This document shows, one piece after another, positions 1-64,000 of a stretch of 64,000 bases of DNA. This DNA comes from a virus: positions 1-64,000 of IMG/VR virus record IMGVR_UViG_3300006916_000041; one strand, 5' to 3'. The notes below the pieces were generated by a model. The model did not search any database. It had not been told where the DNA came from and worked only from the letters and a program-made list of their open reading frames with translations. The position numbers and the translations under genes are program-made. Position 1 is the first letter of the stretch. Each line of letters begins with the position of its first letter.

Positions 1-1218
1 ATGCCAATTGTAGACGCAATGAAAGAGCAAGTGGGCTTTGAACAAGCAGAAGCATACAACAATGCAGTTGATGCAGCACTAGGTGCTCTACTAGATCAAA
101 GCAAAGCAGCCAAAGAATCAGTTGAAAATGCTACACTAGCAGCCAGAGGAGAAGCACCTGCTACTCCAATGCCAACAGACATGGGCATGGACGCAGAAGA
201 TGACATGGATGTAGATGTAGACATGAGTGATGATTTTGACGGTGATGATGCAGCCGCAGGCGAAGACAATGCAATTGGCAGAGAACTCAAAGGCGAAAGC
301 GCAATTGCTGACATGGAAGGCAGTGCGTTAGCTGAAAAAAAGTTTCTAGAGAGTAAAGACAGGCTCTTTAAAATGGTTGAGAGTGGCCAAATGTCTCAAG
401 AACATTTCATTAACGTAATTAATGAATTGACTGAAGATCCAACAGATGCGGAACAAGTTAGTCTAAAACAAATGTTTGCAGCGGATGAATATATTGACAA
501 GAAAAAGGCTGGCAAGCCTTGGTACTACAGTACTCCTGATGAAAAGGATTGGAGGAACGAGTTCAGGGCAAAATATAAAAATAATCCTTTAAAAAACTGG
601 AAGACACAAGATGCATTAGATGGTGGAATTCCACAAGGTACAACCAAAGGTGGTCCTAGCAAACTACGTCAAAGACAAATGGGCATGAAGGGTGCAGCAC
701 AAATGGCTCCGGCTCCAAAAGATTATTGGGCAGGTAGACCAAAGACTAGACCAGACGGTACACCTTTTAATACTATGGCTCCGCCGCCAACAGGACCAGG
801 CGGTGACGAAGCATTACCTAGATCAAAGCCTCAGCGTAGACCAAAGACTAGACCAGGCGGTGACAGAAAAATGGACAGTGACAATCGTGCAGCCAATCCA
901 AATTACGGTACTGGAAAAGATGCAAAAGGCATGCCTTATCAATCAAAACCAAAACTAGGGGCGCTGCGAGCAATGACTACCGGTGAAATAGCAGCTAGAG
1001 ATTATGGCGGTGATGTAAAAGGCGGTGAATTTGGCGGTATTATGGCAGATCCAGTAAAAAGAGTTGGAACAGGAACAGCTAAACCAGCAGGATTGTCAGC
1101 TTTAAAAACACTGCCTGGAACAGCTAAACCAGCAGGATTGGCAAATTTAAAAACACTGCCTGGCACAGCTTACCCAGCAGGAAAACTGAGAAAAATTGGC
1201 AGGTTGGGCTCAAAGTAA
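1..1218 (+). CDS. Virion-type protein of unknown function with acidic and repeat regions
   Basis: I do not recognise a named family. An ATG sits at the first base of the window, so the true start may lie upstream and the protein could be longer than 405 residues. Visible parts are a helical N-terminus, a very acidic stretch at about residues 60-90 (runs of D and E), a middle part rich in charged and aromatic residues, and a basic C-terminal third rich in Pro, Gly, Arg and Lys with two RPKTRP motifs and three 15-residue tandem repeats. The next gene starts at the base after the stop codon, and the neighbours look like virion genes, so a structural or head-associated role is plausible. This is inference from context only. 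Confidence 0.7.
   Translation: MPIVDAMKEQVGFEQAEAYNNAVDAALGALLDQSKAAKESVENATLAARGEAPATPMPTDMGMDAEDDMDVDVDMSDDFDGDDAAAGEDNAIGRELKGESAIADMEGSALAEKKFLESKDRLFKMVESGQMSQEHFINVINELTEDPTDAEQVSLKQMFAADEYIDKKKAGKPWYYSTPDEKDWRNEFRAKYKNNPLKNWKTQDALDGGIPQGTTKGGPSKLRQRQMGMKGAAQMAPAPKDYWAGRPKTRPDGTPFNTMAPPPTGPGGDEALPRSKPQRRPKTRPGGDRKMDSDNRAANPNYGTGKDAKGMPYQSKPKLGALRAMTTGEIAARDYGGDVKGGEFGGIMADPVKRVGTGTAKPAGLSALKTLPGTAKPAGLANLKTLPGTAYPAGKLRKIGRLGSK
1073..1192 (+). repeat. Three tandem 45-bp repeats inside the first gene
   Basis: The string ACAGCT followed by an (A/T)-rich CCAGCAGG core recurs at 1075, 1120 and 1165, a period of exactly 45 bases. It encodes three 15-residue units of the form TAKPAGLxxLKTLPG; the third is more diverged (TAYPAGK). 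The repeat stays in frame, so it is a protein repeat rather than a DNA site. Confidence 0.85.
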
Positions 1219-1533
1219 ATGTTAATCAATGAAGTTATAAGTGAGAGTCAAGATGAGGTATTAAATGCTCTAGAAGAAATAATTACTAGAGCAAAAGCCA
1301 ATGGCAAAATCAAAATACCTACCAACATGGTTCTTGCTAAACTTCATGCTATGGGCTATAGTATTGATATTAAAAGTTTACTGGATTTACTGCCAACTAT
1401 TACAAGTGTAGGATCTAGCAACAAAAAAGACATCACACTGGATACAGCAATTCCCCGTTCTAACGCTGATCCAGAAGACAACACAGTTGCTAAGATGGCT
1501 AAAAAACAAATGCAAAAGGATGACAAACTGTGA
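1219..1533 (+). CDS. Small protein with possible capsid-targeting N-terminus
   Basis: This 104-residue protein begins directly after the previous stop and ends with a GTGA overlap with the next gene. Its first residues, MLINEVISESQDE, resemble the start of the kinase encoded at 14836 (MLVNEIIS). They contain an I-S-E triplet that fits the (I/L)-x-E cleavage rule of T4 gp21 prohead protease. The rest is helical with a basic C-terminus. Function is unknown; an internal head or core protein is one possibility, based only on the N-terminal similarity. Confidence 0.75.
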   Translation: MLINEVISESQDEVLNALEEIITRAKANGKIKIPTNMVLAKLHAMGYSIDIKSLLDLLPTITSVGSSNKKDITLDTAIPRSNADPEDNTVAKMAKKQMQKDDKL

Positions 1534-2153
1534 CATATTATATTAATAAAACAGAAGCCAGATCAATGGCTAGAGCAGACCTTACAATATATGATGAGGT
1601 CAATGCACTTATGAGACAGGTCATCCAAGATGCAGGCAACGGCTTGTACGAAACCACAGTAAGTGATGGTACTACAATGACAGAAAGTACTCCTACAATT
1701 ACTATTACCGGTACACAAGCCAATCCAACTATTGTTGGTACACCTACACTTATCATTGCCGGTACTACAATTACATTGGGCACTAGTGGTACTAACTTAA
1801 ACAGTATTATCAGTGATATCAACGACTCAAATACTGCAAACTTGGTTGCTAGCAAAAATAGCAGCAACAATCTTGTGTTAACATACACAGCACCTGCCAA
1901 TACAACATGGAATGTTGTGGTTGGTGCTGGTACAGCTAATGCTAGTCTTGGGTTAGCAGACAATATCACACACACTGCAACAAATCCAGACAGTGTAAGT
2001 TACTATCAAGTGTGGCAAGGTACTATTGCAGACAGACCAAAAACAGATCAAATGCAACAAGTGATACTGTATTTCCAAAACTTAGGATATACAATTGACC
2101 GTTTGATCAACAGTAGTACAAGAAAAACTTTTAAATGGGTCATTAGCTATTGA
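1530..2153 (+). CDS. Probable virion structural protein with hook-like beta domain
   Basis: The gene uses GTG as start, overlapping the previous stop (GTGA). The N-terminal 45 residues are helical and charged; the C-terminal 45 residues (from about SYYQVWQG) contain an amphipathic helix and a basic end. Between them lies a Thr/Asn/Val/Gly-rich beta region (about residues 50-150). Its pattern, with ITLGTSGTNLNSIISDIN, N..L.LTY and a closing ASLGL, resembles the flagellin-hook IN-type domain seen in surface proteins. The ends look like those of a protein common in marine T4-like phages, with the beta domain inserted. A virion location is likely, the exact role unknown. Confidence 0.7.
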   Translation: MTYYINKTEARSMARADLTIYDEVNALMRQVIQDAGNGLYETTVSDGTTMTESTPTITITGTQANPTIVGTPTLIIAGTTITLGTSGTNLNSIISDINDSNTANLVASKNSSNNLVLTYTAPANTTWNVVVGAGTANASLGLADNITHTATNPDSVSYYQVWQGTIADRPKTDQMQQVILYFQNLGYTIDRLINSSTRKTFKWVISY

Positions 2154-2178
2154 CATTGACCTAGTATAGTGTTACATT
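2150..2178 (+). promoter_or_regulatory. Sigma70-like promoter directly before the exonuclease gene
   Basis: TTGACA (2150-2155), a 17-base spacer and TACATT (2173-2178). Only six bases separate the -10 box from the ATG at 2185, so the transcript would start at or next to the start codon with no room for a ribosome binding site. Confidence 0.6.
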
Positions 2179-2184
2179 AACAGT

Positions 2185-2859
2185 ATGTTAAACATCACTA
2201 CACCCTATCCTTATAAAGAATTTAAAAGAAAGAGCGTCAATGGAAAACGTCTATACGAAAATCCGTATGGCGATCCTGTCCCTAGTGTTACAACAATATT
2301 GGATAAAACGAAACCTCGTGAAAAACGTGAGGCACTCGCCAATTGGAAAAAACGGGTGGGCGAAGCAAATGCTCAAAGAATAGTTACTGAAGCGGCAAAT
2401 GTTGGCACAATAATGCACAACATATTAGAACACTGGGTAAAGAACGAAGAGTACACAGGAGAGACTATACTGCAAGCCAAAATGATGGCAGACACAGTAA
2501 AGCAAAACATAGAACAAGACTTGGATGAAGTGTGGGGTAGCGAAGTTAATCTTTGCTATCCACAATTGTATGCAGGTACGACTGATTTAGTTGGTGTGTA
2601 CAAAGGTGAACCGCATATTATGGACTTCAAGCAAACCAACAAGCCTAAAAAGCGTGAATGGATTGATGATTACTTTATGCAAGCCGCAGCATATGGAATG
2701 GCACACAATGAAGTGTTTGACACAAAGATTGAACGTGCTGCTATCTTTATGTGTAGCAGAGATCTAGAATGGCAACTGTTTGAAGTTGGCCCAGAAGAAT
2801 TTGAAATGTGGACAGAAAAGTGGGCTCAGAGAGTCGCAGAGTTCTACAACTTGTCATAA
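2185..2859 (+). CDS. PD-(D/E)XK exonuclease, Cas4/RecB/MGME1-like
   Basis: A 224-residue nuclease of the RecB-like PD-(D/E)XK superfamily, of the type common in T4-like marine phages. Visible motifs are an early PSVTTIL segment, a GTIMHNILEHW helix (motif I region), AGTTDLVGVYKG with the motif II aspartate, IMDFKQTNKPKK with the catalytic D-x-K pair, and YFMQAAAYGMAHNE, the QxxxY motif typical of RecB/Cas4/MGME1. Such enzymes degrade linear or single-stranded DNA and act in phage recombination, replication or host DNA turnover. It stands alone between virion-type genes and has its own promoter that would give a leaderless mRNA. Confidence 0.85.
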   Translation: MLNITTPYPYKEFKRKSVNGKRLYENPYGDPVPSVTTILDKTKPREKREALANWKKRVGEANAQRIVTEAANVGTIMHNILEHWVKNEEYTGETILQAKMMADTVKQNIEQDLDEVWGSEVNLCYPQLYAGTTDLVGVYKGEPHIMDFKQTNKPKKREWIDDYFMQAAAYGMAHNEVFDTKIERAAIFMCSRDLEWQLFEVGPEEFEMWTEKWAQRVAEFYNLS

Positions 2860-2862
2860 ATA
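2855..2862 (+). promoter_or_regulatory. T4-type late promoter octamer CATAAATA
   Basis: The octamer overlaps the end of the exonuclease gene and is followed by an AGGAG ribosome binding site (2870-2874) and the ATG at 2881. This is the leadered class of late promoter in this window. Confidence 0.6.
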
Positions 2863-2880
2863 CTGTATCAGGAGCACGAA

Positions 2881-3534
2881 ATGGCAGATACAAGAATTAG
2901 TAAAATTAAAGTAAGGCAGGGTAATTTTTCAGACCTTCCTACACTTGATCCAGGAGAATTTGGATTCGCTAAAGACGTAAGACGTCTTTTTATTGGTAAT
3001 GATACAATCAGTGTTGGTACTGGTAACGGTGTGCTTACACAGTTCACAGTTCCTATTGGATTAACTGAGCCAGGCGTGCTTAGAGTTTTTGTAGACGGTG
3101 TTGCAGTAAATGCAAGCGACTATACACTGATTGGAACAACACTAACATTTAGTAGTGCTCCTACAGGTGCTATTACAGTTGGATTTAACAGCGAAGTTGA
3201 TCTTGGAGAACAGCCTGTACAAGAAATACAACTAGCAGCAAATGCTACTAACAGTGATACAGGATTTCAAGTGGACACAACACAGTACAATGTAATAATC
3301 ATGGATTATACACTAAAAAGCACAAACGGTGTAAGAGTAGGACAGATACGTTTTGCTACAGATACCGGTGCAAGCACAACTACTATTGATGATAACTACA
3401 CAGAAACCGGTGTAGTCAATGTACAATTTAATGTTGACATTGCAACTGCCAATACTATGAAACTACAATATTCAGACTACGATAATCTTATTAGCACATT
3501 CAAATACACGTATCAAACTTGGAACAGCAATTAA
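2881..3534 (+). CDS. Virion protein with fibre-type N-terminus
   Basis: The 217-residue product starts with ISKIKVRQGNFSDLPTLDPGEFGFAKD followed by RRLFIGND, here split for reading. This is the short N-terminal module that recurs in phage tail-fibre and tropism-determinant proteins (xxRRGxxxDLPxLxxGExGxxxDxxxLxIG). The remainder is Thr/Val/Asn-rich beta sequence, including a segment LTQFTVPIGLTEPGVLRVFV typical of receptor-binding or decoration domains. It is preceded by a late octamer and a good ribosome binding site, consistent with late expression as a virion component. Confidence 0.75.
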   Translation: MADTRISKIKVRQGNFSDLPTLDPGEFGFAKDVRRLFIGNDTISVGTGNGVLTQFTVPIGLTEPGVLRVFVDGVAVNASDYTLIGTTLTFSSAPTGAITVGFNSEVDLGEQPVQEIQLAANATNSDTGFQVDTTQYNVIIMDYTLKSTNGVRVGQIRFATDTGASTTTIDDNYTETGVVNVQFNVDIATANTMKLQYSDYDNLISTFKYTYQTWNSN

Positions 3535-3974
3535 ACCATAGAGCTTGGTTTGAATCTCCCAGTACACGTTTAAAAATGTGGCGGGAGTTTAGGCAGAGCT
3601 TGGATATAGAAAATACTTTGGAAGTATGTCAAACTGTCATTGACTGGTGGAAAAGTTCACCTATTATGGCAATAAGCATAGATCCAGTAGATTATAAAAG
3701 ATGGCCTACACCTTGGGAAATGTTACACAAAGGAGATTTTTGTGAAAACAGTTTAGCCTTAGGTATGAGTTATACAATATATTATGCAAACAACCGTATA
3801 CCTAATAGGATGGTTTTTGTACAAAATAAAAAAGATAGCATACAAAAATTATGTGTGCTAATTGATGAAAAATACTTGCTTAATTACCGTCACGGCGTTA
3901 TAAGTAGTAGACCCGAGTCTGAAACAATTATCTATGACGTAGATATAGACCGTGTGGTTAAGCACAATTATTAA
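3519..3974 (+). CDS. Conserved-looking phage protein of unknown function
   Basis: A 151-residue soluble protein that most likely starts at TTG 3519, inside the end of the previous gene, because no ATG lies before the clearly coding NHRAWFESPSTRLKMW segment. It is rich in Trp and Tyr (IDWWKSSP, RWPTPWEML). A cysteine at CENSLALGMSYT followed by further polar residues is loosely reminiscent of cysteine-protease or transglutaminase folds, but I cannot support an enzyme call. It lies directly before nrdA. Confidence 0.6.
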   Translation: MEQQLNHRAWFESPSTRLKMWREFRQSLDIENTLEVCQTVIDWWKSSPIMAISIDPVDYKRWPTPWEMLHKGDFCENSLALGMSYTIYYANNRIPNRMVFVQNKKDSIQKLCVLIDEKYLLNYRHGVISSRPESETIIYDVDIDRVVKHNY

Positions 3975-4001
3975 AAAAATAATAAATGAGAGGACACTAG
4001 C

Positions 4002-6308
4002 ATGACTGAGATTCACGTAACAAAACGCAATGGTACAAGAGAACCAATTGACTTAGACAAATTACACAAAGTAGTTTTTTATGCAACAGAAGGTATCAAT
4101 GGCGTTAGTGCTAGTGAAGTCGAAATCAAAAGCAGTATCCAATTTTACAATGGAATTACCAGTAGTGAAATTCAAGAAACACTTATTAAAAGTGCAGCTG
4201 ATTTAATCTCAGAAGAAACTCCTAACTATCAGTGGGTAGCAGGTCGTCTTATTAACTATCATTTACGCAAACAAGTGTATGGTGATTTTGAGCCAGCACA
4301 TTTATTTGAAATAGTACAAAAGAATGTTGAAGATGGTTGGTATGATCAAGGACTATTAGAAGCCTACAATGAACAAGAATGGAATGAGCTAAACGATTAT
4401 TTAAAACACGACAGAGATGAAAACTTTACATATGCTGCAATGGAACAATTCCGTGGCAAATATTTGGTACAAAATCGTGTAACAAATGAAATAAAAGAAA
4501 CACCACAGGTAGCATACATGTTAATTGCTGCAACACTGTTTGCAGATTATCCACGAGAAACAAGACTTAAATGGGTTAAAGATTATTACGATGCAACTAG
4601 CAATTTTTATATCAGTTTGCCTACTCCTGTTATGGCCGGGGTTCGTACTCCGCAGCGTCAGTTTAGTAGTTGTGTTCTTATTGAAACTGGTGATAGTCTT
4701 GATAGCATTAATGCTACTACTAGTAGTATTGTAAAATATGTAAGTCAAAAAGCAGGTATTGGTGTTGGAGCAGGAAGCATACGTGCGCTAGGATCTCCAA
4801 TTCGTAAAGGCGATGCTTATCACACAGGTGTTATTCCTTTTTATAAAATGTTCCAAAGTGCTACTCGCAGTTGCAGCCAAGGTGGTGTGCGCAATGGTGC
4901 TGCAACACTTTATTATCCAATTTGGCATTTAGAAGTTGAAGACTTACTTGTACTTAAAAACAACAAAGGCACTGATGACAACCGTGTAAGACACATGGAC
5001 TATGGTGTTCAATTTAACAAACTGTTCTACGAAAGATTGATCAGTAATGGTAATATCACACTGTTCTCACCTAGTGATGTGCCAGGCTTGTACGAAGCAT
5101 TCTTTGCAGATCAAGACAGGTTTAGAGAACTATATGAAACAGCAGAACGTAATACAAAACTGCGTAAAAAAGTAGTTAGTGCAACCGAACTATTCAGTCA
5201 GTTTATGGAAGAACGCAAAAATACAGGACGCATTTATTTACAAAATGTAGATAATGCTAATACCCACAGTTCGTTTAAACAAGACATTGCGCCAATACGT
5301 CAAAGCAACTTGTGTGCAGAAATCGATTTGCCTACAAAACCTCTCAATGATTTTAATGATGAACAAGGCGAAATTGCACTGTGTACATTGAGTGCTATCA
5401 ATTGGGGCAATATCAAAACACCACAGGATTTTGAAAAGCCTTGTACACTTGCAATCAGAGGATTAGATGCACTATTAAGTTATCAAAACTATCCAGTCAA
5501 AGCAGCATACAATGCTACAATGGGTAGACGTCCATTGGGTGTTGGCATTATTAATCTAGCATATTGGATGGCTAAAAATGACATGACATACAGCAATCCT
5601 GATTTGGCAAAAATTGACGAGTTTGCAGAAGCTTGGAGTTACTATCTAATCAAAGCCAGTGCAGACCTGGCAGCAGAACAAGGCGCTTGTTTGTGGAATG
5701 ATCAAACAAAATACAGCGACGGTATTACGCCCAATCAAACATACAAACAAGATGTAGATGAATTAGTACCTCATCAAGAGCGTATGCCGTGGAATGAACT
5801 GCGTCAACAACTGCGTGAAACAGGTATTCGCAACAGCACACTAATGGCATTAATGCCAGCAGAAACAAGCGCACAGATTTCAAATGCTACAAATGGCATT
5901 GAACCTCCACGCAGTTTAGTAAGTGTTAAACAAAGTAAACATGGTGTGCTTAAACAAGTTGTGCCTGGCATTCATCATCTCAAAAACAAGTACGAATTGC
6001 TATGGGATCAACGTAGCCCAGAAGGTTATATGAGTATTATGGCAATACTACAAAAATATATCGACCAAGGCATTAGTGTGAACACAAGCTATAATCCTAC
6101 GTTTTATGAGGATGAAAAGATCAGCATGAGCGAAATGCTAAAACACTTGATGATCTTTTACAAGTATGGTGGTAAGCAATTGTATTACTTTAACACATAC
6201 GACGGACAAGGTGAGATTGATGTTGACAAACTAAACGAACCTGCTAATATAGAAATCAATGAAGATTATCAAATTGAAGAAGAAGATTGCGAAAGCTGTG
6301 TAATATAA
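4002..6308 (+). CDS. nrdA: Ribonucleoside-diphosphate reductase class Ia, alpha subunit
   Basis: A full-length 768-residue R1 subunit, close in size to T4 and E. coli NrdA. It reduces ribonucleotides to deoxyribonucleotides. An ATP-cone regulatory domain is visible at the start (VTKRNGTREPIDLDKLHKVV), then the catalytic barrel with SSCVLIETGDSLDSI, the NLCAEIDLPTKP active-site region, GRRPLGVGIINLAYW, and MPAETSAQISNATNG. The C-terminal tail ends in CESCVI, the Cys pair that is re-reduced by glutaredoxin. It heads the operon nrdA-nrdB-glutaredoxin with an AGAGGA ribosome binding site. Role: dNTP supply for phage DNA synthesis. Confidence 0.97.
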   Translation: MTEIHVTKRNGTREPIDLDKLHKVVFYATEGINGVSASEVEIKSSIQFYNGITSSEIQETLIKSAADLISEETPNYQWVAGRLINYHLRKQVYGDFEPAHLFEIVQKNVEDGWYDQGLLEAYNEQEWNELNDYLKHDRDENFTYAAMEQFRGKYLVQNRVTNEIKETPQVAYMLIAATLFADYPRETRLKWVKDYYDATSNFYISLPTPVMAGVRTPQRQFSSCVLIETGDSLDSINATTSSIVKYVSQKAGIGVGAGSIRALGSPIRKGDAYHTGVIPFYKMFQSATRSCSQGGVRNGAATLYYPIWHLEVEDLLVLKNNKGTDDNRVRHMDYGVQFNKLFYERLISNGNITLFSPSDVPGLYEAFFADQDRFRELYETAERNTKLRKKVVSATELFSQFMEERKNTGRIYLQNVDNANTHSSFKQDIAPIRQSNLCAEIDLPTKPLNDFNDEQGEIALCTLSAINWGNIKTPQDFEKPCTLAIRGLDALLSYQNYPVKAAYNATMGRRPLGVGIINLAYWMAKNDMTYSNPDLAKIDEFAEAWSYYLIKASADLAAEQGACLWNDQTKYSDGITPNQTYKQDVDELVPHQERMPWNELRQQLRETGIRNSTLMALMPAETSAQISNATNGIEPPRSLVSVKQSKHGVLKQVVPGIHHLKNKYELLWDQRSPEGYMSIMAILQKYIDQGISVNTSYNPTFYEDEKISMSEMLKHLMIFYKYGGKQLYYFNTYDGQGEIDVDKLNEPANIEINEDYQIEEEDCESCVI

Positions 6309-6317
6309 GGAAATAAG

Positions 6318-7445
6318 ATGAGTGTACTAAATGCAAACCAAAGAAACAAGCACCTAGAAAGTTTGATGTTTTTAGATCCAAACGGTGGTGTAGATATTCA
6401 ACGTTACGATACGTTGAAGTATAAACAGTTTGACAAACTAACTGACAAACAGTTGGGTTTCTTTTGGCGTCCAGAAGAAGTAGATGTATTAAAAGATGCA
6501 GCAGATTTTAAGAAGCTAACTGAACACGAAAAGCACATTTTCACAAGCAATCTCAAAAGACAAATCTTGCTGGACAGTGTACAAGGTCGTGCACCTGCAG
6601 ACAGTTTCAATCCACTAGTAAGTTTACCTGAATTAGAAAACTGGGTAACAACTTGGACATTTAATGAAACTATTCACAGTCGCAGTTACACACATATTAT
6701 TCGCAACATATACAGTAATCCTAGTGTTGTTTTTGATGAAATGATGGACATTCAAGAAATTGTTGATTGTGCAAGCGATATTAGTAAACACTATGACGAT
6801 CTCATTGAAATGGGTCAATGGTATAATCTATTGGGTGAAGGTACGCACACTGTAAATGGTAAAAAGATCACAGTTGATTTGTACGAACTTAAAAAGTTAA
6901 TTTACAAAGCTATGGTAAGTGTAAACATCTTAGAAGGTGTTCGTTTTTACGTTTCATTTGCTTGTAGTTGGGCGTTTGCTGAACTTAAAAAGATGGAAGG
7001 CAATGCCAAGATTATCAAATTGATTTGTCGTGATGAAAACGTACACTTAGGTAGCACACAAACACTGCTAAAACTCATGCCTAAGGATGATCCGGACTTT
7101 GCAAAAATTGCTGAAGAAACCAAAGACGAAATGATACAATTGTTCATTGATGCTGTGGATCAAGAAAAAGCATGGGCAGAATATTTGTTCAAAGATGGCA
7201 GCATGATTGGACTTAACACACAACTGCTAAATGAATATGTGGAGTGGACTGCCAACAAACGTATGACTGCTATTGGATTGCCTAGCCCATACAAAGGCGG
7301 CAGCAATCCTTTGCCTTGGACACAAAAATGGATTGCTGGTGCAGAAGTACAGGTTGCTCCACAAGAAACAGAAATATCAAGCTATGTTATTGGCGGTACA
7401 AAACAGGATGTAAATGGTAGTACATTCCAGGGCATTAAACTATGA
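6318..7445 (+). CDS. nrdB: Ribonucleoside-diphosphate reductase class Ia, beta subunit
   Basis: The 375-residue R2 subunit that carries the di-iron tyrosyl radical cofactor. Iron ligands are visible in the spaced motifs around WTFNETIHSRSYTHII and CRDENVHLGSTQ, with LTEHEKHIFTSNLKRQ near the start of the ferritin-like bundle. It follows nrdA by nine bases with an AAGGAAATAAG binding site and overlaps the glutaredoxin gene by four bases (ATGA), so the three should be translationally coupled. Confidence 0.97.
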   Translation: MSVLNANQRNKHLESLMFLDPNGGVDIQRYDTLKYKQFDKLTDKQLGFFWRPEEVDVLKDAADFKKLTEHEKHIFTSNLKRQILLDSVQGRAPADSFNPLVSLPELENWVTTWTFNETIHSRSYTHIIRNIYSNPSVVFDEMMDIQEIVDCASDISKHYDDLIEMGQWYNLLGEGTHTVNGKKITVDLYELKKLIYKAMVSVNILEGVRFYVSFACSWAFAELKKMEGNAKIIKLICRDENVHLGSTQTLLKLMPKDDPDFAKIAEETKDEMIQLFIDAVDQEKAWAEYLFKDGSMIGLNTQLLNEYVEWTANKRMTAIGLPSPYKGGSNPLPWTQKWIAGAEVQVAPQETEISSYVIGGTKQDVNGSTFQGIKL

Positions 7446-7717
7446 TCACATTGTACAGCAAACCATTGTGTCCTTATTGTGAAATGGCAAAGCATTACTT
7501 GACAAAAAACGAAATTGAATACGAAGAAATTAGAGTGGATACCAATCCCGAAGCTCGTGAGTTTTTACTAAATGAAGGGCATAGAACTATGCCACAGATT
7601 TATCACAACGGAAAACTACTGGTAGCCGGTGGCGGGCAAGCACTTGTTCGTATGAATCCAAATACAGTAAAAGAACTCATAGGAGAAGTTGTAGATGTTA
7701 GTGATTTCAAACTTTAG
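7442..7717 (+). CDS. Glutaredoxin
   Basis: A 91-residue thioredoxin-fold protein with the active site LCPYCEMAK (CPYC) near the N-terminus, the cis-Pro motif HRTMPQIYHNG and a GGGQALVRM segment for glutathione binding. It is the expected electron donor for the NrdA C-terminal cysteines and overlaps nrdB by four bases, as nrdC-like genes do in related phages. Confidence 0.93.
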   Translation: MITLYSKPLCPYCEMAKHYLTKNEIEYEEIRVDTNPEAREFLLNEGHRTMPQIYHNGKLLVAGGGQALVRMNPNTVKELIGEVVDVSDFKL

Positions 7718-8021
7718 TAAAGGAGACACTGTTACAGTTAAATTGAGCACAGGCGAAGAAATAGTTGGTAGATTTGATAGCTCAAGTGCAGATGATCTTA
7801 AACTAGTAAAACCCACAGTGCTTACACTCAATCCACAAAACGGACAAGCCATGCTTATTCCTTGGCTAATGAGTATTGATACAGGTAGCAGTGAACCAAT
7901 CAGTATAAAAGGTTCTCAAATAGTTGCTACTGCTCGACCCAACAAGGGACTGAGCGACGGATATATTCAAAGTACCAGCGGCATTGCTCCGGCTAGCAGT
8001 CTTGAGGGTCTTAAACTCTAA
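7695..8021 (+). CDS. Small Sm-like beta-barrel protein
   Basis: A 108-residue protein whose start overlaps the glutaredoxin stop. The N-terminal half, with SKGDTVTVKLSTGEEIVGRF and then DDLKLVKPTVLTL, has the strand pattern of an Sm/LSm-type barrel (strand, Gly turn, strand with a Gly-x-F). The C-terminal half is Ser/Gly/Ala-rich and probably disordered. Proteins like this are common next to virion genes in marine T4-like phages. Function is unknown; RNA binding is only a possibility from the fold. Confidence 0.65.
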   Translation: MLVISNFSKGDTVTVKLSTGEEIVGRFDSSSADDLKLVKPTVLTLNPQNGQAMLIPWLMSIDTGSSEPISIKGSQIVATARPNKGLSDGYIQSTSGIAPASSLEGLKL

Positions 8022-8027
8022 TAAATA
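8020..8027 (+). promoter_or_regulatory. Late promoter octamer AATAAATA, leaderless type
   Basis: The octamer is followed by five bases (CTTGC) and the ATG at 8033. In T4 the late start site lies about six bases after the octamer, which here is the A of the ATG. No ribosome binding site can fit in between. Confidence 0.75.
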
Positions 8028-8032
8028 CTTGC

Positions 8033-8335
8033 ATGGCAAGATGGGTACACAGAGAATTTGATTTTAGAGATTGCGGAGCAACAACGATAACTGTTTGTCC
8101 TGATGTAAGGGTAAACAGTAGACGTATTAGTATCGATGGTGATCCTAACACTGATAAAGGCGGTAGTCTGATAGCCACTGACACAGTGGGCAGTGTTAGA
8201 GCTATGGCAATTCCTGTGATATTGATAAGAGATCCTGCTAATCCAGATAGCAAATGTCCAGGAGATAGTCACTGTAATCCAAGAGCCAAAACAGCAAGTC
8301 CTGATGTACGTGCCGGTGGGAACAATAATCCATGA
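8033..8335 (+). CDS. PAAR-like tail-tip protein candidate
   Basis: A 100-residue protein with scattered Cys and His (RDCGATTITVCPDV, SKCPGDSHCNPR). It ends in HCNPRAKTASPDVRAGG, resembling the metal-binding His and the xxxGSPxVxxxG turns of PAAR-repeat proteins such as T4 gp5.4 that sharpen the baseplate spike. It overlaps the large virion gene that follows (ATGA) and is transcribed from a late octamer. The family call is tentative; the context (late, tail genes, Cys/His-rich, about 100 residues) supports it. Confidence 0.5.
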   Translation: MARWVHREFDFRDCGATTITVCPDVRVNSRRISIDGDPNTDKGGSLIATDTVGSVRAMAIPVILIRDPANPDSKCPGDSHCNPRAKTASPDVRAGGNNNP

Positions 8336-10863
8336 GTTTTAGAGATTTTAAACAAGGTTTGCAAAATGCAAACGACTATTTAGATGCTCAGCATCATATC
8401 AGTGGTACTATTGCTGCTGGCGCTGATGCACTGAGAGTTACTAGTCAAGCACAATACAGTTTCACACTCAGAGAAATCTTATGTCAAGTACTGAGTGGCA
8501 ATGGTATGAAATTACCAAATGTGCAACTGTGTTTGCATGCTAACATTCAAGAGTTATTAAAAATTCCAAACATACAAGGTGAGATTGCAGATGCACTAAA
8601 TCAATTGTTAGGCGGCGTAGAGCAATTTATGGATCATACTAAAATAGACAATGTTTTGGGAAGATTAAACATGGTGTTAGGAGAAGCTCAGAACGTTGCT
8701 AATCTTATCAACTTCTGTAGTGCTCCTGTAGATCCAATTGCTATTCCTAATATGTTGGAACGTGCAATGGGCAGTTTCTTAGGAGCAGGTAAACAACTTG
8801 CTAATGACATTGGTAGTATGGATCCTGGTAATGTTTGTGCATGTATTAGTACCAATGGCGGATTTAATGCCAGTGTATTCAACGGCGGCGTACTAGGAAA
8901 TATTGCCAATCAAATTGATGCAATAACAAGTGGGTCGTTAATACAAAGCGAAATTGATAGAATTGTAAACGATGTTAAGGGTATTACAGATAGAATTACT
9001 AGCTTAGTAGATTTTGAAAATAATATTATTGGTTCTTATTCACCTGGTGGTAGCCAATTTGCAACACCGGACAGCGGATGTAATAGTGAAATTGGTGTGT
9101 TGCACAATCCAGGATCAGGACCTATTAGTGGTAATAGCAGAATTTCAACACAATTAAAAAGTTTATACGACAGGCTTGCAGCTTATCCTGTGCAGTATAG
9201 TTTAGGAAGTGGAAAAGACAATACCACAGGTCATCAGTACGATGCTAATAATAATCGCATTGTTAGTGGAGAAGTAATAGAATATCCTAACATTTTTCAT
9301 CTGTTACTAGATGACGAAATGCTAAACTTGTTACGTGCAGCTGATAATCCAACACCAACGATTGAAAGTCAAATTCCGGTTTATGACTATTGTGGTAACA
9401 TAATAGGTTATACACAAGAGTTTGAACAAAGGGAACAAGAAAAAAGTCAAGGAAATACACCAACTATACCTAACAGTCCGGGTTATCGAGCAGGCGGGCT
9501 AATCACTGACACAGCTAGTCAAGTAAGTGATAATGTGTCAGTTAGTGGTACCACAGTAATTAATAACTTTAATAACACAGGTAATACACTGTATCTAGTA
9601 AGTAGTGAACAAGCACAACTTGCACTAAATGCAAACACAGACGACATTGTAATTAGAACTGATATTTTAACAATCTTCACTCGTAAAGATACAGGAGGTT
9701 TTAACACAGGAACACTAGCAGATTATCAGCAAGCAACTAGCACATTGTTTGACTTTTTAAACAACTTAAATGTAGAAAGTGGCAGTGGTGTTATTGTTAA
9801 AGATGCAGGTGTTAGTAGAGCAAGGCAAGTTGAAGGTAAAGCAGGAGAAACTCGTGTAATCAATGGTGACGGCGCTGGCGGTAACATTAGAGTTGAACTA
9901 GAAGAAAATACTAGAATACCAGGAACAGCAGCTATTAGAATACCAGCTGGTACAACTGCACAGCGGCCAAACACAGAAATTGGCGAAATACGCTATAACA
10001 CAGATACACACAATATCGAAGCATATTACGGAGATACAAACACTTGGCGTAATATTGCTAGCGGCGGCGGTAGTGGATCAATTTCAAGTGCTAGCAATGT
10101 TGGAACAGGCAGCGGTGTATTCAAACAAGCTAGCGGAAGTGATTTAGAATTTAGATCACTTGTAAATGCCGGTGGCATTAGTATTACACAAAATGCAGAT
10201 GATCTTACAATTACTGATACTATTACAAGTAGCAATGTAGGTGGTGCTAATCAAGTATTCAAACAACGTACAGCAAATAATTTTGAATTTAGAACACTGA
10301 CTAGCAGCGATAGCAGTGTTGTAATTACACAAAATGCAGATACAATCGATCTCAGCGGAGATCCAAATGTAAAGAAAACACAAGTCACAACTACAGGAAG
10401 TGGTGCAACAGCAATTCAAGTTAACGGAGTTTATCCAGAACCAGCTAGTGGGAAAACTTGGTTTTTCACTGCTTATGCTATTGGTCGTGCAACCACAGGT
10501 CAAGTACAAGCATTTAAGATTGAAGGACTAGCAGACAATCAAACCGGAACTACTAGTATTGTGAGTAACACTGTGATGAAAACAGACTATCAACGCACTA
10601 CAACAGACACAGTGCAAGCTATATGGGATCCGTTAACTGCATATATAACCAATGATAGTGTTGAATATGACGGTAACATATACCAAGCTAATACTAACGT
10701 GGCTTCAGGTGAACTAAGTCCAGATCAAAATGCTAACTGGACTGTAACTTACACTGGTTGGAACTTTAGTGCTGAAATAGACAATGGTCTTAAATTTAAA
10801 GTTAAAGGCGATGCAACAGCTAATGTTAGTTGGGATGTAAGAATCACATATTTAGAAGTATAA
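8332..10863 (+). CDS. Large virion structural protein with C-terminal repeats
   Basis: An 843-residue protein. The N-terminal 400 residues are mixed helical (LREILCQVLSGNGMKLPNVQ, repeated Cys-containing stretches) and the middle contains a YDYCGNIIGYTQEFEQREQE segment. From about residue 400 the sequence becomes Asn/Thr/Gly-rich and beta-like. Two related units of about 50 residues occur near 585-680 (VFKQASGSDLEFR...ITQNADDLTI, then VFKQRTANNFEFR...ITQNADTIDL), typical of fibre or tail shafts. The final 160 residues look like a separate beta domain. It follows the PAAR-like gene, so a baseplate or fibre protein is likely. Confidence 0.75.
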   Translation: MSFRDFKQGLQNANDYLDAQHHISGTIAAGADALRVTSQAQYSFTLREILCQVLSGNGMKLPNVQLCLHANIQELLKIPNIQGEIADALNQLLGGVEQFMDHTKIDNVLGRLNMVLGEAQNVANLINFCSAPVDPIAIPNMLERAMGSFLGAGKQLANDIGSMDPGNVCACISTNGGFNASVFNGGVLGNIANQIDAITSGSLIQSEIDRIVNDVKGITDRITSLVDFENNIIGSYSPGGSQFATPDSGCNSEIGVLHNPGSGPISGNSRISTQLKSLYDRLAAYPVQYSLGSGKDNTTGHQYDANNNRIVSGEVIEYPNIFHLLLDDEMLNLLRAADNPTPTIESQIPVYDYCGNIIGYTQEFEQREQEKSQGNTPTIPNSPGYRAGGLITDTASQVSDNVSVSGTTVINNFNNTGNTLYLVSSEQAQLALNANTDDIVIRTDILTIFTRKDTGGFNTGTLADYQQATSTLFDFLNNLNVESGSGVIVKDAGVSRARQVEGKAGETRVINGDGAGGNIRVELEENTRIPGTAAIRIPAGTTAQRPNTEIGEIRYNTDTHNIEAYYGDTNTWRNIASGGGSGSISSASNVGTGSGVFKQASGSDLEFRSLVNAGGISITQNADDLTITDTITSSNVGGANQVFKQRTANNFEFRTLTSSDSSVVITQNADTIDLSGDPNVKKTQVTTTGSGATAIQVNGVYPEPASGKTWFFTAYAIGRATTGQVQAFKIEGLADNQTGTTSIVSNTVMKTDYQRTTTDTVQAIWDPLTAYITNDSVEYDGNIYQANTNVASGELSPDQNANWTVTYTGWNFSAEIDNGLKFKVKGDATANVSWDVRITYLEV

Positions 10864-10866
10864 ATA
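10859..10866 (+). promoter_or_regulatory. Exact TATAAATA octamer at the end of the virion gene
   Basis: A perfect T4 late octamer overlaps the last codons of the preceding gene. No start codon lies just downstream and a hairpin begins five bases later, so it is unclear whether it is used. It could be coincidental because the TAA stop contributes to it. Confidence 0.35.
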
Positions 10867-10870
10867 CTGT

Positions 10871-10911
10871 GTCAACAAAAAAATGTATTTTTTTGAATCT
10901 TTTTTGTTGAC
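10871..10911 (+). terminator. AT-rich hairpin after the virion gene
   Basis: A 12-bp perfect stem, GTCAACAAAAAA (10871-10882) with TTTTTTGTTGAC (10900-10911), containing a T-rich loop. The right arm also forms the -35 box of the following promoter, so one sequence may serve both as terminator and as promoter element. Confidence 0.5.
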
Positions 10912-10935
10912 ATTCGAGTCGTCTTGCCATAAACT
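10907..10935 (+). promoter_or_regulatory. Sigma70-like promoter with half-operator
   Basis: TTGACA (10907-10912), 17 bases, TAAACT (10930-10935). The spacer contains GAGTCGTCTT, a degenerate version of the AAGACGTCTT palindrome found in the other early promoters of this window. Confidence 0.5.
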
Positions 10936-10966
10936 CTTACTTAGTAAGAAATTATGGAGAGATGTC

Positions 10967-11008
10967 ATGGCACATCGAATATTAAACTATAGGCAAAAGA
11001 GAGGCTAA
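10967..11008 (+). CDS. Possible 13-residue leader peptide
   Basis: ATG at 10967 is preceded by GGAGAG at a good distance and opens a 13-codon frame (MAHRILNYRQKRG) that ends five bases before the next ATG. It may be a short basic peptide, or simply part of a leader. Nothing else supports it. Confidence 0.3.
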   Translation: MAHRILNYRQKRG

Positions 11009-11012
11009 AAGA

Positions 11013-11303
11013 ATGAGGTCTAAAGACACTGGCAATGGAAGAAGAATACTGGCAAAGGTAGAGGTCCCATTAAGCGTAGAAGATATTGCAACATATGCAT
11101 TGCGATATTTAGAAGAAGCTGGAGATGATGATCCCAAGGATACACTAATCAACAGCAACAAAAGAGAAATTTTTAATATGGCAAAGCTAGCCATATTTCG
11201 TTGGGGAACTGAAGAACCCCGAGCATATGTAGCAGAACATATGAATGGACATTTTCAACCAATTGAACAAGTTGTAAAACACAAGTTTCCGGAGTGCGAT
11301 TGA
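11013..11303 (+). CDS. Small hypothetical protein
   Basis: A 96-residue soluble protein, first main gene after the promoter at 10907. It shows a strand (RILAKVEVPLSVEDIATYAL) followed by helices (LRYLEEAGDDDP, FNMAKLAIFRWGTEEPR) and overlaps the next gene by one base. I recognise no family. It belongs to a run of small, probably early, genes up to about 12500. Confidence 0.65.
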   Translation: MRSKDTGNGRRILAKVEVPLSVEDIATYALRYLEEAGDDDPKDTLINSNKREIFNMAKLAIFRWGTEEPRAYVAEHMNGHFQPIEQVVKHKFPECD

Positions 11304-11638
11304 TGACAAATGTGATTGATTTTCAGGTTGAACGTGCTGTTAGAAAAAGTGGTATAAAAGATAAAGCACTGTTAAAAGATATTATCAGTGAAGGTTACGA
11401 TCCTTGCGATCCGATAGAAGTAAGCAACTACTATAGTTGGAAACAGTTCGAAGGCGGTATTTCAACAGAATTAGAACACAATTGGTCAGACGAAGCAATT
11501 CGAAACTTGCTTACTGATATCAAACTATTTGACCCTGATCAGCCTTATACTGTAACTACATCTAACGATTTAGATATACTGTATGATGGTGATTATGAGA
11601 TTATTATAGATGACACTAAATCTTCTTCCGATTCTTAG
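11303..11638 (+). CDS. Small acidic hypothetical protein
   Basis: ATG 11303 is chosen because it overlaps the previous stop (TGATG) and has GGAG upstream. The product (111 residues) begins MTNVIDFQ, like the protein at 45428 (MTNVIEFD), then has a helical basic part (VRKSGIKDKALLKDIISEGY) and an acidic C-terminus. The end overlaps the acetyltransferase gene by 29 bases. Function unknown. Confidence 0.65.
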   Translation: MTNVIDFQVERAVRKSGIKDKALLKDIISEGYDPCDPIEVSNYYSWKQFEGGISTELEHNWSDEAIRNLLTDIKLFDPDQPYTVTTSNDLDILYDGDYEIIIDDTKSSSDS

Positions 11639-12110
11639 TTCTTCGTTAGTAAACATCAGACCACTTGCATCAGAAGATTTTGATGGCTTATACGATGCGG
11701 CAAAAGATCCTGATATTTGGTCAGGAATGCCTGCAAAAAATAGATGGCAACCAGAAGTTTTTAAAAAATGGTTTGATTATCTTATAAACACAGATGCACT
11801 AGCAATCTTAGATGGCAAAAAAATAATAGGTACTACAAAATACTACTATATGTCAGACAATAGATTGTTTATGGGGAGTACTTTTCTTGCAAGAGAATAC
11901 TGGGGTGGTAAGTACAATCGTGAATTTAGATATATGTTAATCAATCATGCATTTGAGCATGTTGACAAAATACACATACACATATCTCCAGATAATCCTC
12001 GCAATCAACGTGCTACAGAAAAACTAGGGTTTACACATGAATATAATGAATATGTGCAATTCAGACGTCCAGAACCACAACTACAAATGACTTATGTGTT
12101 ACACAAATGA
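11610..12110 (+). CDS. GNAT-family N-acetyltransferase, RimJ/RimL-like
   Basis: A 166-residue GNAT protein. Visible features are the NIRPLASEDFDGLYDAAKDP start typical of RimJ/RimL-type enzymes, a central strand AILDGKKIIGTTKYYYMSD, then FLAREYWGGKYNREFRYMLINHAFE in the acetyl-CoA binding region, and IHIHISPDNPRNQRATEKLGF, the late GNAT motif with NxxxxxxxEKLGF. It would move an acetyl group from acetyl-CoA to an amine, possibly a protein N-terminus. Target unknown; modification of host proteins is a common suggestion for phage GNATs. Confidence 0.85.
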   Translation: MTLNLLPILSSSLVNIRPLASEDFDGLYDAAKDPDIWSGMPAKNRWQPEVFKKWFDYLINTDALAILDGKKIIGTTKYYYMSDNRLFMGSTFLAREYWGGKYNREFRYMLINHAFEHVDKIHIHISPDNPRNQRATEKLGFTHEYNEYVQFRRPEPQLQMTYVLHK

Positions 12111-12301
12111 ATATATGTAAAAAACATCACCTATTATTTGTACCAACAGAAAACGGTAATCATCAGGCGATAGACACATGGTGTGGACACACAGTGAATG
12201 GAATTGTATGGTATTGCAGTGAAAAATGTATGAGCACAGGCAAAGAAGGAAAGCCCCTTACATACATATCAACCGACGATGAACCCATAATGAATGACTA
12301 G
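12107..12301 (+). CDS. Small Cys/His-rich protein
   Basis: A 64-residue protein overlapping the GNAT gene by four bases. Pairs CKKHH, WCGH and YCSEKC suggest a small zinc-binding fold, with an acidic tail. No family recognised. Confidence 0.6.
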   Translation: MNICKKHHLLFVPTENGNHQAIDTWCGHTVNGIVWYCSEKCMSTGKEGKPLTYISTDDEPIMND

Positions 12302-12311
12302 AAGGTAATTT

Positions 12312-12497
12312 ATGCTAGTAAAATGTATAGACGGAACAGTTCAAATTAATTTGGTATTCAAAGATACCAAGAGATGGCAAATTCAAATGCTTACTGCAGG
12401 CACAGATTTTACTATCACTGACAACATGCAGGCTGAGTTTGAACCTGTTACAGAAAAAACTACAATTATTTTAGAAAAAGATACAGAAAAAGGTTGA
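12312..12497 (+). CDS. Small hypothetical protein
   Basis: A 61-residue protein with alternating hydrophobic strands (VQINLVFKDTKRWQIQML) and an acidic, Lys-rich end. Its last codons overlap the -35 box of the next promoter. No recognisable family. Confidence 0.5.
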   Translation: MLVKCIDGTVQINLVFKDTKRWQIQMLTAGTDFTITDNMQAEFEPVTEKTTIILEKDTEKG

Positions 12498-12522
12498 CAG
12501 CAAGACGTCTTGAGTGTAAAGT
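12494..12522 (+). promoter_or_regulatory. Early promoter with AAGACGTCTT palindrome
   Basis: TTGACA (12494-12499), a 17-base spacer holding AAGACGTCTT (12502-12511), and a weak -10 TAAAGT (12517-12522). The transcript leader shows the shared ATGTAAGTTGAGAAAA element before an AAGGAAC binding site. One of seven related promoters in the window. Confidence 0.7.
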
Positions 12523-12555
12523 ATATATGTAAGTTGAGAAAAAAGGAACTTAGAT

Positions 12556-12873
12556 ATGCAAGTAGCAGTTATTCATTCAGCGTTTGAAGATACACCTAAC
12601 ACAGTAGCATTTGTTGATGTGCCAGATGGTACAAGTGACGAAGAAGCTATGAACTATGCATATCGTTGGACAAACAACGTGATGGGCTCATGGAGCCGCA
12701 AAGAGAAATTTTTTGAAAATGGAGAAGCTAACGGCGACTACAATGACGCTGTTACAGTAATGGCACCGTTGCACGAAGGTGGAATGGGTCTCCGGTCAAC
12801 ATCAATGGGTGACTATATGTTGGTTGGCAATAAAAAATATAAAGTAGCCATGTTTGGCTTTGAGGCAGTATAA
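12556..12873 (+). CDS. Hypothetical early protein
   Basis: A 105-residue protein directly after a palindrome-type promoter. It has a beta-alpha start (QVAVIHSAFEDTPNTVAFVDVP), an acidic helix (SDEEAMNYAYRWTNNVMGSW) and a C-terminus with GDYMLVGNKKYKVAMFGFE. No family recognised. Its promoter suggests immediate or early expression. Confidence 0.7.
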   Translation: MQVAVIHSAFEDTPNTVAFVDVPDGTSDEEAMNYAYRWTNNVMGSWSRKEKFFENGEANGDYNDAVTVMAPLHEGGMGLRSTSMGDYMLVGNKKYKVAMFGFEAV

Positions 12874-12907
12874 TACGGGAGCAGTACTTAGGGAGGATAA
12901 TTTAACC

Positions 12908-12921
12908 GGGCAATGATGCCC
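12908..12921 (+). promoter_or_regulatory. Leader hairpin before a small membrane-protein gene
   Basis: GGGCA-ATGA-TGCCC forms a short GC-rich hairpin 33 bases before the ATG at 12955, in the 81-base gap after the previous gene. There is no T-run, so a role as mRNA stability or processing element is more likely than termination. Confidence 0.4.
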
Positions 12922-12954
12922 ACCTAACTACTCAGCAAGAAAAGGAAACCTCAA

Positions 12955-13215
12955 ATGAGTAACACACTTTATAAACAAACCGCAATTGAATTTGGTAAGA
13001 TTGCATTTAATGCTACAAAGATTCTTGCCGTCAGTGCTACTGCATTGGTAGCATGTATGGCATTTTTCCGTTACATTATGGAATGGGATCTTAACAGTTC
13101 TATGTTCGGTGGTCTGACACTATACTTTGTATTGGGTGCTATGTATTGCATGATTGATATGGCAACACACCGTGCTCGTCTAAAGGAAAAATATCCAGAC
13201 ATTGATTTTTCTTAA
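12955..13215 (+). CDS. Small two-segment membrane protein
   Basis: An 86-residue protein with two predicted membrane segments: ILAVSATALVACMAFFRYI (about 24-43) and GGLTLYFVLGAMYCMID (about 53-70), and a charged C-terminal tail. AAAGGAAACC lies upstream as binding site. Function unknown; its size would fit a holin-like or inner-membrane modifier, but nothing specific supports this. Confidence 0.65.
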   Translation: MSNTLYKQTAIEFGKIAFNATKILAVSATALVACMAFFRYIMEWDLNSSMFGGLTLYFVLGAMYCMIDMATHRARLKEKYPDIDFS

Positions 13216-13235
13216 AGAAAAATTATAAGCTATTG

Positions 13236-13265
13236 AAAGTGCAGGATTCTTTCTTGCACTTTTTT
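13236..13265 (+). terminator. Rho-independent terminator
   Basis: Stem AAAGTGCA (13236-13243) with TGCACTTT (13255-13262) followed by further T residues. It ends the transcript of the membrane-protein gene just before the next early promoter. Confidence 0.8.
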
Positions 13266-13266
13266 C

Positions 13267-13295
13267 TTGACAGTAAGACGTCTTGATGCTATATT
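13267..13295 (+). promoter_or_regulatory. Early promoter with AAGACGTCTT palindrome
   Basis: TTGACA (13267-13272), 17-base spacer with AAGACGTCTT (13275-13284), TATATT (13290-13295): consensus at both boxes. The leader GTGTAAGTTAGACAAAGGAG matches the shared leader of the family. It drives a run of four small genes. Confidence 0.85.
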
Positions 13296-13325
13296 GTATG
13301 TGTAAGTTAGACAAAGGAGTTACTT

Positions 13326-13475
13326 ATGTTTGCAGTAGTAGATTTTGACCGTCAACAGTCATTCTTTTTCACCAGCTTCCAAGCAGCGTCAGATTTTATC
13401 ACGCAGTACCCTGTGCAGGAAACTGTTGTTGTAGTTGACCTGTCAGAAGGTCATGCAGTATGTGAACAACTTTAA
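13326..13475 (+). CDS. 49-residue hypothetical early protein
   Basis: A short frame starting at ATG 13326 with AAAGGAG upstream, encoding MFAVVDFDRQQ, then a Phe-rich helix and a Val-rich strand (ETVVVVDLS). It sits between a strong promoter and the next gene with its own binding site, so it is very likely translated. Confidence 0.65.
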   Translation: MFAVVDFDRQQSFFFTSFQAASDFITQYPVQETVVVVDLSEGHAVCEQL

Positions 13476-13489
13476 AAAAGGAGTTGCAA

Positions 13490-13675
13490 ATGATTAGAAT
13501 TTTCAACAGTGCAGTACCCGGAGAGCGTGAAATAGGCTTAGACGAGGTTAATGTTGTAACTATGAAAATGGACTATGACGGTGCACCTTACATGTTGTTT
13601 GAGCATGAGGACTTTCCACTTGGTGCTCTTAAAGCAACGTTCAATGGAAACAATTGGGAGTGTGATTTAAACTAA
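13490..13675 (+). CDS. Small hypothetical protein
   Basis: A 61-residue acidic protein. ATG 13490 is preferred over an in-frame TTG upstream because AAAAAAGGAG ends seven bases earlier. Its stop overlaps the next start by one base (TAATG). No family recognised. Confidence 0.6.
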   Translation: MIRIFNSAVPGEREIGLDEVNVVTMKMDYDGAPYMLFEHEDFPLGALKATFNGNNWECDLN

Positions 13676-13848
13676 TGAGTATCCAAGAAACACTTGAATC
13701 TATTGACAGCAAACTAGACGAAGTAGATGAACTCATTATGAGCATGCCACTTCAAAACAGTGTAAAAAAACAGTTGACAGCACACCTGTATACCATGTAT
13801 GCTGAACTAGAAGAAGCTGTTGAGCTTCGTCCTGCAGACTTTAATTAG
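13675..13848 (+). CDS. 57-residue helical protein
   Basis: Starts within the previous stop (TAATG). The product is almost entirely helical and acidic (ETLESIDSKLDEVDELIM, then YAELEEAVELRPADF), suggesting a small coiled-coil or regulatory peptide. Unknown function. Confidence 0.6.
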   Translation: MSIQETLESIDSKLDEVDELIMSMPLQNSVKKQLTAHLYTMYAELEEAVELRPADFN

Positions 13849-13858
13849 GAGACCAAAG

Positions 13859-14029
13859 ATGGTAGACGTTTTAGAAGATATCGATGTAATTGAAAATGCT
13901 CTTATTGCATTTCAAGAAGGTGCTAGCGATGAAAAATATGCGGCACTTTGGAGTTTGGAAAAACTCTTGCTCAAGAAAAAAGACATGGTTGCAGAGTTTG
14001 AAGCTACTGCGCCTGTTGAATGTTCTTGA
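13859..14029 (+). CDS. 56-residue helical protein
   Basis: ATG 13859 follows AGGAGACC. Product is helical and acidic (VDVLEDIDVIENALIAFQEG, LWSLEKLLLKKKDMVAEFEA). It is the last gene of the short early operon; the next promoter overlaps its stop codon. Confidence 0.6.
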   Translation: MVDVLEDIDVIENALIAFQEGASDEKYAALWSLEKLLLKKKDMVAEFEATAPVECS

Positions 14030-14054
14030 CAAACGCAGTCAACAGTACTATATT
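14026..14054 (+). promoter_or_regulatory. Consensus sigma70-like promoter without the palindrome
   Basis: TTGACA (14026-14031), 17 bases, TATATT (14049-14054). The spacer lacks the AAGACGTCTT palindrome, so it should not share that control. Leader is 22 bases with AAAGGAG. Confidence 0.8.
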
Positions 14055-14076
14055 GTTTACAAAGGAGTGTAATACA

Positions 14077-14301
14077 ATGAGTACCTACGAAGTTGAAACT
14101 GTGTTTTATAACAATCACGGTGGTATCCAAACAAAAACTTGTGACTTGTTCAGTACAAAGCAACAGGCAGTAAAGCACATGAACAGTCAGATCAAACAAA
14201 AAACATATTTGGTGCAACGTGGTAAAATTAAAGACGGGCTTGTTCAATTAATCGACGAGAATGGCAAAATTAAAGAACAGCTCAGTCTTGGTGAACTATA
14301 A
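14077..14301 (+). CDS. Small hypothetical protein
   Basis: A 74-residue basic protein. ATG 14077 is chosen because AAAGGAGTG precedes it and the promoter's -10 box lies inside the longer frame. The pattern (STYEVETVFYNNHGGIQTKT, then KQQAVKHMNSQIKQ) suggests a small beta-alpha-beta fold. Function unknown. Confidence 0.65.
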   Translation: MSTYEVETVFYNNHGGIQTKTCDLFSTKQQAVKHMNSQIKQKTYLVQRGKIKDGLVQLIDENGKIKEQLSLGEL

Positions 14302-14318
14302 ACAAATTGAGGCAGAAA

Positions 14319-14822
14319 ATGAAACGACTTCTATTGAGCATCATTGCAATTATGATGACAACCAGCGTTAGCTCAGCTAATCAAGAGTTTGCGGGCTACA
14401 GCGAAGAAACATTCCCTGAAACATACTGTATGGCACTAAACATCTACTACGAAGCACGTGGTAGTAGTTTAGCAGATCAAATTGGTGTAAGTGATGTTGT
14501 ATTAAATCGTGTGCGTGACAGTCGCTATCCTAATACAGTGTGTGAAGTAGTCAAACAAGGCAAACAAGATGCCAATGGCAAGATGATTCGAAATCGTTGT
14601 CAATTTAGTTGGTATTGTGATGGTAAAGCTGATGTACCCAAAGACGAAGATTCTTGGATAGCAGCACAAACACTTGCTTGGCGCATTATGAAGTTCGAAG
14701 AGTTTCGAGGACTTACAGAAGGTGCTACACACTATCATGCCAATTATGTAAAACCCAATTGGGCTCGAGACATGACATTTGTAGGCACAATAGGAGTACA
14801 CAAGTTTTATCGATGGGATTAG
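14319..14822 (+). CDS. Secreted cell-wall hydrolase, SleB (Hydrolase_2) family
   Basis: A 167-residue protein beginning with a signal peptide (KRLLLSIIAIMMTTSVSSA, cleavage after ANQ or nearby). The mature part has MALNIYYEARGSSLADQIGV with the family's catalytic-type Glu in YYEARG, then VLNRVRDSRYPNTVCEVV, RCQFSWYCDGK, and GATHYHANYVKPNWA. These are the motifs of SleB/CwlJ-type peptidoglycan hydrolases (lytic transglycosylase-like). In a phage it could act as endolysin exported through the Sec pathway, or in wall remodelling during infection. Confidence 0.85.
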   Translation: MKRLLLSIIAIMMTTSVSSANQEFAGYSEETFPETYCMALNIYYEARGSSLADQIGVSDVVLNRVRDSRYPNTVCEVVKQGKQDANGKMIRNRCQFSWYCDGKADVPKDEDSWIAAQTLAWRIMKFEEFRGLTEGATHYHANYVKPNWARDMTFVGTIGVHKFYRWD

Positions 14823-14830
14823 CATAAATA
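14823..14830 (+). promoter_or_regulatory. Late promoter octamer CATAAATA, leaderless type
   Basis: Five bases (ATTGT) separate the octamer from the ATG at 14836, so the predicted start site coincides with the start codon. Confidence 0.75.
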
Positions 14831-14835
14831 ATTGT

Positions 14836-15540
14836 ATGCTAGTAAACGAAATTATATCAACAAACTTGAGTGAGGGTCCTAACGATCCTCACATTTTTAA
14901 AGCAGTATTCCTAGCAGGAGGACCCGGCAGTGGCAAAAGCTACGTTGCCGGTAAACTTTTGAGTGGATACGGATTAAAAACTGTAAACAGCGATGACATA
15001 TATGAATATCTAGCTAAAAAAGATGACTTAGATTTAAGTGATCCGGATCAAGTTTACAGTGACAAAGGTCAAGAAGTACGTAATCGTGCCAAAGAATTAA
15101 CCATGTCACGGCAAGCAGGATACATTGATGGTCGTCTTGGTCTTGTTATTGATGGTACTGGTAAAGATGTTGGTAAAGTACAAAAGCAAAGTGATTTGCT
15201 CAGAGATATTGGTTACGAAACTGTTATGTTGTTTGTGAACACCAGTGAAGAGGTTGCACAACAACGTAATAAAATGAGAGACAGAAGATTACCCGACAGT
15301 GTTGTGAGCAAAATGTGGGCTCAAGTACAAGACAACATTATGGGATTCCAACAAGTTTTTGGTAATAAGAATTTTTATGTAGTTGACAACAGCGGTGGAC
15401 TAGAAGATCCAGAGCGTGGAAAAAGTTTTGATGAAATTTACAAAGATATCAGATCATGGGTAAACACTCCAACACGCAATAGACAAGCCAATGCATGGCT
15501 TGCAGATCAGCAACAAAATAGTGCGAAATCCGATAAATAG
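14836..15540 (+). CDS. P-loop kinase, zeta-toxin-like, possibly packaged in the head
   Basis: A 234-residue P-loop protein. Walker A is FLAGGPGSGKSYVAGKL (about residues 28-44), followed by TVNSDDIYEYLAKKDD and GLVIDGTGKDVGKV, the order seen in zeta-toxin/AAA kinases, with VMLFVNTSEEVAQQRN as the later core strand. Substrate unknown (nucleotide, sugar or polynucleotide). The N-terminus MLVNEIISTNLSEGP resembles that of the protein at 1219 and contains L-S-E, which fits T4 gp21 prohead-protease cleavage. It has a leaderless late promoter, so co-packaging and injection with DNA is a reasonable idea. Confidence 0.75.
   Translation: MLVNEIISTNLSEGPNDPHIFKAVFLAGGPGSGKSYVAGKLLSGYGLKTVNSDDIYEYLAKKDDLDLSDPDQVYSDKGQEVRNRAKELTMSRQAGYIDGRLGLVIDGTGKDVGKVQKQSDLLRDIGYETVMLFVNTSEEVAQQRNKMRDRRLPDSVVSKMWAQVQDNIMGFQQVFGNKNFYVVDNSGGLEDPERGKSFDEIYKDIRSWVNTPTRNRQANAWLADQQQNSAKSDK
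15532..15539 (+). promoter_or_regulatory. Late promoter octamer GATAAATA, leadered type
   Basis: Octamer overlapping the kinase stop codon, followed by a 26-base leader with AAAGGA before the ATG at 15566. It would drive the run of genes that ends with IF-3 and bS21. Confidence 0.55.
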
Positions 15541-15565
15541 TATATAAGACAAAGGATTTTGCAAG

Positions 15566-15913
15566 ATGTACACATATCAATGCAATACAATAAGAGTGAT
15601 AGACGGCAACACAGTTGATGCAATCATTGACTTGGGGTTCAATGTGACTATCAGACAACGAATTAAATTATATGGAGCAAACGTCCGAGACATTAGAAGT
15701 TTGGACGACGCTGAAAAAGCTCAGGCTCTAGCAAGTAAAAATCGACTAACAGAACTATTAGGGTCTGAATTTATTTGTGAAACCATTTTAAACAAAAGAG
15801 GTAAAGCAGGACGTATTATGGGAAAACTTTCAATTGTAGATAATACAGGAAAACTATTAGATGTTTCCAGTATTATGATAAATGAAGGTTTTGCTGAAAG
15901 GTTTGGAGACTAA
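15566..15913 (+). CDS. Staphylococcal-nuclease-like protein with altered active site
   Basis: A 115-residue SNase-fold protein (YQCNTIRVIDGNTVDAIIDL, RQRIKLYGANVRDIRS, GKAGRIMGKLSI). Compared with its paralogue at 37433 (DGDT and GIDTPES intact), the first metal-binding motif reads DGNT and the GIDTPE motif has become GANVRD. The loss of the Asp and Glu suggests weak or no nuclease activity and perhaps a binding role. It is the first gene of the late operon leading to IF-3. Confidence 0.7.
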   Translation: MYTYQCNTIRVIDGNTVDAIIDLGFNVTIRQRIKLYGANVRDIRSLDDAEKAQALASKNRLTELLGSEFICETILNKRGKAGRIMGKLSIVDNTGKLLDVSSIMINEGFAERFGD

Positions 15914-15917
15914 GCGT

Positions 15918-17948
15918 ATGCTTTTTGGAATACTAACAATGTTTATTGCACTGTGTATCAGTGCCGTGGCAATTTACTACAGTGTAGCTGGGTTGGTTGC
16001 AATTTTTGCCGCCGCTGCTATACCAATTATTATCATGGGTGGTGTATTAGAAATTGGTAAATTGGTTACCGCTGTATGGCTTCACAGATATTGGAGTAAG
16101 GCTGCATGGTGGATGAGAACATATCTCAGTGTTGCAGTGGTAGTACTCATGTTTATTACCAGCATGGGTATTTTTGGTTTCCTATCAAAAGCACACATTG
16201 AACAAACCAGTGCCGCACAGGAACAAGTGGCACAACTTGAACGCATGGAAGAAGAAATTGTTCGTCAGCAAGAAATAATTGCTAGGGCAGAACAGCGTAT
16301 TGCCAAAGGCGAAACAGATGCTGACAAACAAGATGTGGGAATTCAAGATAAAATTGACAGAGAACAAGAACGCATTGACAGTGCATACACAAGGCGTCAA
16401 CCTAGCATTGATGAACAACAAGCTATTATCACTGCACAAGAAACAGCACTAGCAAATCGTGTTGCAGTTTATGAAGATGAAATTATCAGTTTGGACACCG
16501 AATTAACTAGATTAAATGGTTTAGTTGAAGAGTATAGAGCAGAACTTGCAAATGCTAGTGTTGCCAGTGTTGAACAACAAGTACAGCCATATAGAGATCA
16601 AATTGCACAGTTAGATGTAGATTTAGAACGTATTAACACACAAGCAAACGAATACGAACAGCGTATCAGTGGTGTAGAAGCAGATACAAGTGCAGTTGAT
16701 CCTATACTAGAACAAATACGTGCAACTGAAGAATTAATTGTTGTAACCACAAACAAATTGCAAAGTACAGAGCGTGACAAGATCAAAGAAGGTCAAGCAG
16801 TTATTGGTGTAACCAGTGACGGACTGTTTGGTAGCAACACACGCAGAGCTCTAGCAACGTGGGTAGAAGCTCAACAAGCTCGCATTCAACAATTGCAAGC
16901 ACAAGAAGTTGAATTGCGCACTAGAGCTCAAGATGCTGTAGATACAGAACGTGCTAGACTTACTGAACTAGTAAAAGACCTGCGTGGTACACAAACACAG
17001 CGCATCGACGAACGCAAGCAAGCATTATTAGATACCATTGATCGCATTCGTAGTGATGCAGCAAGTGGATTAGAAAGTCAACGAGCTGGTATACAATCAA
17101 AAATTGACAGTGTACTAAACACAGATATTCCTGCTAACAGAGAAGCAAGAAAAATTGCACAAACAACTATTACTGAATTGCGCAATCAAGAAGATCCGAG
17201 AATTGAAACAGCCAGAGCAGAGATTGCTAGAATACGTGCAGTTGCAGAAGACGAAATTGCTAATGCTCAAGCAGTGATTGAAAAACTTAGAGCTCAAATA
17301 CAAGTGGGTGAAAATGCTGATTTGGATACATTAATAGACGAGCAAAATACCCGTATTAAAGCGGCAAACAACGAAATAGATCGTATTATCGAAGAAAAGT
17401 TCAAACTAGAAGCTGAAGCACGTAAACTAGAAGCAGAGGTGGGACCTGTAAAATACATTGCAGAATTTGTGTATGGAGAAGCTGACAGAGACATACTAGA
17501 AGAAGCAGTTCGTTGGGTTATACTTACAATTATATTTGTGTTTGATCCACTAGCAGTTATGTTGTTGATAGCAGCACAGTATACATTTGAATGGAATCGA
17601 AAACCTCGGGCAAAAAAGCCTGAACCTGTTGTTGAACCAATTGAAGAAGAACAAACAGGCGTAACAGATGATGGTAGCATTGATGAAGTAGAAGCATCAG
17701 ATGCTGATATTGAACAACTACTAGAAAAAGCAGATCCAGAAGTGCTTGAGGAAGTTGCCAAGGAACTGGAAAAAGAAGTTGACAAAACACCATATGACCC
17801 TTATACTGATACAAGAGCTGACGAAGAACTTGATGCACAAGAATTAAGTCAGCGTCATAATATGAAACTTTATTCACCTGATGGTAGATTAGCCGGCACA
17901 GGTAAAACAATTAAAAGTATAAGAATCAGATCAAAGGACAACGAATAA
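15918..17948 (+). CDS. Large membrane protein with long coiled coil
   Basis: A 676-residue protein. ATG 15918 follows GGAGACTAAGCGT. The first 95 residues carry several membrane segments (LTMFIALCISAVAIYYSVAG, LVAIFAAAAIPIIIMGGVL, YLSVAVVVLMFITSMGIFGF). Then come about 400 residues of Gln/Glu/Arg-rich coiled coil. Embedded in this is TSDGLFGSNTRRALATWVEA, very like a peptidoglycan-binding type 1 helix. A C-terminal membrane segment (WVILTIIFVFDPLAVMLLIA) is followed by an acidic cytosolic tail. The arrangement resembles DUF4407-type proteins. Function unknown; an envelope-spanning role is suggested by the topology. Confidence 0.75.
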   Translation: MLFGILTMFIALCISAVAIYYSVAGLVAIFAAAAIPIIIMGGVLEIGKLVTAVWLHRYWSKAAWWMRTYLSVAVVVLMFITSMGIFGFLSKAHIEQTSAAQEQVAQLERMEEEIVRQQEIIARAEQRIAKGETDADKQDVGIQDKIDREQERIDSAYTRRQPSIDEQQAIITAQETALANRVAVYEDEIISLDTELTRLNGLVEEYRAELANASVASVEQQVQPYRDQIAQLDVDLERINTQANEYEQRISGVEADTSAVDPILEQIRATEELIVVTTNKLQSTERDKIKEGQAVIGVTSDGLFGSNTRRALATWVEAQQARIQQLQAQEVELRTRAQDAVDTERARLTELVKDLRGTQTQRIDERKQALLDTIDRIRSDAASGLESQRAGIQSKIDSVLNTDIPANREARKIAQTTITELRNQEDPRIETARAEIARIRAVAEDEIANAQAVIEKLRAQIQVGENADLDTLIDEQNTRIKAANNEIDRIIEEKFKLEAEARKLEAEVGPVKYIAEFVYGEADRDILEEAVRWVILTIIFVFDPLAVMLLIAAQYTFEWNRKPRAKKPEPVVEPIEEEQTGVTDDGSIDEVEASDADIEQLLEKADPEVLEEVAKELEKEVDKTPYDPYTDTRADEELDAQELSQRHNMKLYSPDGRLAGTGKTIKSIRIRSKDNE

Positions 17949-17953
17949 ACCCA

Positions 17954-18388
17954 ATGAGGGAAAACGCAATATACACAGTAACTCCGCCTGATATGATGTT
18001 GCCAGAAAGCGGGCCTATTATAACAGTAATAAGTAGTAGTGCTGACTTTGTACAAAAAATTGAATTATTGTATGAAAATATTTTTAAAAATGTCAGTGTT
18101 ACACTGTATCATCCAAATGGCAAGGTAACAGAGTCTAATAGTGCTTGGGTAATAAGTATGGTTAGATTTAGCGACACAGTTTATGTAGATTTGGATGATG
18201 TTAACGAACTTAGCCTTGCACTAATTTTATTGAGTAGCAAAACAACTATTTTTATAAATCAGCGTAACAAAAAGAAAGGACTAGTAAAACTGTTAAACAG
18301 CATGACAATACAAAATAAAAAATTTACTATTGTAGACAGCATCGACGAATACAGCGACATGGTACTAGAGAGTGTACTTGATGCGTAG
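17954..18388 (+). CDS. Hypothetical protein
   Basis: A 144-residue protein with an alternating alpha/beta pattern (PIITVISSSADFVQKIELLY, SVTLYHPNGKVTES, TVYVDLDDVNELSLALILL, KTTIFINQRNKKKGLVKLL). This could be a small Rossmann-like domain of the TIR or receiver size class, but I see no diagnostic motif. It overlaps the IF-3 gene by eight bases, hence probably co-translated with it. Confidence 0.65.
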   Translation: MRENAIYTVTPPDMMLPESGPIITVISSSADFVQKIELLYENIFKNVSVTLYHPNGKVTESNSAWVISMVRFSDTVYVDLDDVNELSLALILLSSKTTIFINQRNKKKGLVKLLNSMTIQNKKFTIVDSIDEYSDMVLESVLDA

Positions 18389-18908
18389 ATTTCAAAAAGT
18401 TGCACCTAAGCAACCTATAAACGAAAATATACAGCACAATACACTGAGAGTAGTCGGAGAAGATCAACAATTTGGAATTGTTAGTTTAGACCAGGCATTG
18501 GAATTAGCTAAACAACACCAAACAGACCTAGTAGTAATAAGTGAAAAAAGCGATCCGCCGGTAGCTAAACTATTAGATGCTAATAAATATTTCTACGAAC
18601 AAAAAAGACGTGAAAAAGAAGCAGCTAAAAAACAGCGTGAAAATCAAATTGTAATCAAAGAAGTTCAGTTTAGATTGGGAATTGGTGATCATGATTTTGA
18701 CATAAAACTCAAAAACATTGAAAAGTTTTTAAGCAAAGGCAACAAAGTAAAATGTGTAATACGATATAAAGGCAGAGAAAATGCCAATAAACAACAAGGG
18801 TTTGCGATAATTGATCGTATTACTGAAAGTCTAGAAAATACTGACTGGGAAAGCAAGCCAAATCTAAATGGAAACCGATTAATCGGTGTACTAACGAGGA
18901 AAGAATGA
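18381..18908 (+). CDS. infC: Translation initiation factor IF-3
   Basis: A 175-residue IF-3 of normal length with both domains. The N-domain has INENIQHNTLRVVGEDQQFG and SLDQALELAKQHQTDLVVIS, then SDPPVAKLLDANKYFYEQKR. A Lys/Glu-rich linker helix leads to the C-domain with IVIKEVQFRLGIGDHDFDIK and KGNKVKCVIRYKGRENANKQ. IF-3 binds the 30S subunit, keeps subunits apart and checks start codons. ATG 18381 is chosen because it overlaps the upstream gene and precedes the conserved start. It is followed by bS21 with a four-base overlap. A phage-borne IF-3 is unusual. Confidence 0.93.
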   Translation: MRRFQKVAPKQPINENIQHNTLRVVGEDQQFGIVSLDQALELAKQHQTDLVVISEKSDPPVAKLLDANKYFYEQKRREKEAAKKQRENQIVIKEVQFRLGIGDHDFDIKLKNIEKFLSKGNKVKCVIRYKGRENANKQQGFAIIDRITESLENTDWESKPNLNGNRLIGVLTRKE

Positions 18909-19132
18909 GCAGAGATAGAACTGAAAAACAAGGACTTTATGTAGAAGTTCGTAATAATGATGTAGGTCGTGCTTTACGCAAACTTAAAAAATTAGTAAAT
19001 CAAGAAGGCGTTATAAAAGATCTAAGATCTAAAGAATATTACGAAAAACCAAGTGCTAAGAAAAAACGTGAGAAAGCACAAGCTAGAAAACGTTGGTTAA
19101 AAACTGTTGAAAAAAATAAAGAAAATTGGTAA
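18905..19132 (+). CDS. rpsU: Ribosomal protein bS21
   Basis: A 75-residue bS21: LYVEVRNNDVGRALRKLKKL matches the family start (V.v.....ALR..K....) and the tail is the usual Arg/Lys-rich helix (KYYEKP-like YYEKPSAKKKREKAQARKR). bS21 sits on the 30S near the anti-Shine-Dalgarno end of 16S rRNA and influences initiation. It overlaps infC by four bases, forming a phage translation-initiation operon. Phage-encoded bS21 is known from some marine phages. Confidence 0.93.
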   Translation: MSRDRTEKQGLYVEVRNNDVGRALRKLKKLVNQEGVIKDLRSKEYYEKPSAKKKREKAQARKRWLKTVEKNKENW

Positions 19133-19138
19133 AAAAGG

Positions 19139-19167
19139 TTGACATTTGTGTCAACAAATACTATATT
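19139..19167 (+). promoter_or_regulatory. Consensus promoter for the large structured RNA
   Basis: TTGACA (19139-19144), 17 bases, TATATT (19162-19167). The -35 box is part of an inverted repeat TTGACA-TTTG-TGTCAA, a possible operator or a small terminator for rpsU. No coding frame starts downstream for over 500 bases. Confidence 0.8.
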
Positions 19168-19173
19168 AAAAGC

Positions 19174-19618
19174 ATAACAAAGACGACGGTCTGAGTTAGA
19201 TAGTGCAAGGAAACGCTGCTTACAGAGGCAGTAACTTGGCTAGTAGCTGTAGTGGCACTGCATGAGCCTGGAGACAGGAAGATGCAGATTTTGGAAGTAA
19301 CTATCCAATGCTAGGCTTCGCTGGATATGGACAGGATCTGTGCTGGCGCTTGTGGGTAATCCTTAGTCCCACCTATCAAATATTATAGTGTTTTAATATA
19401 CACACCAGAGTAGATGCACCTGCTTTCCTGTGCATAGGACAAGAGTTGAAAAACCGCAAGTGAGTGTGTATATTAAAGCGTTATGTATTGAACGCTTTGA
19501 TCCGAACTGTAACAAGAAAGGAGACTCACTAGACAAGAATTATAGTGGGACGACTAGAAAAACAGAGAGAAGGGTTGCGCCGTAATACGCACGTTAGGGA
19601 CCACGGTTAGTCCCTAGA
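19174..19618 (+). ncRNA. Large structured noncoding RNA of unknown class
   Basis: About 445 bases with no open frame, a consensus promoter at its start and strong nested pairing. Perfect stems include TTTAATATACACAC with GTGTGTATATTAAA (14 bp, long range) enclosing ATGCAC/GTGCAT; AAAGCGTT/AACGCTTT just after it; CTGCAT/ATGCAG enclosing CCTG/CAGG; GTGGG/CCCAC; and CAAG/CTTG enclosing CTGC/GCAG. It ends in the hairpin TAGGGAC/GTCCCTA (19595-19616). I compared it with RNase P RNA and could not find the conserved P4 or ACAGAAA elements. Ornate large phage RNAs such as GOLLD or ROOL are possible relatives, but I cannot assign one. Confidence 0.75.
19595..19616 (+). terminator. Hairpin at the 3' end of the structured RNA
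   Basis: TAGGGAC (19595-19601), loop CACGGTTA, GTCCCTA (19610-19616), followed by GATAAATAAA rather than a T-run. It may be the terminal stem of the RNA rather than a classic terminator. The GATAAATA just after it (19617-19624) resembles a late octamer. Confidence 0.5.
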
Positions 19619-19681
19619 TAAATAAACTTGTAGATGCCAATAGGGTCTACGTATATAAATCTTGCTTAAAAGGAGATTGAC

Positions 19682-19879
19682 ATGCAAGCACAATATTTTA
19701 ATAACCTTGTGGATCAAATCCACACACAAACAAAAACTTTCCTAAACACAATTGATCCAAGTGAACAGTACACAAAGCCTGTTAAAGCTATGGCTGAAGC
19801 AAATACTGAATTTGCTAAAACTTGGGCAAACGCAGCAGAATCAATGACAACTGCATATACAGCGGCATTGAAAGCGTAA
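19682..19879 (+). CDS. Small helical protein before Hsp20
   Basis: A 65-residue helical protein (QYFNNLVDQIHTQTKTFLNT, then AMAEANTEFAKTWANAAESM) resembling a phasin-like fragment. AAAGGAGATTGAC gives a strong binding site. It is 11 bases upstream of the Hsp20 gene and probably co-transcribed. Function unknown. Confidence 0.65.
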   Translation: MQAQYFNNLVDQIHTQTKTFLNTIDPSEQYTKPVKAMAEANTEFAKTWANAAESMTTAYTAALKA

Positions 19880-19890
19880 GGAGAGAAGCT

Positions 19891-20322
19891 ATGAACAGAT
19901 TAACTACATTAGACATTAACAAACTCACCCCTTATGCAGTAGGCTTTGATAGAGTATTTGACGATATGTTCAAATATGTACAACACAATGCCAATAGCAC
20001 AGGTTATCCACCTTACAACATTGTTCGTGATGGTGACAAGTTTCAAATTGAAATTGCACTAGCAGGTATTGCCAAAGAAGATTTGGAAATCACTGTAGCA
20101 GAAGGTGTACTTACAATTGAACACAATCCAGAAGGCGAAGTTGAACAACCAGGCTGGACATGGATCCACAAAGGCATCAGTCAGCGTAAGTTCAAACGTA
20201 ACTTTACACTAGCAGATGATGTTGTGGTTAATGGTTCACGTATGGAAAATGGTATGTTGTTTATCGAACTAGAACGTATTATTCCAGAAGAGAAAAAACC
20301 ACGTACTATTGAAATAAAATAA
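19891..20322 (+). CDS. Small heat-shock protein, Hsp20/IbpA type
   Basis: A 143-residue alpha-crystallin-domain chaperone. The N-terminus (LTPYAVGFDRVFDDMFKY) matches IbpA-like proteins. The domain shows YNIVRDGDKFQIEIALAGIA, KEDLEITVAEGVLTIEHN, GISQRKFKRNFTLADDVVV and GMLFIELERIIPE. It holds unfolded proteins in a refoldable state. ATG 19891 follows AAGGAGAGAAGCT. Hsp20 genes are frequent in T4-like marine phages, where a role in virion protein folding or late stress is assumed. Confidence 0.93.
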   Translation: MNRLTTLDINKLTPYAVGFDRVFDDMFKYVQHNANSTGYPPYNIVRDGDKFQIEIALAGIAKEDLEITVAEGVLTIEHNPEGEVEQPGWTWIHKGISQRKFKRNFTLADDVVVNGSRMENGMLFIELERIIPEEKKPRTIEIK

Positions 20323-20330
20323 AATAAAGT

Positions 20331-20348
20331 GGGGGGAGAAATCCCCCC
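20331..20348 (+). terminator. GC hairpin after Hsp20
   Basis: GGGGGG-AGAAAT-CCCCCC, followed by ATGATTT. A strong stem but without a long T-run; it lies directly before the late promoter of clpS. Confidence 0.65.
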
Positions 20349-20357
20349 ATGATTTAC

Positions 20358-20365
20358 GATAAATA
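20358..20365 (+). promoter_or_regulatory. Late promoter octamer GATAAATA, leaderless type
   Basis: Five bases (CTAGT) separate it from the clpS ATG at 20371. Confidence 0.75.
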
Positions 20366-20370
20366 CTAGT

Positions 20371-20673
20371 ATGGAAGCAACACACACAACCACAAACAAT
20401 GATATGAATATTGTTTATCAACGACCTAATAAATTTAGAGTCGTGCTTCACAATGACAACACTACACCTATCGAGTTTGTGATTGAATTGCTTAAAAATA
20501 TATTTGGTCACAATGACGAACAAGCACAAAATATTACATTGCAAGTTCACAATGAGGGCAAAGGAACTGCCGGTGTATACTACTACGAAATAGCTGAGCA
20601 AAAAGTAGCCGAAAGCACTATGATAAGTCGCACAGCAGGATTTCCACTTTCTCTTGATATTGAAGAGGTTTAA
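20371..20673 (+). CDS. clpS: ClpS, adaptor of the ClpAP protease
   Basis: A 100-residue ClpS. Conserved core: RVVLHNDNTTPIEFVIELL, then QNITLQVHNEGKGTAGVYYY with the adaptor-type HxxG segment, and EIAEQKVAESTMISRTAGFP followed by the hydrophobic end. It delivers N-degron substrates to ClpA. The N-terminal extension that engages ClpA is present (METxxTTTNN-type, polar). A ClpA-like protein is encoded at 61965, so the phage may carry its own adaptor-unfoldase pair. Leaderless late transcription is predicted; guaC starts at the next base. Confidence 0.93.
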   Translation: MEATHTTTNNDMNIVYQRPNKFRVVLHNDNTTPIEFVIELLKNIFGHNDEQAQNITLQVHNEGKGTAGVYYYEIAEQKVAESTMISRTAGFPLSLDIEEV

Positions 20674-21786
20674 ATGAGAATTGAAGATGAAACAAAGTTG
20701 GACTACAGTGATGTCTTGATCCGTCCAAAGCGTAGTACTTTGGGTTCACGCAAAGAAGTACGCATGGAGCGTACATTTACATTTGCACATGGTCAAAATT
20801 ACGAAGGCATTCCAATTATGGCTAGCAACATGGATGGTGTTGGTACTTTTGCTATGGCAGACAAACTAGCAGAAAATGGTATTTTTACTTGTCTTGTAAA
20901 AACATACAGTGTGCAAGAATTGATAGATTACTTTGACAGTGACATGCCTACACGCACAGACAATGTTGCTATGAGTATTGGTATTAAACAAGAAGATCAA
21001 GACAAGTTTCGCACAGTGTATGAACAAGTTGGTAATCATCTTAAATACGTTTGTATTGATGTTGCCAATGGATACAGTCAGCGTTTTATAGAATATGTCA
21101 AAGAATTTAGAACGCTGTATCCTGATATTGTGATCATTGCTGGCAACGTTGTTACAGCAGATCAAACACAGGAGTTAATACTAAATGGAGCAGACATCGT
21201 CAAAGTCGGAATCGGGCCAGGGTCGGTTTGTACGACTCGCATACAAACTGGGGTGGGCTATCCCCAACTTAGTGCGGTTATTGAGTGTGCTGATGCGGCG
21301 CATGGGCTGGGAGGACATATTATTGCTGACGGCGGTTGTACTTGTCCGGGTGATGTGGCAAAGGCTTTTGCTGCCGGTGCTGACTTTGTGATGCTAGGTG
21401 GAATGCTTGCTGGACACGATGAAGGCGGTGGTGAAATTATACAAAAACTTTACAAATCAAATGAATTTATTATACACGAAGATGGTACAGAACAGCATGC
21501 AGTAGAAGAAAAACTATTTGTACAATTCTACGGAATGAGTAGTAAAACTGCCAACGACAAACATTTCGAAGGTCTTAAAGACTATCGTAGCAGTGAAGGA
21601 CGCACAGTTCTTGTGCCTTATCGCGGCGCTGTTATGTCAACAGTTCAAGATATTTTAGGTGGTGTTCGCAGTACACTAACATACGTAGGTGCTCAAAAAC
21701 TCAAGCAACTAGCAAAGTGTACAACTTTTATTAGAGTACACAACCAGTTCAATCGAACATATGAAAGCACAACTACCGGAAATTAA
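20674..21786 (+). CDS. guaC: GMP reductase (IMPDH/GMPR family)
   Basis: A 370-residue barrel enzyme without CBS domains. The signature [20 protein letters not shown] carries the catalytic Cys, followed by [40 protein letters not shown] and [14 protein letters not shown], which match GMP reductase better than IMP dehydrogenase (FYGMSS and LVPYRGAV later). It converts GMP to IMP with NADPH, which would recycle host guanine nucleotides. It directly follows clpS. A central patch (about 21195-21400) uses GGG, GCG, ACG, TCG and CCG codons that are rare in the rest of the gene. Confidence 0.9.
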
Positions 21787-21792
21787 TAAATA
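21785..21792 (+). promoter_or_regulatory. Late promoter octamer AATAAATA, leaderless type
   Basis: Five bases (GTTGC) before the ATG at 21798; overlaps the guaC stop codon. Confidence 0.75.
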
Positions 21793-21797
21793 GTTGC

Positions 21798-23147
21798 ATG
21801 AGAGCATTTGAACTATTAGAATCCAGAGGTGTGACTGCAAGAGCACCTGGCGAAACATACGTTAGTGATACAGATCCTAGCGACATTCTTACTATGCAAG
21901 ACATTACAGTGTTGCCCAACGAAGGCGGTGATTCATATGAAGATATGGATCAAATGATGCAGGCTGTAGACAGTGTTATTCCAGACACAAACACACGAGT
22001 TGATGACAACAAACCCAACAGTGGAACCAGAGCCGCTATTATTGCGTCAGTGACTGACAGTAACAATCAACCTCAATACTGGGTACGTTACATCAGAGCT
22101 ATTCCACCACAAGGTGTACACACCATGTGGAAAACACTCAGAGGATATAAGTTCAGTCAAGGTGCAGAAAAAGAAAGTGTGCCAATCAAACCAGCAGATT
22201 TAATTCCTGACGAAAACTATCGCACAGCAAGTCAATTAGCACAACAAATCAAACAAGGTACACAAGCATTAGGGGATCTTGGAGAAGTTATGGCAGATGC
22301 AGTTGATCAAGCATTGAAAGGTCAACAAAATCCGATCCCAGGCGCTGGAAAATATTACAATGTTTTACAAAAGTATGGCGGAGAATATCTAGGTCCAATT
22401 GCACTTATGAGTAATCCTGGTAGTGTCACAGGCGATACAGCAAAAATGATGGAAGCATTTAATTTAACCAATCTAGCTGGTAGTAGTGTTATGTTTCCTC
22501 AGGACAAAGCAGCAGAATTAATCGACAGTATTATTCAAACAGCAGACGGACGTAGTATTCAAGTTAGCAGTAAGATCAGCACAAGTGGTGGCGCAGCCAG
22601 CAGTCTTAGTGGTGTTTACAAACAAATGACACCAGAAATCGAACAGCGTTTTCCAGAAGGTGCAAAAATTATTGAATTGCTTGCAACTGAGAGTGCAGTA
22701 AATGGTCCACTAAAAGTAGCACGTATGTTTAATATTATCGACGATGATGATATTAGAGCAATGGCAAACTTGGACAAGCGCACACAAAACATTGGTGATT
22801 TGCAAAGTGAACGCTTACAGCAAATGACACAACAACAAGGTGTTGCCACTGGTACACAAGAAAGACCAGACTATAGAGTATTTTGGCATGCACTAACAGC
22901 CGTTATGAATGCAGTCATTCCACAAGTAAATGCAAACGAACAATTTAAAAATGCTATGCTGGAAGTACTCAACAACAACGAGTATGTACAATTGGTTACC
23001 AAAGCACAGCAAGCACAAGGCAGAGATGCAGTAACAATGCAATACTATACCAAGTTTCCAGCAGTGTTCAAAGGTGCGCCGCAGTTGGTCAACAAGACTT
23101 ATTTTGCAACAGGACAAAAAGGCCGTATTGGTTTCAAACTAAAATAA
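21798..23147 (+). CDS. Probable internal virion protein of unknown function
   Basis: A 449-residue protein from a leaderless late promoter. Its start MRAFELLESRGVTARAPG resembles T4 capsid-targeting peptides (MKTYQEFIAEA type) and has L-L-E, a possible gp21 cleavage point. The middle contains QPQYWVRYIRAIPPQGVHTM and a Lys/Gly-rich GYKFSQGAEKESVPIKPADL. The later part is helical (SSKISTSGGAASSLSGVYKQ, then two Gln-rich helices). I do not recognise an enzyme. An injected head protein that acts on DNA is possible. Confidence 0.7.
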   Translation: MRAFELLESRGVTARAPGETYVSDTDPSDILTMQDITVLPNEGGDSYEDMDQMMQAVDSVIPDTNTRVDDNKPNSGTRAAIIASVTDSNNQPQYWVRYIRAIPPQGVHTMWKTLRGYKFSQGAEKESVPIKPADLIPDENYRTASQLAQQIKQGTQALGDLGEVMADAVDQALKGQQNPIPGAGKYYNVLQKYGGEYLGPIALMSNPGSVTGDTAKMMEAFNLTNLAGSSVMFPQDKAAELIDSIIQTADGRSIQVSSKISTSGGAASSLSGVYKQMTPEIEQRFPEGAKIIELLATESAVNGPLKVARMFNIIDDDDIRAMANLDKRTQNIGDLQSERLQQMTQQQGVATGTQERPDYRVFWHALTAVMNAVIPQVNANEQFKNAMLEVLNNNEYVQLVTKAQQAQGRDAVTMQYYTKFPAVFKGAPQLVNKTYFATGQKGRIGFKLK

Positions 23148-23149
23148 GC

Positions 23150-23166
23150 TATGCACAAAATGCATA
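23150..23166 (+). terminator. Hairpin terminator
   Basis: TATGCA-CAAAA-TGCATA, followed four bases later by a T-rich stretch (TCTTTTTAATCTTT). It ends the preceding virion-type gene. Confidence 0.65.
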
Positions 23167-23219
23167 ACGTCTTTTTAATCTTTGCTGTAGCTAATAGGTC
23201 AGAATTGCTGTACTATAAT

Positions 23220-23227
23220 TATAAATA
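23220..23227 (+). promoter_or_regulatory. Exact TATAAATA octamer before the DUF1127 leader
   Basis: A perfect T4-type late octamer, with a TATAAT hexamer just upstream (23214-23219) but no good -35. The downstream gene starts 160 bases later, so the transcript would begin with the structured leader. Confidence 0.6.
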
Positions 23228-23387
23228 AAATTGTTAACACAACAGAGCGACCTCAGCTCAGAAAAAATGAGTGGCACTGGGAAAGACCAGGGCTGGCGCA
23301 GACAGCCTTACCAAGCGAATGACACCCTGAAAAGACGGGGGGTATTGCTTTCCTCAAGCATCAAACAACAATGTAAAGGAACAGAGA
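23228..23387 (+). ncRNA. Structured leader RNA upstream of the DUF1127 pair
   Basis: A 160-base stretch, clearly more GC-rich than its surroundings, with several hairpins: CTCA/TGAG, CTGG/CCAG, GGCTG/CAGCC and a long bulged stem AAGCGAATGACACCC with GGGGGGTATTGCTT. An open frame exists here (from 23231) but its composition is not protein-like. It could be a processed small RNA or a cis-regulatory leader. In some alphaproteobacteria small RNAs are known to be processed from DUF1127 transcripts; a link here is inference. Confidence 0.55.
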
Positions 23388-23627
23388 ATGACTACACTAG
23401 TAGCAAACACATTCAGCTGGGTTGGACTTACGAGCATATCTAACTGGTTGAAAAAACAAGTAATTAAATTAGAAGCTCGCAGTGCAGCAAATGCAACAGT
23501 TAAAGAACTAAGTAAACTTTCAGACGCAGAATTGAATGATATCGGGATTTCACGTGGTGATATTCGTTATCTAGCTGAACAGCACTACAAAGATCAAGTA
23601 AATGAAAATTTAAGAGGATGGGTATAA
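23388..23627 (+). CDS. DUF1127-domain small protein
   Basis: A 79-residue protein with the DUF1127 signature near the C-terminus (ELSKLSDAELNDIGISRGDI, then RYLAEQHY). The N-terminal part is a basic amphipathic helix (NWLKKQVIKLEARSA). DUF1127 (YjiS-like) proteins are mostly known from proteobacteria and have been linked to RNA and phosphate or stress physiology. AAAGGAACAGAG precedes the ATG. It appears to be a host-derived gene. Confidence 0.88.
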   Translation: MTTLVANTFSWVGLTSISNWLKKQVIKLEARSAANATVKELSKLSDAELNDIGISRGDIRYLAEQHYKDQVNENLRGWV

Positions 23628-23803
23628 TGACCACACTAGTAATGAACACAATCGTAAATCCGTTTCGTGGATTTGGTAAAGGCTTTTGGAACTTCTGTGA
23701 AGTACTAGGTTATAGTAGAGCAGCTTCAGAACTTGCTCGTATGGGATTGCACAAAGAAGCAAAGGCTTGTATGATGCAAGTAAAGGCTTTACGTTCAAAC
23801 TAA
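23627..23803 (+). CDS. DUF1127-related partner protein
   Basis: A 58-residue protein starting inside the previous stop (TAATG). Its N-terminus MTTLVMNTIVNPF parallels the neighbour (MTTLVANTFSW), suggesting duplication. The C-terminal part (RAASELARMGLHKEAKACMM) lacks the LSDAEL..IGI motif but is similar to the helical region of other DUF1127-type proteins. Confidence 0.7.
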   Translation: MTTLVMNTIVNPFRGFGKGFWNFCEVLGYSRAASELARMGLHKEAKACMMQVKALRSN

Positions 23804-23822
23804 TTGACTGCTACGTTTTAAC

Positions 23823-23858
23823 GCACGTCAAGACTGTTGATTTTCAGTTTTGGCGTGC
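23823..23858 (+). terminator. 14-bp hairpin after the DUF1127 pair
   Basis: GCACGTCAAGACTG (23823-23836) pairs with CAGTTTTGGCGTGC (23845-23858), two G-U pairs included; loop TTGATTTT. There is no T-run. The following promoter is superimposed: TTGATT in the loop (23837-23842) as -35 and TATATT (23861-23866) as -10. Confidence 0.55.
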
Positions 23859-23866
23859 TATATATT
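23837..23866 (+). promoter_or_regulatory. Sigma70-like promoter overlapping the hairpin
   Basis: TTGATT and TATATT with an 18-base spacer (or TATATA with 16). Leads to the chain of small overlapping genes starting at 23889. Confidence 0.5.
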
Positions 23867-23888
23867 ATTATACACAACGGAGACACAG

Positions 23889-23987
23889 ATGTTGAAATAC
23901 TTTTTAAAACTATTCACCACAGAAACACTTCCTAACGGTGTATTACACAGAGCCCATACAACAAAGTATGAGGACTTGTGTCAATGA
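23889..23987 (+). CDS. 32-residue small protein
   Basis: ATG with ACGGAGAC upstream; product LKYFLKLFTTETLPNGVLHR and a short tail. It overlaps the next frame (ATGA). Probably translated because it heads a tightly overlapping chain; unknown function. Confidence 0.5.
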   Translation: MLKYFLKLFTTETLPNGVLHRAHTTKYEDLCQ

Positions 23988-24070
23988 GCGAAATTTTTAC
24001 AGCAATAAGCATACTGGCAATTATTATCATAGGTTTTTATATAATTGCAGTAACGGAAATCAATAAATGA
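23984..24070 (+). CDS. 28-residue single-pass membrane peptide
   Basis: Overlaps its neighbours by four bases on each side (ATGA both times). The product is one membrane helix (FTAISILAIIIIGFYIIAV) with short polar ends. Confidence 0.5.
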   Translation: MSEIFTAISILAIIIIGFYIIAVTEINK

Positions 24071-24195
24071 TAGAAATTGTGGGATATTTTAAAGATAGAA
24101 TTGTATCACGTAAGTTTGATAATGTACTTGATGCTATAGACTTTAGAGATGATCTAGATGCTCAATATGCTAGAGTAGAATGGATTAAACTATGA
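24067..24195 (+). CDS. 42-residue small protein
   Basis: Overlaps both neighbours by four bases. Product MIEIVGYFKDRIVSRKF, then a helical acidic part (DNVLDAIDFRDDLDAQYARV). Unknown function. Confidence 0.5.
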   Translation: MIEIVGYFKDRIVSRKFDNVLDAIDFRDDLDAQYARVEWIKL

Positions 24196-24428
24196 AATGG
24201 TTAATTGTGTTCGTAATGTTGGAAGCAGAACCTTTTGCATTAAAGATGCTGCCATTTGAAACACAGAACGAATGCAAATCCTATATAAATGATCCTACTA
24301 ATAGTGACAGGCTTGCTATAGAAGTTATAGATGTAGCAGGATTCAACGATACAATACTAGATGTGGCTTGTATGCCTGCCAATAAGATCACAAAGGAAAT
24401 GTTAAATGAAACCCAATCTGAAGTTTGA
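24192..24428 (+). CDS. Small possibly exported protein
   Basis: A 78-residue protein with a hydrophobic start (KWLIVFVMLEAEPFALKML) and two Cys (NECKSYI, VACMPAN), suggesting a short signal-like segment and a disulfide-bonded periplasmic domain. Overlaps both neighbours. Function unknown. Confidence 0.6.
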   Translation: MKWLIVFVMLEAEPFALKMLPFETQNECKSYINDPTNSDRLAIEVIDVAGFNDTILDVACMPANKITKEMLNETQSEV

Positions 24429-24624
24429 ACTTAGTGTAAAAGACATTAATATTATTGAAACAGCATTGCGTAATAAAGTTGGACGTAGAAGCCAACGTAT
24501 AATCGAAGGAGAAGATCCTGAGATGTTACAAACTGAGGCAAAAGAAATATTAGACTTGTTAGGAAGATTGCATGATCAAAAAGCATGGTATCGTCCTAAA
24601 AATGGAGTATATGTAGGAGGCTAA
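24406..24624 (+). CDS. Small helical protein
   Basis: A 72-residue basic protein (KFELSVKDINIIETALRNKV, then QTEAKEILDLLGRLHDQKAW). Starts 22 bases inside the previous gene and ends four bases into the convergent lipase gene. Unknown function. Confidence 0.6.
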   Translation: MKPNLKFELSVKDINIIETALRNKVGRRSQRIIEGEDPEMLQTEAKEILDLLGRLHDQKAWYRPKNGVYVGG

Positions 24625-25379
24625 CACTGCTCTCTGATACGTTTTATATAGTTTGACATGCCGTGATCATAAATGCTGTCGAACCATTGACGCTTTTTAA
24701 AAGCAGCACGATATCCTCTGAATCTATCTTTGAATCTTTGCCATGCAGTTGCATTACGAATGTTACCATATGTGTTGATATAGTGTAAGTTACCTGCATG
24801 TTTATAGCACATAACTGCAAAAGGAACTCTTGGAACAATATCGTTGTTGTTTACAAACCTATACAGTGTAAATTTGCTGTTAAACTCTTTGACCCAACCG
24901 GGTGTGCCAACACGAGGACTACCATAATTATAACATATTGATCCTTGGGGCAATCTACTACAAGCAATAGTACTCATTGCTCCGCCTAAACTATGACCGC
25001 AAGTGTATGCTTGTGTGAACTTGCGTTTGATAATCCAGGCTTCAATTTGATCCCAAATATCATCAACCTCCGCTTTGAAACCTTTGTGTACACGACCTTT
25101 ACCTAACTCGTTGCGAACATGTAGTGCATTTAGATCCGCTTTGATATCGTTAAACTGTGTGGGCTCGGTACCTCTGAATGCCAGTACAATATAGTCGTTT
25201 TTACTCATACCATATGCTTGAGCACCATCAACATTGAAGTATTTGATATTTTTATAACCCATAGCAGAAGCTGTTTTTTTAAAAACTTTTTCTTCTTGAT
25301 AAGCAAGATTGGCTAACTCTGCAAAGTGTAGTGCATTATTATAACTAAATTCAACTTTTACGTTTACGTCCGTTACCAT
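24621..25379 (-). CDS. Class 3 lipase-like alpha/beta hydrolase
   Basis: A 252-residue hydrolase. The nucleophile elbow is CGHSLGGAMSTIACSR, preceded by DYIVLAFRGTEPTQFNDIKA and VHKGFKAEVDDIWDQI, and followed by YNYGSPRVGTPGWVKEF and RFVNNNDIVPRVPF with the catalytic Asp. These are the classic lipase-3 motifs. There is no signal peptide, so it would act in the cytoplasm or on the inner membrane. It overlaps the MscS-like gene upstream (same minus-strand transcript) by 29 bases. A membrane-lipid role near lysis is one idea. Confidence 0.85.
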   Translation of the reverse strand: MVTDVNVKVEFSYNNALHFAELANLAYQEEKVFKKTASAMGYKNIKYFNVDGAQAYGMSKNDYIVLAFRGTEPTQFNDIKADLNALHVRNELGKGRVHKGFKAEVDDIWDQIEAWIIKRKFTQAYTCGHSLGGAMSTIACSRLPQGSICYNYGSPRVGTPGWVKEFNSKFTLYRFVNNNDIVPRVPFAVMCYKHAGNLHYINTYGNIRNATAWQRFKDRFRGYRAAFKKRQWFDSIYDHGMSNYIKRIREQC

Positions 25380-25815
25380 TTTTAATCTCCTCTATAGCTT
25401 GTGAATTTTGATCAATTTTATTGTCTTGTACTCTGTCAATCAATGATTGAAGTTTTTCAGCTTTCTCAGCTTCAGTGTCTAAATGGAGATCTTTGTTGAT
25501 TACTTTTTCAAGTTTTAAAAATGGAATACGTTCATTGGGAACATAACGCCATGTATATCCTCTGTCACTGTATACGCCAAACACAGTTTCACTGAGTCCT
25601 ATTCTTACAATGAGTGCGTCATTACCGTCTAATATAACTGTATCACCTTCGTTGAAGGCTTTGTTCATTTTGAACATCATACCTTTTGCAATCTTAGTTG
25701 CAAAATCTTTAAACCATAGTGTTATGACTAAAACAAGTAATGCACTTATAAATGGCATTAATAAATTGGTGACTTCTAGGCCCACCTCGCCTGCGTTCAT
25801 TATTTCTGCGTCCAT
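25351..25815 (-). CDS. Small MscS-like membrane protein
   Basis: A 154-residue protein starting at the ATG complementary to 25813-25815, with GGAGAG upstream. One strong membrane helix (LMPFISALLVLVITLWFKD) is followed by an MscS-type beta domain: FNEGDTVILDGNDALIVRIG, LSETVFGVYSDRGY and YVPNERI. An acidic coiled-coil tail ends in a Lys/Arg-rich stretch. It lacks the other membrane helices of full MscS channels. A late octamer on the minus strand lies before it. Confidence 0.7.
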   Translation of the reverse strand: MDAEIMNAGEVGLEVTNLLMPFISALLVLVITLWFKDFATKIAKGMMFKMNKAFNEGDTVILDGNDALIVRIGLSETVFGVYSDRGYTWRYVPNERIPFLKLEKVINKDLHLDTEAEKAEKLQSLIDRVQDNKIDQNSQAIEEIKNGNGRKRKS

Positions 25816-25831
25816 GTTTTCTCTCCGTAAG

Positions 25832-25839
25832 TATTTATT
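25832..25839 (-). promoter_or_regulatory. Minus-strand late octamer AATAAATA
   Basis: TATTTATT on the given strand. A 16-base leader with GGAGAG leads to the MscS-like gene. It overlaps by two bases the -35 box of a plus-strand promoter, so early and late promoters diverge from one point. Confidence 0.6.
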
Positions 25840-25866
25840 GACAAACGAGTTAAATACGTGTACATT
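25838..25866 (+). promoter_or_regulatory. Sigma70-like promoter
   Basis: TTGACA (25838-25843), 17 bases, TACATT (25861-25866), followed by AAAAGG and the ATG at 25883. Confidence 0.7.
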
Positions 25867-25882
25867 AGACAAAAGGTATACC

Positions 25883-26092
25883 ATGTCACACAGCGTAGAA
25901 CAATTTTATAAAAAAGCAGAAGTGCTGCACTCAAAAGCACTTGAACTTCACAGAGAACGTTATCGTGTACAAGGAACGTATGATAAAGTTGCATGTCAAG
26001 CAATATTAGACGATATACGAGCTCTTGCTCATGACATACAACACGGACTAATCGATTTTGATATAGATTTTGGAAAAGGCATCAACAATTAA
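25883..26092 (+). CDS. Small helical protein
   Basis: A 69-residue protein starting after the promoter (the longer frame upstream lies inside the minus-strand gene). Product is helical with many His (VEQFYKKAEVLHSKALELHR, CQAILDDIRALAHDIQHG) and an acidic end. It overlaps the next gene by one base. Unknown function. Confidence 0.65.
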   Translation: MSHSVEQFYKKAEVLHSKALELHRERYRVQGTYDKVACQAILDDIRALAHDIQHGLIDFDIDFGKGINN

Positions 26093-26637
26093 TGAACATG
26101 CAAAAACAAATACTGGTTAGTCTTCCTACACTGGGAGATAACAATTTTAGAAAAAGTATTGTATACGTTGACGAACACAACGGCGACGGCGCACACGGAT
26201 GGATACTCAACAAAGAACTTGAACAACGTGTGAGTGTTAAATTGCGCAAAAGCATGCAATTGGCTATAAATGCTCCTATCTATTACGGCGGGCCTGTCGA
26301 GATAAACCAAGTTTATGTGATGCACAGTAGTGATATTATATTACCAACCAGTATTGAACTACAAGACAATTTAATTGTAACCAGAGACAAACAAATTATT
26401 AATTTGTTCAACAACAATCAATTTCCTCAGTATTGGAGAATAGTTGTAGGTCATTGCAGTTGGGGAGCTGGGCAGCTAGAAAGCGAAATGTTTGGCAGTA
26501 GAACAATGGGCAAAAGTTTGTGGACCAATCTTCCTTATCGTGAAGAATTGATATGGAATGTGAATCCTAACAATCAATGGGAACGAGGTATAGAAATGAG
26601 CGCCAACCAAAAAGTAAACGATTATCTCAATTTTTAA
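26092..26637 (+). CDS. YqgE/AlgH family protein (UPF0301)
   Basis: A 181-residue protein with the family pattern: ILVSLPTLGDNNFRKSIVYV, GAHGWILNKELEQRVSV, IYYGGPVEINQVYVMHSSD, and WRIVVGHCSWGAGQLESEMF followed by a closing W and Asn-rich end. YqgE/AlgH proteins are cytosolic proteins of poorly known function in proteobacteria, sometimes linked to transcription. I infer acquisition from a host. It starts within the stop of the preceding gene. Confidence 0.88.
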   Translation: MNMQKQILVSLPTLGDNNFRKSIVYVDEHNGDGAHGWILNKELEQRVSVKLRKSMQLAINAPIYYGGPVEINQVYVMHSSDIILPTSIELQDNLIVTRDKQIINLFNNNQFPQYWRIVVGHCSWGAGQLESEMFGSRTMGKSLWTNLPYREELIWNVNPNNQWERGIEMSANQKVNDYLNF

Positions 26638-26702
26638 ATCTGTTAGCGCACAACATTGTAACAATTTTGTAAATATATTGAAAGCAATTTATGGAGGCTG
26701 CT

Positions 26703-26921
26703 ATGGTTGCAAACAAACTGGCTCAACTCAGTGATGCAGAGTTGACACTAATGAAAAAAATCCTACATCGAGAATTTCTTAAAGAAGCAGATGAAAACAA
26801 AACTTGGAAAAACAAGAACCAATACGAAAGACCTTTTGCAAAAAGCAATGCATTGATTAAATGTTTGAGTGCAATCCAAGCACAACGAGACCTCAACAGA
26901 AAAATGGAAGTTCGCTGGTAA
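26703..26921 (+). CDS. Small basic helical protein
   Basis: ATG 26703 is chosen because GGAGG (26692-26696) precedes it; an earlier in-frame ATG at 26691 overlaps that site. The 72-residue product is helical and charged (NKLAQLSDAELTLMKKILHR, NALIKCLSAIQAQRDLNRKM). Unknown function. Confidence 0.6.
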   Translation: MVANKLAQLSDAELTLMKKILHREFLKEADENKTWKNKNQYERPFAKSNALIKCLSAIQAQRDLNRKMEVRW

Positions 26922-26923
26922 GT

Positions 26924-26931
26924 ATTAAATA
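26924..26931 (+). promoter_or_regulatory. Late promoter-like octamer ATTAAATA, leaderless type
   Basis: Five bases (CTAGT, the same five as before clpS) separate it from the ATG at 26937. The octamer differs from consensus at the first two positions. Confidence 0.55.
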
Positions 26932-26936
26932 CTAGT

Positions 26937-27512
26937 ATGAAGATTGTATACATACATGGCGCCACTGCAAGTGAGCGCAGTTTTGCATTTGTGCAAAAAA
27001 GCATCGGTGCTAAAAAACCCTTATACCTAAACTATGATAAAAGTACAACTGCAAAAGACAACTTGCAGGTCATGTATGACACACTAGAAAATGAAAAAGG
27101 ATCATTCTTTTACATTGTACACAGTTTGGGTGGCATATACGCAACATATTTGCAAAAACATTTTGAAGGTCGCAGCGTTGGGTGTGTTAGTCTTGCTACT
27201 CCTTTTGGTGGTAGTGAAATAGCCAGTTGGGGCAGCATGTTAAATCCTGGATATCAACTGTTCAGAGACATTGCTCCTACTAGCAGTTTTATACGAGACA
27301 GTAGACGCACACCAATCACAATACCTTGGACACAAGTACTAACCACTGTAGGAGATGTGCCTTGGCTCAGTGGTCGCAATGACGGTATAGTTACCTATAA
27401 AAGTATGACATGCAGAACAGATGTAGAATACGAACAAGTGGACCGCAATCATTATGAAATTGTTCTTAGTCAAAGAGCGGTTGACATTATCAAACAAAGG
27501 CTGTATAAATAA
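26937..27512 (+). CDS. Alpha/beta hydrolase, PGAP1/lipase-like
   Basis: A 191-residue hydrolase. The oxyanion region is YIHGATASERSFAFVQ, the nucleophile elbow is FYIVHSLGGIYATYLQK, and SLATPFGGSEIASWGSML follows as in PGAP1-like esterases. The likely acid is in GRNDGIVTYKSM and the His in RNHYEIVLS. It lacks a signal peptide. A leaderless late promoter precedes it and the tmRNA promoter lies in its last codons. Substrate unknown; with the lipase at 24621 it forms a second hydrolase in this section. Confidence 0.8.
   Translation: MKIVYIHGATASERSFAFVQKSIGAKKPLYLNYDKSTTAKDNLQVMYDTLENEKGSFFYIVHSLGGIYATYLQKHFEGRSVGCVSLATPFGGSEIASWGSMLNPGYQLFRDIAPTSSFIRDSRRTPITIPWTQVLTTVGDVPWLSGRNDGIVTYKSMTCRTDVEYEQVDRNHYEIVLSQRAVDIIKQRLYK
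27481..27511 (+). promoter_or_regulatory. Promoter of tmRNA, sigma70-like plus late octamer
   Basis: TTGACA (27481-27486), 17 bases, TATAAA (27504-27509). The -10 box is part of an exact TATAAATA late octamer (27504-27511). The tmRNA could therefore be made both early by host sigma factor and late by the phage factor. Confidence 0.7.
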
Positions 27513-27786
27513 ACTGTTAGCGTTGAAGCAACGTGGACACATACTGGACTGCGGGGCGGTACCGCACTCGTCCACCATAAGCACATTTAGATAAGTGTGT
27601 TTTTTATGGGCGAGAAATTAGGATCGACAGGTGTGAAAGTGAAGTGGAGTTAACCGGATGACTGCGTTATTAGTCAAAAATCACAATTGCAAATGACAAT
27701 CGTGCGCCAGAAATGGCACTAGCTGCCTAATTTAGGTAAGTAGGGGTTGGCAACGAACCTGGCAACAGAATCGTTGTACAAAAACC
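27513..27786 (+). ncRNA. ssrA: Circularly permuted (two-piece) tmRNA
   Basis: The acceptor piece comes first: T-stem TGCGG/CCGCA (27550-27554, 27562-27566), acceptor strand CTCGTCC (27567-27573), A and encoded CCA (27575-27577). A spacer hairpin follows (CACA/TGTG with T-run). The coding piece then begins with GGGCGAG (27608-27614), which pairs with CTCGTCC. The tag frame 27689-27730 reads ANDNRAPEMALAA and stop. This order is the one known from alphaproteobacteria, where an intervening loop is removed to give two RNAs. The T-loop reads GGCGGTA instead of the usual TTCRANN. The 5' border is estimated. tmRNA rescues stalled ribosomes and tags products for Clp proteases. Confidence 0.92.
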
Positions 27787-27803
27787 ACACCAGTGGTTTT
27801 TTT
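27781..27803 (+). terminator. Terminator of tmRNA
   Basis: AAAACCAC-ACCA-GTGGTTTT followed by a long T-rich stretch. Confidence 0.85.
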
Positions 27804-27835
27804 ATTTTTTACCATTGATTTTTCATACCAAATAT

Positions 27836-27843
27836 ATTAAATA
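27836..27843 (+). promoter_or_regulatory. Late promoter-like octamer ATTAAATA
   Basis: Same octamer as before the hydrolase at 26937. It precedes the leader with the attenuator-like hairpin of the porin-like gene. Confidence 0.35.
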
Positions 27844-27851
27844 TGTAGGAG

Positions 27852-27875
27852 CAGCCCACTATGGGTTGTTTTTTT
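27852..27875 (+). terminator. Attenuator-like hairpin before the outer-membrane gene
   Basis: CAGCCCA-CTA-TGGGTTG followed by seven T residues, 20 bases before the ATG at 27896. As a perfect intrinsic terminator located in a leader it could limit expression of the downstream gene or catch read-through from tmRNA. Confidence 0.6.
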
Positions 27876-27895
27876 ATAATAACAAGGAAAAAGAT

Positions 27896-28642
27896 ATGAG
27901 AAGTTTACTAGCAATCATATTTGCAACAGCATTTGCTACTACAGCATTTGGTGATGTTGCAGGCGAAGTAAGTTTAGACTTTGCTGAAACAGCTTCAGGC
28001 GACTGGGGCGGAACACTGGGTGTAGATGTTGATGTAACAGCCGCAGCTGGTGGTGTTGCACTAGGTTTTGAAGCTGCTGAAGGCGGTGACCTAACATTAG
28101 ATACATGGACTGTTGACACAGAGCTAAGTGGTCTTGGTGTTGCAATGGGCAACGACAATGGTGTATTTGTTGGAGCAGAAGGTGAGCAAACACTAGCAGC
28201 ACCAGCAATGACTGAGTCAGTAAAAGTAACTGTAGGTGATGCAGCCGTAGCAATGGGTTTCACTGATTGGAACAGTGACATCACAGACATCAGCAACATT
28301 CAAGGTAGCTATGCAATGGGTAATGTAACTGTTGCAGGCGACTACAACTTGGACAGTGAAGCTATGGTACTGGGTGCTGAGCATGCAGGTATTGCATTAG
28401 GTGCTGCCAACATAGGTGGTGCAATGACATATGACCTAGATGCAGAAAAATTTGCATTTGAAGGTGTTGCTAAAACAGGTGGAATCACAGCTTACCTAAA
28501 CGGTGATCAAGATGACGCACTACAAAACATTGGTGGTGAATATGCTTGGACATTAGGTGCAGCAGATGTAACAGCTGGTGCAGCATACAACTTTGATTCA
28601 GAAGAACTAACACCAACAGTTGGTCTAAGTTTCAGCTTCTAA
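27896..28642 (+). CDS. Outer-membrane beta-barrel (porin-like) protein
   Basis: A 248-residue protein with a signal peptide (RSLLAIIFATAFATTAFG, cleaved near DVAG) and a mature part of short alternating strands rich in Gly, Ala, Asp and Thr (VSLDFAETASGDWGGTLGVD, VTVAGDYNLDSEAMVLGAEH). It ends in GLSFSF, a terminal Phe as needed for BAM insertion. Late-encoded barrels could alter the host surface, for example to block superinfection or change uptake. AAGGAAAAAG is the binding site. Family not identified more closely. Confidence 0.75.
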   Translation: MRSLLAIIFATAFATTAFGDVAGEVSLDFAETASGDWGGTLGVDVDVTAAAGGVALGFEAAEGGDLTLDTWTVDTELSGLGVAMGNDNGVFVGAEGEQTLAAPAMTESVKVTVGDAAVAMGFTDWNSDITDISNIQGSYAMGNVTVAGDYNLDSEAMVLGAEHAGIALGAANIGGAMTYDLDAEKFAFEGVAKTGGITAYLNGDQDDALQNIGGEYAWTLGAADVTAGAAYNFDSEELTPTVGLSFSF

Positions 28643-28646
28643 GCTC

Positions 28647-28675
28647 TTGACTTTCAGTCATAAGTATACTATATT
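28647..28675 (+). promoter_or_regulatory. Sigma70-like promoter with inverted repeat at -10
   Basis: TTGACT (28647-28652), 17 bases, TATATT (28670-28675). The -10 box is centred in a near-perfect inverted repeat TATACTATATTATAGTATA, a possible operator. Confidence 0.7.
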
Positions 28676-28706
28676 ATAGTATAACAACAAGCGAAAGGAG
28701 CCAGCA

Positions 28707-28889
28707 ATGTTTGTAGGATACGAACCTTATATAGCTGTAGCAATTTGTTTATTTTGCACTTGGCTAGGTTACACACAAGGTAAACGTAACGGAATCGAAA
28801 GTACACTAGACGGTATGATTAGATTAAAACTACTGAAAGTACTTGATAATGGGGAAATTGTTGCTGGTTCTGATTTAAAACAAAAGTAG
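28707..28889 (+). CDS. Small single-pass membrane protein
   Basis: A 60-residue protein with one membrane helix near the N-terminus (YIAVAICLFCTWLGYTQG) and a soluble tail (LKLLKVLDNGEIVAGSDLKQ). AAAGGAGCC precedes the ATG. Unknown function. Confidence 0.65.
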   Translation: MFVGYEPYIAVAICLFCTWLGYTQGKRNGIESTLDGMIRLKLLKVLDNGEIVAGSDLKQK

Positions 28890-28940
28890 TTTGAAAAGAA
28901 CCACTAGCGGATTCGAGACAAGACATAAGTAATTACAGTA

Positions 28941-28967
28941 CAACACCTGCACCAGTTGCAGGTGTTG
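28941..28967 (+). terminator. Strong hairpin without T-run
   Basis: An 11-bp perfect stem CAACACCTGCA/TGCAGGTGTTG with loop CCAGT, between the small membrane gene and the CHAP lipoprotein gene. It may terminate transcription or shape the mRNA end. Confidence 0.6.
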
Positions 28968-28985
28968 TCATGAGTGAGAGAAGTG

Positions 28986-29495
28986 ATGCAACTTAAAAGT
29001 GTACTAGCAGTTGTTCTTGCGGTGTCTGCTTGCGGCCCTACTATAACTGTTGATGGTAAATCGATACCCAATGCACCTGGTCATGTAGTAACTGCTATAG
29101 ACAAATACGGTTTAAACGAATACCAAAATAGAACTGAAATCAAAGAATATACTGGCATAGATCCTAAACATTACGAATGGTGTGCTGCATTTGTGAATGC
29201 AGTATTGCGTGAAAGCGATATACCAGGCAGCGAAAGTGTGAGCGAATATCCACTGATGGCCCGTAGTTTTTTAAAATGGGGCGAACCTGTAACAGGTGAT
29301 CCGGAGGCAGGAGATATTGTTGTATTTCCTAGAGGAGAACAAGGCTGGAAAGGACATGTGGGTTTTTATGTTGGCACTGAATTTAAAAATGATCGAAAAT
29401 ACTATCGCATACTAGGCGGAAATCAAAGTAATATGGTAAACATTGAACTTTATCCTGCCAATCGAGCACTTGGAATACGCAGACAAAATAAATAG
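28986..29495 (+). CDS. Lipoprotein with CHAP-type (TIGR02594) peptidase domain
   Basis: A 169-residue protein. ATG 28986 gives a lipoprotein signal (LKSVLAVVLAVSAC, lipobox ending at Cys14). The mature domain shows EWCAAFVNAVLRESDIPG with the catalytic Cys, GDIVVFPRGEQGWKGHVGFY with the His, and YYRILGGNQSNMVNIELYP. These match the CHAP/NlpC-like TIGR02594 family that cuts peptide bonds in the cell wall. Anchored in the outer membrane, it could open peptidoglycan during lysis or entry. Its stop overlaps the next late octamer. Confidence 0.82.
   Translation: MQLKSVLAVVLAVSACGPTITVDGKSIPNAPGHVVTAIDKYGLNEYQNRTEIKEYTGIDPKHYEWCAAFVNAVLRESDIPGSESVSEYPLMARSFLKWGEPVTGDPEAGDIVVFPRGEQGWKGHVGFYVGTEFKNDRKYYRILGGNQSNMVNIELYPANRALGIRRQNK
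29487..29494 (+). promoter_or_regulatory. Late promoter octamer AATAAATA, leaderless type
   Basis: Five bases (GTTGT) before the ATG at 29500. Confidence 0.7.
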
Positions 29496-29499
29496 TTGT

Positions 29500-29841
29500 A
29501 TGTTAACATGGTTTAAGACAGAACCCATTGATTGGAGCGACATTGAACGATTGGAACAGCGAATACGTGATATTCGAAGGCGCATCAGGCAAGCGAAAGG
29601 TACACAGAAGCAATTTCTTCCCCCACCGAGGATGGACACACAAAAAACAATCGAATCCTTACGCAACAAAAGTGCTAACCTTAGAACAAGTCTTAGAGAA
29701 GGAAAAGAGATACTTCCAAGCCCTAGCCAAGACCAACAAAACTTTCAAAGAAAAAGAAAAGAAACAGAAACGCAAAAAAGAACCGCAACCGGAGCAACCT
29801 GTGAAGACCTCAAAACAAAACTCCTCAAGAGAAAAAACTAA
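29500..29841 (+). CDS. Basic protein of uncertain reading frame
   Basis: The frame from ATG 29500 (113 residues, MLTWFKTEPIDWSDIERLEQ, then Arg/Lys-rich) fits the late promoter and uses AGA, AGT and CTT codons like its neighbours. A second long frame, 29528-29854 (TTG start only), overlaps it almost fully and encodes a protein with more aromatic residues (NDWNSEYVIFEG, RSNFFPHRGWTHKK, VLTLEQVLEKEKRYFQALAK). Only one is likely to be the main product, unless a frameshift joins them. I favour the ATG frame, with low certainty. Confidence 0.5.
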   Translation: MLTWFKTEPIDWSDIERLEQRIRDIRRRIRQAKGTQKQFLPPPRMDTQKTIESLRNKSANLRTSLREGKEILPSPSQDQQNFQRKRKETETQKRTATGATCEDLKTKLLKRKN

Positions 29842-29856
29842 GATCCCCTTTTAAAA

Positions 29857-29864
29857 ACTAAATA
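29857..29864 (+). promoter_or_regulatory. Late promoter-like octamer ACTAAATA, leadered
   Basis: Followed by a 19-base leader with TAGGAGTATAACC before the ATG at 29884. Confidence 0.5.
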
Positions 29865-29883
29865 GTAGTATAGGAGTATAACC

Positions 29884-31176
29884 ATGGCTGCAAACGGAAT
29901 ATCTACTTTAACAGGTGGAACAGACATTGAAAATAAAGAAACTAGACAGATAGCAAAACTCAACATTGCCCAAGCAAAACGCAGAGGACAAGTAGTTGCA
30001 GTTGACGGAACTATCACTGGCACAAATGACAGTACCAAACCTTATTTTAGATACTGGAATACCTATGACCGTTTGTACCTCCAAGGTCCTTACAACATTG
30101 CAGAAAATTTAACTTTTAACAGTCAGCCACACAGACCGTGGGTAAGCAATGCCGGTGGTGTTGTGCTTGCCGTTCCCACAGTGAACAGTCAAACTGATGC
30201 ACCTAGCCAACCAACAATTACAGGTACATATGATGTGCTAGCAGCCGCACTCACTGTAACTATCGACGGAACCACATACACATTGGGCGTTGATAGTGAA
30301 CTCACAGTAGACGGCGGCGGCAACTGGACACTGGACTTGGATGGGTCAGCACAAACACTGGCATTTGAATCAACATTTGATGTTGTAGTTAACACAGATG
30401 GTATAGTAGACACAACCACAAATGAGATTGCAACAGGCAGTGAAATTGCTACAATTATCGCTGATGCTAGTACCAGCTTGCAGATTTGGTATGATGGTAG
30501 TGACATTACACAATTCCAGCCAACCAATCCAAGTGATGGTCAAACTATCACACAGTGGAATGACAAATCAGACTTTGCACACAATGCTAACCCAATTGGT
30601 GGTGCTACATACAGACCGACATATGAAACTAACGAACTCAACAGTTTGAGTGTTGTACAATTTGATGGTGTTGATGATTGCTTGAGTGTGAATCCATTTA
30701 CACAAATTGCAGGTGCTGGTGCATTTACTATCTTTATGGTAGCCAAAACAACTGATATCGCAAACGCTCAGGTATTTGGAGCAACCAACAATCTAGACTT
30801 GAAAATCGAACTTGTTAACAGCGGCGGAACTCATTATTACTGCACAAGAGTAAATGGCGGCACTGGTGTAAGCACGGTAGCAGCAGACACAAATTATCAT
30901 ATTTTAACACTGGTGTATAACGGTAACGGTGTAGGTAATAGTGGAAAAGTTCAATTCAGACATGACAAAGTTGCACAAACCTTGAACTTTACGGGAACTG
31001 TTAACAGCACCACAGTTGGTAGTAACACAACTTACTATTTTGGTTGTGCTGGCGGCGGCGTTGGACATTTACAAGGTAGTATGGCAGAAGTACTGATGTT
31101 TAACAGAGCATTAAACTCAACAGAACTAGACGATGTTGAACAGTATCTCAACACACACTGGGCACTAGGATTATAA
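29884..31176 (+). CDS. Virion protein with LamG/concanavalin-like domain
   Basis: A 430-residue protein. The N-terminal 110 residues (ANGISTLTGGTDIENKETRQ, AKLNIAQAKRRGQ, YFRYWNTYDRLYLQGPYNI) look like an attachment module. A Thr/Asp-rich beta region follows. The C-terminal 230 residues form a LamG-like jelly roll: LQIWYDGSDITQFQ, ITQWNDKSDFAHNA, VVQFDGVDDCLSVN, FTIFMVAKTTD and GSMAEVLMFNRALNSTELDD with the final YLNTHWAL. Such domains bind glycans. A receptor-binding or fibre-associated role is likely. Confidence 0.78.
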   Translation: MAANGISTLTGGTDIENKETRQIAKLNIAQAKRRGQVVAVDGTITGTNDSTKPYFRYWNTYDRLYLQGPYNIAENLTFNSQPHRPWVSNAGGVVLAVPTVNSQTDAPSQPTITGTYDVLAAALTVTIDGTTYTLGVDSELTVDGGGNWTLDLDGSAQTLAFESTFDVVVNTDGIVDTTTNEIATGSEIATIIADASTSLQIWYDGSDITQFQPTNPSDGQTITQWNDKSDFAHNANPIGGATYRPTYETNELNSLSVVQFDGVDDCLSVNPFTQIAGAGAFTIFMVAKTTDIANAQVFGATNNLDLKIELVNSGGTHYYCTRVNGGTGVSTVAADTNYHILTLVYNGNGVGNSGKVQFRHDKVAQTLNFTGTVNSTTVGSNTTYYFGCAGGGVGHLQGSMAEVLMFNRALNSTELDDVEQYLNTHWALGL

Positions 31177-31180
31177 TTGA

Positions 31181-32764
31181 ATGGGCGTAAGGCAGGATAA
31201 TAGTACAGGTTATGTTCATAACGACGAACCCAATCTGCTGAATATACACAAGGCTCTTGGATACAACGGTCAAGGACAACCAGTACTAAGAACAGTAGCC
31301 AGCACAGGCGACGGCGGTTCGCCTTCGGGTACCAGTGCGTTTGGAGAAAATCTTACTGTTCCTCTAACTCCTGTAATACAATTAGACAGCTTATACGGAT
31401 TTGATCCAAGAGAATTCCAGCAGTTTAGTCAATTTGGCGGCGCTTCTGAATCAACAGGAACACTGTTTAAAGTACACACAGGTACTGATCCATATGGATA
31501 TGGTGTACTACGCAGCAACAGAATACTTCGCTATCGTCCAGGTCAAGGTGCAATGGCAAGATTTACAGCCGCATATGATAATCCACAATTAGGTGTTACT
31601 CTTAGAGCCGGTCTATTTGCACAAGAACAAGCACTCAATATCGGATACGACGAAGCGACCAATCAATTTGGTATACTGAGACAAAATGGTGGTAAAGCAC
31701 ACATTGCTACACTCACTGTAACTGCACAAACTGGTTCTGGTACAGCAACTATAACACTAAATGATACTGCTTATCCTGTTAGCCTTACAGCAGATGATGC
31801 CATTGGCACAGCCGCACAAATTGCAAGTAATGCATTTGCAGGATGGACTGTTGAGCAATGCGACGATACTGTTAGATTTTTAAGCACAAGTGTTGGAGAA
31901 AAAGCTGGCGCATTCACATACAGTGCCACAGGCGGTAGTACTGGTACAATTGCAGAAACACAAGCAGGTGCTGCTCACACACTAAATTGGACTTATCAAA
32001 CAGACTGGAATATTGACAGCATGGACGGCAATGGTCCGAGTGGTATCAACATGGATTGGAGTAAATTAAACATTTTCCAAGTTAACTTTCGTTGGTTAGG
32101 TGCAGGTGAAATACGTTGGGCAGTTGAAAACCCTGACACAGGTGATATGATGTTTATACATCACGAACATTACAGCAATCGCAACACAGACGTTCACTTG
32201 GACAATCCTAGTTTTAAAATTGGATATATTGCTGCAAATCTATCAGCTAACACTATAACAGACGCACATGTGTTTGGTGCAAGTATGATGGCAGCAATTG
32301 AAGGACAAATTGTAGACAACAGTTATACAACCAGTGCTACTAGCGGTACAAAGACCAGTTTAAACCAAAACAATCTACACAATCTGATCAGCATTAAAAA
32401 CAGCTTGATTTATCAAAGCAAAATTAACCTACGTGAACTAAAACTAAAGACATTAAGTGTGTCTAGTCAAAACAATGATCCAATTGAAATATACCTAATA
32501 TTAAATGGTACACTAAACGCAACCAATGAATGGACTAAAATTGGCGATTTTAGTAGTATTATCAAAGCTACTACAACAGGTACTTATGTTTCAACAGATG
32601 AACAACCATTGGTTATATTGATTAATGGTATTAATGGTACTAGTACTTTTGATCTAAGTCAATATAATGTCACACTACCGCCTAACAATGTTGTAAGTGT
32701 TGCAGTACAAAGCAGTCAGACAATACAAAGTATTAATGCAAGTTTGACCTGGAGTGAAACTTAA
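31181..32764 (+). CDS. Large fibre-like virion protein
   Basis: A 527-residue protein four bases after the previous gene. It starts GVRQDNSTGYVHNDEPNLLN, then ASTGDGGSPSGTSAFGENLT, followed by a large beta region with GLFAQEQALNIGYDEATNQF. Residues about 180-265 form a hook-IN-like insertion similar to that of the protein at 1530 (GTATITLNDTAYPVSLTADD, then TSVGEKAGAFTYSATGG). The C-terminal part contains FRWLGAGEIRWAVENPDTGD and FIHHEHYSNRN. It resembles structural proteins of marine T4-like phages; the exact position in the virion is unknown. Confidence 0.72.
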   Translation: MGVRQDNSTGYVHNDEPNLLNIHKALGYNGQGQPVLRTVASTGDGGSPSGTSAFGENLTVPLTPVIQLDSLYGFDPREFQQFSQFGGASESTGTLFKVHTGTDPYGYGVLRSNRILRYRPGQGAMARFTAAYDNPQLGVTLRAGLFAQEQALNIGYDEATNQFGILRQNGGKAHIATLTVTAQTGSGTATITLNDTAYPVSLTADDAIGTAAQIASNAFAGWTVEQCDDTVRFLSTSVGEKAGAFTYSATGGSTGTIAETQAGAAHTLNWTYQTDWNIDSMDGNGPSGINMDWSKLNIFQVNFRWLGAGEIRWAVENPDTGDMMFIHHEHYSNRNTDVHLDNPSFKIGYIAANLSANTITDAHVFGASMMAAIEGQIVDNSYTTSATSGTKTSLNQNNLHNLISIKNSLIYQSKINLRELKLKTLSVSSQNNDPIEIYLILNGTLNATNEWTKIGDFSSIIKATTTGTYVSTDEQPLVILINGINGTSTFDLSQYNVTLPPNNVVSVAVQSSQTIQSINASLTWSET

Positions 32765-33147
32765 ACTGTTAGTAACACAATAATTAAGTAAGTTGTATAG
32801 TGTAGTATTTGATCTACAGCTTGTATTTTCCAAAATAAATTTTGTTTGGTTGTTATTTTTCTATCTAATGTGTACACACGTTTGGTCCAGTCAATCACAC
32901 TGTGTAGCACAAAGTCCAGCAGTGCAGCAATTATTGCCCACCACAATCCGGCAAATAACAGTGTAATCACCGCAGTTAGTGCGGCGTGATCCAAACTGTG
33001 TATCCATAGTTTACGATCTGTTAGGTTTTTCTTATCACCATATTTTGGATTGTTGAGTCTGCTTTGCAGCCACAAATCTGCTACGGCATGTTTTACAAGT
33101 AGCAAATAAAAAAATAATACATAGCTCAACGTCTTACACTCTTCCAA
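32761..33147 (-). CDS. DUF3307-like membrane protein
   Basis: A 128-residue protein with an N-terminal helix containing YVLFFYLLLVKHAVADLWLQ (the H..D.xLQ pattern of DUF3307), a Lys-rich loop, LWIHSLDHAALTAVITLLFA, and AGLWWAIIAALLDFVLHSVI, then a last helix. The conserved His/Asp residues near the membrane hint at metal binding. It overlaps the next minus-strand gene upstream and the end of the plus-strand fibre gene by four bases. Function unknown. Confidence 0.75.
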   Translation of the reverse strand: MEECKTLSYVLFFYLLLVKHAVADLWLQSRLNNPKYGDKKNLTDRKLWIHSLDHAALTAVITLLFAGLWWAIIAALLDFVLHSVIDWTKRVYTLDRKITTKQNLFWKIQAVDQILHYTTYLIIVLLTV

Positions 33148-33362
33148 ATTTCAGACGCAGGAACACGAATAAAAGGTCTATTGGTTTCGTTGGGATTAGG
33201 ATTGGCTATAGTAACCATTACACGTTTTCCTTTACGATGAGCGTTTAGTTGATTGATCATTCTACGCATTGGATAATCTGGATCATTTTTACTGCGGCTT
33301 TTCATAGGTCTGCCGACTTCACCTTTTGATACTTGTGTTGCTCTTTGTTTTTTCTTACCCAT
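33126..33362 (-). CDS. Small basic protein
   Basis: A 78-residue protein starting at the ATG complementary to 33360-33362 with GGAGAT upstream. Very rich in Lys, Arg and Asn (GKKKQRATQVSKGEVGRPMK, INQLNAHRKGKRVMVTIANP) with a GRPMKSRS turn. Nucleic-acid binding is possible; the fold is unknown. It overlaps both neighbours. Confidence 0.65.
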   Translation of the reverse strand: MGKKKQRATQVSKGEVGRPMKSRSKNDPDYPMRRMINQLNAHRKGKRVMVTIANPNPNETNRPFIRVPASEIWKSVRR

Positions 33363-33555
33363 TATTATCTCCAAACATTCCAATTAGCTCTGGACCAAAG
33401 TTACCCGCAGCCCAACCTAGTGCTACAATAGCAATTACGCCCATTACAAGCCATTTCATTTTAAAATCATCTACATCCATGCGTAATGCTACTAGCTCAT
33501 TACCCAGTATACGTACACTTACTTCTAATTTACCTTTATCGTCGGCTTCTGACAT
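33355..33555 (-). CDS. Small membrane-anchored protein
   Basis: A 66-residue protein starting at the ATG complementary to 33553-33555 (GGAGAT upstream). A short helical N-terminal part (LEVSVRILGNELVALRMDVD) is followed by one membrane segment (WLVMGVIAIVALGWAAGNF) and a short tail. It is the first gene of the three-gene minus-strand operon. Confidence 0.65.
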   Translation of the reverse strand: MSEADDKGKLEVSVRILGNELVALRMDVDDFKMKWLVMGVIAIVALGWAAGNFGPELIGMFGDNNG

Positions 33556-33599
33556 TGATATCTCCATTAACTACGTTTATTATACTAACGGTATTTAGC

Positions 33600-33607
33600 A
33601 ATAAATA
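33600..33607 (+). promoter_or_regulatory. Late promoter octamer AATAAATA
   Basis: Seven bases (CTCAACC) before an ATG at 33615, so nearly leaderless. It diverges from the minus-strand operon. Confidence 0.55.
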
Positions 33608-33614
33608 CTCAACC

Positions 33615-33695
33615 ATGGAAGATCCCGAAGAAGATTGGACGAACTCATGTGATGACCCATGCGATGATGTAACACATTGGATAGGAGTAATATGA
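33615..33695 (+). CDS. 26-residue acidic peptide
   Basis: A short frame directly behind a late octamer: MEDPEEDWTNSCDDPCDDVT and six more residues. Very acidic with two Cys. It overlaps the next start codon by four bases (ATGA). Likely translated but unconfirmed. Confidence 0.45.
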   Translation: MEDPEEDWTNSCDDPCDDVTHWIGVI

Positions 33696-33895
33696 GAATA
33701 CCAATCAAAGAGCATAAACCATGGCCTAAAAAGATATACAAATTCTTTGTTGTAAATTCAAAAGGCCAGGTGATAGAAGGCGGTCTTCCAAGCGAAGAAC
33801 ACGCACGTACTGTTATTGATTTTTTATCAGAACAAGAAGGAATGACAGATTTAACAATCGAAGTTGATTGTATGCCTGATACTAAAAGAGGTTGA
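33692..33895 (+). CDS. Small hypothetical protein
   Basis: ATG 33692 follows TAGGAGTAAT. The 67-residue product has a basic start (RIPIKEHKPWPKKIYKFFVV) and a small alpha/beta pattern. Its stop codon overlaps the following -35 box. Unknown function. Confidence 0.6.
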   Translation: MRIPIKEHKPWPKKIYKFFVVNSKGQVIEGGLPSEEHARTVIDFLSEQEGMTDLTIEVDCMPDTKRG

Positions 33896-33919
33896 CATGT
33901 TGTTAAAATATGCTATATT
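33892..33919 (+). promoter_or_regulatory. Sigma70-like promoter, leaderless type
   Basis: TTGACA (33892-33897), 16 bases, TATATT (33914-33919); the ATG at 33926 is six bases after the -10 box. Confidence 0.65.
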
Positions 33920-33925
33920 AGTAAT

Positions 33926-34081
33926 ATGACATATGAACAAGCATTAGAAAATTCGCAATTTAGATTGGACTACCAAGACAATTGTGATGAACGTGAAGCC
34001 TGGGGAGATCCGGTGTTAACTCGAGAAGAATATTTTGAAATATGGGATAGGAGAAATGAACCATGCGAATCTTTAAAATAA
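33926..34081 (+). CDS. 51-residue acidic protein
   Basis: Starts right after the promoter. Product TYEQALENSQFRLDYQDNCD, then EAWGDPVLTREEYFEIWDRR. It overlaps the start of the next gene by 19 bases. No family recognised. Confidence 0.5.
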   Translation: MTYEQALENSQFRLDYQDNCDEREAWGDPVLTREEYFEIWDRRNEPCESLK

Positions 34082-34596
34082 TTTTTATTGCTTTTGTTGT
34101 TGGTCTGGTTGCTAGCAGTGCTTTTGCAGACAGTTATGTAACTACTGGAAAACTAGTACACAAAGAACCAATTTACACAAATGTAAATCAAAGACAACCG
34201 CAACAAGTTTGTAGAAATGTTGAAGTTCCTGTATATGGAACAGTACAAGGTGGCGGCAATGCTGTAGAAGGTGCGCTAACAGGTGCTATTATTGGCGGTA
34301 TTCTAGGCGAAGCACTTGGTGGCAAAAACGAGCGCAACGCTGGTGCTATTTTTGGTGCGATTGTAGGCGGCGATAAAGCAGCAAACGGCAATCGTCGAGT
34401 TGTCACAGGTTATCGGACAGAAAGACAGTGTACAACTGAATATGTAAACACAACAACAAGTGTTGTTAATCAATACAGACTAACATATCGTGTTAATGGA
34501 CAAGATGTTGTTTATGTTGTAAATCGTGCGCAAGGTGAAAATGCTTGGATGGGAAGTACTAAACGTTTTCGTGTGCGTTATCAAATGTTAAATTAA
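34063..34596 (+). CDS. Glycine-zipper surface-antigen-like protein
   Basis: A 177-residue exported protein with signal peptide (KIIFIAFVVGLVASSAFA, cleaved before DSYV). A Cys-containing stretch is followed by a glycine-zipper (GALTGAIIGGILGEALGGKN, GAIFGAIVGGDKAANG) as in 17-kDa surface antigen-like proteins. A C-terminal beta part has RLTYRVNGQDVVYVVN. Two Cys (QVCRNVEV, RQCTTEYV) could pair. It would locate to the outer membrane or periplasm. Such host-like envelope proteins are rare in phages. Confidence 0.78.
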   Translation: MRIFKIIFIAFVVGLVASSAFADSYVTTGKLVHKEPIYTNVNQRQPQQVCRNVEVPVYGTVQGGGNAVEGALTGAIIGGILGEALGGKNERNAGAIFGAIVGGDKAANGNRRVVTGYRTERQCTTEYVNTTTSVVNQYRLTYRVNGQDVVYVVNRAQGENAWMGSTKRFRVRYQMLN

Positions 34597-34610
34597 TCTA
34601 AGAGGTAATT

Positions 34611-35003
34611 ATGAGCATGCACTTGGTTGGTCCATACATGACCACTACAAAGTACAATCGTCGAAAAAAACCTACAAAGAACAAACGTCAGTTGGCAGCA
34701 CAAGCTGAACATGAAAAATGGTTGACAAAGATGGGTGTAAATTCAGATCAGCTAGCAGAGAAAAAGGAAAAACGAGGCAATGTTACGACAGTGGCTTTTC
34801 CTGATTACACTAGTGATAGTACAAATCGTGTTAATACTAGCGACTGCGTTCCTAGCGGAAGCACAGCCCCTAAAGAACGCAATGTGTACAGTGGAGAGCG
34901 TCAACTGCTCGGAGTAGCAACCATGCACAAAAGTAATATGGTACCTGTTTTTGCTGATAAAAAAGAAGATGCAAAAGATATTGCCAACATGAGACGTGGT
35001 TAA
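34611..35003 (+). CDS. Conserved-looking phage protein, basic
   Basis: A 130-residue protein starting SMHLVGPYMTTTKYNRRKKP, with a basic helix (QLAAQAEHEKWLTKMGV) and a Ser/Thr-rich, probably disordered end (TSDSTNRVNTSDCVPSGST). Proteins with this start are familiar to me from marine T4-like phages, but no function is known. AAGAGGTAATT precedes the ATG. Confidence 0.65.
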   Translation: MSMHLVGPYMTTTKYNRRKKPTKNKRQLAAQAEHEKWLTKMGVNSDQLAEKKEKRGNVTTVAFPDYTSDSTNRVNTSDCVPSGSTAPKERNVYSGERQLLGVATMHKSNMVPVFADKKEDAKDIANMRRG

Positions 35004-35156
35004 ATGCAGTGGTTTGATTATCTAGTTGTAGTATTTTTTGCATTCAATATATGGATAGGATTATTAACTTTAAACTTGATTTCTTTAGTAATTATGTGTA
35101 TAATGTGGTTACAATATGAACGTTGGAGGTCACGTGGCGATACATGGAATGATTGA
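35004..35156 (+). CDS. 50-residue membrane peptide
   Basis: Starts at the base after the previous stop. Product has one or two membrane helices (YLVVVFFAFNIWIGLLTLNL, then LISLVIMCIMWLQYERW) and a short charged tail. It overlaps the next gene. Confidence 0.55.
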   Translation: MQWFDYLVVVFFAFNIWIGLLTLNLISLVIMCIMWLQYERWRSRGDTWND

Positions 35157-35721
35157 TTTGGAAACATTGGATACCAGTCCAAGATGCACCGTCCTCACAG
35201 TGGGCGGTGTAAAGTTTGATCCATACAGCACAAATGAACCTCACAGTGAATTTTATTTTCGTTTAGACTTAGATGAACAAGATCGTTTAGGACGCACAGT
35301 CACTGACGACACAATTGAGTGGTGGGCAAAACAGGATCCCCGAGTAAAAGAAGAAGCCTTTAGAGAAGACGACAGAGTCGGGCTGAAACACTTTCTAGAC
35401 CATTTAACCAAATGGATGGTGGGTGTCGATGTATTATGGGGACATGGATATGGTTTTGATGTTACTATTGTAGAAGATATGTATCGTCAATTGTCCACAC
35501 CAATACCTTGGAACTTTTGGCAGGTAAAAGACGGTAGAACATTTTTGAGTTTGCTGCCAAGTGATCCAAGGAAAACCATGCAACAGGATTTGCACAATGC
35601 ACTGGCTGACAGTTACTATCAAGCCAAAGCAATACAAATAGCCTACGCTAAATATGACGAGTGGACTAAACAGGGATCGACCCACTATAAACATTCCGCC
35701 CCCTCAATACAAGAGGTATAA
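35134..35721 (+). CDS. DEDD-type 3'-5' exonuclease, DexA-like
   Basis: A 195-residue exonuclease. The ExoI motif is MIDLETLDTSP (DxE), then TVLTVGGVKFDPYS. The middle has DDTIEWWAKQDPRVKEEAF, and GHGYGFDVTIVEDMYRQL carries the ExoII-type Asp. The C-terminal part has ALADSYYQAKAIQIAY, with the ExoIII D-x-x-x-Q-A pattern. It resembles the T4 DexA group. The start is uncertain: GTG 35134 follows GGAGG closely, ATG 35116 is in frame upstream without a binding site, and ATG 35149 would also give a complete domain. Confidence 0.75.
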   Translation: MAIHGMIDLETLDTSPRCTVLTVGGVKFDPYSTNEPHSEFYFRLDLDEQDRLGRTVTDDTIEWWAKQDPRVKEEAFREDDRVGLKHFLDHLTKWMVGVDVLWGHGYGFDVTIVEDMYRQLSTPIPWNFWQVKDGRTFLSLLPSDPRKTMQQDLHNALADSYYQAKAIQIAYAKYDEWTKQGSTHYKHSAPSIQEV

Positions 35722-35722
35722 A

Positions 35723-36223
35723 ATGCAACCAGTAACATACAAATATGTAAGTACAAAAGAATATCACAATGCTTTCCCATGTGCGTATAGACAGTGGAAA
35801 GCTGACAGTCATTGTAATCAAATACATGGTTACTCATTTAGTATGAAGTTTTATTTTGGAACTGACACACTAGATGCTCGTAACTGGGTAGCTGATTATG
35901 GTGGACTAAGAGAACTAAAAGCTCAGATGGAAGATCAATTTGATCACACATTGTTGGTAGCAGAAGATGATCCTGAACTAGAACTGTATAAAACAATGCA
36001 AGAACGTGGCATTGCAAAACTAACAATTCTTCCACGTTTGGGTTGTGAAGGATTGGCAGATCAAATTTACAAATATGTAAATGGTGTTTATATTCCAGAT
36101 ATGTGGGGTCCGGCAGAAGCTGATCGTTTGTGGTGTTTTAAAGTAGAAGTGCGTGAAACAATCGCTAACATGGCATATCGTGAAGGCCATAGAGAATGGA
36201 ATGAAGATTTATTTGCGGAGTAA
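35723..36223 (+). CDS. queD: 6-carboxytetrahydropterin synthase (QueD/PTPS family)
   Basis: A 166-residue PTPS-fold enzyme. FPCAYRQWKADSHCNQIHGY contains the catalytic-type Cys and the zinc His residues, followed by FSMKFYFGTDTLDARNWVAD, YGGLRELKAQMEDQFDHTLL with the D-H pair, and CFKVEVRETIANMA with the pterin-binding Glu. QueD is the second step of preQ0/7-deazaguanine synthesis, which phages use for tRNA queuosine or DNA base modification. No other preQ0 genes are in this window. ATG 35723 is chosen for its AAGAGGTATAA site. Confidence 0.88.
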   Translation: MQPVTYKYVSTKEYHNAFPCAYRQWKADSHCNQIHGYSFSMKFYFGTDTLDARNWVADYGGLRELKAQMEDQFDHTLLVAEDDPELELYKTMQERGIAKLTILPRLGCEGLADQIYKYVNGVYIPDMWGPAEADRLWCFKVEVRETIANMAYREGHREWNEDLFAE

Positions 36224-36225
36224 AT

Positions 36226-36474
36226 GTGGCAAATATTACTACAGATGATTTAGAATGGTGTGCAAATTGGGAGCAAGAAGATCGCTTCTATTGCACACTG
36301 TTTATTAGAAGCAACAGATATTCAAAGCCAAAAGGTTTTCACAAGTTACTTGAAAACCTTTTTGGAAACGAATTTGGTGGCTTTAGATATGATCAACATC
36401 GTAACGGATACGAATGTTGGTTTAAAAACAAAGAAGATATGTTAACTTTTAAGATGCTGGCAAAACATGGATGA
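36226..36474 (+). CDS. Small hypothetical protein
   Basis: GTG start at 36226 with GGAG upstream; an ATG two bases earlier opens only a ten-codon frame. The 82-residue product is Trp/Phe-rich (DLEWCANWEQEDRFYCTLFI, GGFRYDQHRNGYECWFKNKE), with a small alpha/beta pattern. It overlaps the SufT-like gene by eight bases. Unknown function. Confidence 0.6.
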   Translation: MANITTDDLEWCANWEQEDRFYCTLFIRSNRYSKPKGFHKLLENLFGNEFGGFRYDQHRNGYECWFKNKEDMLTFKMLAKHG

Positions 36475-36772
36475 AGTCAAAGATAAAATTATTGAAAATC
36501 TAAAGCAGGTGTATGATCCTGAGATCAGTATCAATGTATACGATCTCGGATTGATATATGAAGTTGATGTAAGCAATCTTCCTAAGGTAAAAATTGTACA
36601 CACACTGACCAGTGCTTTTTGTCCAGCAGCAGATATTATTAGAAATGATATATACTATGCTGCATGTACAGTAGATGGGGTTGAAGAGTGTGATGTAGAA
36701 TGCACATTTGATCCTCCGTTTGGGCCTGACATGATGAGCGAAGACACAAAAATGATATTAGGAGTTTGGTAA
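36467..36772 (+). CDS. MIP18/SufT-like Fe-S assembly protein
   Basis: A 101-residue DUF59 protein: IIENLKQVYDPEISINVYDL and GLIYEVDVSNLPKVKIVHTL, then TSAFCPAADIIRNDI with the family's conserved Cys, and VECTFDPPFGPDMMSEDTK with the FDPPW-like motif. Such proteins help load Fe-S clusters (SufT, PaaD, MIP18). It is close to a ferredoxin and an A-type carrier gene, forming a small Fe-S group. Start ATG 36467 lies inside the preceding gene. Confidence 0.87.
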   Translation: MDEVKDKIIENLKQVYDPEISINVYDLGLIYEVDVSNLPKVKIVHTLTSAFCPAADIIRNDIYYAACTVDGVEECDVECTFDPPFGPDMMSEDTKMILGVW

Positions 36773-37047
36773 TGGGTTGGTGGAATAAACTAGTAAGAGA
36801 TAAAAAAGCTGTGGAAGAAAATATATCCTTAGATGGCAAATTCAAAGATGCAGTAGCTACAAATCCATTAGTTATTAACGGTAATACATTACAAAATAAA
36901 AGTCTTGATAGTGTAATGGAAGATAAACTACAAAAGCGTACTAAAAATGAACTTGTGGACTTTGCACAAGAAAATTTTGGAATCGAGTTAGACAGACGAC
37001 TGACCAAACAAAACATGATTAATAGAATACTAGAGGAGAGTGAATGA
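36772..37047 (+). CDS. Small protein with HeH/LEM-like domain
   Basis: A 91-residue protein starting in the previous stop (TAATG). The C-terminal 40 residues, [20 protein letters not shown] plus [14 protein letters not shown], fit the HeH/SAP-like helix-extension-helix fold used in nucleic-acid binding and seen in phage proteins such as rho-N-like modules. The N-terminal part is basic and variable. It overlaps the ferredoxin gene by four bases. Confidence 0.65.
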
Positions 37048-37400
37048 CATACATTGTGAATGATGCTTGTATCAAGTGCAAGTATACAGACTGCGTAGAA
37101 GTTTGTCCAGTGGACTGTTTTTACGAAGGCGAAAACATGTTGGTTATTAAACCCAATGAATGCATTGACTGTGGTGTATGCGAACCAGAATGTCCTGCGG
37201 ATGCTATCAAGCCAGACACTAACATGACGGAAGCAGATAAATTTTGGTTAAAGATGAATACTGAATACGCAGAAAAGTGGCCTAACATTACAACCAAAAA
37301 AGATGCACTACCAGAGGCTGATGAATACAACCCTGAATTAGGATACAAAGGCGAAGTTAAGGGTAATTTTTTCAGTGGCAGATCCGGCAAAGGAGACTAG
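37044..37400 (+). CDS. fdxA: 7Fe ferredoxin, alphaproteobacterial FdxA type
   Basis: A 118-residue ferredoxin with two cluster motifs: the first [16 protein letters not shown] and the second [16 protein letters not shown], where the spacing fits a [3Fe-4S]/[4Fe-4S] pair. The C-terminal extension ([20 protein letters not shown]) is typical of FdxA from alphaproteobacteria and Azotobacter. It carries electrons in the cytoplasm. The phage copy could support an Fe-S enzyme or be a host capture. Its end carries the next late octamer. Confidence 0.93.
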
Positions 37401-37403
37401 CGC

Positions 37404-37411
37404 CATAAATA
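37404..37411 (+). promoter_or_regulatory. Late promoter octamer CATAAATA, leadered
   Basis: A 21-base leader with AGAGGAG precedes the ATG at 37433. Confidence 0.6.
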
Positions 37412-37432
37412 CTCCTGTAAGAGGAGAAAATT

Positions 37433-37855
37433 ATGACGCAACCAAGTCCCTATAGCTATAGGGTTAAAAGCATTGTAAAAATCATTGACGGTGACACATT
37501 TGATTGTATAATGGATTTAGGATTTGATGTGTTGCTTGAAGCAAGAGTCCGCATGGCGGGCATAGATACACCGGAGAGTAGAACTAGAGACCTAGAAGAA
37601 AAGAAGTTCGGATTACTTGCCAAAGAATGGCTAATTGCACATTTGAATGATAATATAATTATATCAACTCAACTGGACAATGAAAAAGGTAAATTTGGTA
37701 GAGTATTAGGAACAGTATGGGCAGAAGGTACTAACATCAACGAAAAAATGATCGAGGAGCATATGGCAGTAAGATATCATGGTCAAGCTAAAAGCGATGT
37801 TGAAGCGGAACATTTGCAGAATCGACAAATACTAACAGAACAAGGCAAAATATGA
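37433..37855 (+). CDS. Staphylococcal-nuclease family (thermonuclease-like) protein
   Basis: A 140-residue SNase-fold nuclease. Motifs: IVKIIDGDTFDCIMDLGF with the metal Asp residues, RVRMAGIDTPESRTRD with the Arg and the DTPE motif, and NEKGKFGRVLGTVWAEG with the second catalytic Arg. It lacks a signal peptide, so it would act inside the cell on DNA or RNA. A paralogue with a damaged active site is encoded at 15566. It overlaps the A-type carrier gene by four bases. Confidence 0.88.
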   Translation: MTQPSPYSYRVKSIVKIIDGDTFDCIMDLGFDVLLEARVRMAGIDTPESRTRDLEEKKFGLLAKEWLIAHLNDNIIISTQLDNEKGKFGRVLGTVWAEGTNINEKMIEEHMAVRYHGQAKSDVEAEHLQNRQILTEQGKI

Positions 37856-38157
37856 TACTAACAGTTACTGAATCAGCTAAAGACTATTTGATAAACATGA
37901 CCAAGCAACACGATAAAAAGTTTGTAAACTTGGCAGTCAAAGGCGGCGGGTGCAGTGGCTTTCAGTATGAATGGACATTTACTGATGAACCAGACGGCAC
38001 GGTGTTTGAGGACATACTAGTTCTAGACCCCATGGCTGAAATGTTTGTGTTTGGTTGTACAGTGGATTACATCAATGAATTAGGCGGTAGTTATTTGACC
38101 GTAAAGAATCCTAATGCAACTGCATCATGTGGTTGTGGGGAAAGTTTCGCAGTTTAA
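37852..38157 (+). CDS. A-type Fe-S carrier, IscA/ErpA/SufA family
   Basis: A 101-residue HesB-like protein: ILTVTESAKDYLINMTKQ, VKGGGCSGFQYEWTFTDEP with the first conserved Cys, and NPNATASCGCGESFAV with the C-x-C motif at the end. It passes Fe-S clusters to target proteins. Together with the SufT-like protein and ferredoxin nearby it suggests the phage supports Fe-S enzymes during infection. Confidence 0.93.
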   Translation: MILTVTESAKDYLINMTKQHDKKFVNLAVKGGGCSGFQYEWTFTDEPDGTVFEDILVLDPMAEMFVFGCTVDYINELGGSYLTVKNPNATASCGCGESFAV

Positions 38158-38168
38158 CGGAGGCGCGA

Positions 38169-39095
38169 ATGAAAATCGTTACTGGTAGCAGTAATCAGCC
38201 TTTTGCCCAAAAGGTTGCAGAACACTGTTTTGTGGATCTCGTACCAGCAGATCTAAACAGGTTCAATGATGGAGAAATATGTGTAGAAGTAAAAGAAAAC
38301 ATCCGGGGCAAGGATGTTTTTTTAGTGAATAGCACTTGTTCTCCTGTAAATGAAAGTTTAATGGAATTGTTGATTATGATAGACACTGCAAAGCGTAGCA
38401 GTGCAAGAAGAATCACAACGGTAATTCCATATTATGGTTATGCAAGACAAGATCGTAAAAGTGCAAGTCGTACACCAATTACAGCAAAACTAGTAGCAGA
38501 CTTGCTTACTAAAGCAGGCGCTGATAGAATTCTCACAATGGATTTACATGCAGGACAGATACAAGGATTTTTTGATATTCCAGTAGATGATCTTACTAGT
38601 AGAGTAGTATTTGCTAAAGATATTGAATCTAAAATTAACAAAGAAGAAGGCTGTGTATTTGTAAGTCCAGATGCTGGCGGTGCAGTAAGAGCCCGTAAGT
38701 TTGCTGACATGTTTCACGGAGATATTGCTATTGTTGACAAACGCAGACCTCGAGCAGGTGTTGCTGAAGTTATGGCACTGATTGGAGATGTAAAAGGCAA
38801 ACATGCTATCCTAGTAGATGACATTGTTGACAGTGGAGGTACACTGTGCAAAGCAGCAGATGCAATTCTAGAAGCAGGTGCGCTCAGTGTTAGAGCATAT
38901 ATCACACATGGTGTTCTTAGCAATGGCGCTCAAAAGAAAATTGATGCAAGTAATTTACAAGAACTTGTTGTCAGTGATAGTATTCCTTATACAGGAACAA
39001 GTAAAAAAATACGTCAAGTAAGTGTTGCTCCACTGTTTGGTGAAGCAATGCGTAGAATCACAAATGAAGAAAGTGTAAGTAGTTTATTCCAATGA
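38169..39095 (+). CDS. prs: Ribose-phosphate pyrophosphokinase (PRPP synthetase)
   Basis: A 308-residue class I PRPP synthetase. FVDLVPADLNRFNDGEICVE and RRITTVIPYYGYARQDRKSA carry the ATP and Mg residues. TMDLHAGQIQGFFDIPVDDL and KRRPRAGVAEVM follow. The PRPP loop is ILVDDIVDSGGTLCKAADAI. It makes PRPP from ribose-5-phosphate and ATP, the entry to nucleotide synthesis and NAD. ATG 38169 has GGAGGCGCGA. Phage copies are known but uncommon. Downstream gene overlaps by four bases. Confidence 0.95.
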   Translation: MKIVTGSSNQPFAQKVAEHCFVDLVPADLNRFNDGEICVEVKENIRGKDVFLVNSTCSPVNESLMELLIMIDTAKRSSARRITTVIPYYGYARQDRKSASRTPITAKLVADLLTKAGADRILTMDLHAGQIQGFFDIPVDDLTSRVVFAKDIESKINKEEGCVFVSPDAGGAVRARKFADMFHGDIAIVDKRRPRAGVAEVMALIGDVKGKHAILVDDIVDSGGTLCKAADAILEAGALSVRAYITHGVLSNGAQKKIDASNLQELVVSDSIPYTGTSKKIRQVSVAPLFGEAMRRITNEESVSSLFQ

Positions 39096-39430
39096 AATAT
39101 GTTATAGATATAGATGGTACAATTTGCCAAGAAGTAATTATACCCGACAGCGGTGGTAAAAAAGATTATGCAAATCATATTCCTTACATGGATAGAATTG
39201 CTAAAGTTAATAGACTGTATGATCAAGGACACACGATCAAGTACATGACAGCACGAGGAATCAGTAGCGGCGTAGATTATCTTGATTTAACTAAAAATCA
39301 ATTGGATAAATGGGGTGCAAAATATCACGAGCTCAGTGTTGGTAAAAAAGAACATTATGATGTTTGGATTGACGACAAAGCATTTTGGAGTGAAAACTTT
39401 TTTCGTGAAACAGGAGAAACTTATGAGTAA
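39092..39430 (+). CDS. HAD-like hydrolase
   Basis: A 112-residue HAD-superfamily protein. Motif I is YVIDIDGTICQEVI, motif II lies at YMTARGIS, and HYDVWIDDKAFWSE carries the motif IV-like acidic residues. The size suggests a capless phosphatase. Substrate unknown; position between PRPP synthetase and aldolase points to sugar phosphates or nucleotides. Overlaps both neighbours. Confidence 0.82.
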   Translation: MKYVIDIDGTICQEVIIPDSGGKKDYANHIPYMDRIAKVNRLYDQGHTIKYMTARGISSGVDYLDLTKNQLDKWGAKYHELSVGKKEHYDVWIDDKAFWSENFFRETGETYE

Positions 39431-40226
39431 TACATTTATTGCAGCAATGGATCACAGTGGTGGTAGTACAGGGGGCGTACTAGAAAGATATGGTCAAGAA
39501 TACACAGAAGAAAATAAAATGGATCTTGTGCATGCAATGCGATTGAGAATGGTTGCTAATTCAGATTTCAACAGCAATAACATCAGTCATGCTATACTTT
39601 ATAAAGATACAGTAGACAGAGGAATAGTTCCTGTACTAGAGAAAAAAGGTATTCGTGCAATACTAAAAGTTGACAGTGGTTGTGAAGAAGACGGCACACT
39701 CAAAGACTTTGATGTGGTTGATATGATACATTTTGCACACCTAAACAAGTGCGTTGGTACTAAAATGCGCAGTATTGTTAAAAGTGAAAAATATCTAGAT
39801 GATGTTCTGCATCAACAGTTTGCTATTGCACAAGACATCAGCAATAGTGGATTAATTCCAATTGTCGAACCAGAAGTTCCGATAGAGCATGAACAGAAAT
39901 CGACGCTAGAAAAGAGTTTAAAAAGAAAACTAGGAAAATACTTGAATAATTTCAACGGTAGTGTTATACTTAAATTAACACTACCTGAACAAGCAAATTT
40001 ATATCAAGATCTGCTGATGTATAACACAGTAAACAAAATTGTTGGTCTCAGCGGCGGGTACACAACTGAAGAAGCATGCAGGCGGCTGAGCCAAAACCAA
40101 GACATGACTGCTAGTTTTAGCAGAGGATTAAGCGAAGGACTACTGGTTACACAAAGTGATGACGAATTTAACGCACAACTCAGTCAAAATATAGCTGATA
40201 TTGTTGCAGCAGGAAACACACCATAA
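39423..40226 (+). CDS. Class I fructose-bisphosphate aldolase
   Basis: A 267-residue aldolase of the bacterial class I (Staphylococcus FdaB-like) type. AAMDHSGGSTGGVLERYGQE matches the IAALDQSGGSTPKAL start. LKVDSGCEEDGTLKDFD follows, then PIVEPEVPIEHEQKSTLEKS with the acid residues, and NGSVILKLTLPEQANLY with the Schiff-base Lys. It joins two trioses into fructose-1,6-bisphosphate or splits it. ATG 39423 lies within the end of the HAD gene. The chain is slightly shorter than usual for the family. Confidence 0.9.
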   Translation: MSNTFIAAMDHSGGSTGGVLERYGQEYTEENKMDLVHAMRLRMVANSDFNSNNISHAILYKDTVDRGIVPVLEKKGIRAILKVDSGCEEDGTLKDFDVVDMIHFAHLNKCVGTKMRSIVKSEKYLDDVLHQQFAIAQDISNSGLIPIVEPEVPIEHEQKSTLEKSLKRKLGKYLNNFNGSVILKLTLPEQANLYQDLLMYNTVNKIVGLSGGYTTEEACRRLSQNQDMTASFSRGLSEGLLVTQSDDEFNAQLSQNIADIVAAGNTP

Positions 40227-40540
40227 TGGACACACACATAGTAAAGCAACAGCAAATGTTAGATCCTACTAGTAGGATGCCATTTTCTGATACTGATAAA
40301 AGTGTTTCCAGTAACGGTATACTTCCTTTTGCTAATAGTGAAAATATTGCTCCTCCAGTTAACAAAGAAAAAATTAGAGTAGTGGACCAAGCAACTAGAA
40401 CAGAAGTTGCTATAGACATGTTAAAAAAATGGCATGAAAAATCAGATCAAATAAAAGATATTCTTGAAGATTTAAGATTACAAGCATTTTTTAAAAAACA
40501 ACAGATACAGCAAGGTGCTGTAATAGATATAGAGGTATAA
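40226..40540 (+). CDS. Hypothetical protein
   Basis: A 104-residue protein starting in the previous stop (TAATG). The N-terminal half is polar and Pro/Ser-rich (LDPTSRMPFSDTDKSVSSNG), the C-terminal half is a charged helix (VAIDMLKKWHEKSDQIKDIL). No family recognised. Confidence 0.6.
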   Translation: MDTHIVKQQQMLDPTSRMPFSDTDKSVSSNGILPFANSENIAPPVNKEKIRVVDQATRTEVAIDMLKKWHEKSDQIKDILEDLRLQAFFKKQQIQQGAVIDIEV

Positions 40541-40948
40541 ATGTCACAAGTAGATTTAAACAAGTACAAAGACTTTGTAGAAAAAGTCACCAGCAGTGAA
40601 AGTAATGCATTTGGTGCATTGCATTCAAGAATGATTGCACTCAGCGACGAAGGAGTAAATCCTGCACTGCTACTCACAGCTAGTATCGGTATGGCAAGTG
40701 AAGGCGGAGAGTTCAGTGAGATTGTAAAGAAATGTACATTCCAAGGCAAGCCTATGAATGAAGACACTGTGTTTCACATGAAGCGTGAGCTTGGAGACAT
40801 TATGTGGTATTGGGTAAATGCATGTCGTGCATTGAAACTGGATCCCAATGAAGTAGTTGCGGAAAATGTACGCAAACTAGAAAGTCGTTATCCAGGCGGC
40901 AGTTTTGACGTTTATTACAGTGAAAATAGAAAAGAAGGTGATTTATGA
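40541..40948 (+). CDS. MazG-like nucleotide pyrophosphohydrolase
   Basis: A 135-residue all-alpha NTP pyrophosphatase. TASIGMASEGGEFSEIVKKC shows the ExxE motif of the MazG helix, and MKRELGDIMWYWVNACRALK carries the second E-x-x-D pair. Such enzymes hydrolyse (d)NTPs to monophosphates, possibly also affecting ppGpp. T4-like marine phages often carry MazG. A second, shorter MazG-like protein is encoded at 56539. It overlaps the Bax-inhibitor-like gene by four bases. Confidence 0.85.
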   Translation: MSQVDLNKYKDFVEKVTSSESNAFGALHSRMIALSDEGVNPALLLTASIGMASEGGEFSEIVKKCTFQGKPMNEDTVFHMKRELGDIMWYWVNACRALKLDPNEVVAENVRKLESRYPGGSFDVYYSENRKEGDL

Positions 40949-41622
40949 TGAGTATTGAAGCTCTTAGACAACAAAAATTATACGATGAAGGCTTGCGTGA
41001 ATTCATGCTTAATATGTACAACCACACAGCGGCAGGATTGGCTGTAAGTGGAGCAGTTGCATGGTTTGTTTACAGTAGCGGACTGCTTTATCAAATGGCA
41101 GGCTCATTGTGGTTGTTTGCACTTGCTCCATTGGGTATGATTTTGTGGTATAGTTTTGCAGGACGCAATTGGAGTTATCCAACACTGAGAAACTTCTACT
41201 ATACATTTGTTATAGTCATGGGTGTAGGACTTGCTCCTATTTTTGCTGTATACACAGGTGCTAGCATTGCACAAGTGTTTTTTATTACAGCCGCAACATT
41301 TCTCAGTGCTAGTCTTTGGGGCTATACAACCAAACGAGACCTGACAGGTTTTGGACACTTCTTGCTCATGGGATTGATTGGTATCATCATTGCAATGATA
41401 GTAAACATCTTTTTAGCAAGCAGTGGATTGCAGTTTGCAATCAGTATCATTGGTGTAATTGTGTTTACAGGTTTAACTGCTTGGGACACACAAAATGCAA
41501 AAAACATTTATGTAAATCATGGTGGTGATCCACGCTACGGCATTCAGTTTGCTATTAGCTTATATCTAAACTTTATCAACTTATTCCAAATGTTGCTGCA
41601 TTTATTAGGAAATAGAGAGTAA
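40945..41622 (+). CDS. Bax inhibitor-1 (YccA/YbhL) family membrane protein
   Basis: A 225-residue protein with seven probable membrane helices. Family motifs include FMLNMYNHTAAGLAVSGAVA, the central FITAATFLSASLWGYTTKRD, LTGFGHFLLMGLIGIIIAMI, and the C-terminal GLTAWDTQNAKNIYVN and ALSLYLNFINLF-like ISLYLNFINLFQMLLHLLG. Bacterial members interact with FtsH (YccA) or act as pH-gated calcium leak channels. In a phage it could shield membrane proteins from FtsH or modify lysis timing. Confidence 0.92.
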   Translation: MMSIEALRQQKLYDEGLREFMLNMYNHTAAGLAVSGAVAWFVYSSGLLYQMAGSLWLFALAPLGMILWYSFAGRNWSYPTLRNFYYTFVIVMGVGLAPIFAVYTGASIAQVFFITAATFLSASLWGYTTKRDLTGFGHFLLMGLIGIIIAMIVNIFLASSGLQFAISIIGVIVFTGLTAWDTQNAKNIYVNHGGDPRYGIQFAISLYLNFINLFQMLLHLLGNRE

Positions 41623-41641
41623 AGTGATTTCTAATATAAGT

Positions 41642-41674
41642 AAAAGCGTCAGGTCTAGTCCGCCTGGCGTTTTA
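41642..41674 (+). terminator. Terminator after the Bax-inhibitor-like gene
   Basis: AAAGCGTCAGG with CCTGGCGTTTT, one non-canonical pair, loop TCTAGTCCG, followed by TTATT. A further short hairpin, GACGG-GGTAAA-GCCGTC, lies in the leader of the next gene. Confidence 0.65.
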
Positions 41675-41715
41675 TTGTGAGCGACGGGGTAAAGCCGTCA
41701 AGCAAGGAGAAAGAA

Positions 41716-42687
41716 ATGGAACTACTCACGCTATGGAGCCTAGTAGGCTTCTTGCTGGCTGCGTATGCAGTTATAGCAAACGATTCAGTACAAACTCTCG
41801 GTACATGGATGGCATCAAACAATGAGAGATTCAATTACAAAGTATTATGGGCGGCAGCAAGTGCAGTATTGCTTGCGACCTTGTGGTATGGCTGGAGTGT
41901 AAATGGTGGCGACATCAGTTACGGACGACTAAACAGAATACCTTGGCAAGAAGTGCAATGGTATCATGCGGCAGCACCTGCTATCCTAGTAGCACTTACT
42001 AGGCTTGGTGTGCCTGTATCAACTAGCTTTTTGGTACTGAGTGTTTTTGCTAGTACATTTGTATTAGAAAAAATGCTTATGAAATCTATCATGGGCTATG
42101 GTGTTGCAGCCGCATTTGCATATGTAATTTGGTTTGCAATACACAAGTTCTTTGGACGCTGGTATGATGAAACACAACCAGTAAGCGAAGGCAATAAAAA
42201 CTTCTGGCGAGTTGCACAATGGATTGCAACTGCTGGTCTTTGGTGGACTTGGCTAAGTCATGACATGGCAAACATTGCTGTGTTCTTACCACGTGAAGTG
42301 CCTGTTGACTTAATGCTTATGGTTAGTATTGTATTTGTTGCTGGCTTGTTCTTTATGTTTAGAGAACGAGGCGGTAAAATTCAACAAATTGTACTAGAAA
42401 AACACAACACAAGATATGTACGAAGTGCAACACTGATTGACTTGTTCTATTGGTTGTGCTTGTACTTCTTCAAAGAACTAAACGATATTCCAATGAGTAC
42501 AACTTGGGTATTCGTAGGCTTGTTAGCAGGTAGAGAACTTGCTATGGCTACTTACTTCGGTAAGAAAAAAACAAAATCAATCTTTCCATTGGTTGCCAAA
42601 GACTTTGGCAAGATGATGGTTGGACTAGGTGTATCAGTGGCACTTGTATTAGCAATCCACTATATTATCTTACCTAACGGACTATAA
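41716..42687 (+). CDS. PiT-family inorganic phosphate transporter-like protein
   Basis: A 323-residue protein with about ten membrane helices. PiT features: AYAVIANDSVQTLGTWMA (GANDVANAFGT-like), GVPVSTSFLVLSVFAST, WLSHDMANIAVFLPREV (the second repeat with HDMAN), and IPMSTTWVFVGLLAGREL. PiT carriers import phosphate as a metal complex with protons or sodium. This is consistent with phosphate support for DNA synthesis; phoH is also present in the window. ATG 41716 follows AAGGAGAAAGAA; an earlier frame extension covers the leader hairpin. Confidence 0.82.
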   Translation: MELLTLWSLVGFLLAAYAVIANDSVQTLGTWMASNNERFNYKVLWAAASAVLLATLWYGWSVNGGDISYGRLNRIPWQEVQWYHAAAPAILVALTRLGVPVSTSFLVLSVFASTFVLEKMLMKSIMGYGVAAAFAYVIWFAIHKFFGRWYDETQPVSEGNKNFWRVAQWIATAGLWWTWLSHDMANIAVFLPREVPVDLMLMVSIVFVAGLFFMFRERGGKIQQIVLEKHNTRYVRSATLIDLFYWLCLYFFKELNDIPMSTTWVFVGLLAGRELAMATYFGKKKTKSIFPLVAKDFGKMMVGLGVSVALVLAIHYIILPNGL

Positions 42688-42694
42688 AAAACAG

Positions 42695-42723
42695 TTGACA
42701 CGGGCTTCGGCCCGTGTTATATT
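42695..42723 (+). promoter_or_regulatory. Promoter whose spacer is a perfect hairpin
   Basis: TTGACA (42695-42700), 17 bases, TATATT (42718-42723). The spacer is CGGGC-TTCGG-CCCG, part of the stem ACACGGGC-TTCG-GCCCGTGT with T-rich sequence after it. It is both a likely terminator for the phosphate transporter and a consensus promoter. The ATG at 42729 is only five bases after the -10 box. Confidence 0.75.
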
Positions 42724-42728
42724 TTAGT

Positions 42729-42974
42729 ATGTTTTTAAATTTACAACACCTTACAATCGAGCAACTAATTGAAAAACAAATCGAGTTGCGACAAAAAATC
42801 TCTCAAGCACATCAACTTGGCATGTCAGGTGCTGTAGGTCAATTACAAAACACACTAGATCAAATTGGTATTGAAATTAGTGCTAAAAGCCAAATACAAT
42901 CATTGGAAAAAGAACGTGAGAAAAAAATAGAAGATGGCAAAGACCCAGACGATGATGTGTTAAATATAGGATGA
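42729..42974 (+). CDS. Small helical protein
   Basis: An 81-residue protein, leaderless. Helical (LTIEQLIEKQIELRQKISQA, TLDQIGIEISAKSQIQSLEK) with an acidic C-terminus. Overlaps the DnaE-like gene by four bases. No family recognised. Confidence 0.6.
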   Translation: MFLNLQHLTIEQLIEKQIELRQKISQAHQLGMSGAVGQLQNTLDQIGIEISAKSQIQSLEKEREKKIEDGKDPDDDVLNIG

Positions 42975-43480
42975 AGATGAATCAACTCAATGAAATAGTA
43001 GTAGATGAAAATGATCTAGTAGAAGGCATGCTGGAAGGCAAACGTGCTAGATATGTAATAACCAAAGACACTGAAAAGATAGACAGTTACAATCACTTTT
43101 GTACACTGTTCAAGTTTGACGATACTATTGATTATGAAACACCAGCCGAAACAAATGATAAGTATAGTTATAAAGATGCTAACAATTGGTGGATGCCTGA
43201 AGAATACAAAACACTGGACATAGAGCAGTATTTGTTAAACTTGATAACCACACAGAAACAACGTGAAAGAGTATATGCAGAACTTGAAGAATTTAAAAAC
43301 CGCGAAATGCTGCCAATGTTACAATTTCTAGTATACATGGTAACCGAACTAAAACAGCACAATATATTGTGGGGAGTTGGCAGAGGAAGCAGTGTTTCAA
43401 GCTACATATTGTATCTAATTGGTGTACATAAAATTGATAGTATTAAATACAATTTGGATTATAAGGAATTCCTGAGATGA
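42971..43480 (+). CDS. Protein with a DnaE/PolC palm-like C-terminal segment
   Basis: A 169-residue protein. The last 60 residues match the start of the palm domain of bacterial replicative polymerase III alpha: EMLPMLQFLVYMVTELKQHN, ILWGVGRGSSVSSYILYLIG and HKIDSIKYNLDYKEFLR, equal in order to the GxGRGSxxxSLVxYxLGI..DP..Y.L.FERFL motif. It stops exactly before the PDxDxD catalytic residues would begin, so it cannot polymerise alone. The N-terminus MNQLNEIVVDENDL resembles possible capsid-targeting starts. It may bind DNA or nucleotides, or mimic the polymerase. Confidence 0.7.
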   Translation: MKMNQLNEIVVDENDLVEGMLEGKRARYVITKDTEKIDSYNHFCTLFKFDDTIDYETPAETNDKYSYKDANNWWMPEEYKTLDIEQYLLNLITTQKQRERVYAELEEFKNREMLPMLQFLVYMVTELKQHNILWGVGRGSSVSSYILYLIGVHKIDSIKYNLDYKEFLR

Positions 43481-43902
43481 GTAGAAAAGTTAGAACTGCT
43501 CGAGGCATGACAATAGACATGGCTGCCCTTGCAGCAAAAAATGAAAAAGTAAAAGCAGTTGGTAATGTTCCAATGAATGCTCGCGGTGATCGTCTGAACA
43601 CAGATGGTAGTGTTAAAATGAAAGCAGAAGATGTCGCTGTGGCACATCACAATGCTAGTGTACCTCCACAACAACAACCACTAAGTGACACCAAGCCTAT
43701 TATTAAAGAAACTGCTCCCCCTCCACCATCTCCTCCACCACCTCCTGTGGTTGAAGAACCTATTGTTCCAGATTTAGAAGAACAATTTAGCCAAGAACCT
43801 GAGCCAATTAGTAAAATTACTAGAACAAGAGATGACGGAACCAAATACGTGGAAATCGAATATGATGACGGAAGTATAGAAACCGTAGAACTCGAGGAAT
43901 AA
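43477..43902 (+). CDS. Conserved-looking phage protein with proline-rich middle
   Basis: A 141-residue protein: conserved-looking start SRKVRTARGMTIDMAALAAK and NVPMNARGDRL, a Pro-rich stretch at about residues 78-92 (mostly P with S and V), and an acidic end (DDGTKYVEIEYDDGSIETVE). Proteins with this start are familiar from marine and vibrio T4-like phages, without known function. Overlaps neighbours by four and one bases. Confidence 0.7.
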   Translation: MSRKVRTARGMTIDMAALAAKNEKVKAVGNVPMNARGDRLNTDGSVKMKAEDVAVAHHNASVPPQQQPLSDTKPIIKETAPPPPSPPPPPVVEEPIVPDLEEQFSQEPEPISKITRTRDDGTKYVEIEYDDGSIETVELEE

Positions 43903-45092
43903 TGCCTAACATAGAAATTACTACGTCTCCTACGGGACGTAGTCCAGAAAAAAAATACTTTTTTGGTGACAAAACACAACATTTAGATTTAACTAGACCC
44001 AAGTACAACAAAATTGGCAATCAGTCTGATTACGATGCTTTTTACAATCAAATGTGGAGTTTGGAAAACTACGCACATGATTTAGAATTTGTTAGTGCTG
44101 GCATACGTTTTCGTGTTTGTACCAACGACGACAGACATGCACAATTCGTGCGCAACATGTTTACAGTACTACCAAAAAGCAAACCTGCAGATTTTATCAT
44201 ACTGCACAACACTGATTTAAAAATTGACGAACCTAAAATTTATGTGCATTTGGATCGCAATGAGATGTTGATTGCTGGCACTACATTTTTAGGCGAAATC
44301 AAAAAAGGTGCATTTGGTATTATTAGTTTTATATTACCTGAACAAGATATACTGCCGATGCATTGCAGTGCATTTACCTACAACGACACAACCAACTTGA
44401 TGTTTGGATTGAGTGGTACTGGTAAAACAACACTGAGCAGTGATCCCGATTACAAACTGATAGGTGACGACGAAATTGCTTGGAACGATCAAGGTATTGA
44501 AATGATCGAAACAGGTTGTTATGCTAAAAGCGAAGGCTTAACACCAGAAACACACAAAACAATATTTGATGCTGTTGAACTTGCAAGATCTCGTGATACA
44601 TTAGTAGTTGAAAATCCAGGTGCAGCAAATGCACGACTGAGCTATCCAATTGATTGTGTGGAGAATGCCTATCATGAACCACAACAGTTTGATCACCCTG
44701 ATAACATATTCTTTTTAACAATGGATGCCAAAGGAGTGTTTCCACCTGTTAGCAAAATATCAGGCGACACAGTCAGACGTTTCTTTGAAACAGGATACAC
44801 CAGTCAAATGCCAGGAACAGAAGCTGGCACTGATGAAATCAAACCACTGTTTAGTCCTTGTTACGGTTCACCTTTTATGCCAAGAGCAGTTAGTGTGTAC
44901 AGTGATCTATTGATGAAAAAAATTGAACAACACAACTGTAATGTGTATTTGATCAACACAGGTATGGATTCAAGTGGTGTTAGATATTCACTTGACTTTA
45001 CAAGAAACTGTGTTAAAACTGCTATAGACTTAGAAGTAGAAGATAATAGCCGAGATGTCTTGAAGACATTAGAACAATTAATAACGGAGTAA
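43902..45092 (+). CDS. pckA: Compact ATP-dependent phosphoenolpyruvate carboxykinase
   Basis: A 396-residue PEPCK (oxaloacetate + ATP to PEP + CO2). Visible: SPTGRSPEKKYFFGD with the substrate Arg, PMHCSAFTY with the metal His, GLSGTGKTTLSSDP (kinase-1a loop), KLIGDDEIAWND (kinase-2, metal Asp), and PGAANARLSYPIDCVENA. Further on are FSPCYGSPFMPR and VYLINTGMDSSGVRY. Bacterial enzymes have about 530 residues; this one starts near the TGRSP motif and ends soon after NTGM, so both ends, including part of the C-terminal lid domain, are missing. Function as PEPCK is likely but not certain. Confidence 0.82.
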   Translation: MPNIEITTSPTGRSPEKKYFFGDKTQHLDLTRPKYNKIGNQSDYDAFYNQMWSLENYAHDLEFVSAGIRFRVCTNDDRHAQFVRNMFTVLPKSKPADFIILHNTDLKIDEPKIYVHLDRNEMLIAGTTFLGEIKKGAFGIISFILPEQDILPMHCSAFTYNDTTNLMFGLSGTGKTTLSSDPDYKLIGDDEIAWNDQGIEMIETGCYAKSEGLTPETHKTIFDAVELARSRDTLVVENPGAANARLSYPIDCVENAYHEPQQFDHPDNIFFLTMDAKGVFPPVSKISGDTVRRFFETGYTSQMPGTEAGTDEIKPLFSPCYGSPFMPRAVSVYSDLLMKKIEQHNCNVYLINTGMDSSGVRYSLDFTRNCVKTAIDLEVEDNSRDVLKTLEQLITE

Positions 45093-45095
45093 TTA

Positions 45096-45431
45096 ATGAG
45101 AAAAATTAGAGCAATCAGACACAGTGTACTAGGTTTTTTTGTAAATCCTCCAGGAGAAGGCCGCACAAAAGGTGGTATAATTACACTAGACGATGATGGT
45201 AAAACTGAAGGAATTAAAAGTAGATTCTTCGAAGTACACGATGTAGGCAACGACAATGCTGTAACACATGATGTTAAACCAGGCGATATTGTACTAGTAG
45301 CACATGGGCGTTGGAGTCGTGGATTTGATATTGATCACCCGGAAGGGAAAAAAATGTATAGTTTAGATCCTGAGGAAATCTTAGGAGTATGGGAAGGCGA
45401 TAAAAGCGTATTGGAGTATACAACAAGATGA
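45096..45431 (+). CDS. GroES/T4 gp31-like co-chaperonin
   Basis: A 111-residue GroES-fold protein. Order of elements: IRAIRHSVLGFFVNPP (strand as in GroES IRPLHDRVIV), a mobile-loop-like GEGRTKGGIITLDDDGKTEG, then FFEVHDVGNDNA, DVKPGDIVLVAHGRWSRGFD and the closing MYSLDPEEILGVWEG. It would cap host GroEL, probably for folding of the capsid protein as gp31 does for T4 gp23. Three-base gap to pckA. Confidence 0.85.
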   Translation: MRKIRAIRHSVLGFFVNPPGEGRTKGGIITLDDDGKTEGIKSRFFEVHDVGNDNAVTHDVKPGDIVLVAHGRWSRGFDIDHPEGKKMYSLDPEEILGVWEGDKSVLEYTTR

Positions 45432-45655
45432 CAAATGTAATTGAATTTGACAGAAAAATAGATTTTAAAGTGTTGTTTACACTGCCAACTGGCAAAGTTT
45501 TACAACTAAACAAAACAGCTGAAGATGATTTCGATATCGAAATCAGCGGAGGAAATGGAGTTGCTTATATAAGTGCCAATGGAAAACTTATAGCTGAAAG
45601 CAGACTGCAACGAGTTTTTCCCAGTGCAGAAATTATAGAAACTACAGTGCTATGA
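45428..45655 (+). CDS. Small hypothetical protein
   Basis: A 75-residue beta-rich protein (FKVLFTLPTGKVLQLNKTAE, DFDIEISGGNGVAYISANGK). Start MTNVIEFD is like the protein at 11303. Overlaps both neighbours by four bases. Unknown function. Confidence 0.6.
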   Translation: MTNVIEFDRKIDFKVLFTLPTGKVLQLNKTAEDDFDIEISGGNGVAYISANGKLIAESRLQRVFPSAEIIETTVL

Positions 45656-45819
45656 GTTTTAAAGCTCATTTAGAATATATCTATCATATAACATGCAATC
45701 AGTGTAAAGGGTATTTTACATATGCAGTGATGCAAAAAAATTTTAAAATTGATAGAGGAAAATATTGGTGTCCCAAGTGTGGACAAAGTGGTAAAATAGA
45801 ATTACAAGATGAAGTTTAA
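45652..45819 (+). CDS. 55-residue zinc-ribbon protein
   Basis: Two CxxC pairs, ITCNQCKGYF and WCPKCGQSG, 26 residues apart, make a zinc ribbon. The frame is short, overlaps the previous gene by four bases and the next by eleven, as expected for a real gene here. Confidence 0.65.
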   Translation: MSFKAHLEYIYHITCNQCKGYFTYAVMQKNFKIDRGKYWCPKCGQSGKIELQDEV

Positions 45820-46402
45820 CTACGATAAATCGGTTGCTGAATTTTTCGATATCATGTATAAGAAAGAAATTTTACAACTGGTGACACTGGAAGAAGTAAG
45901 AGATGCACTACATACAAATCAATTATTGAGTAAAAATTGTGCAATACATGCATTCGAAAGCATTTACACAGAACATAATCGTGTACTATATATAGGTTCA
46001 TGGTTTGGTATATTAACAAATTGTTTACTAAAAAACTTTCCAAATATTAGTATCGACGAAATCGATATGGATATCAGATGTAGTTTAATAAGCAAAAGGC
46101 TTAATATAGATTACAACTCTAATCATTATACAGCCGACATAAACGTGTTTGATAGAATAAACAATTACGATACTGTTATTAATTTAAGTACCGAACACAT
46201 GTCAAATGATTGGTATAATAAAATTAAGCCAGGAACTCGTGTTGTAATGCAAAGTAATAATTTCGATGTTATAGGTGACCATATTAATTGTTGTGCAAGT
46301 TTACAAGATATGCAAAATAAATTTAACTTGACAGAAACTACATTTGCAGATACACTAGAACTTAACGTATATAACAGATTTACACTTGCGGGTATTAAAT
46401 GA
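45809..46402 (+). CDS. Class I methyltransferase-like protein
   Basis: A 197-residue protein with a Rossmann-type SAM-binding start: NRVLYIGSWFGILTNCLLKN (motif I) and ISIDEIDMDIRCSLISKRLN (acidic residue after strand 2), then HYTADINVFDRINNYDTVIN and KPGTRVVMQSNNFDVIGDH. The target is unknown; no DNA-methylase DPPY motif is visible. Composition is more AT-rich than neighbours. Confidence 0.7.
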   Translation: MKFNYDKSVAEFFDIMYKKEILQLVTLEEVRDALHTNQLLSKNCAIHAFESIYTEHNRVLYIGSWFGILTNCLLKNFPNISIDEIDMDIRCSLISKRLNIDYNSNHYTADINVFDRINNYDTVINLSTEHMSNDWYNKIKPGTRVVMQSNNFDVIGDHINCCASLQDMQNKFNLTETTFADTLELNVYNRFTLAGIK

Positions 46403-46527
46403 AACGTTTAGAAAATTACGTAGCATGGTATCGAAAACTACGCAGTCAAGGATATAGTCGGTTAGACTGTTTAAGCTGGGCAGTTTATAACAGTAAACAT
46501 TATACAATACACGGAATATATAAATGA
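46399..46527 (+). CDS. 42-residue basic protein
   Basis: Overlaps the methyltransferase-like gene and gapdh by four bases each. Product KRLENYVAWYRKLRSQGYSR then LDCLSWAVYNSKHYTIHG: helical, basic, rich in Tyr and Trp. No family recognised. Confidence 0.6.
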   Translation: MKRLENYVAWYRKLRSQGYSRLDCLSWAVYNSKHYTIHGIYK

Positions 46528-47489
46528 TCAGTATAGGTATAAATGGATTCGGAAGAATAGGACGTTGCGTTGCCAGACACATCATGAGTGAACGCAATGA
46601 TATGCAGATTGTACAAATCAATGCCAGCGGTGGCGAAGAAACAAATATGCATTTGCTAAAATATGACACAGTTCACGGAACATATAAAGGTCCCATACAC
46701 GAGCCGATACTGTGGACAGAAGAACGAGATATAGAACAGTTAAAATGGCACGGTGTTGATGTTGTACTAGAATGCACAGGAGCATACAACAACGGGTTAA
46801 AATGTCTTAACCATACTCTTAACGGTGCTAAAAAAGTAGTAATCAGTGCTCCGGCTGCAGACGTAAAACGCACAGTTGTTTATGGTGTTAATCATCAAGA
46901 CATAACCAGTTCAGAAAACATTGTTAGTAATGCCAGTTGTACAACAAACTGTCTTGCTCCACTAGTAAAAGTATTAGATGAACAGTTTGGTATTATAAAT
47001 GGACAAATGACAACTGTACACAGTTACACAGGTGACCAAGGTACTATTGACAAACGACACAGAGACTTGTATAGAGCTAGAGCAGCAGGATCGAATATTA
47101 TACCTACCAGTACAGGTGCAGCAAAGGCACTGCAACATGTGTATCCAAAACTCAAAAACAAAATCATGGGCAGTGCTATTAGAGTACCAACACAAAATGT
47201 GAGTTGTGTGGATTTGACTGTGCAACTTGAGCAAGAAGTCAATGAAAAATTGGTCAATGAAGCAGTAGCAAGTGCTAGTAAAAATGACATGCGTGGCATT
47301 ATAGCCTATCAACCATTGCCACTGGTAAGCAGTGACTTTAACACCACAAAAGAAAGTTGTATTTTTGCACCAGAACAAACAAGAGTAGTTGACAATCATT
47401 TGGTTCGTGTACTAGCATGGTATGATAATGAATGGGCATTTAGTTGCCGCATGGCAGATGTAGCAGCACACATGATGACTTTACAATGA
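46524..47489 (+). CDS. gap: Glyceraldehyde-3-phosphate dehydrogenase
   Basis: A 321-residue GAPDH. INGFGRIGRCVARHI binds the dinucleotide, NASCTTNCLAPLVKVLDEQF carries the catalytic Cys, TVHSYTGDQGTIDKRHRDLY follows, then RARAAGSNIIPTSTGAAKAL and AIRVPTQNVSCVDLTV. The end is WYDNEWAFSCRMAD. After the second strand the usual NAD-selecting Asp (IND) is replaced by QINASGGEETN, which suggests preference for NADP(H), as in gluconeogenic or photosynthetic forms. Phage-encoded GAPDH is very unusual. Confidence 0.93.
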   Translation: MISIGINGFGRIGRCVARHIMSERNDMQIVQINASGGEETNMHLLKYDTVHGTYKGPIHEPILWTEERDIEQLKWHGVDVVLECTGAYNNGLKCLNHTLNGAKKVVISAPAADVKRTVVYGVNHQDITSSENIVSNASCTTNCLAPLVKVLDEQFGIINGQMTTVHSYTGDQGTIDKRHRDLYRARAAGSNIIPTSTGAAKALQHVYPKLKNKIMGSAIRVPTQNVSCVDLTVQLEQEVNEKLVNEAVASASKNDMRGIIAYQPLPLVSSDFNTTKESCIFAPEQTRVVDNHLVRVLAWYDNEWAFSCRMADVAAHMMTLQ

Positions 47490-48649
47490 ATAAAAAATCT
47501 AAATCTAATAAAGAGTTTCAATGGATCAGTTTAACTGGATTGTTATCAGCTTGTGGTAGTAGTAAACAAGAAACTGCTACAGCTGATGTACCTAAGATAT
47601 CCGGCAACAGTGAACCTGTAGCAGTGATCCTGGACACCTTTCAAGGACCTACTACACACGGTCCTTTGGTGCTGCAAAATTTTTATGGTGAATTCTTAAA
47701 CGATCACAAAGAAGTAACTGTAATTGCAGAAGATGTAGATGTCGACAAAACACCAGATCCAATGCTAAGAGCATATCAAGATTTTGATCCTGATGTTATC
47801 AATGTAAGTTGGGGCAGTAAACGTAATACAGATTATCCGCACATGGACAATTACAACACCTACACACATGATGATGCATATTTGCAATCAAATCAAACAC
47901 TGTGGGAGAATGGGGTGACCGTTACCGCTGCCGCTGGCAATGACGGGCTACATGATGCGGCAGTAGCTACTTGGGCTAGTAGTATTTTTCCTATTGTAGT
48001 TGGTGCTTACAGTCAATATGACGGTGATATTTATGATTGGAGCAACAAAGGATCTGCTGTAGTACACTATTATGAAAATGGAGATGGTTGGGGTATAGAA
48101 GGAACCAGCTTTAGTGCTCCTAGAGTGGCGGCGCAGGTTGCATTGATCAAAAGCGAACACAATACTATCAGTGAAAGCAGTGTTAGAACTATACTGGAAA
48201 AGAACAGTGTGTATGATTTTGACAGTGGAGACTATGTGCAAAAAATAGATGAAATCACAAACACAGATCCTAGTATTGATACTCGTGTAAAAGTCGAAGC
48301 AGTGTTTGAAATATTTGAAGGTAGAAATCCCAGTCAAACAGAACTGGACAACTGGATCAATCTAGTAGACAGTGGAGATGAAACATTGGGAACTATGGCA
48401 CGTTGGTTTGCTATGAATGGTATCCAAACACAAGATGTTCCGCCCATTGAAAGAATGCAGGCGTTTTATCATTATTGGTTAGGTAGAGAAAGCCAGGACA
48501 GTGAGATAATACGAATGTTCAATGATCTTGTACAAACACAAAATTGGAATCAAACGTTTGATAACTTTTTAGAACTTGAACATGTTGACACTAGCTATAG
48601 TTTTGTGTATAATAACTACGATGTACTAGCAACTGAGGTAATAGCATAA
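47486..48649 (+). CDS. Subtilisin-like serine protease, probable lipoprotein
   Basis: A 387-residue S8-type protease. The N-terminus has ISLTGLLSACGSS, a possible lipobox. Catalytic regions: PVAVILDTFQGPTTHGP with Asp and His only about nine residues apart, VTVTAAAGNDGLHDAA with the oxyanion Asn, and IEGTSFSAPRVAAQVALI with the Ser. The C-terminal 100 residues (IFEGRNPSQTELDNWINLVD, FYHYWLGRESQDSE) resemble a DUF4214-type domain, known from surface proteins. The unusually close Asp-His spacing is unlike standard subtilases. A lipid-anchored protease could process envelope proteins. Confidence 0.78.
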   Translation: MNKKSKSNKEFQWISLTGLLSACGSSKQETATADVPKISGNSEPVAVILDTFQGPTTHGPLVLQNFYGEFLNDHKEVTVIAEDVDVDKTPDPMLRAYQDFDPDVINVSWGSKRNTDYPHMDNYNTYTHDDAYLQSNQTLWENGVTVTAAAGNDGLHDAAVATWASSIFPIVVGAYSQYDGDIYDWSNKGSAVVHYYENGDGWGIEGTSFSAPRVAAQVALIKSEHNTISESSVRTILEKNSVYDFDSGDYVQKIDEITNTDPSIDTRVKVEAVFEIFEGRNPSQTELDNWINLVDSGDETLGTMARWFAMNGIQTQDVPPIERMQAFYHYWLGRESQDSEIIRMFNDLVQTQNWNQTFDNFLELEHVDTSYSFVYNNYDVLATEVIA

Positions 48650-49563
48650 TGAAAGATATTTGGGTAGAAAAGTATCGTCCTAAAACTGTAGATGAATACG
48701 TTTTCAAAGATGAAGCACAAAAGCATCAAGTAAAAACTTGGATTGCTGATGGCGGTATTCCGCACTTGCTGTTTAGTGGTAGTGCTGGTACAGGCAAAAC
48801 TACACTGGCAAAAGTTCTTATCAATGACTTGGGTGTACAAGATGCTGATGTACTGTTAATCAACGCAAGTCGTGACAACGGTGTTGATTTGATCAGACGT
48901 AAGATTACAAACTTCAGTGAAACTATGCCTTGGGGTGATTATAAAGTTATCTTGCTTGATGAGGCTGATTATATCTCAGCAGAAGGTCAAGCGGCACTGC
49001 GTGGTGTTATGGAACAGTATCATCAAAGTGTGCGTTTTATTCTCACTTGTAATTATCCCAACAAGATTATTCCAGCACTGCATTCAAGATGTCAAGGTTT
49101 TCATATTACAAGTTTGGACACCAATGAGTTTACTGCACGTATTGCAGAGATACTAATTGAAAACAACACACAGTTTGAACTAGACACACTGGACAGTTTC
49201 GTTCGTGCAACATATCCAGACTTGCGTAAAACTATCAACAATGTGCAAATGGCAGTTGTTGATGGTGAACTAAAGCAAGCAGAGCAAAGTGATCAAGACA
49301 CAGGCTGGCGTATCAAAATGGTAGAGCTGTTCAAAGCAGGTCAAGTGCGTGAAGCTCGAAAACTTATTATTGCAAACTGTAGAACTGATGAATATGAAGA
49401 AATGTATCGTTGGTTGTATCGCAATGTAGAGTTCTTTGGCGACACAGAGGACAAGCAAGACGAAGCTGTTATTGTTATTAGAAACAGTATGGTCAAGCAC
49501 ACACAGGTTGCAGATCCAGAAATCAACTTGAGTGCTACTCTAATAGAACTTAATAACTTATAA
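48649..49563 (+). CDS. Sliding-clamp loader large subunit, T4 gp44-like
   Basis: A 304-residue AAA+ ATPase. IWVEKYRPKTVDEYVFKDEA is the usual start, then LLFSGSAGTGKTTLAKVLIN (Walker A), ASRDNGVDLIRRKITNFSET, VILLDEADYISAEGQAALRG (Walker B/DEAD), FILTCNYPNKIIPALHSRCQ (sensor 1 and SRC motif). The C-terminal third is helical. It loads the sliding clamp for the phage replisome, as T4 gp44 does. Partner genes (gp45, gp62, gp43 types) are outside this window. Confidence 0.95.
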   Translation: MKDIWVEKYRPKTVDEYVFKDEAQKHQVKTWIADGGIPHLLFSGSAGTGKTTLAKVLINDLGVQDADVLLINASRDNGVDLIRRKITNFSETMPWGDYKVILLDEADYISAEGQAALRGVMEQYHQSVRFILTCNYPNKIIPALHSRCQGFHITSLDTNEFTARIAEILIENNTQFELDTLDSFVRATYPDLRKTINNVQMAVVDGELKQAEQSDQDTGWRIKMVELFKAGQVREARKLIIANCRTDEYEEMYRWLYRNVEFFGDTEDKQDEAVIVIRNSMVKHTQVADPEINLSATLIELNNL

Positions 49564-49565
49564 AA

Positions 49566-50042
49566 TTACCAGCGTCCTTGGCCTTTACCAATAAGCCAAA
49601 TACCTGCTCCTAATATAGCTATAGCTATCATAGCAGCAAATAAACCTACTACCCAAGCTATGATTGCTTCTTTGCGTTCTTGTGCGGCATAAACTGCTTC
49701 TTTTTGTTCTTTGCGCATCTGTGCTTCGATAGCTACAATTTCGTCCCAGCTACTTGGTCCGTAGTATAAACTGATATAACTTCTTAGTTCTTCACGCATG
49801 TCTTGCGCTTTTTTCTTTTGTATCCAGACTTCCATAGCATTTTTTTGAACGTCTGTTCCTAGAGACTTGTACCAAGGTGGATTTTCTGCCTTCTTGTGGG
49901 CAAAATCCAAATCACTGATAGCTTTGGCCCATGAACCAAGTTGGCTGGTCATAGACTGAATATCTTTACCAGTACTGATAGCACTTTTAATTCCGTTAAA
50001 AGCCGCTGTGGCAGCACCGATTGCTGTAATCGGATCAATCAT
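49566..50042 (-). CDS. Membrane-anchored phage protein
   Basis: A 158-residue protein starting at the ATG complementary to 50040-50042. IDPITAIGAATAAFNGIKSA, then a helical middle (KAISDLDFAHKKAENPPWYK, SYISLYYGPSSWDEIVAIEA) and a C-terminal membrane segment (IIAWVVGLFAAMIAIAILGA). Proteins with this start and topology are familiar from marine T4-like phages, function unknown; a lysis or head-membrane role could be tested. It is convergent with the clamp loader. Confidence 0.72.
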   Translation of the reverse strand: MIDPITAIGAATAAFNGIKSAISTGKDIQSMTSQLGSWAKAISDLDFAHKKAENPPWYKSLGTDVQKNAMEVWIQKKKAQDMREELRSYISLYYGPSSWDEIVAIEAQMRKEQKEAVYAAQERKEAIIAWVVGLFAAMIAIAILGAGIWLIGKGQGRW

Positions 50043-50130
50043 ATTTTTCACTCTCACTCACTAGTACAAGAAGTACTATACGTATTTAACGTAAAATCGT
50101 AAAATATTAAAGTGTAACTTAAAGAAAAGG

Positions 50131-50159
50131 TTGACAGTAAGACATCTTGATGCTATATT
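50131..50159 (+). promoter_or_regulatory. Early promoter with AAGACATCTT element
   Basis: TTGACA (50131-50136), 17 bases with AAGACATCTT (50139-50148), TATATT (50154-50159); leader TATATGTAAGTTAGAAAAGGAG as in the other family members. Confidence 0.85.
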
Positions 50160-50188
50160 GTATATGTAAGTTAGAAAAGGAGTTCGCT

Positions 50189-50398
50189 ATGTGGGCAGTT
50201 GAAGCACGTAATTACGGAGAGAATCCAGACTACTTTTACATGTCAGGATTAACAGAAAAACAAGCTCGTAAGCGTCACGCTGAAATGTCAAACAGCGGCA
50301 AATGGGCTATGTGTCGTAGTTGGGATAAGGTTGCTGAATGGGAACAAGAACAAGCCAACGAACGTATTCGCAACTTTAAAGGGCCTCTGAGTGTGTAA
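50189..50398 (+). CDS. Small hypothetical early protein
   Basis: A 69-residue protein starting after the shared early leader (AAAAGGAG). Contains WAVEARNYGENPDYFYMSGL and a charged helix (EKQARKRHAEMSNSGK, WDKVAEWEQEQANERI). No family recognised. Confidence 0.65.
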   Translation: MWAVEARNYGENPDYFYMSGLTEKQARKRHAEMSNSGKWAMCRSWDKVAEWEQEQANERIRNFKGPLSV

Positions 50399-50424
50399 AT
50401 AAAACTATAACAGAGGAAATATCA

Positions 50425-50661
50425 ATGACAGGTAATGAACTTTTAGATATGATGGAAAAACGCTTTGACGAGGGCGATTATCCAGGTGGATTAATTTACA
50501 TGACTGGCAGACGCATTGCTGAACACTTTAAAGATAATCCCATCACAGTAGACGAAATCCAGCGCATACCAATGGTTGGCAAGAAGCGGTTGGCAGCATT
50601 TGAAGAATACTATGGTGTTACGTTAAGCAAGCCTGTATTTCGTACATCACGCAATCAATAG
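50425..50661 (+). CDS. Small protein with helix-hairpin-helix-like end
   Basis: A 78-residue protein; DEIQRIPMVGKKRLAAFEEY resembles a helix-hairpin-helix (xxxxxGxGxxxxxxF) for DNA binding. The N-terminal part is acidic and helical. AGAGGAAAT precedes the ATG. Confidence 0.6.
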   Translation: MTGNELLDMMEKRFDEGDYPGGLIYMTGRRIAEHFKDNPITVDEIQRIPMVGKKRLAAFEEYYGVTLSKPVFRTSRNQ

Positions 50662-50669
50662 GAGACCGC

Positions 50670-50921
50670 ATGTCACAAGAAGAAGGCGTTCATGTTACAT
50701 TAGATGATCTAACTCCACAACAGGTACAAATGCTGAATAAGATTTGGAGTTATGACAGGGCTGAAGATTTACAAGCATTTAGAGACAGCCTGCCTCGATT
50801 CCGTCAACAGGAACTTGATACACTTGTTATAATGATAATAATGGAAATGGAAGGAGTCAAGGCTGAAGAAGATGTAAGCATGGCTCAAGAGATGTTGCGT
50901 GATCTTGGATACTCATGTTAG
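50670..50921 (+). CDS. Small acidic helical protein
   Basis: An 83-residue protein starting after TAGGAGACCGC. VTLDDLTPQQVQMLNKIWSY and YDRAEDLQAFRDSLPRFRQQ then MEMEGVKAEEDVSMAQEMLR; wholly helical. Overlaps the next gene by seven bases. Unknown function. Confidence 0.6.
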   Translation: MSQEEGVHVTLDDLTPQQVQMLNKIWSYDRAEDLQAFRDSLPRFRQQELDTLVIMIIMEMEGVKAEEDVSMAQEMLRDLGYSC

Positions 50922-51202
50922 ACGATAATGCAGCTAAAATATTTGCTGAAAACATAAACATGATGGTGCCATGGTATCTCATGGCATCGTATGCGTACTA
51001 CAAAAAAGATGAACCTATACTCAGCGATGCGTTCTTTGACGCTATGGGCAAAACTATGTTGGAGAGATGGGATGACATTGATCATTTTCACAAGCACTTT
51101 ATTACTGTTGATGACTTACAAGCCGGAACCTATCTTGGCGACTATCCCAGTCGTGTCGAAGGTGCCCTTAAAGACCTTGTTGATAAACACAAAAAAGGTT
51201 GA
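50915..51202 (+). CDS. LigA domain Ia-like small protein
   Basis: A 95-residue protein containing YAYYKKDEPILSDAFFDAMG, which matches the Y-x-Y-Y-x-x-D-x-P-x-x-S-D motif of the Ia domain of NAD-dependent DNA ligases, which binds nicotinamide mononucleotide. The catalytic ligase part is absent. It may bind NAD or related molecules, or be a remnant. It closes the early operon. Confidence 0.6.
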   Translation: MLDDNAAKIFAENINMMVPWYLMASYAYYKKDEPILSDAFFDAMGKTMLERWDDIDHFHKHFITVDDLQAGTYLGDYPSRVEGALKDLVDKHKKG

Positions 51203-51227
51203 CATCTAATAAAAAATATGCTATGTA
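51199..51227 (+). promoter_or_regulatory. Sigma70-like promoter for the nuclease cassette
   Basis: TTGACA (51199-51204), 17 bases, TATGTA (51222-51227). No AAGACGTCTT palindrome. The leader of about 75 bases contains GGCT-GGA-AGCC and other short pairings before GGAAAAGTAA. Confidence 0.6.
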
Positions 51228-51309
51228 ATTAATGTAAGCAATAACGTTTACGAAAACTAGGACGAGTAGGTCCGATATAGGCTGGAAGCCGCAACACAAG
51301 GAAAAGTAA

Positions 51310-52449
51310 ATGGAACTATCATACGCAACCCGTGTGAACAAAGAATATGAAACTAGTGCATCTAACTTTGTCACACTACAAGAACGATTAAACGAAGCAC
51401 TAGAAAAGGCACCATTTTTCGCTGCACAGCTAGATCAAATGGTATCCGAATTTAAACGCAAAAATTCAAAATGGAAAAAGTTTAGCGATTTACAACTGTG
51501 TAAAGCACAGATGACTGCGCTGGACAAAATCATTATTGATGCTAGTATGCAACGACAGCCTAATATGCGTCACATACTAGAAATTTTACAAAATTTCCGA
51601 GAAACAATGGTCATGGCTATCCAAGTTTATGTAAATGAGGATGGAAATTATGTGGCTTGGGATGGCCAGCACACTGCGCTAGCACTTTATATTTTAGCCA
51701 CTAAAGTATTTGGTGATCGCTTAAAGGCATGTGAAATACCAATTGTTGTGTACTGCACAAGTCAAAAACTTGAAATTCGTCGTAACTTTATTTTGTTGAA
51801 TGGCGATGCAAAACAACCACTAGACTTTATCGACACATACAAGCAAATGGTTTATGGTGTTAAAGTTGATGGTGCAACAGACCAAGAATGGGTAGACACT
51901 GCAAAGAAAAATGACTACTTCCGTGACGCAGACTTGTTTGCTACTAACAGCAAGTTTGGTGACGACGACGAAACAGGTGCATTTACATTGCTTGCAGATA
52001 CTACAATGAGCAAGAGCCTGAAAACACGTAAAAATCCAGAAGTAACTCGTATGTTTGCAGACTACTGGACTCGCTTAAATGCAAAACGTCCAGTTGATGC
52101 TAAAGAAGCAAGGCAGTTGTTTGAGTACTTTAACTTGTGCTATGAACAAGGAATTACAGTAGACGACGATTATGTAAAAGAGTTTGTAGAGTTTACCAAA
52201 GACTTCTTTGAAGCAGACTTTTCGCCTAACGGAATGTTTTGGGATAAAGTTAAAATGGCATACGAAAGCTGGTATGCAAAAGCTAACCCAGAAAGCTACA
52301 ACGATTGGGGTGTACGGGGGTTTACTACAGAGATGCGTACAGGGCTTCCGTTCTTGATTGCACAATTACGCAAAAGTACAAATCTTAAAACTCCTAATTA
52401 CACACCAAACAATGGCTTCACAGTTTCTAAAGAGGACTTGTGGGACTAA
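51310..52449 (+). CDS. DGQHR/ParB-like protein of a nuclease cassette
   Basis: A 379-residue protein. NGxxxAWDGQHTALALYILA-type core: the segment NYVAWDGQHTALALYILATK matches the DGQHR (DndB-like) and ParB-like motif, followed by IVVYCTSQKLEIRRNFILLN and GDAKQPLDFIDTYKQMV. The C-terminal half is helical and aromatic. In DNA-phosphorothioation and related systems DGQHR proteins regulate or sense modification. The next two genes, overlapping, code for HNH and MutH-like nucleases, so these three probably act together. Confidence 0.7.
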   Translation: MELSYATRVNKEYETSASNFVTLQERLNEALEKAPFFAAQLDQMVSEFKRKNSKWKKFSDLQLCKAQMTALDKIIIDASMQRQPNMRHILEILQNFRETMVMAIQVYVNEDGNYVAWDGQHTALALYILATKVFGDRLKACEIPIVVYCTSQKLEIRRNFILLNGDAKQPLDFIDTYKQMVYGVKVDGATDQEWVDTAKKNDYFRDADLFATNSKFGDDDETGAFTLLADTTMSKSLKTRKNPEVTRMFADYWTRLNAKRPVDAKEARQLFEYFNLCYEQGITVDDDYVKEFVEFTKDFFEADFSPNGMFWDKVKMAYESWYAKANPESYNDWGVRGFTTEMRTGLPFLIAQLRKSTNLKTPNYTPNNGFTVSKEDLWD

Positions 52450-52898
52450 TGGCTAAATTGTTAGACAAAAACAACCGTAAGATGAAAAGTCCGGGAATAC
52501 TACGTGAGCAATATCGACGTGGTGCTAAGTGTATGCTTGAAGATTGTGATAATGATTTGAGTATATTCGATGGACCCGGCGGAAACATTTTATGTGAAGA
52601 GCATCAACTGGAATGTGTAGAATACGGTGGCATGGGTAAACCAGAACGTCCACACACTTTCTACAGAGGTTGGGAATGTAACACTTGTGGTTATGATCCA
52701 CGTGAAGATCCTGAGATCATTTCAATTGAGGATCCATATCATCAACTGCGTGTAGCACGTGGTGTAATGCATGGAGACCATATTCACTTGAAAAGTCAGG
52801 GTGGAGCAGACACAGCAGAAAACATCAATACACTGTGCTGTCGTTGTCACATGATCAAAAGCTACAAAGAAAAAGATTATCTAGGAACAAGACAATGA
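52449..52898 (+). CDS. HNH endonuclease
   Basis: A 149-residue protein with two zinc-type groups: CMLEDCDNDLSIFDG/CEEHQLEC in the first half, then WECNTCGYDPREDPEI. The HNH motif is MHGDHIHLKSQGGADTAENI followed by NTLCCRCHMIKSYK (H-N-H with C-x-x-C). It starts inside the stop of the DGQHR-like gene (TAATG) and overlaps the MutH-like gene (ATGA). Confidence 0.85.
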   Translation: MAKLLDKNNRKMKSPGILREQYRRGAKCMLEDCDNDLSIFDGPGGNILCEEHQLECVEYGGMGKPERPHTFYRGWECNTCGYDPREDPEIISIEDPYHQLRVARGVMHGDHIHLKSQGGADTAENINTLCCRCHMIKSYKEKDYLGTRQ

Positions 52899-53545
52899 AA
52901 ATAACACGAGTAAAAGGAATCGAAGTTGGTGATAGTTTGCCAAGTTGGATAAATTCTGATACATCACCAACTGTTATCGGAAATTACTTTCATGACAAAC
53001 TTGGTCAATTTCAAGGAGGTTATAACACAGGCAAAGGGTCTGACTTTCCTCTACTAGAACTTGAATTGAAAACCAAAAGCCAATACAAGTTGTCCAGAAA
53101 CAAAATTGTAAAAAACAATACAGATTGGACTGTTGGAACTATAACACTATCAGACTTGCTGAATCAAAGTTGGTCACAAACACACTTGTCTAAAAAAATG
53201 AAAGTTTGGTTGACTGTGGTTTATGACAAACATTATCTGAACACAGTTAAATCCAAAAATATTGTAGATTTTAGGCATTCTAGTGTACAACAAAAATTAG
53301 AACATGCCTATAATTTTGCACAACAACACATGTTATCAACTGTACAGCAAAGTCTACAAACAGGTATTGCATTAGAAAAACTGTTTAAGCCTGGAGGGTA
53401 TGACAGAATAGGATATGGCATTGTGTTTGAACGCAAAGGTGCAGAAGATATTGAAACCTTTAGTATGAGAATAACACAGAGTCATTTGCCAAAGTTGGAA
53501 AAACTTAGCAATAGTGTACAACATGCATTTTTGGAATGGAGTTGA
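52895..53545 (+). CDS. MutH/Sau3AI-like PD-(D/E)XK endonuclease
   Basis: A 216-residue protein. IGNYFHDKLGQFQGGYNTGK, then SDFPLLELELKTKSQYKLSR gives D-x-x-P-L-L-E-L-E-L-K-T, the D...ExK site of the MutH/Sau3AI group (compare DFPELGVELKT). Later segments WTVGTITLSDLLNQSW and GIVFERKGAEDIETFSMRIT fit restriction-like folds. MutH-type enzymes nick GATC-like sites. As part of a three-gene cassette it may degrade unmodified host or competitor DNA. Confidence 0.75.
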   Translation: MKITRVKGIEVGDSLPSWINSDTSPTVIGNYFHDKLGQFQGGYNTGKGSDFPLLELELKTKSQYKLSRNKIVKNNTDWTVGTITLSDLLNQSWSQTHLSKKMKVWLTVVYDKHYLNTVKSKNIVDFRHSSVQQKLEHAYNFAQQHMLSTVQQSLQTGIALEKLFKPGGYDRIGYGIVFERKGAEDIETFSMRITQSHLPKLEKLSNSVQHAFLEWS

Positions 53546-53556
53546 ATAAAAAAGGA

Positions 53557-53582
53557 GGCTGATTTCCTGGAGGTTTTCAGCC
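53557..53582 (-). terminator. Terminator of the minus-strand small membrane gene
   Basis: GGCTGA with TCAGCC; read on the minus strand the stem is followed by TCCTTTTTTATT, a T-run in the right place for the gene at 53596-53826. It may also serve the plus-strand nuclease cassette. Confidence 0.6.
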
Positions 53583-53595
53583 TGCTGAACTTACA

Positions 53596-53826
53596 TTACT
53601 TGCGGTTCCAAATACCCCAAAGTACCCAGATCGCAATCAAGCCCATTAGGCCTTCAGCACCCAGTGTTGCTAGCATACCGCTAACATTTGCGACTACACT
53701 AACTTCAGGGAAGAATGGGATTGCACCAAGACCTAGTACTTCTACTACGATCATAAGTGCCGCAATACTAATGCCAACTTCAGCAAGAGCACCTGCCCAA
53801 CCTTTTACTTTGTTGATAATTTCCAT
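53596..53826 (-). CDS. Small two-helix membrane protein, holin candidate
   Basis: A 76-residue protein: a short amphipathic start (EIINKVKGWAGALAEVGISI) leading into a membrane helix (AALMIVVEVLGLGAIPFF), then GMLATLGAEGLMGLIAIWVL as second helix and a short basic end (NRK). Size, two helices and basic tail are consistent with a class II holin, but this is only compatible, not proof. A TGTAAATA late-like octamer lies upstream on the minus strand and AAGGAG before the ATG. Confidence 0.65.
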   Translation of the reverse strand: MEIINKVKGWAGALAEVGISIAALMIVVEVLGLGAIPFFPEVSVVANVSGMLATLGAEGLMGLIAIWVLWGIWNRK

Positions 53827-53871
53827 TGTATCAACTCCTTGTATTATGCGTGTGTACTACACCCGCAAGTA

Positions 53872-53879
53872 TATTTACA
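53872..53879 (-). promoter_or_regulatory. Minus-strand late-like octamer TGTAAATA
   Basis: One mismatch to TATAAATA, with a leader of about 45 bases to the small membrane gene. Confidence 0.4.
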
Positions 53880-53983
53880 AAAAGTCAGCTGAAATCCGCT
53901 TATGGTAAGAGTTCATGGTGCGTTATTTTGTAGCATAAAAAACACAAAATCTATAAAAAACCGGTAAGACTTTTTGAATAGTA

Positions 53984-54508
53984 TTAAACTAATCCTAAAG
54001 ATTGACACATAGCGTGTAATTCGTGATAGTCCAATGATTCTTCACTTTTATCGAATCCGATAGATAACATCCATCGTTCTTGGTGTTCATTGATTATTGT
54101 ATGCTCAACAGTGGTGTTAAACAAATACAGTTGATTAGGTTCATACACCAGCTCATCAATCTGATGAAGATATTTGTTTATCTTATTTCCAAAATAAGTA
54201 TGTCCTTGACCTTTGATTAGCATATTAATTGCACAATCTCGTATACCATCACAGTGCCATTCATAACAAGTCCAGGGATTCATGTGAAAGACCATACCTC
54301 CCATATTACATGGAGTGTTATCTAGAATCTGTTTAATAACTGGATCTTGGTTTAATATTTCTGTAGGAATTATACCTTTGCCAAAGCCTCTTAAGGCGTT
54401 AAAGTCAAAAAAATCACTACCTGCAGATTCTATGTACTCTTGTATGGTAGACCGAATAGTAGAATGTTGATTTAATGGTTCATATGCATCTTTTATTCTA
54501 TATTTCAT
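53984..54508 (-). CDS. 2-oxoglutarate/Fe(II)-dependent oxygenase-like protein
   Basis: A 174-residue protein. The iron-binding facial triad is visible as WHCDG (HxD) and, about 55 residues later, TTVEHTIINEHQERW with the second His and the 2OG-binding Arg; between them LIKGQGHTYFGNKIN and PNQLYLFNTT form strands. Similar small oxygenases are common in T4-like marine phages. Substrate unknown. The gene has a perfect leaderless late promoter on the minus strand. Confidence 0.78.
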   Translation of the reverse strand: MKYRIKDAYEPLNQHSTIRSTIQEYIESAGSDFFDFNALRGFGKGIIPTEILNQDPVIKQILDNTPCNMGGMVFHMNPWTCYEWHCDGIRDCAINMLIKGQGHTYFGNKINKYLHQIDELVYEPNQLYLFNTTVEHTIINEHQERWMLSIGFDKSEESLDYHELHAMCQSLGLV

Positions 54509-54513
54509 AAAAA

Positions 54514-54521
54514 TATTTATA
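54514..54521 (-). promoter_or_regulatory. Minus-strand TATAAATA octamer, leaderless type
   Basis: Exact T4 late consensus. Five bases (TTTTT) separate it from the oxygenase ATG at 54508-54506 on the minus strand. It diverges from the early promoter at 54530. Confidence 0.8.
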
Positions 54522-54529
54522 AAAAACTC

Positions 54530-54558
54530 TTGACATTCGAGACATCTTACTTTATATT
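54530..54558 (+). promoter_or_regulatory. Early promoter with degenerate palindrome
   Basis: TTGACA (54530-54535), 17 bases with GAGACATCTTA, TATATT (54553-54558); leader GTGTAAGTTGAGAAAAACGGAG as in the family. Confidence 0.8.
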
Positions 54559-54592
54559 ATAAGTGTAAGTTGAGAAAAACGGAGTGATACTG

Positions 54593-54928
54593 ATGCAAAA
54601 AGAAATCGAAACACTGGTTCAGACTATTAAAACAGACTTTATTCGTTTTGCTACTCGCAACGGTCGTGAACCACTTAGTGGATATTTCAAAGAAAAAGTT
54701 GATAACTTTGATGATATCATAGAAGTCAAGTATGGTAACAAGTATATCAAGATCATCAAAGAAAACAGCGTTTGGGGGTTCATTGTTAACACGGACACAG
54801 ACAAAAAGTTTCGTAAAGGCGACATTCTAAAAGCCGCTGGCTGGAATGCTCCTGCTCGTAACGCTGCTCGTGGTAACATTTTTGAAAACTACAGTGTTGC
54901 CTGGACTGGACCACATTATCTTAAATAA
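54593..54928 (+). CDS. Small hypothetical early protein
   Basis: A 111-residue protein with helical start (EIETLVQTIKTDFIRFATRN) and a beta-rich domain (DIIEVKYGNKYIKIIKENSV, WGFIVNTDTDKKFRKGDILK) ending NYSVAWTGPHYLK. Similar small proteins occur in T4-like phages, but I cannot name a family. Early promoter. Confidence 0.68.
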   Translation: MQKEIETLVQTIKTDFIRFATRNGREPLSGYFKEKVDNFDDIIEVKYGNKYIKIIKENSVWGFIVNTDTDKKFRKGDILKAAGWNAPARNAARGNIFENYSVAWTGPHYLK

Positions 54929-54932
54929 GGAT

Positions 54933-55043
54933 ATGAAGAAGATGCAAGGTGAACAAGCTGTAGTGATGTGGAGAGCAATACAAGTTGGAATACTAATTGC
55001 TCCTATCATCGCTTTTATTGTTGCAATTAAAATTATTTTTTAA
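54933..55043 (+). CDS. 36-residue membrane peptide
   Basis: ATG after AAATAAGGAT. Product: short polar start, then one membrane helix (IQVGILIAPIIAFIVAIKII). Ends just before the next early promoter. Confidence 0.5.
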   Translation: MKKMQGEQAVVMWRAIQVGILIAPIIAFIVAIKIIF

Positions 55044-55049
55044 AAAAGG

Positions 55050-55078
55050 TTGACAATAAGACGTCTTGGTGCTACATT
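55050..55078 (+). promoter_or_regulatory. Early promoter with AAGACGTCTT palindrome
   Basis: TTGACA (55050-55055), 17 bases with AAGACGTCTT (55058-55067), TACATT (55073-55078). Confidence 0.82.
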
Positions 55079-55102
55079 ATATATGTAGACGGAGAAAACA
55101 AC

Positions 55103-55246
55103 ATGACAGCATATCAAGTTTATCTAAATCAAATGTTCGACGCAATGTCCAAAGCAGACCAGTTAAAAGCAGTTAAGCAAAGTGTTGCTAAACAATCCGC
55201 TACTACTTGGTCCGATATCGCAAAACTTGCAAAAGAGGTTCAATAA
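55103..55246 (+). CDS. 47-residue helical protein
   Basis: ATG after ACGGAGAAAACAAC. Product TAYQVYLNQMFDAMSKADQL, KAVKQSVAKQSATTWSDIAK and a short end; helical. Its stop overlaps the next start (TAATG). Confidence 0.6.
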   Translation: MTAYQVYLNQMFDAMSKADQLKAVKQSVAKQSATTWSDIAKLAKEVQ

Positions 55247-55449
55247 TGTTTGAAGTTGGAATGGGAATTATTCGACAGTACAGCGATTACACTGCAAAAG
55301 GTGAAATCACTTCTATACATGATGATGCAGAAGGCGAAACTCTCGTCACTGTGATGTATGACGACGGTGCTGTAAAAACCTACACTGAAAACTGTGTTGA
55401 ACAGAACTTAGGTCGCCGTATGATTGTAACTGAAGAGGTAATTTGGTAA
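55246..55449 (+). CDS. Small beta-rich protein
   Basis: A 67-residue protein (GMGIIRQYSDYTAKGEITSI, EGETLVTVMYDDGAVKTYTE) with an SH3-like strand pattern. Overlaps both neighbours by one base (TAATG). Unknown function. Confidence 0.62.
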   Translation: MFEVGMGIIRQYSDYTAKGEITSIHDDAEGETLVTVMYDDGAVKTYTENCVEQNLGRRMIVTEEVIW

Positions 55450-55823
55450 TGTTGTACAGCGTAATTGGCGGTACTAAAAAAGAACGTGCGGTAGTTACTG
55501 AAGCACTTTGGTTTGCTAAAAAATATTGGTTGCCACGGCATCGTAAACTTGCTGTTGATGTAGAGATTACCAAGCATTTGGATGTTGATGCTGATTGCTT
55601 GGAAGGTGATGATGATCGTGAGTACGAAATCCGTGTTAAGCGTGGACTGGATTATGAAGATCTTGTTACTGCTATCTTTCATGAATTTGTACACGTTAAG
55701 CAGGATGTATTAAAACAATTTCCTATGTTTACTCCTAGTGACATTCCCTACTTTGATCGTCCTTGGGAGATTGAAGCATATGCTGAACAAGAAAAAATGT
55801 TAAAAGCCTATATAAAAGGTTGA
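55449..55823 (+). CDS. Small HExxH metallopeptidase-like protein
   Basis: A 124-residue protein with AIFHEFVHVKQDVLKQF (HEFVH) and, 30 residues later, PWEIEAYAEQEKM, which would supply the third zinc ligand (Glu). The N-terminal half has a beta pattern (RKLAVDVEITKHLDVDADCL). Resembles minimal SprT/IrrE-type zincins. It may cleave a host protein early in infection or have only a structural role. Confidence 0.75.
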   Translation: MLYSVIGGTKKERAVVTEALWFAKKYWLPRHRKLAVDVEITKHLDVDADCLEGDDDREYEIRVKRGLDYEDLVTAIFHEFVHVKQDVLKQFPMFTPSDIPYFDRPWEIEAYAEQEKMLKAYIKG

Positions 55824-55848
55824 CAACAAGACGTCTTGATGTTATAGT
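55820..55848 (+). promoter_or_regulatory. Early promoter with AAGACGTCTT palindrome
   Basis: TTGACA (55820-55825), 17 bases with AAGACGTCTT (55828-55837), TATAGT (55843-55848); leader ATATGTAAGTTGAGAAAAGGAG. The -35 overlaps the stop of the upstream gene. Confidence 0.82.
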
Positions 55849-55877
55849 GTATATGTAAGTTGAGAAAAGGAGTTGTT

Positions 55878-56228
55878 ATGCAGTTAGAGTTGTTCAAAAG
55901 CGAATGGGGTGTTAATCCTGGATTTGAATATTTGGCTAATCAGTTGAATGAAATGATCCCCATGCAAGGCAAATGTGAAAATTCACGCACTGCTAATAAA
56001 CACCTTGACAAGTTTCGCAGAGCGCAAAACGTTATATACGATTTATTCAACAACGGACTAGGCAACAGACGAGGCGAATACAGACGCATGTTTGGTGAAG
56101 TTCCTCTTCCAGGTATTAGATACCAACACTATATTAGTGCAGTACGTTGGGAACAGATCGAAGACGAAGTCGAAGCAAACTTTACTCCAATCATACTAGC
56201 GGCAGCTAAAGAACAAGGATTGATATAA
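55878..56228 (+). CDS. Hypothetical early protein
   Basis: A 116-residue helical protein (MQLELFKSEWGVNPGFEYLA, NQLNEMIPMQGKCENSRTAN, KFRRAQNVIYDLFNNGLGNR). ATG 55878 follows AAAAGGAG. The stop overlaps the next gene by one base. No family recognised. Confidence 0.65.
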   Translation: MQLELFKSEWGVNPGFEYLANQLNEMIPMQGKCENSRTANKHLDKFRRAQNVIYDLFNNGLGNRRGEYRRMFGEVPLPGIRYQHYISAVRWEQIEDEVEANFTPIILAAAKEQGLI

Positions 56229-56542
56229 TGACACAGCTAAACAGCAATACGCAGGAATTGATCAACGCAATCGATGCAATTCGCAAAATTCAAACACAGG
56301 ATGATTTGAATACTCTTGCAAATGTTTGGAAACAGCAAATGAACTATATCGGTTCTCAAGCCAAGCGTGGTCTTAAAAAAGGTGATACCATTGAATGGTC
56401 AAGCCGCGGATATGTTCGTCAAGGTATCATTCAAAAAATGAATCGCAAGACTGTTGAAGTTGTTGATGCTGGTGCTACTCCATTTGGACGCACTGTGACA
56501 CGAGTACCAACTAGCATGATTATTGGTAAAGTGGCAGCATGA
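56228..56542 (+). CDS. Small protein with KOW/SH3-like segment
   Basis: A 104-residue protein: helical start (NTQELINAIDAIRKIQTQDD), then KKGDTIEWSSRGYVRQGIIQ and KMNRKTVEVVDAG, a short beta-barrel pattern with the K-G-D turn of KOW-like domains. Nucleic-acid binding is possible. Overlaps the MazG-like gene by four bases. Confidence 0.62.
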   Translation: MTQLNSNTQELINAIDAIRKIQTQDDLNTLANVWKQQMNYIGSQAKRGLKKGDTIEWSSRGYVRQGIIQKMNRKTVEVVDAGATPFGRTVTRVPTSMIIGKVAA

Positions 56543-56799
56543 AGACACTGGACACACATCAACAACTGTTTGTGATCACCGCAGAAGAATGCGGTGAACT
56601 CACACAAGTCTGCATGAAAATACTGCGCAAGGCAACTGTTAATGATGAATGGAATAAAAAACTGCTAGAAGAAGCGGGCGATGTTTACTGCATGTTGGAT
56701 CTCATGGTTCAACATGGTTACCTAACCTGGGATGATATTGCTGACAGAGCAAATACAAAAAAGAAAAAATTGATCAAATGGAGCGATTTGATTCAATAA
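56539..56799 (+). CDS. MazG-like small pyrophosphohydrolase
   Basis: An 86-residue protein: FVITAEECGELTQVCMKILR has the E-E-x-x-E motif and KLLEEAGDVYCMLDLMVQHG the E-x-x-D motif. It matches short phage MazG-like enzymes. Distinct from the longer MazG-like protein at 40541, suggesting different dNTP targets or times of expression. Confidence 0.8.
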   Translation: MKTLDTHQQLFVITAEECGELTQVCMKILRKATVNDEWNKKLLEEAGDVYCMLDLMVQHGYLTWDDIADRANTKKKKLIKWSDLIQ

Positions 56800-56802
56800 A
56801 TA
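56795..56802 (+). promoter_or_regulatory. Late promoter octamer AATAAATA, leadered
   Basis: Followed by a 24-base leader with TTGGAG before the ATG at 56827. Confidence 0.5.
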
Positions 56803-56826
56803 TTTGTATATTGGAGTATTATATAC

Positions 56827-57024
56827 ATGAGCGAGCATCAAATTCATTTTGAAGAAAGCATGGAAGACGACGACTTTGGGTTGATTATCAGTAAAACTGG
56901 TGACCTCAAAGGATTGTTTGTACCCAAAGAATACGAAGAGGCTGACTATGTTCCAGAAGCAATTGTACAAATATTGAGTCAGGTTTACGGAATCACGCTA
57001 GACGACGGAGCAACTATCCATTGA
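56827..57024 (+). CDS. Small acidic protein
   Basis: A 65-residue protein (HIxF-type start SEHQIHFEESMEDDDFGLII, then GLFVPKEYEEADYVPEAIVQ). Acidic, alpha/beta. Overlaps the following TTG-started frame by four bases (TTGA). Unknown function. Confidence 0.6.
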   Translation: MSEHQIHFEESMEDDDFGLIISKTGDLKGLFVPKEYEEADYVPEAIVQILSQVYGITLDDGATIH

Positions 57025-57182
57025 GACGAGGGCGCAAGCCAGATCCCAGAGAATATATAGAGGTCAGAATCAAACAACTGATCGATGATAGACGCAAGGC
57101 AAAAGAACCAGTTGACAAAGAATGGTATTTGCGTATAATAAGTGAATTGCGTTACGTTTTAACAATCATGGACAAAAGCTAG
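57021..57182 (+). CDS. 53-residue basic protein with TTG start
   Basis: TTG 57021 overlaps the previous stop. Product RRGRKPDPREYIEVRIKQLI, DDRRKAKEPVDKEWYLRIIS then a short helix; strongly basic. The overlap and codon pattern favour a real gene; the TTG start makes it less certain. Confidence 0.5.
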   Translation: MRRGRKPDPREYIEVRIKQLIDDRRKAKEPVDKEWYLRIISELRYVLTIMDKS

Positions 57183-57190
57183 GAGGCTTT

Positions 57191-57427
57191 ATGAATATGC
57201 AATTTTTCGAAGTTAGTCAAGCGGCTGACGAAGCAGCTCGTTTGGGTCGTTGGATGATGGATCAATGTTATAAAGTAGAAGACAACGAACTAGCAAATCG
57301 ACTGAGCAAAGTTGGAGATATGTTGGTAGAATTTGATATGCCATATGGTACTCGTTGGAATGACTTTACCAAAGATGAAAAACGCTTTGTAATTAAATGC
57401 AAAGAAATATGGGAACAACAACGATAA
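57191..57427 (+). CDS. Small helical protein
   Basis: A 78-residue protein with AGGAGG (57181-57186) five bases before the ATG. Helical and acidic (QFFEVSQAADEAARLGRWMM, ELANRLSKVGDMLVEFDM). Unknown function. Confidence 0.62.
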   Translation: MNMQFFEVSQAADEAARLGRWMMDQCYKVEDNELANRLSKVGDMLVEFDMPYGTRWNDFTKDEKRFVIKCKEIWEQQR

Positions 57428-57432
57428 AAAGG

Positions 57433-57461
57433 TTGACAATAAGACATCTTGGTGCTATATT
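57433..57461 (+). promoter_or_regulatory. Early promoter with AAGACATCTT element
   Basis: TTGACA (57433-57438), 17 bases with AAGACATCTT (57441-57450), TATATT (57456-57461); leader ATATGTAAGTTAAGAAAAGAGG. Confidence 0.85.
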
Positions 57462-57489
57462 ATATATGTAAGTTAAGAAAAGAGGTACT

Positions 57490-58059
57490 ATGAATAAGAA
57501 TTTGATTCTCACTGATGTCGACGGAGTATTGCTCGACTGGGAGACTGCTTTTCATGATTGGATGGAAATGAAAGGCTTTGTACGGGGTGCAATCAGCAGT
57601 TATGAAATGCACTTGGTGTACAATGAACGTAAAGATGTTGTTAAACAACTGGTAAAAGAATTCAATAGCAGTGCTTGGATGTGTTGTTTGAATCCTCTGC
57701 GGGATGCTGTGTGGGGTGTTGAACAGTTGGCTAAAAAAGGTTGGCGTTTTGGAGTTATTACCAGCTTGAGCTTGGATCCTTATGCAGGCAAACTGCGTGA
57801 AGAAAACTTGAAAAAACATTTTGGAGATGTGTTTGAATTTATACAGTGCCTAGACACTGGTGCGGACAAGGATGAAGCACTGTTACCTTACAAGGACAGC
57901 GGCTTGTACTGGATCGAAGACAAGCCTGAGAATGCAAAACTTGGCGCTGATTTTGGCCTCAACACTTTTATGCTACGGCATGAACATAACGCTACTTTTC
58001 ACTACGACGGTGTTAAAAACGTAGACAACTGGGCTCAAATTGTTAATTCAATCGATTAA
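57490..58059 (+). CDS. HAD-like phosphatase, 5'-nucleotidase type
   Basis: A 189-residue HAD protein: LILTDVDGVLLDWETAFHDW (motif I, DxDG), WRFGVITSLSLDPYAGKLRE (motif II), and LYWIEDKPENAKLGADFGLN (motif III/IV) followed by a late His-rich strand. This pattern fits 5'(3')-deoxyribonucleotidase-like phage enzymes. It may trim host nucleotides. Driven by a palindrome-type early promoter and convergent with phoH. Confidence 0.82.
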   Translation: MNKNLILTDVDGVLLDWETAFHDWMEMKGFVRGAISSYEMHLVYNERKDVVKQLVKEFNSSAWMCCLNPLRDAVWGVEQLAKKGWRFGVITSLSLDPYAGKLREENLKKHFGDVFEFIQCLDTGADKDEALLPYKDSGLYWIEDKPENAKLGADFGLNTFMLRHEHNATFHYDGVKNVDNWAQIVNSID

Positions 58060-58778
58060 CTAGCTTCGTCGTAAATTTGTAGTACGTCTGCCACAACGGG
58101 ATGTCTTTCAACGTCCCGTTTTTCAAATTGCACATGAGCAATTGTGTTAACAGTTTGTGCATTGTATTTGTTTAAAAAGTCTTTTAGACCATTGTTTGTA
58201 AATCCCCTATCATGTTGAGCAAGGTCGCCTGTTACTACTATTTTACTACCTTCACCAATTCGGGTTAACAGCATTTTAGTTTGCTCTTGAGTTGCATTTT
58301 GCATTTCATCTGCAATGATCCAACTTTGCTTAAATGTGCGTCCACGCATATACGCTAACGGTGAGATTTCAATTGTCTTGTTCTCAACCATCTGTAGTAC
58401 TTGTTTAGGGTTGTAGTATTCTTCGAGAAAGTCGAAGATTGGTCTGGTCCAGGGTTCCATTTTTTGTTTTAAGTCACCGGGCAAAAAGCCGTGTTGTTCG
58501 TCAACACTAACGGCAGGTCTGGTGATTACTAGTTTTTCTACTTCGCCATCTTCCAACTTTCTAATACCCATTTGCACAGCCATCATGGTTTTGCCTGTTC
58601 CTGCTGGACCAGTTGCAAATACTATGTGTTTGGATGCGTCATCTAGGTAATCAAGAAGATCTTCTTGATGCAAGTTGCGAGGTAGAATTTGTAGTTTCTT
58701 TCTGCGATAATCTTGCAGTTCGATCACCATTTCGTTGAATGAACCTCTCGGGTTTTGTTTTCTTGCTCTTTTAGCCAT
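58056..58778 (-). CDS. phoH: PhoH-like ATPase
   Basis: A 240-residue PhoH protein: VFATGPAGTGKTMMAVQMGI (Walker A), RPAVSVDEQHGFLPGDLKQK, EISPLAYMRGRTFKQSWIIA (Walker B: SWIIADEMQNATQ), and SKIVVTGDLAQHDR. A basic N-terminal 45 residues precede it. PhoH is widespread in marine phages; its role is unclear, with links to phosphate starvation and to RNA or toxin-antitoxin functions. On the minus strand, convergent with the HAD gene by a four-base overlap. Confidence 0.93.
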   Translation of the reverse strand: MAKRARKQNPRGSFNEMVIELQDYRRKKLQILPRNLHQEDLLDYLDDASKHIVFATGPAGTGKTMMAVQMGIRKLEDGEVEKLVITRPAVSVDEQHGFLPGDLKQKMEPWTRPIFDFLEEYYNPKQVLQMVENKTIEISPLAYMRGRTFKQSWIIADEMQNATQEQTKMLLTRIGEGSKIVVTGDLAQHDRGFTNNGLKDFLNKYNAQTVNTIAHVQFEKRDVERHPVVADVLQIYDEAS

Positions 58779-58841
58779 TTTGTTGTAAACTCCATGTTGT
58801 CTGCGAGCCCATGTTGTCTACACTATTACTTATCAAGAAAG

Positions 58842-58849
58842 ACTAAATA
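58842..58849 (+). promoter_or_regulatory. Late promoter octamer ACTAAATA, leaderless type
   Basis: Five bases (TACGT) before the ATG at 58855; heads the late operon that contains IF-1, the spanins and DnaJ. Confidence 0.65.
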
Positions 58850-58854
58850 TACGT

Positions 58855-59391
58855 ATGAAAGAGATCGAAGAATTAAAACAAACACTGGATAACTTAATTG
58901 ATTCTAGCAGCGATTTAGATATCTTGTTGGAATTTGAAGAAGTGTTGGATAACCTAAATTTATATGCATACAAAAATTGGGAGCATGGAGAAGTTATTGC
59001 TGGTCCAGAAGTCAGCAAATATTGGATCACTGTTACAATGATGTGGCCTCGCAAACTTATGCCAGATCCTGATGGTGCATTGAGATTGACCAAAAACAAC
59101 TGTAGAGTGTTTTTTCAAAAAGATGTTTTTGTAGAACCTAAAAAAATTGTTACACCAGACGATTTAGGAGAAGTTGATCCAGAAACAGGCAAACGCAAAC
59201 CCAAACAGGTCAAACGTCCAATTTGGTTGGTGCGTATTGAAATGCCACGTCAATATGTTGATGAATTTGAATCAAGCAAAATTACTATCAACGGTCACGA
59301 CATTGACATGAGTGAAGTTGATGGAGCATATGACAGTGATTACGACAACGAACTCAATCCAGACAAACAAGACTTAGGAGTAGACCAATGA
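58855..59391 (+). CDS. Probable virion-associated protein
   Basis: A 178-residue protein: helical acidic start (EIEELKQTLDNLIDSSSDLD), then EHGEVIAGPEVSKYWITVTM, MWPRKLMPDPDGALRLTKNN, VRIEMPRQYVDEFESSKITI and an acidic tail. I recognise the general style from T4-like marine phages but no function. First gene of a late operon and leaderless. Confidence 0.68.
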   Translation: MKEIEELKQTLDNLIDSSSDLDILLEFEEVLDNLNLYAYKNWEHGEVIAGPEVSKYWITVTMMWPRKLMPDPDGALRLTKNNCRVFFQKDVFVEPKKIVTPDDLGEVDPETGKRKPKQVKRPIWLVRIEMPRQYVDEFESSKITINGHDIDMSEVDGAYDSDYDNELNPDKQDLGVDQ

Positions 59392-59735
59392 CAGATTTAA
59401 ATAGAATTAAAAAATTAGCTGGTATAGAGGAACGCAAAGTAAACTTTGATCCAGATGACATGTATGATCAAGGTACGGTTAGAAAAAATGCACTAGAAGC
59501 ACTCATGGATATGTTTAACACTGCCAAAGAATACGAAGGCGAAGTTACAGACGAACAAATTGAAATCTTAGGTGGTCTTATGCAAGACATGGATAATGCA
59601 GGTATTGAACCAGAAAAATACAGTGCATTAAATGAATTGTGGAAATCAGTATCAGCTTACGGAAACGTATCAGGACTGAGCACAGTTAAGAAAGCCTATC
59701 AACAAATTAAGCAAATGGCTCCAGAGGACAAGTAA
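59388..59735 (+). CDS. Late protein with LNRIKKLAGI motif
   Basis: A 115-residue acidic helical protein. Its start TDLNRIKKLAGIEERK shares the LNR(I/V)K(K/Q)LAG(I/L) motif with the C-terminus of the next protein. I-E-E after the motif could be a prohead-protease site. Otherwise EALMDMFNTAKEYEGEVTDE and GLMQDMDNAGIEPEKYSALN. Overlaps the upstream gene by four bases. Possibly a packaged head protein. Confidence 0.68.
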   Translation: MTDLNRIKKLAGIEERKVNFDPDDMYDQGTVRKNALEALMDMFNTAKEYEGEVTDEQIEILGGLMQDMDNAGIEPEKYSALNELWKSVSAYGNVSGLSTVKKAYQQIKQMAPEDK

Positions 59736-60200
59736 ATGACAGTAAAATATGGTGAAATGGTAAATTTAGTAAACAGTACTATCAGCATTGATCAGTACAA
59801 ACCTAAAATTGGAGAAGCCAACGAAACCGTAGTAGTTGCATTTGAAGTACAACAAGAACTAGCAGCCAAAGATCTCAGCAATCTAATTGAAACAGACATA
59901 GTTGAAAGTTTAGATGTTGATATCAGTCAAGGGCCTAACAACAACGGTAATTATCTAGTGTTTGTAGAGTTTGCTCGTGACAACAAATTACACAACAGAA
60001 TTATGGAAATCATAAAGTGTGTGAGTAATGTAACTGAAATTACCGAATGGCAGTATGAATATTACAAAGGCACAGGTGCAGTTGATCTTAATGAAGACAA
60101 TTTAAAAGAAACAGTTCTTGACAATCAAGAACAATATGTGTTAAAGTATGCTCAGCAAAATGAGAATCTTAACAGAGTCAAACAACTAGCAGGTCTATGA
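59736..60200 (+). CDS. Late protein ending in [10 protein letters not shown]
   Basis: A 154-residue protein starting at the base after the previous stop. The N-terminal 110 residues have an alternating alpha/beta pattern ([40 protein letters not shown]). The end, [11 protein letters not shown], is the same motif that starts the neighbour. Function unknown; the shared motif suggests a common partner or location. Confidence 0.68.
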
Positions 60201-60415
60201 GCAAAGAAGAAATTCTAACATTTGAAGGTAAAGTTATCGAATGCCTTCCTAATGCGTTTTTCAAAGTTGTGTTAGAAAACGAACATGTGATTACTGCAAC
60301 TATAAGTGGAAAAATTCGTAGACACAACATTAATATATTGCTCAATGACAGAGTAGATGTTGAAGTTACACCTTATGATTTGACCAAAGGAAGAATTGTA
60401 TATAGGCACAAATAA
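60197..60415 (+). CDS. infA: Translation initiation factor IF-1
   Basis: A 72-residue IF-1 of normal length. Compare the bacterial pattern: [20 protein letters not shown] (G.V.E.LPN..F.V.L.N.), [20 protein letters not shown] (HxxxAHISGKMRxxxIRIL) and [20 protein letters not shown] (GDxVxVELTPYDLxKGRIxxR). IF-1 binds the 30S A site with the OB fold and assists IF-2 and IF-3. It overlaps the upstream gene by four bases in a late operon. A phage-encoded IF-1 is very unusual, and here an IF-3 is present too. Confidence 0.95.
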
Positions 60416-60900
60416 TGTTACACAGAATTTATTTGACTATTATTTTTGTAGGAGTACTAGGAGCAGTAGGCTGGTTTGCCTACCAATACTATGTGGACAC
60501 ACAAACTAGGATTGCACAGCTAACAGCAAACAATGCTAAACTAGAAACTGCACTACAAACCACACAGACATCATTTGACACATATCGTACAAATGTACAA
60601 CAAGAAATAGAAGAGTTCAAAGCAGAATTAGTTAGACAGCAAGCATTGAATGACGAGCTTGGTGCTAACTTAAAATCAGTACAAGAAGCCAACAGAAAAA
60701 TTGCTGGCTTATTGGCAAACACAGACATAATTAAAAACAGTTTAGCAGACCCAACACTAAGTGAAAGTAAGATAAATGAACAAGTTGATTTATTCTTCGG
60801 TGCTATTGGTTGCGCTAGTGGGGGTGAGTGCATGCTCCCGGCTCCTACCAGAAAAGGAGATAGTGACAGTTCCAACAGTGGTGGAAACACCACAGATTGA
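60415..60900 (+). CDS. i-spanin (Rz-like) candidate
   Basis: A 161-residue protein with an N-terminal membrane anchor (IYLTIIFVGVLGAVGWFAYQ) and a long periplasmic coiled coil (TRIAQLTANNAKLETALQTT, EIEEFKAELVRQQALNDELG). The o-spanin-like gene is nested in its 3' end in another frame. These are the hallmarks of the inner-membrane spanin subunit of two-component spanins that fuse the membranes at lysis. Confidence 0.78.
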   Translation: MLHRIYLTIIFVGVLGAVGWFAYQYYVDTQTRIAQLTANNAKLETALQTTQTSFDTYRTNVQQEIEEFKAELVRQQALNDELGANLKSVQEANRKIAGLLANTDIIKNSLADPTLSESKINEQVDLFFGAIGCASGGECMLPAPTRKGDSDSSNSGGNTTD

Positions 60901-61159
60901 AGCTCCAACTATCCGGATAGTACCAAGACCAGACCCAATTGAAATGCGCAATGCTGATATTGTGGTTGTTACAGAAGCAAATTTAGAACAAGTAATTGCT
61001 CGTGTTAAACAAGAGCAAGGAGACTTTGTGTTGTATGCTATGACTGCACAGAGTTTTGAATCACTGGCATTGAGTTTTGAACAAATTAAAAAGTTCATCG
61101 AAGAGCAAAATGCTGTGATTGTCTATTATGAAAATGCTGTAAAACCCAAAGATGAGTGA
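60776..61159 (+). CDS. o-spanin (Rz1-like lipoprotein) candidate
   Basis: A 127-residue lipoprotein with NKLIYSSVLLVALVGVSACS (lipobox VSAC), then a Pro-rich stretch (KEIVTVPTVVETPQIEAPTI, RIVPRPDPIEM) as in Rz1 proteins, and a helical end. It starts inside the i-spanin gene in the +1 frame, the usual arrangement of Rz/Rz1 pairs. Longer than classical Rz1. Overlaps the dnaJ-like gene by eight bases. Confidence 0.78.
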   Translation: MNKLIYSSVLLVALVGVSACSRLLPEKEIVTVPTVVETPQIEAPTIRIVPRPDPIEMRNADIVVVTEANLEQVIARVKQEQGDFVLYAMTAQSFESLALSFEQIKKFIEEQNAVIVYYENAVKPKDE

Positions 61160-61937
61160 TCCTTACGCTACACTAGGCGTTGGTCGTAATAGTACTGATG
61201 CTGAAATAAAATCAGCCTATAGAAAATTAGCCAAACAACATCATCCAGACATTGGTGGTGATCAGAAAAAGTTTGCTGAAATTAGTGCAGCTTATGACAA
61301 TATCAAAGATGCACAAGCTAGACAAAACTACGAAGCACAACAGTTTGAACCACAAGGATTTGGACAATCACAAAGTTCATTTGGACACAATCCATTTGGA
61401 GATCATTTCAATGATATGTTTGAACAAGTGTTCAGACCTAGACACAATCCCAACACCAGTGTTACATTTCATGTAGAACTTGAAGATGTATACCATTGTG
61501 CAAGTAAAAATGTAAACATAAGTCAGCCAAATGGAATTAACAAACCAATAACTATAAAAATTCCCAGAGGCATCACACACGGAGATCAAGTGCGTTACCA
61601 AGCAATGGGTCCTAACGGCGGGGACTTGCTGGTAAACTTTCAAATTAAACCACACAAAGAATATAGTTTACAAGGACACAATCTTCACAAGAAGTTAAAT
61701 ATTAGTCTTAAAGAAGCATTAATTGGTTCAGAAAAACTTATAAACACTCTTGACAACAGAGGTATAAAATTACATATAAAAGCTGGAACCCAAAGTGGAA
61801 CAAAATTACGAATACCCGAAAGTGGATTACCACGTAGGAATTTGCCAAATGGAGATTTGATAATTGAAGTGAGAGTCAATATACCCAAACTCGATGAACA
61901 AGATTTAAACAAAACTCTTAAAGAAATATTACGATAA
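61152..61937 (+). CDS. DnaJ-like co-chaperone (CbpA type)
   Basis: A 261-residue J-protein. J domain at residues 1-65 (DPYATLGVGRNSTDAEIKSA, YRKLAKQHHPDIGGD with HPD). A Gly/Phe/Gln-rich linker (FEPQGFGQSQSSFGHNPFGD), no zinc fingers, then two client-binding beta domains (TIKIPRGITHGDQVRYQAMG, LNISLKEALIGSEKLINTLD). It would stimulate host DnaK. Late operon. Confidence 0.93.
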   Translation: MSDPYATLGVGRNSTDAEIKSAYRKLAKQHHPDIGGDQKKFAEISAAYDNIKDAQARQNYEAQQFEPQGFGQSQSSFGHNPFGDHFNDMFEQVFRPRHNPNTSVTFHVELEDVYHCASKNVNISQPNGINKPITIKIPRGITHGDQVRYQAMGPNGGDLLVNFQIKPHKEYSLQGHNLHKKLNISLKEALIGSEKLINTLDNRGIKLHIKAGTQSGTKLRIPESGLPRRNLPNGDLIIEVRVNIPKLDEQDLNKTLKEILR

Positions 61938-61964
61938 GTATGTGTAACAAGGTATTAATAAAAC

Positions 61965-64000
61965 ATGTCTGAAAGAAAAATTGAACAAATAGTTGAACGT
62001 ACATTTAATCTTAGTAAAGATTACAAACACCAATATGTACAGGTTGAACACCTCTTGGCTATTATTTTAGATGCAGAAGAAGTAGAAGATATACTAATGG
62101 ATCTCGGAGTCGAAGCCAAAGAGATTAGTAGAGAATTGTATGCTTACTTGGAACAAGAAATAGAATCACAGTCTGAGGAAAAAGATCCTAAAAAAACAGT
62201 GATGCTGGAACGTGTTTTCAATAGGGCGTTTACTCAAGCACTGTTTAATGGAAGAAGCAATCTAGATCCCAGAGATTTGTTTATTAGTATCCTCAGTGAA
62301 AAACAAAGCCCAGCATGCTATTTGTTGAGTGTACACGGCATTACCAGAGAAAGTGTAGTACAATATCTGAGTGATCCTGAAATTCAAGAAATACCAGAAA
62401 ATGTTACAAGTAACAAACCCAGCAAACAAGAGAGATTGCTCAAAAAGTATTGTGCTAATTTAAATGAACAAGCGGTAACTGGAGAGATAGATCCTATTGT
62501 TGGCAGAGAAGAACAATTAGAAGCACTAACACAAACTATTGCTAGACGTAAAAAGAACAACGTAGTACTAGTAGGTGAAAGTGGTGTTGGTAAAACTGCT
62601 ATTGCAGAAGGATTGGCATATCTTATTAACGAAGACAGTGTGCCGGATATTATCAAGAATCACACTGTTTACAGTTTGGACATTGGTGCACTACTAGCAG
62701 GTACAAAATTCAGAGGTGACTTTGAAGAAAGATTGAAAGAAGTACTGGATATATTAGAAAGCAGAGACAATACTATATTGTTTATTGATGAAATACACAT
62801 GATCATGGGTGCAGGTAATGCAGGACAAGGTGCAATGGATGTTGCTAACTTGCTAAAACCAGCACTGCAAAAAGGCAAACTACGTTGTATTGGTTCAACA
62901 ACATATGAAGAATATAGAGAACATTTTGAAAAAGACAAGGCACTTAATAGAAGATTTTACAAAGTAGATGTGCCAGAACCTACACCAGAAGATGCAAAAC
63001 GTATTGTTGTAAACAGTATACCTGCATACGAGCTGTATCATAATATTGCATACACACAAGATGCACTGCACGGTGCAGTAGATCTCACACACCAGTACTG
63101 GCACAACAAGTTTTTGCCTGACAAAGCGTTTGATGTGTTAGATGCAGCCGCAGCAAGACAAAAACTATTACCAGCAGAACAACAAAAACCTGTGTTAGAT
63201 TTAGATGATATACGCTACGAAGTAGCACGTATGACACGTATACCTATTGATCAATTGGTGTTGACCAAAGACAGTGAGTACAAAAAAGAACAACAGATTG
63301 ATATTGAACAAGCACTGAGGGTTAAAGTGTTTGGGCAAGACGAAGCGTTAGAAAGATTGGCTGACAGCATTTACATTGCCAAAGCAGGTCTTAAAGATCC
63401 TAATAAACCAATTGGCAATTATTTGTTCACAGGTCCCACAGGCGTTGGTAAAACTGAAACTGCTAAACAGCTCAGTGAAATTATGAGCATGGAACTTGTA
63501 CGTTTTGATATGAGCGAATACCAAGAACGTCACACAGTTGCGAAACTGATTGGTGCACCTCCAGGGTATGTAGGATACGGTGAAGGCGGACAAGGCAGTG
63601 GATTGTTGATCAACAAACTAGAAGAACATCCTAACTGTATTCTACTGTTGGACGAAATTGAAAAAGCACACCCAGATGTAAGTAATGTGCTATTGCAGAT
63701 CATGGACAATGGTATGATTAGTTCAAGCGATGGTAAAACTGTTAGTGCAAGAAATGCTATTGTTATCCTTACAAGTAATTTGGGTGCTAGAGATGCAGAA
63801 AAGAATTTGATTGGATTTGGTCAAGGTAAAAATGAAAGTGCAAACGAAGAAGCTGTGAACAGTTTCTTTGCCCCTGAATTTAGAAACAGACTTGATGCAG
63901 TTGTACAGTTCAAAAAACTAAACCAAAAACTAATGTACAGTGTAACAGAAAAATTTATCAAAGAGCTGGATGCTATGCTAGAGCCTAGAAATATTGTATT
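61965..64000 (+). CDS. clpA: ClpA-type AAA+ unfoldase, cut by the window end
   Basis: At least 678 residues; the gene runs off the window. The Clp N-domain repeat is visible (EQIVERTFNLSKDYKHQYVQ, VEHLLAIILDAEEVEDILMD, second copy NRAFTQALFNGRSNLDPRDL). D1 follows: DPIVGREEQLEALTQTIARR, LVGESGVGKTAIAEGLAYLI (Walker A), TILFIDEIHMIMGAG (Walker B), RCIGSTTYEEYREHFEKD. Then D2: VFGQDEALERLADSIYIAKA, FTGPTGVGKTETAKQLSEIM, GAPPGYVGYGEGGQ and LLLDEIEKAHPDVSNVLLQI. No ClpB middle domain is present, so ClpA/ClpC-like. With phage ClpS it could redirect host ClpP. Confidence 0.92.
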   Translation, partial: MSERKIEQIVERTFNLSKDYKHQYVQVEHLLAIILDAEEVEDILMDLGVEAKEISRELYAYLEQEIESQSEEKDPKKTVMLERVFNRAFTQALFNGRSNLDPRDLFISILSEKQSPACYLLSVHGITRESVVQYLSDPEIQEIPENVTSNKPSKQERLLKKYCANLNEQAVTGEIDPIVGREEQLEALTQTIARRKKNNVVLVGESGVGKTAIAEGLAYLINEDSVPDIIKNHTVYSLDIGALLAGTKFRGDFEERLKEVLDILESRDNTILFIDEIHMIMGAGNAGQGAMDVANLLKPALQKGKLRCIGSTTYEEYREHFEKDKALNRRFYKVDVPEPTPEDAKRIVVNSIPAYELYHNIAYTQDALHGAVDLTHQYWHNKFLPDKAFDVLDAAAARQKLLPAEQQKPVLDLDDIRYEVARMTRIPIDQLVLTKDSEYKKEQQIDIEQALRVKVFGQDEALERLADSIYIAKAGLKDPNKPIGNYLFTGPTGVGKTETAKQLSEIMSMELVRFDMSEYQERHTVAKLIGAPPGYVGYGEGGQGSGLLINKLEEHPNCILLLDEIEKAHPDVSNVLLQIMDNGMISSSDGKTVSARNAIVILTSNLGARDAEKNLIGFGQGKNESANEEAVNSFFAPEFRNRLDAVVQFKKLNQKLMYSVTEKFIKELDAMLEPRNIV

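Follow-up and report, generated by a model that had tools for sequence, protein, structure and literature searches.

A mosaic RNA leader upstream of hsp20 in an uncultured T4-like marine phage

The region between rpsU and the hsp20 operon of an uncultured T4-like marine phage is a mosaic leader, in which a manA RNA, two structured elements termed here X and D2, and a ROSE-like RNA thermometer follow each other in tandem, and it is not one large RNA as the initial annotation had assumed. Where they are detected, manA, X and D2 each occur exactly once per genome record and at different loci, namely in hsp20 leaders, among arrayed tRNA genes, next to or within permuted tmRNA genes, and after the gp23 capsid gene. 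These three modules are probably stand-alone phage RNAs and not sensors for hsp20. The full reading, a leader of tandem modules with a cis-acting thermometer in which manA, X and D2 are single-copy trans-acting RNAs that use the transcript as a carrier, is one to which we give about an even chance.

Organization of the leader

The window analysed is the initial 64 kb of an IMG/VR virus record of 172,409 bases, and its T4-like genes include those for ribonucleotide reductase and for a clamp loader (PHROG 168). The locus runs in the order infC, rpsU, leader, a 65-aa ORF, hsp20, clpS and an IMPDH-type gene (Table 1), and the order hsp20-clpS-IMPDH/GMP-reductase gene is also kept in relatives. The 65-aa ORF had no match in Pfam or PHROG; it is missing from many relatives and is found in only part of the lineage. 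As described initially, the region 19174–19618 holds no convincing gene (longest frames 51 aa on the + strand and 47 aa on the − strand), and it follows a consensus promoter, with TTGACA at 19139–19144, a 17-base spacer and TATATT at 19162–19167, which the leader alignment showed to be retained in nearly all aligned relatives.

Table 1. Features of the locus in the window and places of manA and D2 in other records.
Feature	Position	Strand	Evidence
infC	18372–18908	+	IF3_C, 1.3e-24
rpsU (bS21)	18905–19132	+	Ribosomal_S21, 7.5e-19
Sigma-70-type promoter, TTGACA-N17-TATATT	19139–19167	+	sequence
Divergent manA RNA (RF01745), model 1–192	19179–19382	+	41.3 bits, E 5e-9
Element X, ~100 nt	19384–19485	+	core pattern, covariation, covariance model R2
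Small hairpin CACTA/TAGTG, loop GACAAGAATTA, 5′ of D2	19527–19547	+	leader alignment, by eye
D2 core, 46 nt	19571–19617	+	covariation in 57 sequences, single copy in record
ROSE-like RNA thermometer (candidate)	19628–19687	+	ROSE_3, 21.8 bits, E 0.062
65-aa ORF, first gene 3′ of the leader	19682–19879	+	
hsp20	19891–20322	+	PF00011, 2.8e-18
clpS	20371–20673	+	PF02617, 3.6e-27
IMPDH/GMP-reductase gene	20674–21786	+	PF00478, 1.2e-70
manA between or beside tRNA/tmRNA genes	L266 3587–3759	−	
manA between or beside tRNA/tmRNA genes	L276 4259–4436	−	
manA between or beside tRNA/tmRNA genes	L383, L384, L386, L388, L389, L391, L392		
D2 downstream of tmRNA	G006 (L338/L360), G013 (L337/L373), G022 (L330/L372)		
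D2 downstream of tmRNA	G026 (L328/L367), G028 (L334/L369)		

The + strand of this region folds at −132.2 kcal/mol (z −2.74), with 1 of 100 shuffles as good, and the − strand comes close to this (z −2.54). Since both strands fold well, folding energy alone cannot tell which of them matters; covariation can, and homologues were therefore needed. The 14-bp long-range helix noted initially is exact (19392–19405 with 19464–19477); within 150 nt, perfect inverted repeats reach a length of 14, whereas 1000 dinucleotide shuffles gave none above 12.

Homologue searches with bS21 and Hsp20 yielded 80 and 49 viral loci, and about 40 distinct leaders were excised from homologous loci and aligned. In this alignment the leaders of L006, L020 and L044 are without the 14-bp element X, that of L096 is missing manA and keeps the 14-bp element directly after the promoter, and those of L029, L034 and L113 hold little beyond the D2 core and the thermometer. 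The modules are gained and lost independently in loci that are otherwise collinear for infC-rpsU-leader-hsp20-clpS, and the conserved structure extends beyond 19618, up to the thermometer end at 19687. The stem of the small hairpin 5′ of D2, as read by eye, differs among relatives.

Conservation of the four modules

The first module aligns to all positions (1–192 of 192) of the manA model RF01745. In a permissive threshold search the window copy stayed below the gathering score of 55.2, although relatives at the same place exceeded it (L005 with 75.6, L009 with 66.5, L011 with 59.5 and L020 with 56.0 bits); because these orthologous leaders pass the cut-off, the manA assignment is secure despite the divergence of the window copy. 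The initial remark that the region could not be matched is thus wrong for its first 204 nt. For X and D2 no Rfam family matched with E up to 10; the sole Rfam match touching D2, Mu-gpT-DE at 19612–19684, has an E of 6.6 and is at chance level. X or D2 may have been described earlier outside Rfam, the literature search having covered papers free of subscription.

Element X consists of an outer helix P1, which contains the 14-bp helix, a hairpin P2 (ATGCAC/GTGCAT) and a small hairpin P3. Its core, GAGTAGATGCACCTnCTTTCCTGTGCATAGGACAAG, is nearly invariant, and the core pattern is present in 69 viral stretches. The initial annotation had named covariation in homologues as the check on the stems; when this was run, P1 of X was found to covary, its second pair being CG in 10 and GC in 19 sequences, and the inner stem P2 was nearly invariant with one compensatory pair. 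A possible pseudoknot would pair CTTTCC with GGA(C)AAG; it is invariant save for one U-G change, so that covariation neither supports nor refutes this pairing. The conserved fold of X is partially supported by these data.

For D2 the same check gave strong support for a conserved fold, in which the loop of a 4-bp hairpin pairs with the 5′ strand to form a pseudoknot and a 7-bp hairpin with the loop CAYGGTTA follows. The core pattern was found in at least 119 viral stretches. Across 57 distinct sequences 99.1% of cells were paired, and the covariation score was 0.722, compared with 0.231 (sd 0.015) in shuffles and at most 0.160 with the partners slid; the stems tolerate G-U pairs well, and the loop sequences are highly conserved. 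The pseudoknot joins the base before the first hairpin to a loop base of that hairpin, and this pair is AU in 24, GC in 15 and CG in 11 sequences; the two columns, 1 and 12, share 1.22 bits of mutual information, whereas every other column shares at most 0.3 bits with column 1. Outside hsp20 leaders the pair is formed in 37 of 37 sequences (AT 16, GC 12, CG 9), and all seven exceptions, the window included, lie in hsp20 leaders. In the window lineage this first pair is broken (A-G) and the next pair, G3-C10, is available; the alternative pair is retained in six of the seven exceptions.

Several other identities for D2 were considered. A general intrinsic terminator was ruled out since many copies are without a T-run, and a dispersed repeat was ruled out, for X as well, by the single copy per record. 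Guanidine-II RNAs carry two ACGR hairpins, and this identity was dropped because only one D2 loop fits. The D2 loop ACGGTTA has a 7-nt complementarity to UAACCGU, which we take to be a 16S rRNA sequence, and we treat this as a lead only. BLAST for isolated phages or plasmids returned nothing credible, Rhizobium phage matches (E 4) being discounted as the first D2 hairpin is missing from them, and model R1 gave no match in 16 cultured T4-like genomes. The strict D2 pattern had one match only in bacterial genomes, in a 37-kb alphaproteobacterial MAG contig that is possibly a phage.

By sequence and place, the last module looks like a ROSE element. A hairpin, TAGATGCC..GGGTCTA, is followed by CTTGCTT, which pairs with the Shine-Dalgarno sequence AAGGAG. 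It shares with ROSE_3 (RF02523) the hairpin order, the UUGCU-type strand over the Shine-Dalgarno sequence and the small heat-shock gene downstream; it differs in being the last part of a long composite leader, before a phage gene, and in scoring below the cut-off, as the ROSE_3 gathering score of 43 was missed by the window (21.8 bits), by L007 (32.3 bits) and by L012 (35.3 bits, E 0.0013). The arrangement TTGCT..GGAG lies upstream of the start in all of the about 40 distinct relatives, and the thermometer is kept upstream of hsp20 even at 36–45% Hsp20 identity. A variant, CTCGCTT..AAGGAG, was found in the cultured cyanophages S-RIM4, S-B64 and P-SSM3, and pelagiphage HTVC008M has a similar arrangement; these thermometer candidates of cultured phages (L316–L319) are likewise upstream of hsp20. 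Among papers free of subscription, none was found that combines cyanophages, hsp20 and an RNA thermometer.

In the minimum-energy fold of the window the Shine-Dalgarno sequence upstream of the small heat-shock gene is paired. Its predicted mean unpaired probability is 0.10 at 5 °C and 0.34 at 42 °C, that is, it would be largely paired in the cold and only partly opened by heat; such predictions are mixed among relatives, and the pairing is not predicted for L005 and L031. The thermometer would be the cis-acting part of the leader: as the CTTGCTT strand covers the Shine-Dalgarno sequence, heat should allow the first ORF and Hsp20 to be translated.

Copy number and genomic places of manA, X and D2

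Covariance models located D2 once in the window's record and X once in the same 172-kb record, at 19393–19475 with model R2. Of 28 large records of up to 300 kb, 23 have a single D2 and 7 a single X; manA is single in each of the 13 positive records among 45, as it is in every one of the 13 cyanophage genomes that contain it. For the viral records, most of which are fragments, "once" is a lower bound; the cyanophage genomes are essentially whole.

Listed from marine sequences and T4-like cyanophages, including positions upstream of ibpA chaperones, manA was described mainly from presumed 5′ UTRs (Weinberg et al., 2010; PMC2864571), and Rfam has filed it as cis-regulatory since 2010. A possible 5′-UTR position holds for the window copy and for neither the tRNA-array copies nor the P-TIM68 copy, which lies before a convergent gene. 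The window module resembles known manA RNAs in its full-model match and its place upstream of an ibpA-type gene, and the manA copies found here depart from the cis-regulatory literature in being single and often between tRNA genes. In seven records manA lies between tRNA genes or beside tmRNA, with gaps of 5–12 nt. In the cultured cyanophage S-CREM1 (OP535465) it occupies the gap between two tRNA genes, flush with both; the deposited annotation gives tRNA-Leu at 10132–10213, manA at 10215–10429 and tRNA-Asn at 10429–10501, and the authors of that genome still call manA cis-regulatory (PMC9964418). Elsewhere manA follows gp23 in five cyanophages (MED4-213, P-HM1, S-SSM5, P-RSM4 and metaG-MbCM1), pstS in P-SSM4 and P-SSM3, and regA in P-SSM2, where it is near hsp20 (in the order manA, purL, hsp20). 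The same S-CREM1 array (L394) holds a wcaG RNA at 746–843, 47 nt before tRNA-Met; wcaG, another "cis-regulatory" cyanophage motif, may deserve the same re-reading as manA.

X is found in hsp20 leaders; in other leaders, and in tRNA arrays, it directly follows manA. It also lies directly before tRNA genes and within permuted tmRNA genes, where it fills the intervening segment. In many phages the two-piece tmRNA (RF01849/RF04321) carries X in this segment, flanked by the CCA that ends one piece and the GGGGCUGA that begins the other; X is there the excised linker, which caps the acceptor stem in pre-tmRNA and is not part of the mature tmRNA. The single tmRNA gene of the window (27477–27821) has a plain hairpin with a short loop in its intervening segment. 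An outer helix of the segment, ATAAACACA/TGTGTTTAT, recurs in the window and in L353–L374, and encloses X, other apparently structured RNAs or, as in the window, a short loop; in L369 the segment holds a small ORF that has a Shine-Dalgarno sequence of its own. The intervening segment looks like a site at which tmRNA genes carry phage RNAs and small genes as cargo.

The neighbours of D2 comprise 26 protein families as well as tRNA-Glu, tRNA-Lys, tRNA-His and tmRNA. Of 50 sites outside hsp20 leaders, 15 are at most 20 nt from a tRNA or tmRNA gene; a distance of at most 500 nt is seen for 28 of the 50, compared with 15% of random positions. D2 starts 3–12 nt past tRNA ends and ends 10–16 nt ahead of the next tRNA; at sites with no following tRNA it mostly lies 17–49 nt upstream of a start codon, and 64–75 nt upstream in hsp20 leaders. 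In the contexts read, it occupies transcribed gaps and has the same orientation as the adjacent genes. In five records D2 shares its strand with the tmRNA gene and follows it at a distance of ~400 nt (Table 1), and this site is perhaps its older home. In one record, G018, D2 is in the hsp20 leader, and manA and X are in a tRNA array 36 kb away. The ribosome- or particle-related role that had been suggested from the position between bS21 and Hsp20 is not borne out, as the modules sit elsewhere in other phages.

We regard manA, X and D2 as stand-alone RNAs on account of their single copy, strong conservation, unrelated neighbours and frequent tRNA-flush placing. The hsp20 operon would have a long 5′ leader built from independent RNA modules in tandem, and this transcript would serve the three as a carrier, as tRNA arrays, tmRNA genes and late mRNAs would in other phages. 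We infer that they are transcribed, released by cleavage, which in the arrays would be the work of tRNA-processing enzymes, and active in trans as small RNAs. Some points weigh against this reading: the P-SSM2 manA near hsp20 and the presumed 5′-UTR habit fit a role in cis, a single-copy riboswitch would likewise occur once per genome, the D2 sites with no following tRNA are mostly shortly upstream of a start codon, and the window's own lineage has the first D2 pseudoknot pair broken.

Competing readings and significance

The same distances to tRNA ends and start codons, together with the placing of D2 in transcribed gaps on the neighbours' strand and the capping of the acceptor stem by X in pre-tmRNA, are what would be seen if manA, X and D2 were processing or stability elements, that is, folded spacers with no target in trans, which mark where cleavage occurs or protect the 5′ or 3′ ends of tRNA precursors and mRNAs. 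Such spacers would be expected to recur within a genome, yet each module is present once, even in the 19-gene tRNA array of L384, and the loops are far more conserved than a spacer requires; we regard this explanation as unlikely.

In our judgement it is improbable that the hsp20 operon is controlled by a cis-regulatory leader in which manA, possibly with X and D2, provides a series of ligand sensors combined with the thermometer. The Rfam filing, the reported positions upstream of ibpA-type chaperones, and the promoter directly before manA with hsp20 downstream are consistent with such a leader, but manA is beside tRNA or tmRNA in seven records, between tRNAs in S-CREM1 and ahead of a convergent gene in P-TIM68, in five cyanophages it follows gp23, and D2 precedes 26 unrelated protein families.

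A DNA-level element that only resembles RNA, such as a replication origin, a packaging or recombination site, or a mobile hairpin, would account for the single copy per genome and its changing place, but the constant orientation of D2 with its neighbours in the contexts read, the ready tolerance of G-U pairs in the stems and the perfect covariation of the D2 pseudoknot outside hsp20 leaders make it very unlikely. Least credible of all is one large ornate RNA of the GOLLD or ROOL type, to which the strong folding and the association with tRNA genes would be suited, since the region has no Rfam match to either family (at gathering, or with E up to 10 for 18900–19900) and the single gain, loss and relocation of modules largely refutes it.

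What stood of the initial analogy to GOLLD and ROOL is the tRNA-island habit: they are phage RNAs often encoded near tRNA islands (PMC12286853), and manA, X and D2 are likewise phage RNAs that often lie near tRNA genes. Size, family and the single ornate fold did not carry over, as GOLLD and ROOL have hundreds of nt in one ornate fold whereas manA, X and D2 have ~200, ~100 and 46 nt and move independently. RNase P RNA, tmRNA and group I introns, whose landmarks the initial annotation had found lacking, were likewise rejected, with no Rfam match within 19174–19618.

Beyond this leader, manA, X and D2 might form a class of trans-acting sRNAs of marine T4-like phages, borne as cargo by tRNA arrays, by the intervening segment of permuted tmRNA genes or by mRNA leaders and trailers, and released by host tRNA-processing enzymes, with manA misfiled as a riboswitch candidate since 2010; we advance this wider proposal tentatively and lean somewhat against it. 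Two structured RNAs with no Rfam match are added to the phage RNAs, one of them with excellent covariation in more than 100 marine phage stretches. With manA single-copy and place-changing in whole cyanophage genomes, the cis-regulatory assumption of 2010 is now directly testable in cultured phages such as P-SSM2, P-HM1 or S-CREM1. The ROSE-like thermometer before hsp20 across T4-like marine phages suggests that their chaperone output may be tuned to sea temperature.

Follow-up and report, generated by a model that had tools for sequence, protein, structure and literature searches.

Three overlapping genes in a T4-like virus record raise the question of whether a protein with a DGQH motif works together with two nucleases, as an initial annotation of this DNA had proposed, or whether a smaller unit is the one that evolution has kept. 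Here, we describe the genes, their leader and their relatives in the window, which is the first 64 kb (64,000 nucleotides) of a 172,409-bp virus record (IMGVR_UViG_3300006916_000041) encoding a T4-like clamp loader (phrog_168, E 1.1e-82). Re-reading of the coordinates confirmed three overlapping reading frames on the plus strand. The DGQH protein (51310..52449, 379 aa, AWDGQHTALALYILA) is followed through a TAATG overlap of 1 nt by an HNH nuclease (52449..52898, 149 aa), and this gene overlaps by 4 nt (ATGA) with that of an accessory MutH/Sau3AI-like PD-(D/E)XK nuclease (52895..53545, 216 aa). Selection on the DGQH and HNH genes is purifying, and because dN/dS against relatives is 0.03-0.13 they are not chance ORFs.

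An early-type promoter (TTGACA-N17-TATGTA-ATTA-ATGTAAG) lies upstream on the same strand at 51199..51238, one of eight matches to this pattern in the 172-kb record; downstream, the pattern first recurs at 54530. With no further match before that point the DGQH, HNH and MutH-like genes may share a transcript, and the single promoter that had been proposed for all three is plausible on this pattern scan. A generic sigma-70 scan did not list the promoter at 51199 because its -10 rule is strict. The repeated early-promoter-like element (TTGACA-N16-18-TATATT-..TGTAAG) is found at 12494, 13267, 50131, 51199, 54530, 55820, 57433 and 109703 of the record.

Other genes in the window match GAPDH (46524-47489), ribose-phosphate pyrophosphokinase (38127-39095) and IMPDH/GMP reductase (20674-21786) in Pfam. 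A 95-aa protein (50915-51202) matches DNA ligase over the N-terminal NAD+-binding domain only (Nlig-Ia, E 3e-8); in L002 and L004 its homologue lies downstream of the DGQH-HNH pair. Radical SAM/SPASM-like cysteine motifs, read by eye, recur in many proteins encoded on the minus strand between 123180 and 162512 of the record.

A conserved gene pair and its changing neighbours

In IMG/VR, the DGQH protein is encoded on 179 contig stretches (80 fetched) and the HNH protein on 84. The HNH gene directly follows the DGQH gene in all fetched loci except four that are cut by contig ends, with -6 to +13 nt between the HMM-matched parts of the two proteins, which bears out the earlier view of a genetic link between the DGQH protein and a nuclease. 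The conserved unit is the DGQH-HNH pair and not the trio. No third gene is conserved among 71 distinct sequences downstream of the pair, which fall into about 29 families; proteins named by eye in this third slot are sugar epimerase-like, VWA-like, UvsW-like and GroES-like, together with a few nucleases or nuclease-like proteins. Nuclease-like third genes number about 11 of the 71, a count made by eye (several from motif reading only) and not claimed as an enrichment over background. Behind the pair in L057 (L057:1413-3679) and the L059 record there are a 278-aa possible PD-(D/E)XK protein (motif reading) and a D12 methyltransferase, the latter being the fourth gene in L057 (Pfam E 1.6e-20); this set resembles a restriction-modification set within a phage operon.

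The MutH-like protein of the window was assigned correctly, as it matches Pfam MutH (PF02976, E 1.8e-6, 28.2 bits against a gathering score of 23) and direct reading of SDFPLLELELK gives the D-x6-E-x-K spacing; the NCBIfam Sau3AI model reaches E 0.005 only. Among the IMG/VR loci, this gene is found elsewhere on one near-identical contig only. Behind the pair in L042 and L071 lies a diverged MutH-like gene (hhalign, 169 columns, E 2e-4) with the same D-x6-E-x-K spacing; Pfam MutH matches the L042 record weakly (E 0.019). A sensor coupled to two nucleases, as first proposed, would suit these two loci and the three overlapping, probably cotranscribed ORFs of the window, but it is very improbable: MutH-like genes occupy about 3 of the 71 distinct downstream sequences, and comparison of neighbourhoods finds the pair recurring without MutH. 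By the yardstick that the initial annotation itself had set, a conserved trio was ruled out: nearly all loci lack MutH behind the pair, and similarity to the closest relatives stops at the 3' end of the HNH gene. The MutH-like gene is an accessory add-on local to this phage, where it may be an extra nuclease gained behind the operon.

That nearest comparison, with L002, gives 91% DNA identity over 51226-52887, ending before the MutH gene, against about 70% for the clamp loader and downstream core genes. Synonymous divergence (pS) is low in the DGQH gene (0.26) but high in the HNH gene (0.66) and the clamp loader (0.71), and local exchange therefore involved mainly the leader and DGQH gene; the difference between the two halves also weakens the idea that the pair always transfers as one unbroken block. 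In phages, HNH genes are often mobile elements, and this, with the raised identity of the segment over the core genes, would fit a selfish homing-like element in which the HNH protein is a free-standing homing endonuclease and the DGQH protein its helper or regulator. Such an element is distinctly improbable here, given the strict partnership with a 379-aa protein, the roughly 29 different downstream contexts, an HNH half that predates the DGQH half in the L002 comparison, and a catalytic part that is the most variable.

The pair occurs in uncultured marine and freshwater phages, on T4-like and jumbo contigs of up to 383 kb. A tblastn search of 50,697 phage records found no relative of the DGQH or MutH-like protein, and cultured phage records gave no match to the operon at the sensitivity used. 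No DGQH or HNH homologue was confirmed in the bacterial genome set, and no DGQH relative was found in plasmids. This absence from the bacterial genomes and plasmids searched, the spread through T4-like and jumbo phages, the operon's own early-type promoter and the strong purifying selection would all fit a phage takeover or DNA-processing nuclease, acting in host-chromosome breakdown or in a replication or recombination step, with the DGQH protein structural or regulatory and sensing no modification. We regard this as possible but rather unlikely, because the sporadic position and changing neighbours are more typical of an accessory module than of a core function, and a DGQHR/ParB fold joined to an HNH nuclease resembles the make-up of modification-dependent enzymes.

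The DGQH and HNH proteins and their relatives

The motif residues of the DGQH protein are QR (81-82), DGQHT (118-122) and FxxxN (160-164), placed in a ParB/Srx-fold domain of about residues 65-170; the C-terminal part is helical. An AF2 model built from 52 sequences (pLDDT 91) matches ParB (7o0n, Z 7.4), 1vk1 (Z 6.9) and sulfiredoxin (6ky4, Z 6.6) over about 90 residues, and matches among viral models are ParB/sulfiredoxin proteins, one 'sulfur modification protein' and cyanophage proteins, so that the predicted fold is that of ParB and sulfiredoxin. Against BrxU (7p9m) and DndBCDE-DndI (9jfl) the model reaches Z 2.1 only. QR, GQHT, and F/Y160 with N164 are each kept in 52/52 family members, and the first residue of the central motif is D or E, giving (D/E)GQHT in all 52. 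The QR, DGQH and FxxxN motifs are known from earlier work on GmrS and on the DGQHR domain (PMC4619093). The DGQH protein keeps all three, with T in 52/52 members in place of the R of DGQHR/DGQQR, which is thought to bind phosphate.

Searched alone in Pfam, the DGQH protein of the window gave no significant match, whereas weak DndB matches (PF14072, best E 3.5e-4) were found in 6 of the 52 members, which do not include the window protein. PHROG gave a ParB-like match (E 5e-5), and NCBIfam TIGR03187 (DGQHR) matched with E 7.8e-5 and 22.5 bits, under its cut-off of 58.85. The relationship to DGQHR proteins that had been proposed is thus real but remote, and the DGQH protein is best described, from sequence comparison, as a distant relative of DGQHR/DndB proteins outside curated thresholds. 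PADLOC returned nothing for the DGQH or MutH-like protein, and PDB sequence searches with these two and three third genes gave nothing useful.

The HNH assignment also stands (Pfam HNH, E 1.5e-8); PADLOC gave weak generic HNH matches only. The N-terminal part of the protein is Cys/His zinc-like, with four conserved residues (C28, C33, C49 and H52), and the HNH domain runs from C77 with D110-H111, N125, C130/C133 and H134. C77, C80, D110, H111, N125, C130 and C133 are invariant across 51 HNH sequences, and the catalytic D/H, the N and the two CxxC zinc knuckles of PF01844 are present, H134 being replaced by N in one lineage. In a predicted model (pLDDT 93) the HNH domain covers residues 61-149, and its nearest folds, every one with Z < 6, are ZRANB3, TasH, GmeHNH, EcoKMcrA, TagI, Cap5 and ScoMcrA, of which EcoKMcrA, TagI and ScoMcrA are modification-dependent. 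Divergence of the DGQH protein correlates with that of the HNH N-terminal part (r 0.51, permutation p 0.001) more strongly than with that of the catalytic part (r 0.17), which suggests that the HNH protein consists of an N-terminal adaptor and an exchangeable nuclease effector. L039, L040, L082, L048 and their relatives keep the N-terminal part of the HNH protein and have a different C-terminal nuclease half, and in one group among them the last His is Asn (CxxCN).

Closest in design are the Type IV systems GmrSD, BrxU and SspE (DUF262 + DUF1524), which share with this operon a ParB/Srx-fold subunit, the QR, DGQ and FxxxN motifs, and a sensor coupled to an adjacent HNH-type nuclease. Here, in contrast, the motif is DGQHT and not DGQQR, the HNH is of another type with a zinc-like N-terminal part, the two proteins are encoded by separate genes, and the operon is phage-borne with a tandem-hairpin leader; neither DUF262 nor DUF1524 matched the operon proteins at E 1 or better in Pfam. 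DGQHR proteins and DndB share the remote similarity, the DGQH motif and a ParB-like fold, but the DGQH protein falls under both curated cut-offs (TIGR03187 and PF14072), has the change from R to T and has an obligate HNH partner, and no dnd genes were nearby in the loci read. Since the operon lacks DUF262, DUF1524 and the DGQQR motif and scores under the DGQHR cut-off, it would be a variant working like these systems and not a member of them. Pfam, NCBIfam and PADLOC hold no named family for it, giving remote or generic matches only.

In T4-like cyanophages (S-IOM18, S-RIM2, QB2 and S-M1), the DGQHT protein phrog_2558 has the same QR..DGQHT motifs; it matches 7/52 DGQH members (best E 0.0016), with a fold match of E 5e-5. 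It differs in very low identity, in having no HNH partner and in that no tandem-hairpin leader was found. Its gene lies beside a Dam-type methyltransferase, with a MutH-like nuclease as well in S-IOM18 and QB2, and DGQH proteins therefore keep DNA-modification company in T4-like phages. DGQHT (phrog_2558), D12 adenine methyltransferase and MutH-like nuclease (phrog_15364) genes cluster in S-IOM18 (L207:23697-26802) and L211-L214, although some of these cyanophages have just two of the three.

The tandem-hairpin leader

Between the promoter and the DGQH ATG of the window lie two plus-strand hairpins, GGAC-GAGTAG-GTCC (51260..51273) and GGCT-GGA-AGCC (51280..51290, MFE fold). The position of the first upstream of the DGQH gene is kept in most loci, and at least two hairpins within 120 nt are found in 37/69 distinct leaders, against 2% of random windows; a hairpin directly upstream was undetected in 11/69. 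In L005 and L007 an ORF of about 92-96 aa lies between the hairpins and the DGQH gene. The third pair of GGNC..GN'CC is complementary in 29/31 distinct units with all four pair types occurring (2000 permutations: mean 9.3, maximum 17), and the two stems of one leader, 22-25 nt apart, differ at this pair in 28/29 cases, so that cross-pairing would be prevented.

A MAFFT alignment of all leaders misaligned the hairpins owing to variable loop lengths, and a same-loop subset was used instead. A covariance model built from 13 leaders matched 34 times in 1.3 Mb, in every case but one upstream of a DGQH gene; the exception (L039, 12245) lacks a clear pair of hairpins. When IMG/VR was scanned with two exact patterns, a DGQH gene followed the match in 20/20 cases, and by these two patterns the leader is absent from the viral collection other than before DGQH. 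Because the models and scans place the hairpins almost only before DGQH, we rejected the idea that they are a stem-loop carried by early genes of these phages in general. The leader of the window matches the model weakly (E 0.22), yet nothing else in the record matches better; its fold lacks significant stability (z -1.4), and Rfam holds no family for the leader.

In Salmonella, DndB autoregulates by binding to a pair of inverted repeats (TACG-N10-CGTA) within the promoter of its own gene (PMC4507180). With two inverted repeats also upstream of the DGQH gene, and with the weak DndB matches in Pfam, this precedent would allow the DGQH protein to be mainly a DndB-like DNA-binding autoregulator, the repeats its DNA operator and the HNH protein a regulated effector. 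That account is unlikely: the repeats lie downstream of the -10, and a free base at position 3 with complementarity kept, in units that nearly always differ, speaks for RNA pairing over base readout. The leader hairpins probably limit translation, perhaps when bound by one of the two operon products. That the leader RNA is itself a component of the DGQH-HNH complex, as a scaffold or guide for the nuclease, is highly doubtful.

DNA modification and the proposed function

The initial annotation had suggested that the nucleases spare modified phage DNA. The 172-kb record yielded no recognised D12, N6/N4 or C5 DNA methyltransferase and no TGT, which argues against that idea and would suit an enzyme that cuts modified DNA while leaving the phage intact. 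GATC occurs 603 times in the record against 583 expected; GATC avoidance as a footprint of the MutH-like enzyme was therefore rejected, which leaves three options for this enzyme: a different recognition site, control of its activity, or a block through methylation by the host. Dam may come from the host. The MutH-like protein also departs from its family in that its record holds no recognised Dam-type methyltransferase and its gene is unlinked to MutS/MutL. Avoidance of CGCG, GGCC and AGCT is seen also in relatives without MutH. CGCG counts are far below expectation (21 of 108 in the 172-kb record, 1 of 51 in G001 and 0 of 33 in G003), and CATG is avoided in relatives and not in this record.

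If the pair senses modification, attack on modified DNA with unmodified phage DNA spared, as in Type IV systems, would be the better fit. We tentatively favour, at somewhat less than even confidence, a two-gene operon with a cis leader that encodes a split sensor-plus-nuclease of the GmrSD/SspE kind. From the early promoter, the transcript would run through the tandem-hairpin leader RNA into the DGQH and then the HNH coding sequence, with the leader keeping expression of the operon in check. The DGQH protein would be a ParB/Srx-fold sensor, probably nucleotide-binding, although we infer its NTP use from fold and motifs. It may hold the HNH subunit through the zinc part at the N-terminus of the latter, and license cleavage of DNA bearing a feature absent from the phage, for example a modified base or backbone in the DNA of the host or a rival phage.

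The DGQH-HNH operon is newly recognised across marine and freshwater phages of the T4-like and jumbo kinds, and its leader is a direct handle for finding more members and for probing how the operon is controlled. Should the leader RNA prove to belong to the complex, the operon would encode an RNA-containing nuclease of an undescribed kind. If the operon is a phage-borne Type IV-like nuclease, these phages would carry their own modification-dependent restriction, which would bear on phage-phage competition and on the persistence of modified phages.
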